A stretch of 21,283 nucleotides of DNA, taken from positions 1 to 21,283 of the IMG/VR virus record IMGVR_UViG_3300017765_000086; one strand, written 5' to 3'. The translations under genes and the position numbers were made by a program. This DNA comes from a virus. The notes beneath the pieces were generated by a model that had not been told where the DNA came from, made no database searches, and was given only the letters and a program-made list of their open reading frames with translations. This document shows, one piece after another, positions 1 to 21,283 of this stretch. Each line of letters opens with the position of its first letter. Positions within the stretch are counted from its first letter, which is position 1.

Positions 1-14
1 GAGGTGCCGTTCTA

Positions 15-317
15 ATGATTGATGCAAGGCAAGCACTAGGAAACAGATCAGCTAAATGGTCTAAACACCAGCCAGACAAAGGAATATTATGGAGCAATAA
101 ATTAATTAGAGGTTCTGGTGGTGCTGATAAATCTTATATAGCACTACACCTTGATACTTATAGCCTAATACATATAGAACAATTATGGGATTCAAAAGAA
201 GAAAAAGTTGTTTGGCAAGTTTTTTCAGGGGAAAATAAAAAAATCTTTAAAGGTATAGAAGAGGCAAAACAATTTGTGAAGGAGTTTTTAGGTGTTCGTA
301 AAGGAGTTTTAAAGTGA
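15..317 (+). CDS. Conserved hypothetical protein, 100 aa
   Basis: Unrecognised small protein. The ATG at 15 follows a GAGGTG ribosome binding site at 1-6, and the first 15 bases could be the last codons (…EVPF, stop TAA 13-15) of an upstream gene that overlaps this start. The protein is mixed-charge, has no membrane segment or cysteine, and has a lysine-rich C-terminal third (IEEAKQFVKEFL) predicted as helix. It overlaps the GTG start of thyX by four bases (GTGA at 314-317), so the two are probably translationally coupled and belong to the same rightward early operon. No function can be assigned from sequence; a host-takeover or regulatory protein is possible but unsupported. Confidence 0.75.
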   Translation: MIDARQALGNRSAKWSKHQPDKGILWSNKLIRGSGGADKSYIALHLDTYSLIHIEQLWDSKEEKVVWQVFSGENKKIFKGIEEAKQFVKEFLGVRKGVLK

Positions 318-970
318 TTAAAGTAACATATCTAAATCACATGGGTAATGATTTGACTGTAGTAAATGCAGCAAGGGTTAGCTTTGCAAAAGAATCCAGA
401 TGGCATGACCACGACAGTGAAACAGATCAGTATGTATTGAAGGATAAAGATCGCAAGCTGATACATTACTTGGCTGAACATAAACACTTCTCACCATTCG
501 GGCATTGCTTCGCATCCTTTGTTGTGAAAGCTCCCATCTTTGTAGCTCGACAGCTAGTCAAGCATAAGTTCTTACGCTGGAATGAGATCAGTCGTAGGTA
601 TGTAGACAGTGAGCCTGAGTTCTATGTGCCAGATGCATGGCGTGGACGTTCAGAAGATAAGAAGCAGGGCAGTAGTGGTACAGTAGACCTTGTTGATTAT
701 AGCTTAGATGATTACAACGGAAACGGTATGGACTTGTACACCTGCCTGATAAGTGACGGTGTATGCCCAGAGCAAGCACGTATGGTGTTGCCACAAAGCA
801 CCATGACTGAATGGTATTGGTCAGGTAGTCTTGACGCCTTTGCACATATGTGCAACCTTAGATGTGCAGGAGATACGCAGTACGAGACTAGACTAGTAGC
901 AAATAGAATATGCAATAGCATGAAAGGATTGTTTCCTGTGTCATGGTTTGCATTAAGATTGGAGAAGTAG
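314..970 (+). CDS. thyX: Flavin-dependent thymidylate synthase ThyX
   Basis: Makes dTMP from dUMP with FAD, NADPH and methylene-tetrahydrofolate, feeding phage DNA synthesis in the host cytoplasm. Visible family features: the HxxFSPFGH segment at residues 57-64; the signature region at 83-96, reading KHKx7S with the following RRY; the EQARMVLP block at 153-160 and the dUMP-binding stretch with R183, Q189 and E191. Length 218 aa is normal for the family. The start is GTG at 314 behind AAGGAG (301-306), with a 4-base overlap with the previous gene. The canonical motif is RHRx7S; both arginines are lysine here, while H84, the serine S93 and the downstream RRY are kept, so the enzyme is probably active. 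It acts together with the class II RNR and MazG encoded downstream. Confidence 0.95.
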   Translation: MIKVTYLNHMGNDLTVVNAARVSFAKESRWHDHDSETDQYVLKDKDRKLIHYLAEHKHFSPFGHCFASFVVKAPIFVARQLVKHKFLRWNEISRRYVDSEPEFYVPDAWRGRSEDKKQGSSGTVDLVDYSLDDYNGNGMDLYTCLISDGVCPEQARMVLPQSTMTEWYWSGSLDAFAHMCNLRCAGDTQYETRLVANRICNSMKGLFPVSWFALRLEK

Positions 971-971
971 G

Positions 972-1103
972 ATGAGTATGGTAGGTGAGATAGAAAATTT
1001 ACAGCTTGAGATAGCACGTAAAGAAGAGGAGCTATTTGCTTTAACTAAAGAGATAACTGATTTAGAAAATAGATTAGAGGAGTTACAAAAATGTGGGCCT
1101 TAG
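972..1103 (+). CDS. Small coiled-coil protein, 43 aa
   Basis: A 43-codon frame starting at ATG 972, seven bases after a GGAG site (961-964) that lies inside the thyX tail, and ending at TAG 1103. The product is almost entirely a charged amphipathic helix with leucine/isoleucine spaced as heptads (EIENLQLEIA … LFALTKEITDLENRLEEL), so it should form a short coiled coil, probably a dimer. It overlaps the next small gene by 13 bases. The good ribosome binding site and packed position support a real gene, but the shortness leaves some doubt. No function is recognised. Confidence 0.6.
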   Translation: MSMVGEIENLQLEIARKEEELFALTKEITDLENRLEELQKCGP

Positions 1104-1261
1104 TTTGGTTACAGTTAATTAGTGGGCAGAGTTTAGAGTACTACCACATAGCTACATATAATAATTATGAGCAGTGTGAAGCAAGGAGAGAAAGAGCAGA
1201 AGTAATGATAACTCACAATGGTATAGGTGTTGTGTGTTTAGATGTAACAGGAGAAAAGTAA
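1091..1261 (+). CDS. Small protein with hydrophobic N-terminus, 56 aa
   Basis: ATG 1091 follows a GAGGAG site at 1077-1082, overlaps the preceding coiled-coil gene by 13 bases and ends in a TAATG junction (1259-1263) with the next gene. The product begins MWALVWLQLISG, a short hydrophobic run without a positive N-region, followed by a soluble part with two cysteines (NYEQCEARRERAE … GVVCLD) that could form a disulphide. That layout is common among small phage proteins with a signal-like leader, but the leader is short for Sec export and no lipobox is present. Function unknown. Confidence rests on coupling and ribosome binding site rather than homology. Confidence 0.6.
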   Translation: MWALVWLQLISGQSLEYYHIATYNNYEQCEARRERAEVMITHNGIGVVCLDVTGEK

Positions 1262-1470
1262 TGTGGGCAGTGATGTTTGAAGTAGAAGAAGGTGAGCTTA
1301 TGTATGATACAGGTAAACCTATGTTCACCATAAATGATGACCCCTTAGTTTTTTATAATAAAGAAAATGCTATAGCTCAGGCAAAGTTGTGGAACACAGG
1401 TTTTGTAGTACCTTACATAAGGCCTATGTCAGATGAAGAGCGTCAGCAATCTAAGGTAAGAGGAAAGTAA
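1261..1470 (+). CDS. Hypothetical protein, 69 aa
   Basis: The best start is ATG 1261, which overlaps the stop of the previous gene (TAATG) and has AGGAGA at 1249-1254; an upstream in-frame start at 1234 would add nine residues but overlaps the neighbour and has no better ribosome site. The product is a 69-aa soluble protein with an acidic middle and a C-terminal helix rich in charged residues (SDEERQQSKVRGK). The segment with FYNKENAIAQAKLWNTGFVVPYI resembles small phage proteins that pair a short beta sheet with one helix. No catalytic motif. Its first residues (MWAVMFEV) echo those of the preceding gene (MWALVWLQ), which may reflect chance or an old duplication. Confidence 0.75.
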   Translation: MWAVMFEVEEGELMYDTGKPMFTINDDPLVFYNKENAIAQAKLWNTGFVVPYIRPMSDEERQQSKVRGK

Positions 1471-1475
1471 CTATA

Positions 1476-1715
1476 ATGTTTACGGTAGAGTTTAACTCAG
1501 ATACCTCAGTAATTACCACACTAGATCATGCAGGTATCTTTGAAGATATTGAGATGGTCATAGCAGATAATGGGATAGTTTACATGAGACAGTTTGATGA
1601 GAGCATGGGAGATTATCAAATGTTGTTTATGAGTATGCAACAGTTTACTGACATACTTACTTCCTATAAAACTCCAGAGGGTATGTATAAAGTAGTACCG
1701 AAAGGAAAGAAATAA
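1476..1715 (+). CDS. Hypothetical protein, 79 aa
   Basis: ATG 1476 lies five bases after the previous stop with AGGAAAG (1461-1467) upstream; the stop at 1713-1715 directly abuts the start of the helicase gene. The sequence alternates short beta-like stretches (MFTVEFNSDTSVITTLD, IVYMRQFDE) with a methionine-rich helix (YQMLFMSMQQFTDILTSY), suggesting a compact alpha/beta fold. There is no membrane segment and no known motif. It belongs by spacing to the thyX-helicase-polymerase operon. Function unknown. Confidence 0.75.
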   Translation: MFTVEFNSDTSVITTLDHAGIFEDIEMVIADNGIVYMRQFDESMGDYQMLFMSMQQFTDILTSYKTPEGMYKVVPKGKK

Positions 1716-2950
1716 ATGATGGAACTAGCACTAATACGAACTCTCATGGACAAAGAGTTCTACGATGATAATAAAGTATAAGATGTCCTGATGATTTGTT
1801 TAGTAAAGATGTTCGTAAGATTAAACAAAGTTTAGATTATGCAATGACAACTTTTGATAGAACTTTAACACCCTCTGAACTTGAGGCTTTGTTTTTTGCT
1901 AACAATAGCACCTTGACCACAGCAAACAAAGAGGTCTATAATGATCTGTTTAAACGTGTGTCCCATGAAGAAGTGATGAACAAACAAATAGCGAGTACTG
2001 TTTTATCTAAATTGTTTCAGCAATTATTAGGTAATAAACTAGCTAACATAGGTTATGATTATGTTAATGGTAGGATAGATAGTCTTGAGCCAGTGCGTAA
2101 TCTAATGCGTACATATCAAGATGACTTTACTCCTAACCTGAAGCTCGACTTTGGTAACATAGATATAGATCACTTACTTAAGGCTAATGATATTCAATCT
2201 CAATGGAAGTTTAATATTCCTAGCTTACGTAGAAGAGTTGAGGGTATCAGTGGAGGTCAATATATTATTGTAGGAGCACGACCTAACACAGGTAAGACAT
2301 CCTTCCATGCATCTTTGATAAGCTCACCGGGTGGCTTTGCATCTCAAGGAGCTAGGTGCCTAATCCTTTGTAATGAAGAAGCGTATGAACGAGTAGGAGC
2401 ACGTTACCTAAGTGCAGCAACATCTTTATCTATGGAGGAAGTCAAAGGTAACTATGCATTAGCTTCATCAAGATACGAGCCAGTGCGTAAACAAATAGAT
2501 TTGTATGATAGTACAGGTAAAGATATGGCATGGGTTGAAGCTATCATTAAAGCTTATACACCTGATATCGTAGTCTTAGATATGGGAGATAAGTTTGCCA
2601 ACAAGAACAGTGAGGCGTCAGATGTCTATCTCAAAAGTGCTGCCATTCACGCACGTAATATAGCTAAGCAATACAACTGTGCTGTTATCTGGATGTCCCA
2701 ACTCTCAGCAGAGGCTGAAGGAAAAGTAAATGTAGATCAATCTATGCTTGAAGGAAGTAAGACAGGCAAGGCAGCAGAAGCAGATCTAATGATCTTAATA
2801 TCTAAGAACCCTGTGCTTGAGGTAAAAGAAGAAGAAGATAAGTTGGATTCAAAAAGATACTTGATTGTTGCAAAGAATAAGCTTAAAGGTGGTTGGCATG
2901 GTAAGATAACGTGTGAGCTAGATGGAGCTAGAGCACAATACTTAGCGTAG
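1716..2950 (+). CDS. DnaB-like replicative helicase, frameshifted near its N-terminus
   Basis: Hexameric DNA-unwinding enzyme of the phage fork, RecA fold. From the TTG at 1796 the main frame shows Walker A GARPNTGKTS (about residues 159-168), Walker B IVVLDMGD (about 258-265) and an H3-type motif VIWMSQLSAEAEG (about 297-309). It has no zinc-binding primase domain. The natural start appears to be ATG 1716 or 1719 behind AAAGGAAAG (1701-1709): this reads MELALIRTLMDKEFYDDNKV and then hits a stop at 1779-1781, while the downstream frame resumes as IRCPDDLFSKDVRKIKQ. Restoring one base (AAAGT to AAAGGT near 1776) would join them as …DDNKGIRCPDD…, giving about 411 aa. Either a sequencing/assembly deletion or a real mutation; with a TTG restart at 1796 the C-terminal motor would remain intact. 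Twelve bases separate it from the polymerase gene. Confidence 0.92.
1913..1942 (+). promoter_or_regulatory. Possible intragenic sigma70 promoter
   Basis: TTGACC at 1913-1918 and a perfect TATAAT at 1937-1942, separated by 18 bases, inside the helicase gene. The match is 11 of 12 to the bacterial consensus, but A+T-rich coding DNA throws up such matches by chance and nothing else marks a transcript start here. If active it would drive expression of the downstream polymerase independent of the frameshifted 5' end. Confidence 0.3.
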
Positions 2951-2962
2951 ATAGGAGAGATA

Positions 2963-5041
2963 ATGGAATTAGTTCTTGATGTAGAGAATACTGTTACAAA
3001 CAGAGGTGGTAAGGTACACCTTGATCCTTTTGAGGAAACAAATAGACTTGTGCAGGTAGGTGTACAAGAAGTTAATACAGGTATTCAAAACATTTATAAC
3101 TTTGATCATGTTGAAGCACATGACTTTGATGGGTCGCAAGGTAGACAACTACAATCTAAGTTAGATAAAGCCACATTATTAATAATGCACAACGCTCAGC
3201 ATGATATGCCTTGGCTATGGGAGAGTGGCTTTAAGTATGATGGACCTATATACGACACTATGTTAGCTGAATACGTCTTGATGAGGGGTAATCACGTAGA
3301 GATGACATCAACAGGATCTTTTAAAAAGAAATCTATTAGCTTAGCTAACTGTGCTGAGCGTAGAAATTTAGACTTTCAGAAGGGTGATACTCTAAAGACT
3401 TACTTTAAAGATGGTTACAATACAAATGAAATACCTTTAAAAGAGCTTACCTACTATTTACAGTGTGACTTATCTACAACACGTGTACTTTACGTAGCGT
3501 TACAAGAAGACTACGCTAAGCCTGAATCAGAATCTCTTATTAATATACGTGATATTACATTTAAGGTTTGCTTAAGTCTTTCTCGCATGTATTCATCAGG
3601 ACTTAAAGTAGACTTAGATGCACTAGAGTCTGTGCGTAGTGAGTTTGAAACAGAGAAAGCTGAGATAGAAGAAAGGTTACAGGTTAAGGTACGTAAACTT
3701 ATGGGCGATACTCCCATTAACCTTAACAGCCCAGCGCAGATGTCAGAGGTAGTGTACAGTTGTAAGCCTATAGATAAGAAGGAGTGGGTTCAGCTGTTTG
3801 AGTTTACCAAAACAGATAAGGAGTATAAGGATGCTGTTAAAGCAAATACAACTTACATGCGTAAGACCACCGCTTTTACCTGTCCTGATTGCAGTGGTAC
3901 TGGTAGCGTATATCGTATCAAAAAAGATGGTACAAAATTCTCAAGGCCTAACAAATGTAAATCCTGTGAGTCCAGAGGATACCAACTTAAAAAGTCCAAT
4001 GAGTTGGCGGGGTTAGGATTCATGCCGCCTAGCAAAAGTTGGGTTAGTGCTAATGGTTTTAGTACAGGTAAGGATAATCTTTCTGCTCTTATGACTACAG
4101 CTAGGGCGAATAAGATGGATAGTGCTGTAGATTTTCTTAAAGATCTTAAACGCCTGTCAGCCATATCTAGTTATCTATCTTCTTTTGTTGAGGGTATATC
4201 TAACTTTACAAAGAAGGATGGATACCTCCATGTTGGTCTTACACAACACATCACAAGTACAGGCAGGTTCTCAGGACGCAATCCTAATATGCAGAACATG
4301 CCAAGAGGAGGTACATTCCCTGTTAAGAAAGTGTTTGTATCTAGATGGGAAGGTGGTCACATATGTGAGTGTGATTTTGCCCAGCTTGAATTTCGTGTTG
4401 CAGCGTTCTTAGCACAGGATGATGTTGCAATCTCTGAGATTGAGTCAGGGTTTGATGTTCACAGCTACACAGCAGAAGTTATCACTGATGCAGGACAGTC
4501 AACTACTAGACAGGAAGCTAAGGAACATACATTTGCTCCGTTGTTTGGGGCCACAGGTTATGGAAGAACACCAGCAGAAGCATCCTACTATCATCAGTTT
4601 ATAGAGAAGTACAAAGGTATAGCTAGGTGGCACAAGAAACTAGGAGATGAAGCAATACGCTATCAAAAGATTACTAACGTGGGAGGCAGACAGTATGCCT
4701 TTCCTAACACAGAAAGGAGAGCTAATGGTCTACCAACAAACTTTACTATGATAAAAAACTATCCAGTACAAGGCTTTGCCACAGGAGATATTGTACCTGT
4801 AGTACTGGTTGAGTTAGAGAATAGGTTGATGCCAATGAGATCTACACTAGTTAATAGTGTGCACGATTCAATGGTTATAGACATACATCCTTATGAAAAA
4901 GATCAGGTAATAGAAATTATTAATACTATGAACATGGACCTACACGAAATAATTTATGATTACTATAAAGTAAAGATGAATGTACCTTTATTATTAGAAG
5001 CAAAAATAGGACCGAATTGGCTTGACACGCATGACGTATAA
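2963..5041 (+). CDS. Family A DNA polymerase with 3'-5' exonuclease and DnaJ-type zinc insertion
   Basis: Replicative polymerase, 692 aa. Exonuclease residues are present: D6/E8 (LDVENT), N77…D81 (HNAQHD) and Y165…D169. Residues 307-335 hold two CxxC pairs (CPDC at 307-310, CKSC at 332-335) with SGTG and ESRG following, resembling half of a DnaJ zinc-finger domain; this insertion is the mark of HMO-2011-type phage polymerases. The polymerase part has TSTGRFSGRNPNMQNMP (431-447), motif A D471FAQLE476, motif B R516xxxK520xxxF524…YG, and motif C H634DS with catalytic D635. F524 lies at the position of E. coli Pol I Phe762. Motif C has serine where many Pol I enzymes have glutamate (HDE). Start ATG 2963 follows AGGAGAG. 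Lies downstream of the helicase and upstream of the promoter at 5022. Confidence 0.96.
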   Translation: MELVLDVENTVTNRGGKVHLDPFEETNRLVQVGVQEVNTGIQNIYNFDHVEAHDFDGSQGRQLQSKLDKATLLIMHNAQHDMPWLWESGFKYDGPIYDTMLAEYVLMRGNHVEMTSTGSFKKKSISLANCAERRNLDFQKGDTLKTYFKDGYNTNEIPLKELTYYLQCDLSTTRVLYVALQEDYAKPESESLINIRDITFKVCLSLSRMYSSGLKVDLDALESVRSEFETEKAEIEERLQVKVRKLMGDTPINLNSPAQMSEVVYSCKPIDKKEWVQLFEFTKTDKEYKDAVKANTTYMRKTTAFTCPDCSGTGSVYRIKKDGTKFSRPNKCKSCESRGYQLKKSNELAGLGFMPPSKSWVSANGFSTGKDNLSALMTTARANKMDSAVDFLKDLKRLSAISSYLSSFVEGISNFTKKDGYLHVGLTQHITSTGRFSGRNPNMQNMPRGGTFPVKKVFVSRWEGGHICECDFAQLEFRVAAFLAQDDVAISEIESGFDVHSYTAEVITDAGQSTTRQEAKEHTFAPLFGATGYGRTPAEASYYHQFIEKYKGIARWHKKLGDEAIRYQKITNVGGRQYAFPNTERRANGLPTNFTMIKNYPVQGFATGDIVPVVLVELENRLMPMRSTLVNSVHDSMVIDIHPYEKDQVIEIINTMNMDLHEIIYDYYKVKMNVPLLLEAKIGPNWLDTHDV

Positions 5042-5050
5042 GGGTATAAC
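5022..5050 (+). promoter_or_regulatory. Sigma70-type promoter ahead of the 287-aa gene
   Basis: TTGACA (5022-5027), exactly 17 bases, then TATAAC (5045-5050): 11 of 12 consensus positions with ideal spacing. It straddles the last codons and stop of the polymerase gene. A transcript would start near 5057 and leave a leader of about 36 bases before ATG 5093. It is the only non-overlapping gap of any size in the early block, suggesting that the next gene needs extra, early or high expression from host RNA polymerase. Confidence 0.7.
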
Positions 5051-5092
5051 TTAGTCTCTTAATAAATAATTTCATATGAAAGGAATATCAAT

Positions 5093-5956
5093 ATGAATAC
5101 AGAAGTAGCACTTAAAGTAGAAGGTATGTCTCTTGCAGAAGCAATGGGCATAAATACAGGAGCAACTACTAGCTCTCAGTCATCCTTAGCAAGAATCAAT
5201 CAAATACATTCTGCTCTTACGCAGACAGATGCTGAAGGGGATGAGCACATTAAAGTTCCTGTAGGTGCGTATAAGATTACCATGCCTGATGGAGAGATTG
5301 TTTATAGTAAGACACTATCAACACGTATCTTTTCACAACGTCATCAATGGCAGAGGTGGGATGCTGAAACAAAGTCTATGGATAAAACATTATTATCTAC
5401 TAGCCTTAATGTAGATCTTAAAGATACAACAGGTAAGTTTAATTTAGGTAGACCTTCAGGTTATATTAAAGACTTTCAATCATTGCCTGAAGAAATGAAG
5501 ACAATAATACGTGGAGTTAAAAGAGTTCGTGTATTGCTTGGTGTTGTAAAATTAGATAAGCCTACTGATGATCTAGGAAATTCTATTAGTAATCTTGGTG
5601 AAGAAATACCATTTGTAATGGACATCAAAAACAACGAGTCTATGAAATCTATGGACGCAGCTATCAATCAGATCATGAGTAAGAAGTTAACTCCTGTTGA
5701 GCATACTATCAAATTAGGTAGTGCTAAACGTGATCTTCCTTCTGGTGGTAAGTACGCTATCATTGTACCTGCATTAGGTGAGCAAGTATCTTATGGAGAG
5801 AGCGATAGTCAGACCCTTCAGGACTTCATGGATTGGATCTCTGGTACTAACTCTTGGATAGAAGGTAAACATGAAGAAGCAGCTGCCGGAAATATCTCAC
5901 AACAAGAAGCGGATCTAGTTGGTTCACTTGTAGAAGTGAGAGAGTTTGAGGGATGA
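5093..5956 (+). CDS. Conserved hypothetical protein, candidate single-strand DNA-binding protein
   Basis: 287-aa soluble protein, not assigned to a family from sequence. ATG 5093 sits eight bases after AAAGGA (5079-5084) and has its own strong promoter. After a Ser/Thr/Gln-rich N-terminus (about 1-45), residues 55-175 look beta-rich with aromatic and basic residues (YSKTLSTRIFSQRHQWQRWD, GVKRVRVLLGVV), as might suit an OB-like nucleic-acid-binding core; the C-terminal third is helical and acidic (EGKHEEAAAGNISQQEADLVG). Position between polymerase and exonuclease, own promoter and a partly acidic tail are what one expects of a T7 gp2.5-like role, but this is inference: I see no specific SSB motif. 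Its stop overlaps the nuclease start (ATGA 5953-5956). Confidence 0.85.
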   Translation: MNTEVALKVEGMSLAEAMGINTGATTSSQSSLARINQIHSALTQTDAEGDEHIKVPVGAYKITMPDGEIVYSKTLSTRIFSQRHQWQRWDAETKSMDKTLLSTSLNVDLKDTTGKFNLGRPSGYIKDFQSLPEEMKTIIRGVKRVRVLLGVVKLDKPTDDLGNSISNLGEEIPFVMDIKNNESMKSMDAAINQIMSKKLTPVEHTIKLGSAKRDLPSGGKYAIIVPALGEQVSYGESDSQTLQDFMDWISGTNSWIEGKHEEAAAGNISQQEADLVGSLVEVREFEG

Positions 5957-6804
5957 TTCATCCTGCTGAGCTATCAGTACACGCATTCTTGCGGTCAGCT
6001 ATTAATGGCAAGGCAAGTATGAGTGAAGAAGTAATACAGCAAGTAGCCACTGATGTGGCTGCTGCACTTAATAAACAGTTCAATGGTGGGCCACGTGAAG
6101 AGTTTCGTTTACGTATGTCAAACATTGGACGCCCAAGGTGTCAACTTTGGTTCGACAAGAACTACCCTGAGACTGATGTACAGAAGCCTACTTCTTTTAT
6201 GTTAAATATGTTGATGGGTGATTGGACTGAAGCTATATTCAAAGGCATACTACGTGCTGCTGGAGTTAGCTTTGAAGACAACAATAAAGTCGAACTAAAA
6301 GTTGGTGCTGATACTATTAAAGGTGAGTACGACATGGTGTTGAATGGTAAGGTGGATGATGTTAAATCAACTACACCCTACGGTTATGACAACAAGTTTT
6401 CTAGTTATGATTCTCTAGCTTACTCTGATGACTTTGGTTATGTATCACAACTTGTAGGTTATGCTAAAGCTGCTGATAAAGAAGTTGGTGGCTGGTGGGT
6501 AATCAATAAAGTAAATGGGCAATTTAAATATGTAACAGCTGAAACAGCTAATGTAGAGGAGGTAATGGAAACAATCGAAGGTACAGTTAATTATATTAAT
6601 AATGATGAACCCTTTGAGCGTTGCTTTAAAGCTGAACCAGAAACGTTTAGAAAGAAAGCAAGTGGCAACATGAAGCTATGCAAGACATGCTCATGGTGTA
6701 GTCACAAGAAGAAGTGTTGGCCTGAGTTACAAGAGCTACCCTCTAAAGTTTACACAGGAACTAAGGCACCACCCCTAATAGAATATGTTTACGTAGAAGG
6801 ATAA
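5953..6804 (+). CDS. Cas4-like PD-(D/E)XK exonuclease with Fe-S cluster cysteines
   Basis: 283-aa nuclease of the RecB/Cas4 type. The active-site set is readable: E93 in MGDWTEAIF, D127 in KGEYDMV, D136-x-K138 in KVDDVKS, and the QxxxY motif Q166…Y170. A single N-terminal cysteine C63 (RPRCQLW) and a C-terminal cluster C243, C246, C249, C255 match the arrangement by which Cas4, AddB and similar nucleases hold a 4Fe-4S cluster. Likely role: resecting DNA ends for recombination or degrading host DNA, the job T7 gives to gp6. It is translationally coupled to the upstream 287-aa gene (ATGA overlap) and lies two genes before a T7-type resolvase, forming a recombination module. No cas1/cas2 or CRISPR array nearby, so it is not an adaptation Cas4. 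Confidence 0.9.
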   Translation: MIHPAELSVHAFLRSAINGKASMSEEVIQQVATDVAAALNKQFNGGPREEFRLRMSNIGRPRCQLWFDKNYPETDVQKPTSFMLNMLMGDWTEAIFKGILRAAGVSFEDNNKVELKVGADTIKGEYDMVLNGKVDDVKSTTPYGYDNKFSSYDSLAYSDDFGYVSQLVGYAKAADKEVGGWWVINKVNGQFKYVTAETANVEEVMETIEGTVNYINNDEPFERCFKAEPETFRKKASGNMKLCKTCSWCSHKKKCWPELQELPSKVYTGTKAPPLIEYVYVEG

Positions 6805-6810
6805 ATAAGA

Positions 6811-7023
6811 ATGGCTAAAATTACACTAGACGAAATAGAATATGATACAGAAGACTTTACAGAAAAAGAAGTTGCTATGTTAAATGAGATTCAATTTAAC
6901 GGATCTATTAAGCAGCAATTAGAGTATCAATGGAGATGCGTATCTAATGTTGGTAACAGCTTAGTAAAAGAACTTAAGGCTTCTCTTGAGAGTAGCTCTG
7001 AGCCAGACAATGAAGCCGCATAG
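6811..7023 (+). CDS. Small DUF6447-like protein, 70 aa
   Basis: ATG 6811 follows AAGGA (6797-6801). The N-terminus (MAKITLDEIEYDTEDFTEKEVAMLNEIQF) has the pattern of DUF6447 phage proteins: a short beta hairpin K-I-T-x-D-x-x-E-Y-D then an acidic stretch and a long helix with L/I repeats (SIKQQLEYQW … LVKELKASLE). The family has no known function. The tail overlaps the start of endonuclease I by 14 bases. Family assignment is from memory of the consensus and is tentative; the gene itself is well supported. Confidence 0.75.
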   Translation: MAKITLDEIEYDTEDFTEKEVAMLNEIQFNGSIKQQLEYQWRCVSNVGNSLVKELKASLESSSEPDNEAA

Positions 7024-7453
7024 ACGGTATCATTCTAAAAGAAAGTACAGGAGTGGGCTTGAAAAAAGTACTGCTCTTGTGCTGTCTAAATGCCAGAAGA
7101 TTGTCAGGTATGAACAGCTAAAGATAGAGTGGGAAGACTTACGTTATCGTACTTACACTCCTGACTTTCAGCTAGACAATGGAATACTAATTGAAACCAA
7201 AGGACAATTTGACTCTGAAGATAGGCACAAGCATATAGAAGTTCGTAGACAACATCCTGAATTAGATATTAGATTTGTATTTAGTAATGCTAGATCTAAA
7301 TTATATAAAGGTTCTAAAACTACATATGCACAGTGGTGTGAGAAGAAAGAGTTCTTGTGGGCGAACAGAGTTATACCAGAAGAGTGGCTTAAAGAAGAAG
7401 GGACTGCTACTCGAAAAAGAATAATACCATTAAAGACGGAAAGGAGAGATTAG
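7010..7453 (+). CDS. Endonuclease I, Holliday junction resolvase (T7 gp3-like)
   Basis: Cuts four-way junctions and branched DNA during replication and packaging. The protein aligns through its length with T7 gp3: RSGLE (E18), YTPDF (D52), IETKG (E62, K64), then RHKHIEVRRQHPELDIRFVF and SKLYKGSKTTYAQWCEKK. E18, D52, E62 and K64 correspond to T7 catalytic E20, D55, E65 and K67, so all active-site residues are present. Domain-swapped dimer in the family. ATG 7010 is preferred: it gives 147 aa, close to the 149 aa of T7, and starts right before the basic N-terminus (MKPHRRYHSKRKYRSG); a longer TTG start at 6986 is less likely. Overlaps the previous gene by 14 bases. Confidence 0.96.
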   Translation: MKPHRRYHSKRKYRSGLEKSTALVLSKCQKIVRYEQLKIEWEDLRYRTYTPDFQLDNGILIETKGQFDSEDRHKHIEVRRQHPELDIRFVFSNARSKLYKGSKTTYAQWCEKKEFLWANRVIPEEWLKEEGTATRKRIIPLKTERRD

Positions 7454-7454
7454 T

Positions 7455-7802
7455 ATGCCATATGAATTAGAAGAAGATGAAGTTGCTTTTATTATAAAAC
7501 CTACAAGCAATGATAATCTAGATGATTGGGATGGTAGTGTAGCTACAGGAGTAGCAGTAGGTGACAACTTCTGTTACTCTACAGATGTACTTCAAGATTT
7601 AATTTATGTTGCTACCTTATGCAGTGCTTTCTTAGACTTAATGGAAAAGGATGGAGAGTTGATGGACAGAGTTAATGATCATAGAAATCAACTGTTACTT
7701 CAAGAAGCAAATAAACTTATCAATAAAGATAAAACTGTACAAAGACGTAATGGTGAGATAATAAACTTCAACGCTTACACAAAAACGAAAGGTAACGCAT
7801 GA
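7455..7802 (+). CDS. Acidic hypothetical protein, 115 aa
   Basis: ATG 7455 follows AAGGAGA (7441-7447), one base after the endonuclease stop. The first half is acidic and looks beta-like (EEDEVAFIIKP, DDWDGSVATGVAVG); the second half has a helix (LQDLIYVATLCSAFLDLMEKDGELMDRVNDHRNQLLLQEAN) that is amphipathic rather than membrane-spanning, then a basic, asparagine-rich tail. No motif recognised. Its stop overlaps the start of the DUF3310 gene (ATGA at 7799-7802). Confidence 0.8.
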   Translation: MPYELEEDEVAFIIKPTSNDNLDDWDGSVATGVAVGDNFCYSTDVLQDLIYVATLCSAFLDLMEKDGELMDRVNDHRNQLLLQEANKLINKDKTVQRRNGEIINFNAYTKTKGNA

Positions 7803-8032
7803 CTGAATTTGATCCTGTAGATCGTCCTGCTCATTACAATATGGGAGGTATAGAGTGTATTGATTATATCAGGCAGGTGGTAGGCTTAGATGGTTTTATT
7901 GCGTACTGTCATGGTAACATGATTAAGTATCAGCACCGCTATGCCTATAAGCAAAAACCTGCTGAAGATATGAAGAAGGCTGCATGGTACTTGAATAAAA
8001 TGAATGAGGCTCTGGCGGAGAAGCACAGATGA
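7799..8032 (+). CDS. DUF3310 family protein
   Basis: 77-aa protein with the whole DUF3310 signature: DRPAHYNMGGIECIDYIRQV near the start, then YCHGNMIKYQHRY (about 37-49), and a terminal KKAAWYLNKM helix. The family is common in phages and is sometimes labelled a nucleotide kinase, which the sequence does not support since no P-loop is present. It is flanked by overlapping starts on both sides (ATGA at 7799 and at 8029) and lies one gene from MazG, a neighbourhood often seen for this family, hinting at a nucleotide-related role. Confidence 0.92.
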   Translation: MTEFDPVDRPAHYNMGGIECIDYIRQVVGLDGFIAYCHGNMIKYQHRYAYKQKPAEDMKKAAWYLNKMNEALAEKHR

Positions 8033-8205
8033 AAGTTAAAACTTTTAGTGTAACTTTTATACTTCAGATAGATGAAGATAATAATATACTAGGATCATAT
8101 GATGACGCACACACAGAAGACATTAGTGATCTTGTAAGAAATACATTCTATGATATAGATGATGTTGCAATACATAACATTTTAATAAAGGAAAGATATA
8201 CATGA
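8029..8205 (+). CDS. Small acidic hypothetical protein, 58 aa
   Basis: A 58-codon frame from ATG 8029 (overlapping the DUF3310 stop as ATGA) to TGA 8205 (overlapping the MazG start as ATGA). It fills the only space between these two genes, and both junctions are textbook coupled overlaps, which is the main support. The product is a beta strand (KVKTFSVTFILQI), an acidic loop (DEDNN, SYDDAHTED), a helix (SDLVRNTFYDI) and a second strand (AIHNILIKERY), a plausible small alpha/beta fold. Similar short phage proteins with a KxFxVxFxxxID start exist, but no function is known. Confidence 0.75.
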   Translation: MKVKTFSVTFILQIDEDNNILGSYDDAHTEDISDLVRNTFYDIDDVAIHNILIKERYT

Positions 8206-8573
8206 AGCCAGACTATGATCCCTACTATGATATATTTAATGAGGATGGTACGCCAAAGAATGATCTTGCTGCTTACAGCCAATGGGTAGAAGGTAAGATA
8301 TTAACTAAAGGACAGACACGACAAATAGAAAACACTCTTGGTCTTGTGGGAGAAGCTGGAGAGATAGCAGAAAAGTTAAAGAAAAGTTTTAGGGATGGGG
8401 CTGTACTAGATGATAGAGGTATGCTAAAAGAGTTAGGAGATGTTTTATTTTATGTTGCTGCTTTGTCTAACTTTTATGGATCTAGCCTACAAACAGTAGC
8501 TGAAATGAATATAGAAAAATTAGATAGTCGTCAAGAGCGTGGCGTATTACAAGGATCAGGGGATAACAGATGA
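8202..8573 (+). CDS. MazG-like nucleotide pyrophosphohydrolase
   Basis: 123-aa all-helical NTP pyrophosphohydrolase of the MazG/dUTPase type. The metal-binding set is visible: E51xxE54 in GLVGEAGEIAE and E77xxD80 in LKELGDVLFYVA, with KKSFRDG between. Such enzymes hydrolyse NTPs or dNTPs to the monophosphate plus PPi; in marine phages they are proposed to adjust host (p)ppGpp or nucleotide pools, but the substrate cannot be read here. Start ATG 8202 is coupled to the previous gene and the stop overlaps the RNR start (ATGA 8570-8573), consistent with joint action on the nucleotide pool. Confidence 0.9.
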   Translation: MKPDYDPYYDIFNEDGTPKNDLAAYSQWVEGKILTKGQTRQIENTLGLVGEAGEIAEKLKKSFRDGAVLDDRGMLKELGDVLFYVAALSNFYGSSLQTVAEMNIEKLDSRQERGVLQGSGDNR

Positions 8574-10471
8574 GTAATTCATTACCTACGGACTACCAAA
8601 CGTTTATACATAAGTCACGCTATGCACGTTGGCTAGATAAAGAGAAACGTCGAGAGACATGGGAAGAAACTGTATCACGTTACATGGACAACGTTGTACG
8701 TCCTGTAGCTGGGAATGATACCTACATTAAAGACATAGAGCAAGCTATCTTAGGTCTTGAGGTGATGCCATCTATGCGAAGCTTGATGACTGCTGGTCCT
8801 GCTGCAACACGAGATAACATTTCTATGTACAACTGTTCATACATAGCCGTAGATAGCATTGTAGCTTTTGATGAGGCAATGCATGTGCTTATGTGTGGAA
8901 CAGGGGTAGGCTTCTCAGTAGAAAGACAGTACGTCCAGAAGCTACCAGACGTACCTGTGTTGTTTGATAGTGAGACTAACATCGTAGTCAAAGACAGTAA
9001 GGAAGGATGGTCTAAAGCCTTACGTCAACTTATTGCTCTCCTGTACAGTGGAGAAATACCTACGTGGGATATTAGCAGGATACGTCCTGCAGGTGCTAGA
9101 CTTAAGACATTTGGTGGTAGAGCTAGTGGTCCTGCGCCTCTAGTAGATCTATTTAACTTTGTAGTTAAAACATTTAAAGATGCACAAGTGCGGCGTTTGT
9201 CTAGCATAGAGTGTCACGACATAATGTGTAAGATAGGAGAAGTCGTAGTCGTGGGTGGTGTAAGACGCAGTGCTATGATCAGTTTGTCAAATCTATCTGA
9301 TGATCGTATGCGTCACGCTAAGTCAGGTAACTGGTGGGAGAACGAACCACAACGTGCTCTAGCTAACAACTCAGTTGCATACGGTGAGAAGCCGGACAGT
9401 TTGTCTTTCATGCGTGAGTGGATGGCTTTGGTTGAGTCAGGCTCAGGTGAGCGTGGTATCTTCAACCGTGAAGCAGCTAAGAAACAAGCAGCCAAGAATG
9501 GTAGGCGTGATCCTGACCATGAGTTTGGAACTAATCCTTGCAGTGAGATAATTCTACGCAGTGGGCAAGTGTGTAACTTAACAGAGGTAGTAGTACGTGC
9601 AACAGATAATCTTCAAGACCTTGAAAAGAAAGTTCGTTTTGCTACGATCTTGGGTACAGTACAATCTACCTACACCAAGTTCCCATACTTGCGAAAACTG
9701 TGGGTGCGAAATACAGAAGAAGAACGCCTGTTGGGTGTGTCACTCACAGGGATAATGGATAACCCTTTACTTACTAAAGCTAACGCTGGATTGGAGAAAA
9801 CTCTTGAGCACTTACGTTCTATTGCTGTCGCTACTAATGCTGAGTGGGCTGAACGGCTTGGCATCCCTACTTCTACTGCTATCAGTTGTGTCAAACCGTC
9901 TGGAACCGTATCACAACTGGTGTCGTCTAGCAGTGGGATTCACTCTCGTCATTCCCCCTACTATATTCGTACTGTCAGGGGTGATGTTAAAGACCCTCTA
10001 ACTCAGTTTATGAAAGAACAAGGTATACCTAATGAGCCTTGTGTAATGAAGCCTGACACAACTGTAGTGTTTAGCTTTCCTCAGAAATCTCCAGAGGGTG
10101 CTGTATGTACAAAAGATACTACAGCTATTCAACAGCTAGAGATGTGGTTATCTTATCAGAGACATTGGTGTGAGCACAAACCTAGTGTAACCATCAACGT
10201 TAGATCTGATGAGTGGTTTGAAGTGGGTGCATTCGTGTATAAACACTTTGATGAAATGAGTGGTGTTTCTTTCTTGCCATTCAATGAGCATACCTATCAA
10301 CAAGCACCTTATCAGGATTGTAGTGAAGAAGAATACAAAACACTACTGTCAAGTATGCCTGATAAAATTGATTGGGATAGTCTTGCTGACTATGAGAAAG
10401 AAGATAATACAGCAGGTAGTCAGACACTAGCGTGTTCTGGTGATAGCTGTGAAATTGTAGACTTAACTTAA
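8570..10471 (+). CDS. Adenosylcobalamin-dependent (class II) ribonucleotide reductase
   Basis: 633-aa monomeric class II reductase, like Lactobacillus leichmannii RTPR, converting ribonucleotides to deoxyribonucleotides with a B12 cofactor, so no small subunit is needed and none is encoded. The reducing cysteine pair is C89 (SMYNCSYIA) and C335 (QVCNLTEV); the radical loop is N322-P-C324-S-E326; the 11-residue distance from C324 to C335 equals that of C408-C419 in the Lactobacillus enzyme. VVGGVRRSAMISLS (228-240) and CVKPSGTVS (440-448) bind substrate and phosphate. The C-terminal shuttle cysteines are C622 and C627. It is shorter than the 739-aa bacterial model. Coupled to MazG by ATGA. Use of B12 ties phage replication to host cobalamin supply. 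Confidence 0.95.
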   Translation: MSNSLPTDYQTFIHKSRYARWLDKEKRRETWEETVSRYMDNVVRPVAGNDTYIKDIEQAILGLEVMPSMRSLMTAGPAATRDNISMYNCSYIAVDSIVAFDEAMHVLMCGTGVGFSVERQYVQKLPDVPVLFDSETNIVVKDSKEGWSKALRQLIALLYSGEIPTWDISRIRPAGARLKTFGGRASGPAPLVDLFNFVVKTFKDAQVRRLSSIECHDIMCKIGEVVVVGGVRRSAMISLSNLSDDRMRHAKSGNWWENEPQRALANNSVAYGEKPDSLSFMREWMALVESGSGERGIFNREAAKKQAAKNGRRDPDHEFGTNPCSEIILRSGQVCNLTEVVVRATDNLQDLEKKVRFATILGTVQSTYTKFPYLRKLWVRNTEEERLLGVSLTGIMDNPLLTKANAGLEKTLEHLRSIAVATNAEWAERLGIPTSTAISCVKPSGTVSQLVSSSSGIHSRHSPYYIRTVRGDVKDPLTQFMKEQGIPNEPCVMKPDTTVVFSFPQKSPEGAVCTKDTTAIQQLEMWLSYQRHWCEHKPSVTINVRSDEWFEVGAFVYKHFDEMSGVSFLPFNEHTYQQAPYQDCSEEEYKTLLSSMPDKIDWDSLADYEKEDNTAGSQTLACSGDSCEIVDLT

Positions 10472-10481
10472 AGGAAATAAT

Positions 10482-10592
10482 ATGGTAGAAACATTAGTCG
10501 TAGTATCTTTAAAAATGTTTGTAGCTTTAGGTGTTACATCAAACACTGTAGATTATATCACTACATTATTTGTAACTATGCCACCAGTATAA
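10482..10592 (+). CDS. Putative single-TM miniprotein, 36 aa
   Basis: A 36-codon frame at ATG 10482 with AAGGAAA (10471-10477) directly upstream and stop at 10590-10592. Nearly the whole product is hydrophobic (LVVVSLKMFVALGV, then ITTLFVTMPPV), with one acidic residue at each end of the first stretch, suggesting a short membrane-inserting peptide. It fills the gap between RNR and the last early gene. Shortness makes it uncertain. A small holin-like or membrane-effector role is conceivable but not supported by any motif. Confidence 0.5.
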   Translation: MVETLVVVSLKMFVALGVTSNTVDYITTLFVTMPPV

Positions 10593-10610
10593 TAGGTAGG
10601 TAAAAGCATT

Positions 10611-10814
10611 GTGAAACTAGAACAAGAAGCACAAGATCACATAGATAAAAAGAGGCAGGTGTTTGAAGAAGGACTTAAAGATCACTTCACATGGGTTGAG
10701 GAGTTCTTAGATAATAATCTTTGGGTTACAACGGAGCTAGATGTAGTTAAACAGAACCTTACTACTGCGCTGTTGTGGGCAAGACGCTCTGCAGATACGC
10801 ATGGTATTAAATAA
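10611..10814 (+). CDS. Small all-helical protein, 67 aa
   Basis: GTG 10611, about ten bases after AGGTAGG (10594-10600), the last gene of the rightward block. The product is two charged helices (EQEAQDHIDKKRQVFEEGLKD and then TELDVVKQNLTTALLWARRSADTHGIK). The second helix, with L-x-x-A-L-x-W-A-x-R-x-A, vaguely resembles the hairpin of phage Acb2/Tad1-type cyclic-nucleotide sponges, but the match is weak and the protein is shorter. Otherwise unrecognised. The terminator starts ten bases after its stop. Confidence 0.7.
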   Translation: MKLEQEAQDHIDKKRQVFEEGLKDHFTWVEEFLDNNLWVTTELDVVKQNLTTALLWARRSADTHGIK

Positions 10815-10823
10815 AACTACGGA

Positions 10824-10852
10824 GGGGCAGCTTAGTGTTGCCCCTTCTTTTA
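10824..10852 (+). terminator. Intrinsic terminator of the rightward early operon
   Basis: Stem GGGGCA (10824-10829) pairs with TGCCCC (10839-10844) around a nine-base loop and is followed by TTCTTTTATT (10845 on). This is a standard Rho-independent terminator for plus-strand transcription. It lies in the 35-base space between convergent genes; its T run overlaps the stop codon (10850-10852) of the minus-strand 1206-aa gene. The hairpin read from the minus strand lacks an immediate U run (UCCGUAGUUUU follows), so leftward termination would be weaker. Confidence 0.85.
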
Positions 10853-13800
10853 TTGCGACATTTTCACAGCATTTTCTACATCTTCTCTAGTCATCTGTAT
10901 GTACAATACTAAGAAGTCTAATTGATTCTCATCTAAGTCTGTAATTTCCATGTCTAAGTCTAGCTTTATTAATGCTTTTTCTACATCAACTTTAGAGACA
11001 CCACTACCTCTCTTACTTAAGTTGTAAAGCTTAAGAGTCTTAGTATCTTCTGGATCAATACTATTCTCAAGTATATCCATAGTAGTATCTTTGGAACGCT
11101 TAAGAACATCGTTAAGCATAGCAGTACGTGTCTCTGTGTTACCATCTCTCCATGCAGGAGTGTTTATAGTACGCTCAGCATTAGCCTCTAAGAACGTAAC
11201 TACATATTTGTTGATGTCATTCTGTACTTCAGGAATAAAAGACTTGATGTTAGTACGCCACTGAGGTTTACCTACTTCATTAAACATACGTTGAATAGAG
11301 GTCTGACCCGGAACCTCACGATAACCAAAGATCCTACCTATAGGAGCCATTGCAGGGGTATCAGTTAGAGCACTAAACCTTTCTGGTGCTAACTCCTTCC
11401 CTGCTAATACAGTAAAGATTTGATCTACATAACGAGTTGACTTGTTTACAAACTCTGAGCCTTGCTTACGATCAATAGGTGTGAAGTCTTCGCCTCTGCT
11501 TAGGGCAATGATCTGATTGACAGGATCAAGGGGTCTTGAGTAAGCACTGAGATACATAGATCCAGTGTCTTGTACAACTTTAATTAAACCATCTCTAACT
11601 GCAACGTCCTCTCCTGTTGCAATATCTGCAAACAAATCATAAGACATTTTAGCTGTGTCACCTAGCTGTCGTGTAAGATTTTTAGGACCAAATACAGTTA
11701 CAACTTCTCTCCACATCTCAGGCGGCACTACTCCATCCTTAACGACATGAGCACCTAAACGTCCCATAGCTTTGTAGTAGCTGTAAGGAAAGTCATACAT
11801 ACGGTTACGTATTGCACCATCTGGGCCACGCTCATCAAATAAAGCTAAGCCTTCTTCCATGTTCTTCATCTCACGAGCAGTTACAACTCCAATAAAAGAG
11901 ACACCGACTGCTGACTTAGTAAGCAACTCTAAAGGGTCACGGCTAGTACCAGCTACATACTTATGTACTAAGCTTATACCTGTATGATCAAACATATGAC
12001 CTAATGTATTGTTAAAGAACTGCCCAAAGGGAACCATTGCACCAAACACAGGAACCTTACGTAAGTCTTCTATAAATCTAGCAGCAAGTGTTAGTGCACC
12101 CTCTGCACCTGTCTTACGATCTCCTCCATAAGACTTTGCGTACACGTTACGTAGTGCATCTTCAACAGCTACAGCTTGTATTCTAACGTAGTCATCTCCC
12201 TTCATTGATTTATATAGGTTAGGATCTTGTAAGAAATCTGTGTAGCTCATGCCGTAATTTATACGTATCTGTTTGTCTAAGGCATACATAAACTCTTGTG
12301 ACTTAGTAAACAAATCCTGTGCCTTAACACCATACACAGTCTGAGCAAAGTCCATAACTTTCTCCCAAGCACCGGGATTAGTAGTATCTTCTAACTTAAA
12401 TCCTAAGTTTTTGTATACATCATCAAGCTCAATTCCTCCTGACATGTAGCGGAATAATTCTCTTTGCGATTTAGGATTGGCTGCAAGAAAAGAAAATGCT
12501 GCTTGGCGTGTAGCATAGGGACTTACTAAGTTTGTAACTTTCTGACGTTGAAGGGTAAACATAAGCTTTGATTTGTTAGCAAACTCTGTTGCTTTAGTAG
12601 TACGTCCAATAGCCATCTCACCTAGTGCACGACCTCCGTACAACGCACCTCTTATAGTATCTGCTACAGATTGCATAGCTGTGGCGTTAGACCAACCAAC
12701 AATGTTTAGTGCAGTTGTACCGGGGTGTGTAATTAACATACGAATTAAGTTCTGCTGCATTGTAGCAGCACCTTCTTTTACTGTAGCCCTTGCTGCCTCT
12801 ACAGCTGTAGGAGTAGGCGCATCAAGGGTTTCTTCTACAAGTTCATTGTATTTTTCTGCAGCTGTCTGCCCTTTGGACAATTTTAAGTCTTGTTTAAGTT
12901 TAGAAAGTATATGACCTTGACGGCCCCATTCACTAGATAAACTAGAAAGAATGTTTAACCCACCTACCAAGCTTGCAGGTTTTCCATTAGGGTTAAACTC
13001 AGGAAGTTTCTGCATGGTAGACTTATATAAAGAATTAACTTCAGCTTTAGCTTCTTTAGGTAGGGCTTTAATAGTCTCTGTTACAAAGTCTGTAAAGTTT
13101 TTAAATGTATCATCTTCATTAGATAACTTAATACCAAAGTCATCAAAGATATTCTTTAGTCCTTTAAATACATCATCTCCATCGTTTACTCCATGAAAGA
13201 ACGCACCTAGTAACTCATCTCTGCGTGGATCAGATGATCCATCTGTAGTACGCCTAAGCTTATCTCCTCTGTTTACTTTAGCTGCCCACCTAGCTGCAGC
13301 AGTACTACTTTTATTTAGTGCTTTAGTAAATTCACTAAAGTTCATATTCTTGATAGCTTCTTTATTACTCTTCTTACGAGCTTCTTTTGCTAAAGCATCT
13401 ACTGCTGCTTCAGTTGCAATGGCATTATCATGAGCTTGCATAAATAGAGGTAGAGTTGCTTCACTGTGAGGTGCCTTGTTAAGTAAGCTAAGACCATAGG
13501 CTAGTGACCCACCAAATACCCCTGTAACACCAGTAAGAGCACCTTGTAGTACGCTGTAGTTATCTTGTACATTAGCTTGCATTTGAGCTTTTTGATACAC
13601 AGTATCTACAGTAACAGCAGCAGCACTATCAAAAGCAGCTGTTGCTATTATTTCTTTGCGTGTCATTGCCTTAAGGCTTTCTTTAAAGGCACCTTCTGCA
13701 ACACCTTCAACAGCCTCACCCTTAAGGATCTGACCTATTACTCTTTGCTCAATCTGATTAGCTTGTGTCTGCATAGCTTTAGTAAGCGTACCTTTTGCTG

Positions 13801-14470
13801 CTTTCTTACCTAGCGATTCAGTGACAAGTTTCTTAACTGTTTCTTTTGCAAGACCTGCTGCAACTTTTGTAGCACCGCCTGTAATAAGTTTACCAAAACC
13901 TAAAGATACTAAGTTAATAGGGTCTACAACAAGAGCACGCCCGTAGTCGTACACAGCGTCAGCCTTTTGAGCAAGCGTGTACTCCTCAGAGAAAGCACCC
14001 TTCATGTTATCAAAAAGTTTATATGCTTGACCTGCTGCTATCTTCTTAGTCTCATCATCTGTACTAAGATAGGCTAACTCTGTGCCTGTAGTTACAGATT
14101 GACCAAAGTTAAACTTACGCATGTGGTTGACGAATGAATCCACAATCTTCTGACGCCCATGCCTAGCCTCTTGCATACCAAAACGTTGATCCATGTACTG
14201 TCCAACTACAGCGAAGTTGTTGTCAGTCATTAGGTCATTGATAGTTTGAGCATCAGGTAATGATTGTAATGTCTGTCGTGTAGCAGTAGCTTTGTCGGTA
14301 GGCTCAGCAGTTACAGAATCTTCAAGTTGATCAAAAGTTTTTAGAGTGTAAGGCTTTGCCTCTTCAACAGTTTCAAGTTGATCAAAAGTTTTTAGAGTGT
14401 AAGGTTTTACCTCTTCAACAGTTTCTTTTTCATCAAGATCTCGAAATGTTTTAAGTGTATAATTAGCCAT
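10850..14470 (-). CDS. Very large virion protein, probable DNA-ejection (internal) protein, 1206 aa
   Basis: Last gene of the leftward structural block. Three N-terminal repeats contain YTLKTF (residues 4-9, 24-29, 41-46), the last two with DQLE and nearly identical DNA. The body is Ala/Gly/Lys-rich and helical, with several weakly hydrophobic, glycine-containing stretches (about 180-215 NLVSLGFGKLITGG; about 310-335 GALTGVTGVFGGSLAYG; about 575-595 MLITHPGTTALNIVGW; about 840-855) that could insert into membranes. No lysozyme or transglycosylase motif. Size, composition and location as the last gene of a structural operon fit the internal proteins that podoviruses eject into the host envelope ahead of DNA (functional counterpart of T7 gp16); this is inference. 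ATG 14470 lies eight bases after the upstream stop, with AGGA inside the upstream coda. Confidence 0.9.
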   Translation of the reverse strand: MANYTLKTFRDLDEKETVEEVKPYTLKTFDQLETVEEAKPYTLKTFDQLEDSVTAEPTDKATATRQTLQSLPDAQTINDLMTDNNFAVVGQYMDQRFGMQEARHGRQKIVDSFVNHMRKFNFGQSVTTGTELAYLSTDDETKKIAAGQAYKLFDNMKGAFSEEYTLAQKADAVYDYGRALVVDPINLVSLGFGKLITGGATKVAAGLAKETVKKLVTESLGKKAAKGTLTKAMQTQANQIEQRVIGQILKGEAVEGVAEGAFKESLKAMTRKEIIATAAFDSAAAVTVDTVYQKAQMQANVQDNYSVLQGALTGVTGVFGGSLAYGLSLLNKAPHSEATLPLFMQAHDNAIATEAAVDALAKEARKKSNKEAIKNMNFSEFTKALNKSSTAAARWAAKVNRGDKLRRTTDGSSDPRRDELLGAFFHGVNDGDDVFKGLKNIFDDFGIKLSNEDDTFKNFTDFVTETIKALPKEAKAEVNSLYKSTMQKLPEFNPNGKPASLVGGLNILSSLSSEWGRQGHILSKLKQDLKLSKGQTAAEKYNELVEETLDAPTPTAVEAARATVKEGAATMQQNLIRMLITHPGTTALNIVGWSNATAMQSVADTIRGALYGGRALGEMAIGRTTKATEFANKSKLMFTLQRQKVTNLVSPYATRQAAFSFLAANPKSQRELFRYMSGGIELDDVYKNLGFKLEDTTNPGAWEKVMDFAQTVYGVKAQDLFTKSQEFMYALDKQIRINYGMSYTDFLQDPNLYKSMKGDDYVRIQAVAVEDALRNVYAKSYGGDRKTGAEGALTLAARFIEDLRKVPVFGAMVPFGQFFNNTLGHMFDHTGISLVHKYVAGTSRDPLELLTKSAVGVSFIGVVTAREMKNMEEGLALFDERGPDGAIRNRMYDFPYSYYKAMGRLGAHVVKDGVVPPEMWREVVTVFGPKNLTRQLGDTAKMSYDLFADIATGEDVAVRDGLIKVVQDTGSMYLSAYSRPLDPVNQIIALSRGEDFTPIDRKQGSEFVNKSTRYVDQIFTVLAGKELAPERFSALTDTPAMAPIGRIFGYREVPGQTSIQRMFNEVGKPQWRTNIKSFIPEVQNDINKYVVTFLEANAERTINTPAWRDGNTETRTAMLNDVLKRSKDTTMDILENSIDPEDTKTLKLYNLSKRGSGVSKVDVEKALIKLDLDMEITDLDENQLDFLVLYIQMTREDVENAVKMSQ
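14321..14461 (-). repeat. Tandem YTLKTF repeats in the 5' end of the 1206-aa gene
   Basis: Two copies of a 33-base stretch are identical at 14321-14353 and 14372-14404, a period of 51 bases (17 codons, Y-T-L-K-T-F-D-Q-L-E-T-V-E-E-A-K-P). A third, diverged copy (YTLKTFRDLDE) opens the protein at residues 4-14. The near-perfect DNA identity points to a recent in-frame duplication. Confidence 0.9.
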
Positions 14471-14478
14471 TAGTTTTA

Positions 14479-16509
14479 TCAGTTCCTAATTAAGTCTACT
14501 TTGCCAATAGGTCCAGACAGGCCTTGTTGATTTACTACGAAATACTCTGTACGAAATTCAACTACGTCACCATCTTTAAGATTACCTAGCTTTAATTCAT
14601 TTTTTAAACTGTCAAAAGAGTTAAACTTAATAGCATCTGGAACTGCTTGAGTGCTTCTAAGTTCTGTGTAAGGTATCTTTCCCATAGCAACTACGTCTGC
14701 AGGGTCATTAGATCCTAATATTGTTTCTTCTTTTTTCTTAGGAATTACTCTCTTTAAAAAACTTAAACCTTTATCTATTAAACTCTCTTTTTCTTCAGGA
14801 ATTTTATTATCTTCTAAGTCTTGAATTAAACCCATAACTACAGCCTGTACATCTTCAGGTGCAGTCATAATCTTTGAAGTCATCTCAAGTGCTTTTGCTT
14901 CAAGAGCTTCATTACTAAGTCCTTTAGCATCAGCTTCAAGATATTCTTTTACACTATTAAGGGCTGATGACAAAGCAAGAGTATCGGCTTTCTTAACTTC
15001 TCTGCTAGTAGTTACATCACGCTTTTGTTCTCTGTCTAAGTCTGACAATGCATTAATAGATAAAGCATCCCAATTAGAAAGGGTAGGATTACCTTTGACA
15101 GTATCAGGAACATCTAAAGATAACATCTGTTCTGTTAAGTCAGTTGGTTCATTTTCTACAGTCTCAGTTCCCATCATAACAGAAGCTGTAGACTTAGTTC
15201 CTCGTTCCTCATCCCCTAATTCAAGTAGCTCTAAAAGTTTTTGTTCTGCTTCTGAGGCTGTTAAACCAGTCACATCAATAGGTGGTAGTTTAGCTATTAT
15301 AATTTTTCCATCTCTTGTTACCGTGATATTATTATCTAAATCTACACCACCACTTAACTTTATGTTTAGGACATCGCCGGGCGCAAGTTTAGTAGACACA
15401 TTACCTTGTTGAGTAATAGGTTGTTCGTCGGGTTCCACTACTTGAATAAGACCATTTAGTATAAAGAATTTATTTCCTGACGCTACACCTTCTTCTTCTG
15501 TAGGATAAGTTTTAATATCTTCAAGAGGTGGAATATCTTTATATATTTTAAAAAACTTAGCATACTGAGGTGTAAGACCTACTCCTAAGCCGCCTGTTTC
15601 TCTTTTAGCTGTTTCACTAGAAAAGAAATTAGGTACTGATTGTAAGAAGAAAGCGTTGTTACTTAAACCACCTCTAGTAAGATCATTAAATTCTAAAAGT
15701 CCATTACCTATAGAAGGTACAAGCTTTACCATTAACTCGTAGTTATCTTCTTTAATAGCAGCTGCTAATGAATTATAAAGAGATGCGTTGTCTCCTTTTG
15801 CTAGATCTGTTAATTCTTTTGATCCTTCATAAAGTCCACTTAAAGCTACTTCAGCTTCTCTTTCTATACGTAAAAGAGTATCTGTTGCATAAGCTCTTAG
15901 TGCTTGTGGTGAATGTATTTTAGGTAAGGCACCAAAGTCTACAGATAGAGGAGAAGTCAAACTAGGTGCAGGTGTACCAGCAATACGTCTTATGTCACTC
16001 TCAGTATAGTTATCTATATATGTTTCACCACCACCTGCTTTAGGATCTAATCCCATAGCTGCAAGGAACGCATTGCTTTCATTCTCTACTGGATTATCTG
16101 TAACATTTGCAGCATACAAACCAAAAGCTTTTGTAACCATGTCCTGATATGATGTACCAGAGGGCTTATAATCTTTTGTTCTTTGCATCATTTGCTTAAC
16201 AACATCCGATGTTAATCTACTAGGGTCACTTTCAAACCCTTTAACTTTTTCATAAAGTGTAGCTAAGGCTGCTGGGCCTGAAGTATCTACAAGATATGTA
16301 AGATCTTCTGGTTCAAAATTTAAAGCTTCAAGTCGTGCTCCTATACCAATAACTTTGTTTGCTTCATCTTTAGCTTTTAATACAGCTTGTGTACCATACG
16401 TCTGAAGAAAGTCACGAGTTTTAGCTCTGTGATCCCTAACAAACTTAGCGTGATCATCTAATGACTGACCAAAGCCTTCTGCCATACCTCCAAAAAAACT
16501 CAAAGCCAT
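14479..16509 (-). CDS. Virion-associated protein with Wza-like polysaccharide-export (PES) module, 676 aa
   Basis: The first 300 residues are helical and unrecognised (starts MALSFFGGMAEGFGQSLDDHAKF). Residues about 330-360 form a short beta module (TYPTEEEGVASGNKFFILNGLIQVV). Residues 375-430 read like the PES domain of bacterial capsule exporters: LAPGDVLNIKLSG, then NITVTRDGKIIIAKLPPIDV, then GLTASEAEQKLLELL, i.e. the GDxLxIxV…VxxDGxIxxP…VxVxGLTxxEAexxL pattern of Wza-family proteins. A helical linker follows, and residues 630-670 form another small beta domain (LKDGDVVEF, EYFVVNQQG). No signal peptide or lipobox, so it is not an exported host protein. The start ATG directly follows the TAA of the upstream gene, with AGGAG in its coda. 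Probably a structural or ejection protein. Confidence 0.88.
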   Translation of the reverse strand: MALSFFGGMAEGFGQSLDDHAKFVRDHRAKTRDFLQTYGTQAVLKAKDEANKVIGIGARLEALNFEPEDLTYLVDTSGPAALATLYEKVKGFESDPSRLTSDVVKQMMQRTKDYKPSGTSYQDMVTKAFGLYAANVTDNPVENESNAFLAAMGLDPKAGGGETYIDNYTESDIRRIAGTPAPSLTSPLSVDFGALPKIHSPQALRAYATDTLLRIEREAEVALSGLYEGSKELTDLAKGDNASLYNSLAAAIKEDNYELMVKLVPSIGNGLLEFNDLTRGGLSNNAFFLQSVPNFFSSETAKRETGGLGVGLTPQYAKFFKIYKDIPPLEDIKTYPTEEEGVASGNKFFILNGLIQVVEPDEQPITQQGNVSTKLAPGDVLNIKLSGGVDLDNNITVTRDGKIIIAKLPPIDVTGLTASEAEQKLLELLELGDEERGTKSTASVMMGTETVENEPTDLTEQMLSLDVPDTVKGNPTLSNWDALSINALSDLDREQKRDVTTSREVKKADTLALSSALNSVKEYLEADAKGLSNEALEAKALEMTSKIMTAPEDVQAVVMGLIQDLEDNKIPEEKESLIDKGLSFLKRVIPKKKEETILGSNDPADVVAMGKIPYTELRSTQAVPDAIKFNSFDSLKNELKLGNLKDGDVVEFRTEYFVVNQQGLSGPIGKVDLIRN

Positions 16510-17169
16510 TTAAACACTCCTACTCATTAGACCTTTACCGCTTGGCATGGGTTCTTCATTTACAATATTTTCTTCAGCAAGCATATCTATTTTAGGTAGG
16601 TCTTCTGTTACATCTTCTGCAGACACTTCTACACCTGAGTCCATAAGATCTTGTTGCTCTTGTTCTTGTGCAGGTGTTATATCAGATTGCATAGCTTCTA
16701 AGTTATCCTCACCAGAAGAACCCATAGCACTTAAAGTTTTTCTTGCAAACTCTTTGTCACCCTTACCTAAGTTGTCACTTAGCCTCTTGCTAATCAACAT
16801 GCGAAGTCTTTCTTCTTGTAGTTCATCATCAGTCTGATCAGCTTCAAAAGTCTCTTTGTAGTCTATCCCTGCAACACGAGCCATGTATCCTAGCTCTTCC
16901 TCAATCACAGGAGCAACTATTAAGCTAACATCAATAGAGTGCATACCCTCACCTACTGCAGCTGTAAGCATACTACGTGTAAGAACATCTGTAGGGTAGC
17001 CGAAATCCATAAGGAACAGTACAGATTCTGCAACAGGCTTTTCAGACAAACGATCTAAGTGAAACATAACTGCTTCATTAGGATCTGTAATCTCAGGAGG
17101 TCTTTCCCAAGCAAAGTTACTAGGTTCATCTGTAAGAGATTGTCCGGGTATGGGTGCCATCATTGCCAT
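16510..17169 (-). CDS. Conserved marine-phage structural-block protein (PGQSLT type), 219 aa
   Basis: Soluble acidic protein of unknown role. The opening (PIPGQSLTDEPSNFAWERPPEITDPNEAVMFHLDRL) and the following block (MHSIDVSLIVAPVIEEELGYMARVAGIDY, about residues 76-104) match, from memory, a protein found in many marine myo- and podoviruses within structural gene blocks. Residues 110-219 are charged, low complexity and likely disordered (ETFEADQTDDELQEERL; QEQEQQDLMDSG), ending with a short Gly/Ser tail. The composition would suit a scaffold or assembly chaperone, but this is conjecture. Start could be ATG 17169, 17163 or 17160. It is followed without any gap by the PES-module gene. Confidence 0.85.
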   Translation of the reverse strand: MAMMAPIPGQSLTDEPSNFAWERPPEITDPNEAVMFHLDRLSEKPVAESVLFLMDFGYPTDVLTRSMLTAAVGEGMHSIDVSLIVAPVIEEELGYMARVAGIDYKETFEADQTDDELQEERLRMLISKRLSDNLGKGDKEFARKTLSAMGSSGEDNLEAMQSDITPAQEQEQQDLMDSGVEVSAEDVTEDLPKIDMLAEENIVNEEPMPSGKGLMSRSV

Positions 17170-17184
17170 ATTTCTTTTACCTTA

Positions 17185-17628
17185 CTATTTAGTGAAACCT
17201 GCACCGAAGTACAAGCCTATGATTGCTGATACAATATGTGTATCTAGTGGTGTTATTACAAAGCCGTTAGCTGACTTCCATTGTATTGCTTCTTCAGGAC
17301 CAAATAGCCAATTCATAAAGCCACCTTGCACTTCTGTGTAACCTACAATAACGCTTACATCAGGATACCACACTGCCACTACCTTTGGCAAGACAATAAT
17401 TGATCCTACTGCAGCTAATGCTATAAGCCTACGTGTCCAAGCAAAGTGTGAGTCAGTCTTACCTGCATCACGTGCAGCGTTAACTTGGTTAGCTTTGAAA
17501 TTAGCATTAGCTAAGAGCATCTTATTCTGTTCAGCTTTACTCTTGTTAGACTGACCCCAGATAGACATGACTCCACCTAAGATGGTAGAGAAAAGCATAG
17601 TAATTAATTCTAAAGGTAGACCAAACAT
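17185..17628 (-). CDS. Three-TM membrane protein, candidate holin or ejection-channel component
   Basis: 147 aa with three hydrophobic segments: residues 5-24 (LELITMLFSTILGGVMSIWG), about 67-88 (RLIALAAVGSIIVLPKVVAVWY) and about 130-145 (HIVSAIIGLYFGAGF). Between the first and second lies a charged helix (NKSKAEQNKMLLANANFKANQVNAARDAG). Its ATG overlaps the upstream stop as TAATG (17630-17626), with AGGA upstream. Location among virion genes is compatible with a holin or with a small protein inserted in the host membrane during DNA entry; sequence alone does not decide. No dual-start or other holin hallmark is clear. Confidence 0.85.
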   Translation of the reverse strand: MFGLPLELITMLFSTILGGVMSIWGQSNKSKAEQNKMLLANANFKANQVNAARDAGKTDSHFAWTRRLIALAAVGSIIVLPKVVAVWYPDVSVIVGYTEVQGGFMNWLFGPEEAIQWKSANGFVITPLDTHIVSAIIGLYFGAGFTK

Positions 17629-18518
17629 TATTTTAATCCTGCTTTTATTATATCATCTGTAAAGTAACTTAGTGCTTCTTCCCCACCTTCTGCTCTAGCT
17701 GTGGCTTTAATCCACTCCAGCATATTTGTTTTTGTAGGAATCTTAGCTTTTTCGCTATCTAATCCTTGGCTCTGAGCTATAACTAATGCATAGTTTTTTA
17801 AGTGTGGTAACAAAGAACCTGTCTTTCTAAAGTGTGCTCTTTCGTCTGGCTCAGAAGCATAACGATTAACATATTCTTCTATAGTAGATGTTGCCTTTAT
17901 GTTAGCTTCTATAACTTTTTTAAGTGCACGAACACCTAACTCAGGAGAAGAAAAAGAAGCAAATGTTTCTTCTGTGTCTAAATTAGTTTGTCCTTTCCAC
18001 TTATTCTTTGATGAGTTTAAAATGTTTCCTAGATTGTTGTTACGCACATTCAGTGGAGAGTCTGCATTTACAGTTAGTGAGGCAGGTCTGAGCTTAGGTC
18101 TACCCATAAGGCCTACTGTATCTTTATCTTTATTTCCTTTTTCTTTTTTAGCGGCAATAGCTTCACGATCTGGTCTAGCTAAACCTAAAGGGTCTGGACC
18201 TTGTGATGCATTAGATTCCTCATCTCCCATTAAGAGAGTCATCCAAGACTTACCTACATTAGCAATTCTTTTTTCGTTGTCAGCATCCATCTGTTTGTTT
18301 TCTTCTTTCCTTGCACCCAAGGATCTTTGACGCATAGAATCTACAGTTTGTTTTGTGTCTGCTAAAGTATTTGCAGCAGCTTTTACGCCCTGACCTGTAG
18401 TAGCAGAGGCTGATTCACTAAGTGCTTGCTCAATAGCAGCTTGAATAGAATCGCCATCAATCTCTTCTACTATAGCATTTCGCATATCTGCACTGTTGTT
18501 TTTGCCACCAAATGTCAT
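17628..18518 (-). CDS. Virion protein with P5-like RNNNLGNI domain, 296 aa
   Basis: The C-terminal half (residues 155-296) carries NVRNNNLGNI (158-167), WKGQT, FASFSSPELGVRALKKVI and TIEEYVNRYA: the pattern of a phage domain usually labelled structural protein P5 or virion peptidoglycan-associated protein, whose typical form is RNNNPGNI…W.GQ…F..F.SPE.GIRA. The N-terminal half is helical, charged and Gln/Ser-rich. Start chosen at ATG 18518 because AAGG (18530-18527) lies eight bases upstream and the gene then sits 28 bases after the preceding stop. A longer frame from 18644 is open but would overlap the upstream gene by 98 bases, and its extra signal-like residues are read from that gene's own coding DNA. 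Possible wall-degrading or wall-binding role; catalytic residues not identified. Confidence 0.85.
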   Translation of the reverse strand: MTFGGKNNSADMRNAIVEEIDGDSIQAAIEQALSESASATTGQGVKAAANTLADTKQTVDSMRQRSLGARKEENKQMDADNEKRIANVGKSWMTLLMGDEESNASQGPDPLGLARPDREAIAAKKEKGNKDKDTVGLMGRPKLRPASLTVNADSPLNVRNNNLGNILNSSKNKWKGQTNLDTEETFASFSSPELGVRALKKVIEANIKATSTIEEYVNRYASEPDERAHFRKTGSLLPHLKNYALVIAQSQGLDSEKAKIPTKTNMLEWIKATARAEGGEEALSYFTDDIIKAGLK

Positions 18519-18546
18519 ATCTAATACCTTGTTTTTATCATTATTA

Positions 18547-20577
18547 TTATACTGCTGCCCCAGTACTGCCTGTGATACCATAGAAAAGAAGCTTACCAAA
18601 TAAACCACCAATAGCACTCTGTGAATCTGCTGCAATTTGTGCATCTATAGCTGCCTTCTGTGCTGTTATACCTAACTGTTGCATAATTATATTGTTTGCA
18701 CGATCTGATGAACTCTCTGCTGACTTCCATGCCATAGACATCATGTCACGCTCACGCTGCCAGATCTGATCTATTGTAGATGCAGTAAAAGCATTAGCTG
18801 TTTTAGCAGACTCAGCGTTAGCTATATTCTGTGCAGCACTATTTGTAGTCGCTACCTTCTGTCTCCAAGATGCATTTGCTTGTGCAATCACAAGTTGATT
18901 AGTTGCGTTGAATTGATCTCTCTGATTTATTACATCTGTATTAAACTTAGTCATAGCATTTGTAGCATCAGCATCAAACTGAGCCATAGCATTAGACTGA
19001 CTTACATTAAATTGTTCTACTTGTGATTTCATATTAGCCATGAATTGATTAGTTTGATTTTCACTAGTAGCGTTAAATTGATTTGCTGCATTCTGTGCTG
19101 CTGTGTCAGTAAGAATAGATTGGATCATACTCTGAGACTTAAAGATTTCTGTCTGTTGTCTGTTAGACAAGTTAGACATATCCATCTGTAAGAAAGACTG
19201 AGCATTCTGTGCTGCAGCTTGTTGCTGATTAGATAAGTTAGATAACTCTAGGTTAGCTATAGCGGATGCTTCAGCCATTACCATAGCTTGACGGTTATTT
19301 AGATTAGCCATGTTAACTGTATTAGCGTTACGAGAGTTCTCTAGTGCTACCTGTTGTTCAGCAGTAAAGTTCATGTTGGCCCTGTCAGCAATACGAGATG
19401 CGTTTTGAACTTTAGCTTGGAAGTTCTGGTCAAATTCCTGACCCATAAATGCAGCACGTTGTTCAGCTGCAAGCATGGCACGTTGTTGTCTGTTCGACAA
19501 GTTAGCCATCTCAAAGCCAGCTACAGTCTGTGCATCTGCAGCAGCTATAGGTAGTGCAGCTTCCATTGCAGCTTGTACAAGTGCTTGTCCTGCCATAGAT
19601 GAAGCACCTAAACCACGAGCAGTCATTGCAGCTGTAGCATTACGCAATGCTCCTGCAGCCCACGCAGGTGTAGCCCCTTCTTCAAAGTCTGCCATCAAGC
19701 CATCAAGTTGACCTTTTACAGTAGCTTTCTCTGAAGGCGTAGCCTCTGCAGCTTGCACTTGCTCTGTAAAAGCAGCAGCCTTAACAGCATCAGCTGAGCC
19801 AGAAATAATTTCCCCTTCTTGAATTTCCCTAGTGACAGGGTTATTCATTACAATACTACTACCTTGTGCTGCTTTTACGTCACCTACTGCAGTGTCAGTA
19901 GGCTCCATAGTTACACCCTCAAAGGTAGACCCTTCTGAAAGTGTACCTTGAGCAGCTTGTGTCTTATCTACTTCAGTTTGTACTTCAGACTTAGACGTAT
20001 CAACTTCTGCTTTAGATGTAGTAACAGCATCAGGAGTAATAGCTTGATCTGCATCTCCTACTTTAGTGACAGTACCTTGAGGTGCTGGGCCTAATTCTCC
20101 TGTACCAGTAGTAATAAGCTGATCACTAGTAGGAGTAATTTTATCTACGGTTTGATCTGTCGTTAACGATGCAGGATCAACTATTGCATCTGCAGTTTTT
20201 TGTCTTACTGCACCTTGTACTATATTAGAAAGCTCTCCTTGTAATTCATTGACTTTATTCTGGGCGTCAGTTACTTTTTGTTGAGCAGCATTAGTTCCAT
20301 CAACATTAACTGGCAATCCTTCAGCAACCATTTTAGCAGTTTGAGCTTGTTCATTAGCTAACAAAGTTTGTTGTTTAATAAGATTTTGTTTTGCAGCTGT
20401 TAACTGACTATTTAGTTTTGTGGTGTCTCCACCTTCAGCATAGCCTGAAACCTTTTTAGCCTTAGCTTCTGCTGCTTCAGCTTCTGCTTCAGAGCCATAA
20501 GATTTACCTATAGTAGACCCATGCTCTCCTGTCCAAGACCCTCCAGATCCACCAGCACTAACTAAAAATTTTGCCAT
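18547..20577 (-). CDS. Virion protein with long hendecad (11-residue) repeat array, 676 aa
   Basis: Residues 1-50 are Gly/Ser/Ala-rich, 51-125 a coiled coil (LNSQLTAAKQNLIKQQTLLA), 130-300 a Thr/Asp/Gln-rich probably disordered linker. From residue 355 to 618 the sequence falls into about 24 consecutive 11-residue units in one phase; the first part alternates units so that MANLSNRQQ-like motifs recur every 22 residues (425-430, 445-450, 467-474), the second has QFNxxxxNxxx every 11 (499-560). The C-terminus (643-676) ends in a short hydrophobic segment (GGLFGKLLFYGITG). Such 11-residue periodicity predicts a right-handed coiled coil. Probable internal/ejection or tail-fibre-like role; unassigned. 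Ribosome site is weak (AAGAAAG); 21 bases separate it from the gene before. Confidence 0.9.
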   Translation of the reverse strand: MAKFLVSAGGSGGSWTGEHGSTIGKSYGSEAEAEAAEAKAKKVSGYAEGGDTTKLNSQLTAAKQNLIKQQTLLANEQAQTAKMVAEGLPVNVDGTNAAQQKVTDAQNKVNELQGELSNIVQGAVRQKTADAIVDPASLTTDQTVDKITPTSDQLITTGTGELGPAPQGTVTKVGDADQAITPDAVTTSKAEVDTSKSEVQTEVDKTQAAQGTLSEGSTFEGVTMEPTDTAVGDVKAAQGSSIVMNNPVTREIQEGEIISGSADAVKAAAFTEQVQAAEATPSEKATVKGQLDGLMADFEEGATPAWAAGALRNATAAMTARGLGASSMAGQALVQAAMEAALPIAAADAQTVAGFEMANLSNRQQRAMLAAEQRAAFMGQEFDQNFQAKVQNASRIADRANMNFTAEQQVALENSRNANTVNMANLNNRQAMVMAEASAIANLELSNLSNQQQAAAQNAQSFLQMDMSNLSNRQQTEIFKSQSMIQSILTDTAAQNAANQFNATSENQTNQFMANMKSQVEQFNVSQSNAMAQFDADATNAMTKFNTDVINQRDQFNATNQLVIAQANASWRQKVATTNSAAQNIANAESAKTANAFTASTIDQIWQRERDMMSMAWKSAESSSDRANNIIMQQLGITAQKAAIDAQIAADSQSAIGGLFGKLLFYGITGSTGAAV
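18724..19515 (-). repeat. 24 in-phase hendecad protein repeats
   Basis: Codes for residues 355-618 of the 676-aa virion protein. Units begin at 355, 366, 377 … and keep register to the end, with large hydrophobics (F, M, L, V) at fixed places and N/Q/S elsewhere. At the DNA level the copies have diverged (only the protein period is obvious), so the array is old and under selection rather than a recent expansion. Confidence 0.8.
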
Positions 20578-20598
20578 GTCTTTTAACTTTCTTTTTAT

Positions 20599-21069
20599 TT
20601 ACCACTTGCCTTGTTTAGCACCTACTAAGTACAGAACAACTATCAATGCGCCTACACCTGCCAGTACCATTAACCCTATTATCACACCATTAATACAACT
20701 ATCTACAAACTCTTTTTGTGCATACACTGCATCTCTTTGTGCCTTACGTTGTTCACCTTCTATTCTTACTATCTCTTTCCAAGATGACGGTCCATAAACA
20801 AAAGAGATGTATTCCTTTAGCTCTTCTCTCATCTCCTTGAGCTTCTGCTTTTGTGTCCAGATCTCTAAGGCATTAGCCTGAGTGTCACTAAACATCTTAT
20901 ACATTGGCGGCTTCTGAGCTTTTTTCTCTAAGAAGTCTAAGTCACTTACCGCCTTAGACCATTGAGATAATGTTTGGCCCATAGATGAAATGTCTTTTCC
21001 TACATCAACAGCTTTCTTTATTCCTTTGAAAGCAGCCGTAGCTGCAGCCATTGCTGTAAAAGGGTCCAT
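20599..21069 (-). CDS. Virion protein with C-terminal membrane anchor, 156 aa
   Basis: N-terminal amphipathic region (MDPFTAMAAATAAFKGIKKAVDVGKDISSMG), then a charged coiled coil (about 60-120; ALEIWTQKQKLKEMREELKEY … IEGEQRKAQRDAVYAQKEF) and one strong TM helix at about 128-148 (IIGLMVLAGVGALIVVLYLVGA) with a short basic tail. From memory this layout and start (MDPFT…GKDISSM) matches small structural proteins of T4-like and podoviral marine phages, but no function is established. ATG 21069 has AAGG (about 10 bases before) right after the upstream stop. Could anchor the ejection complex in the membrane. Confidence 0.85.
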   Translation of the reverse strand: MDPFTAMAAATAAFKGIKKAVDVGKDISSMGQTLSQWSKAVSDLDFLEKKAQKPPMYKMFSDTQANALEIWTQKQKLKEMREELKEYISFVYGPSSWKEIVRIEGEQRKAQRDAVYAQKEFVDSCINGVIIGLMVLAGVGALIVVLYLVGAKQGKW

Positions 21070-21083
21070 AGTAAACTACCTTA

Positions 21084-21275
21084 TTATCTAGCAGAATTTG
21101 CGGCTTGCATCTTATCTACTGCATCCCGTATTGCCTTTATGTTTTCATCAATGCGTCCTAGCATTACAGCTTGTAGTTGTGCTGTCTTTTCTATTTCATT
21201 GATTCGTATCTCATGCCTAGCTATTTCACGGGCATTGCTTGTTACGTTTGCATCTAGTGATGACATATACCACAC
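21084..21275 (-). CDS. Small coiled-coil protein, first gene of the visible leftward block (5' end may be cut)
   Basis: About 60 residues of charged helix with heptad-like hydrophobics (AREIARHEIRINEIEKTAQLQAVMLGRIDENIKAIRDAVDKM), similar in look to XhlA-type phage accessory proteins but lacking the membrane tail. Starts possible at GTG 21275 or ATG 21266; the frame stays open to the window edge, so the true start may lie outside. Ends at 21084, 14 bases before the next gene. Function unknown; may pair with the TM protein downstream. Confidence 0.65.
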   Translation of the reverse strand: MWYMSSLDANVTSNAREIARHEIRINEIEKTAQLQAVMLGRIDENIKAIRDAVDKMQAANSAR

Positions 21276-21283
21276 AAGACCTA

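Follow-up and report, generated by a model that had tools for sequence, protein, structure and literature searches.

A polysaccharide-export (PES) domain inserted in a putative gp15-like ejection protein of an HMO-2011-type marine podovirus

Why would a phage late protein carry a domain of bacterial capsule exporters, and could such a domain take part in DNA entry? The wider question is how short-tailed phages build a periplasmic DNA conduit and whether host envelope machines are engaged. It is raised here by one late gene on the minus strand of the window, i.e., the whole stretch of 21,283 bases that was analyzed. In this gene, a preliminary description had noticed the pattern of a Wza-like polysaccharide-export (PES) module at positions 15220-15387 and had suggested that phages reuse a bacterial export ring for DNA entry.

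The window covers part of the genome of a marine podovirus that belongs to the described HMO-2011-type group (PMC9038755, PMC6918029). DNA polymerase A, DnaB helicase, ThyX, RNR, and a MazG-like gene were recognized on the plus strand, and the late module is convergent, on the minus strand. The DNA polymerase showed 67% identity to that of CRP-603, 66% to CRP-207, and 55% to Puniceispirillum phage HMO-2011, and the values for the three Roseobacter phages CRP-603, CRP-207, and CRP-2 were 66-67%. Inside DNA polymerase A, a DnaJ_CXXCXGXG match, i.e., a partial DnaJ zinc finger, was found. By these sequence characters, i.e., the polymerase with its partial zinc finger and the conserved gene order, the phage is assigned to the HMO-2011 type.

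The ORF at 14479-16509 (minus strand) is intact and encodes a protein of 676 aa, here called X. Within it, 15220-15387 translates to LAPGDVLNIKLSGGVDLDNNITVTRDGKIIIAKLPPIDVTGLTASEAEQKLLELLE. The only Pfam family matched in X was PF02563, i.e., Poly_export or PES, at residues 372-429 (E=8.5e-10). The score of 39.1 bits exceeds the curated cut-off of 28, and profile positions 6-63 of 77 were covered, so that the last PES strand (profile positions 64-77) is unmatched in the phage segment. Searching the genome with PF02563 returned 15223-15396 on the minus strand (E=8.3e-13, 43.2 bits), and NCBIfam exporter models gave weak matches at the same place. A bacterial PES profile, built from 11 domains with the phage sequence left out, matched residues 373-430 (probability 97.7, E=2.2e-12). 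Two homologues without the PES segment did not match this profile. Its HMM scored 48.9 bits with the real sequence and at most 10.7 bits among 5,000 shuffled copies, which places the match beyond chance at the level of sequence. The signature residues GD, DG, and GLT.sEA are retained. By profile, therefore, residues 372-429 (15223..15396, minus strand) are assigned as a true PES domain. The motif named in the preliminary description is thus real, and its likeness to PF02563 was confirmed.

The nearest sequences in bacterial genomes were PES domains of OPX-type proteins, with 30-45% identity. No close bacterial donor was found among them, the best match being 45% identical (Zixibacteria), and of 398 genomes from a single phylum, 24 had matches of 30-42% identity. 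The full-length AF2 model of X, made with four sequences, was unusable (pLDDT 48). Residues 355-460 were modeled with 11 bacterial PES rows in the alignment and reached a mean pLDDT of 64. The top 10 PDB matches of this segment model were all Wza/OPX proteins (probability 1.00), and the next was at most 0.21, but this fold match to Wza/OPX is not independent because the folding alignment contained bacterial PES. Used alone, without an alignment, the sequence of the PES module retrieved no OPX match from the PDB; the single-sequence comparison is therefore too weak here. A PES-like fold of the segment is predicted by the model. The likeness to Wza proposed earlier is seen in the ranking of the structures, at a pLDDT of 64 and with a seeded alignment that biases the comparison towards PES.

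X is not an OPX exporter, because it has no SLBB domain, no evident signal, and a phage context. SLBB domains accompany PES in every OPX protein (PMC9603273), whereas no SLBB match was found in X in Pfam at E<=10. The OPX proteins, i.e., Wza and WzaB, have the PES sequence profile in common with X and, in the seeded model, its predicted fold. Unlike them, X lacks SLBB (PF10531) and the outer-membrane helix domain and has no evident lipoprotein signal; its PES lies within the chain (residues 372-429 of 676) and does not include the last profile strand, and its gene lies in a phage neighbourhood and not in an export gene cluster. The N-terminus, MALSFFGGMAEGFG, has no predicted hydrophobic segment. 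X as a whole has no Cys, no predicted TM segment, and a pI of 4.7.

The position of the gene points to another function. X is placed between a 219-aa gene (16510..17169, minus strand) and the last gene of 1206 aa (10850..14470, minus strand), so the order of small, middle, and large proteins is 219, 676, and 1206 aa. The sizes at the gp14/15/16 positions are 196/747/1318 aa in T7, 239/978/1270 in SP6, 181/898/1337 in phiKMV, and 200/837/1245 in P-SSP7, in which the gp15/16 assignments were themselves made from synteny and size. According to a review, synteny and size are the usual means of recognizing gp15-like proteins, which have 431-982 aa, and functional domains are often swapped among ejection proteins (PMC8954989). 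From its sequence features and its synteny with these four phages, X would be a gp15-like ejection protein at the periplasmic-tunnel position.

The flanking genes fit this layout. The 1206-aa protein has no Cys and is homologous to the last gene products of CRP-9, CRP-207, and CRP-603; it is a candidate gp16-like ejection protein, and no hhalign match to T7 gp16 was found. The 219-aa protein was placed by alignment and phage search, and its gp14-like role is suggested by position. Proteins of its family start with PIPGQSLT..P.N.PWE.PP. The family is conserved across HMO-2011-type phages and was also seen in other Pelagibacter, Rhizobium, Sinorhizobium, and Vibrio phages.

Like X, T7 gp15, SP6 gp36, and phiKMV gp36 lie between genes for about 200 aa and more than 1100 aa, are of similar size, contain no Cys, and diverge fast. 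X differs from them in that it has no detectable homology to them and no lysozyme motif was found in it; a hexameric tunnel of X would be hypothetical. By hhalign, X and T7 gp15 aligned across 13 columns at E=0.11, i.e., no homology. Sequence and profile searches with X and the last gene gave no homology to T7 gp15/gp16 or to solved ejection proteins, and no ejection protein was among the PDB matches of X; because of this missing homology, we treat the gp15-like placement as an inference. The gp50-gp51-gp52 genes of N4 have the same small-middle-large layout as the window, and gp51, the periplasmic tunnel protein, has 644 aa against 676 and likewise no Cys (PMC12633501). In N4, however, the last gene encodes an RNA polymerase, and such a domain was not found in the last gene of the window. 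HMO-2011 gp23, CRP-9 gp37, CRP-603 gp45, and further syntenic genes occupy the X locus in the same phage group and are also free of Cys, but carry no PES.

An independent argument for the placement is the exclusion of Cys, a feature of the entire family. Not one Cys occurs in 66 proteins of the X family (35,901 residues). Across 12 genomes, the 21,451 residues of X and the last gene product include no Cys at all, whereas the remaining ORFs of at least 300 aa have 379 among 58,488 residues. The gp15/16 proteins of T7 and P-SSP7 and the gp36/37 proteins of SP6 and phiKMV are free of Cys, and so are P22 gp7/20/16, Sf6 gp12/13, and N4 gp50/51/52. The internal proteins of epsilon15, with one or two Cys, are the exception. 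For the N4-type vRNAP, others have connected the absence of Cys with the route through the tail and periplasm (PMC3715699, PMC2784036). With this precedent, the absence of Cys is possibly a marker of ejection proteins, i.e., a proposed trait and not an accepted definition. The trait may also be of use for recognizing ejection proteins that escape detection by sequence similarity. As a separate observation, the proteins at the gp15/gp16 position of many podoviruses were Cys-free, and Cys occurred in most of the other long proteins that these genomes encode.

X thus resembles gp15-like proteins in its size, in its place between a gp14-like and a gp16-like gene, and in the absence of Cys, and differs in sequence. 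A different virion or morphogenesis protein, i.e., a tail accessory protein or scaffold, has to be considered, in which PES would act from outside, by binding polysaccharide on the host surface or the export channel. X indeed has no sequence link to known ejection proteins, and 22 of the 91 other ORFs of at least 300 aa in the 12 genomes are also Cys-free, some tail-fibre genes among them. Nevertheless, no trimeric fibre or receptor-binding domain was detected in X with Pfam and PHROGs, and the gene position and size argue against this reading, as does the complete lack of Cys in the family; we regard it as improbable. Based on the position, size, and Cys-free family, X is probably an ejection protein and would be present in the virion. 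The proposal that the carrier is an ejection protein is therefore better supported than in the preliminary description, but indirectly, and kinship with T7 gp15 was not found in its sequence.

The next point is how the domain came into X. Alignment column mapping and new relatives place PES in a segment of residues 357-453 (15151..15441, minus strand), a linker hotspot at which relatives carry 2-46 residues. In two contigs, L132 and L133, closely similar X proteins carry 4 and 5 copies of VVGGGSE at this site. Because relatives hold 2-46 residues or VVGGGSE repeats there, the PES site is a natural variable-length linker. No other Pfam domain was found at the site in relatives. The repeat-carrying X genes run from 801 in L132 and from 4854 in L133.

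The linker lies in a larger hypervariable central cassette (residues 201-453; 15151..15909, minus strand), which was delimited by codon-level comparison and by blastn borders at 15155 and 15908. The close relatives L001, L002, and L003 have residues 1-200 and 454-676 in common with X and lack the PES segment. Up to codon 200, most of the DNA is 85-100% identical to that of L001 and L002, with 73% at the start in the case of L002. The identity is about 45-70% over codons 201-355, the PES part has no alignable counterpart, and the identity is back to 92-100% from codon 455. By these DNA comparisons, the central cassette is recombined, with sharp borders. In this lineage, PES was inserted in frame at a tolerant linker within the exchangeable middle of X.

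A single metagenomic record with no second copy found could also be an assembly chimera, i.e., a bacterial OPX fragment spliced into a phage gene. Against this, the frame is intact on both sides, and the GC content is unchanged (0.38). No SLBB continuation and no donor closer than 45% were found, and relatives show that the length at this site varies naturally. A chimera is accordingly very improbable.

PES within X is known from a single metagenomic contig. It was present in 1 of about 68 X family members and once among 63 syntenic or homologous proteins. It was absent from 15 related records, 12 of which are complete genomes, and from 49 and 5 further viral contigs. With tblastn, the PES module had no match better than E=6 in phage genomes. 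None was confirmed in viral contigs by peptides and two PES alignments, and the PES model returned nothing from a viral structure library. No other viral PES protein was seen in the collections searched, at the range of close or moderately close relatives that such searches reach. Three papers were found that name both Poly_export and bacteriophage, and by title and abstract they deal with polysaccharide export in bacteria. PES is hence a lineage-specific insertion and not a conserved part of the X family.

This distribution bears directly on the suggested reuse of an export ring, in which the PES ring itself would help to form the wall of the DNA tunnel. According to the review, T7 gp15 forms octamers or larger assemblies before ejection and hexamers afterwards (PMC8954989). 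X is in the gene position of the tunnel protein. In Wza, the PES domains form the base ring and are part of an octamer. However, about 67 members of the X family have no PES, the ring domains of the SLBB type are lacking in X, and PES sits in a linker. A PES-walled tunnel is therefore unlikely, and the reuse of a bacterial export ring for DNA entry is not supported.

At the other extreme, PES may be a passive spacer, i.e., a foldable domain caught in a permissive linker with no specific role. The short linkers or VVGGGSE repeats of relatives and the single occurrence of PES agree with this. Yet the signature GD, DG, and GLT.sEA was kept although the identity to the bacterial PES sequences found is just 30-45%. 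Because of this, PES appears much diverged without loss of signature or frame, and a spacer with no role is a possible but doubtful explanation.

The favoured explanation lies between the two. X would be a gp15-like ejection protein of an HMO-2011-type podovirus, packaged in the head, which at infection would exit via the portal and tail and, once in the periplasm, refold there to contribute to the DNA tunnel. A stand-alone PES, descended from bacterial OPX capsule exporters, was inserted in it, and after ejection this domain would most likely have an accessory role in the periplasm, exposed on the tunnel. In OPX proteins, PES lies in the periplasm, and covariation links its base to the apex of the polysaccharide co-polymerase (PCP) (PMC9603273). 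Because PES is periplasmic and PCP-linked in OPX proteins and forms a ring in Wza, PES on X could dock on the apex of a host co-polymerase of the Wzc type, or laterally brace neighbouring tunnel subunits. Docking or bracing is preferred to a role in the core tunnel wall, since X proteins of relatives do not need PES. As a whole, an ejected gp15-like X with an accessory PES that docks or braces the tunnel is, by analogy, somewhat probable. The more specific idea of a capsule-exporter ring domain grafted onto a DNA-ejection tunnel, which would ring up in the periplasm like Wza or, as it extends to the inner membrane, dock on the host co-polymerase, is held tentatively. A PES on an ejection protein of one lineage, absent from the same gene of near relatives, would give a natural pair with and without the domain, suited to asking how the conduit is built and whether it engages host envelope machines.

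A second exchanged stretch was observed in the late module. The 338-aa gene (17628..18644, minus strand) encodes a putative peptidoglycan-degrading protein, as predicted by a PHROG endolysin match (E=1.5e-9). It is exchanged against L002 and L003, with a blastn break at 17633-18508. The protein is largely unrelated in close relatives and the flanking DNA is about 88-97% identical, i.e., a second exchange hotspot. Its N-terminus has a signal-like hydrophobic stretch. The gene overlaps, in another frame, the end of the upstream gene (18547-20577), which also encodes 676 aa; its start lies about 100 bases within that gene, and the same arrangement was seen in L001 and L002.

Follow-up and report, generated by a model that had tools for sequence, protein, structure and literature searches.

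Proteins built on units of 11 residues (hendecads) are known from phages of very different architecture. Siphophage tape-measure proteins contain a variable number of 11-amino-acid units that carry aromatic markers (Belcaid 2011, PMC3271669; TP901-1, PMC5099701), and the DNA pilot protein H of phiX174 forms a tube with 11-amino-acid repeats (PMC7354561). In phage SU10, gp20-24 are present in the virion and are lost with genome release (PMC9509320), and in the N4/DEV ejectosome, N4 gp51/gp52 make a helical trans-envelope channel (PMC12633501). The phages of the HMO-2011-type group, to which the phage described here is assigned, are short-tailed (PMC6918029; PMC9038755).

The window analyzed here is the whole of a viral DNA of 21,283 nucleotides (IMG/VR record IMGVR_UViG_3300017765_000086). 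Its plus strand carries thyX and genes for a DnaB-type helicase, a family A DNA polymerase, endonuclease I, MazG and a B12-dependent ribonucleotide reductase. The structural block lies on the minus strand and follows the gene order of Puniceispirillum phage HMO-2011. Judged from this gene set and gene order, the window is a fragment of an HMO-2011-type marine podovirus. One protein of the block consists in large part of hendecads; it has no match to any Pfam, PHROG or NCBIfam model, but shares 60% identity (tblastn) with HMO-2011 phage1322_25, the gene of which occupies the matching position. Its parts are as follows.

18547 to 20577, minus strand: coding sequence of the hendecad protein, 676 amino acids (open reading frame; orthologue of HMO-2011 phage1322_25)
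19903 to 20577, minus strand: variable N-terminal region, residues 1-225, in relatives from 75 residues shorter to 681 longer than here; site of LysM in a subclade (length differences among relatives)
19522 to 19680, minus strand: conserved helical domain, residues 300-352 (PxWA...RGLxxSS...PIAxxDA), which contains the N-anchor P343 and precedes the array (conservation in all clades)
18865 to 19551, minus strand: hendecad array, P343 to W571, a distance of 228 residues or about 20.7 hendecads (period, length rule, phase)
19093 to 19515, minus strand: sub-block 1, residues 355-495, NLSNRQQ type, amide face opposite a charged face (sequence, helical wheel)
18823 to 19092, minus strand: sub-block 2, residues 496-585, QFN type, F every 11 residues (sequence, helical wheel)
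18550 to 18864, minus strand: C-terminal tail, residues 572-676, with a Gly-rich hydrophobic segment at its end (sequence comparison, Pfam)

The C-terminus of the family is, as far as sequence comparison and Pfam can tell, a mosaic, the tail of the window protein being replaced in relatives by an S74 domain or by a CWVAREVYG module. The latter (CWVAREVYG..W..FR.W...AP.W) stands after the array in relatives L082, L070, L078, L081, L039 and L149, in place of S74 or the short tail. A prophage search for the family returned only phage-like contigs binned into MAGs. One and the same pair of phage-like contigs, of 55,371 and 62,825 bases (L384-L387), occurs in two unrelated bacterial MAGs, from Flavobacteriales and Neomarinimicrobiota, an apparent binning artefact. 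T4-like cyanophages were considered as relatives and dropped, since none was found among the 50,697 phage records searched.

The initial annotation, made from the sequence alone, had assigned an 11-residue period to residues 355-618 (18724-19515). The coordinates are correct for the reading frame 18547-20577 on the minus strand, which the annotation had not named, and the period analysis proposed at the time gives a highly significant result by both lag identity and spectra. Self-identity at lags of 11, 22, 33 and 44 residues reaches z = 4.4, 5.0, 3.7 and 6.7 (0 of 2000 shuffles as high), and the spectrum of asparagine has its maximum, a power of 21.8, at 2.74 residues (11/4), the 99% null being 9.3. 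The glutamine spectrum peaks at 3.66 residues (11/3), where its power of 8.7 narrowly misses the 99% null of 9.1 when glutamine is taken alone. Asparagine occupies the fifth register position, in the numbering of the initial annotation, in 14 of 24 hendecads (p = 5e-7), and in 200-residue windows the protein scores z = 10.2 at period 11. The register is as strict as was claimed: the family-averaged phase stays within 140-198 degrees over approximately residues 336-632 and a slip of one residue would cost 131 degrees, which leaves no stutter in the array. The count of 24 uninterrupted repeats was generous, since the last three (residues 586-618) lack the N motif and about 21 hendecads are clear. 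Likewise, QFN recurs every 11 residues as described, but only in the second block (about 495-585); the NLSNRQQ block (about 355-495) has its strongest lag at 44 and a further one at 22. A low-complexity or DNA tandem-repeat artefact was considered and ruled out, as TRF detects no tandem repeat in the DNA of the window and the DNA periodicity is weak (identity of 0.356 at a 33-base lag, background 0.293).

Repeat number was then compared among related phages, another check that had been proposed for this protein. Relatives were gathered from IMG/VR and from phage records, and array length was taken as the distance from the N-anchor proline (PIAxxDA, residue 343 in the window) to the C-anchor tryptophan (residue 571); placement of the anchors by profile and by pairwise alignment disagreed in 0 of 336 cases. 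The length equals 8 modulo 11 in each of the 220 measurable relatives of the first set, in all 116 sequences fetched after the rule had been stated and in eight more relatives measured by hand alignment. Across these 344 relatives the rod lengthens and shortens only in whole 11-residue units, and 14 distinct lengths occur (118, 140, 151, 162, 173, 184, 217, 228, 283, 316, 338, 426, 448 and 536 residues). The flanks served as negative controls: the lengths of the N-terminal region (131 distinct values) and of the C-terminal tail cover all residues modulo 11. On a tree built from the array flanks at least nine length changes are required, and by our own arithmetic nine indels obeying the rule would arise by chance with a probability of about 4e-10, if lengths were uniform modulo 11 and changes independent. 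In the HMO group the array is near-constant, with 228 residues in 156 sequences and 217 in two, while the N-terminus spans -75 to +681. One relative (L076) lacks exactly residues 531-541, a single hendecad of sub-block 2. The longest array, in a protein of 1549 amino acids (L245), measures 536 residues between the anchors, or about 80 nm if it is one helix.

The rule could also have arisen solely because similar units recombine, as a by-product of mutation with no structural constraint on the register. The nearly identical relatives L226 and L231 differ by 22 residues, and the deletion fuses two NLxNRQQ units (NLNNRQQ/NLSNRQQ), which identifies unit recombination as one source of length change; in some long members (L225, L371, L083) the units are about 70% alike. 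However, the window has the weak DNA periodicity and the absence of tandem repeats given above, and 344 deeply diverged sequences contain no out-of-register indel although their tails are free to vary. We consider recombination as the sole cause very improbable. Array length is probably shaped both by recombination of units and by selection against breaks in the register, two effects that are inseparable in the present data. The rule is a clean and falsifiable constraint, and it shows that the rod is modular.

The initial annotation had also predicted one very long helix, and this part stands. A single proline is found in 49,038 array residues, compared to 5.8% in the N-terminal region, and none in the 18,105 array residues of a second sequence set; such a near-absence of proline makes the array almost certainly a continuous alpha helix. 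An AlphaFold monomer, although of low confidence (pLDDT 50, pTM 0.19), has helices at 328-400, 405-486 and 492-657 with two short breaks; it backs the helix without indicating a tertiary or quaternary fold. On an 11/3 helical wheel, sub-block 1 has an amide face at about 0-65 degrees, a charged face at about 165-195 degrees and two separate hydrophobic seams, and sub-block 2 has a single hydrophobic face with F (amplitude 1.23). Only in sub-block 2 does phenylalanine mark the unit, with 61% of the cells carrying it at a single register position. By these patterns, sub-block 1 would suit a tube or a polar-core bundle and sub-block 2 an ordinary coiled coil. The right-handed coiled coil that had been proposed is plausible, as predicted from 11/3 geometry.

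Alternatively, the hendecads may form amphipathic helices that rest flat on a membrane. Amphipathic repeats of 11 residues are typical of apolipoproteins and alpha-synuclein, and the only PDB sequence matches of the protein are weak ones to KMP-11 (E 0.29-0.35). The array, with 28% N/Q and a net charge of -3, is nevertheless unlike a lysine-bordered hydrophobic face, and sub-block 1 has two hydrophobic seams, not one. Membrane-bound helices of this kind seem scarcely credible for this protein.

The genes that follow the hendecad gene in the structural block are the following.

17628 to 18644, minus strand: lysin-like gene, 338 amino acids, next in the block (phrog_873; weak Glucosaminidase match below the curated cutoff)
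17185 to 17628, minus strand: 147-amino-acid protein with hydrophobic segments, function unassigned (phrog_38283)
16510 to 17169, minus strand: 219-amino-acid cassette protein (present in almost the same set of phage records as the hendecad protein)
14479 to 16509, minus strand: 676-amino-acid cassette protein with a Poly_export domain at residues 372-429 (PF02563, E 8.5e-10)
10850 to 14470, minus strand: 1206-amino-acid cassette protein, whose gene ends the structural module (open reading frame, HMO-2011 gene order)

The hendecad reading frame overlaps the start of the lysin-like one by 98 bases (18547-18644); the lysin-like gene may in fact begin further downstream than called. The 219-amino-acid protein has an all-helical AlphaFold model with a good core; a search with this fold gave no PDB match and one viral protein in BFVD (E 1e-7). 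Residues 1-52 of the 1206-amino-acid protein hold three tandem copies of a YTLKTFxxL-like motif. Poly_export domains make the ring of Wza-type export channels. The domain was considered as a feature of the whole cassette and rejected, for it is present only in the window version among those tested; it was not detected in the counterparts of ten relatives and so looks like a recent gain. A reading as a defence system was likewise dropped, with no PADLOC match. Genes annotated as HlyC-like toxin-activating lysine-acyltransferase or acyltransferase occur near the hendecad gene in HTVC115P (L084:13744-14193), CRP-235 (L166:218-640) and CRP-738 (L167:487-942), and it is possible that the enzyme acylates a cassette protein.

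The gene order itself is conserved. Behind the hendecad gene, either directly or after intervening small or lysin genes, come a protein of about 150-220 amino acids and two large proteins, with which the structural module ends; this order holds for phages of SAR116, Roseobacter, SAR11, Vibrio, Aeromonas, Pseudoalteromonas and Rhizobium. Among the largest cassette proteins there are matches to families of virion structural proteins (Slicky01) and a lysin-like region (HTVC115P). In HTVC115P, the last cassette protein (L084:18165-23843, 1893 amino acids) carries a lysin-like region (phrog_7348) that recalls T7 gp16. By analogy, the block has the layout of podoviral ejection cassettes, and SU10 gp21 sits in the slot that matches the hendecad gene. 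Members of the CRP-235-like subclade end in an S74 chaperone, several of them also with an N-terminal LysM (Pfam); within the family S74 is confined to these relatives and is absent from the window protein. Proteins with an S74 tail open the annotated ejection cassettes of Salmonella 7-11, H6/1 and AH02. Profile comparison of the four cassette proteins with T7 gp14-16, P22 gp7/20/16, N4 gp50-54, SU10 gp20-24, 7-11 gp20-24 and H6/1 gave hhalign probabilities below 3%, and virion proteomics for a member of the hendecad family was not found in the open literature.

From position and domains, we lean with modest confidence towards the hendecad protein being a putative internal or tail-associated virion protein in the first slot of a podoviral DNA-ejection cassette. 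Its putative rod probably helps to bring DNA across the bacterial envelope. The array would form a continuous alpha-helical rod of whole hendecads, and parallel rods would self-associate through polar N/Q-rich contacts into a trimer or a larger tube. At infection it would be delivered along with the products of the downstream cassette genes, one small protein and two large ones, and would form part of a conduit for DNA through the envelope. Units would be gained and lost whole for two reasons: the rod can pack only while its 11/3 register is intact, and related units recombine.

The initial annotation had related a helix of about 40 nm to the width of a Gram-negative envelope. That link is unsupported: homologous rods of 118-536 residues would measure about 18-80 nm at 1.5 angstrom per residue, and two SAR11 phages differ almost twofold, with 316 residues in HTVC115P and 162 in HTVC033P. 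With such a spread, and an array length independent of the host, the rod as an envelope-width ruler was rejected.

Fibre shafts vary by whole repeats, and the protein could sit on the outside of the particle as a trimeric needle or plug of the tail or as the shaft of a fibre, in which a hendecad shaft is combined with an S74 chaperone and a variable N-terminal surface domain. Its place agrees with this, as needle gene 26 of P22 stands directly before 14-7-20-16 and tail-fibre genes lie just upstream in HMO-2011. Fibres usually attach via a conserved N-terminus, but here the variable end is N-terminal; P22 gp26 is made of heptads, not hendecads (z of 3.9 at period 7 and 0.8 at period 11), and LysM suggests contact with peptidoglycan. 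S74 serves tailspikes as a C-terminal trimerising chaperone (PMC8326128); being typical of tail fibres and spikes as well, it does not single out ejection. Against a fibre or needle, most family members lack it. An external needle or fibre is thus unlikely, though far from negligible, and the ejection protein stays the preferred reading.

In the YadA stalk (15-residue repeats) and in tetrabrachion, too, right-handed repeats extend over long stretches, in some cases with N in the core. The hendecad protein resembles them in its long repeats, with handedness here predicted, but they are surface adhesins and layer proteins, not phage cassette proteins. For the N4/DEV ejectosome, as in the present block, the structural module closes with a small protein and then larger ones; N4 gp51/gp52, in contrast, lack hendecads and show no homology. 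SU10 gp21, 7-11 gp020 and H6/1 gp17 likewise hold the first slot, in Kuravirus-like and P22-like ejection cassettes, the S74 C-terminus being common to 7-11, H6/1 and the subclade; unlike the hendecad protein, SU10 gp21 and 7-11 gp020 have no 11-residue period, and they share no profile homology with it outside S74. Gp17 of Pseudoalteromonas phage H6/1 (L238:4149-5225), which carries S74 and is a putative ejection protein, shows a strong period of 11 residues (z = 9.8) while lacking profile homology to the family. Among T7 gp13-16, P22 gp7/8/14/16/20/26 and N4 gp50-54 and gp57, none exceeds z = 2.8 at period 11. The view that hendecads are unusual for podoviral ejection proteins consequently holds for T7, P22, N4 and SU10, but not for H6/1 gp17, and it overlooked the 11-amino-acid repeats known from siphophage tape-measure proteins and from the phiX174 H tube.

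With H the protein shares a long alpha-helical array with hendecads and its composition (N+Q 26-28%, hydrophobic 24-25%). Register classes of sub-block 1 correlate weakly with H hendecads, in one of two tests (r 0.56, p 0.04), those of sub-block 2 giving r 0.34 and p 0.47. H differs in having three hendecads and 11 heptads in 121 residues, whereas the present arrays consist of hendecads only, over 118-536 residues, in an unrelated phage; no sequence homology between the two was found. An amide-lined alpha-helical barrel made of the hendecads, as a dsDNA-podophage counterpart of the H tube, is conceivable but rather doubtful; its length, 118-536 residues or about 18-80 nm, would evolve in steps of 1.6 nm as whole hendecads are gained and lost. 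If so, short-tailed phages would have an ejectable tail extension built on the siphophage tape-measure unit.

Of the known systems, siphophage tape-measure proteins, with 11-amino-acid units gained and lost, come closest to the hendecad rod. Both have 11-residue units, whole units that come and go, and a role as virion protein in DNA delivery (here putative); the aromatic marker at a fixed position of the siphophage unit has a partial counterpart here, in sub-block 2 only. A podoviral counterpart would be a rod in the lumen of tail or portal, whose hendecads set or fill an internal length and which is expelled before the DNA. The variable unit numbers with F/W markers of the siphophage proteins (PMC3271669; PMC5099701) and the phenylalanines of the QFN block speak for it. 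Yet the group is short-tailed (PMC6918029) with rods of up to 536 residues, about 80 nm, homology is not shown, and the near-invariant 228 residues of the HMO group have no known tail-length reason, which makes this counterpart quite improbable. The hendecad protein is set apart from siphophage tape measures by its short-tailed phages without a proven role in tail length, its N/Q-rich composition and the LysM/S74 fusions of a subclade. We describe it as a putative modular rod of DNA delivery and not as a member of the tape-measure or H family. The 8-modulo-11 rule joins putative podoviral DNA delivery to the 11-amino-acid units known from tape-measure proteins.
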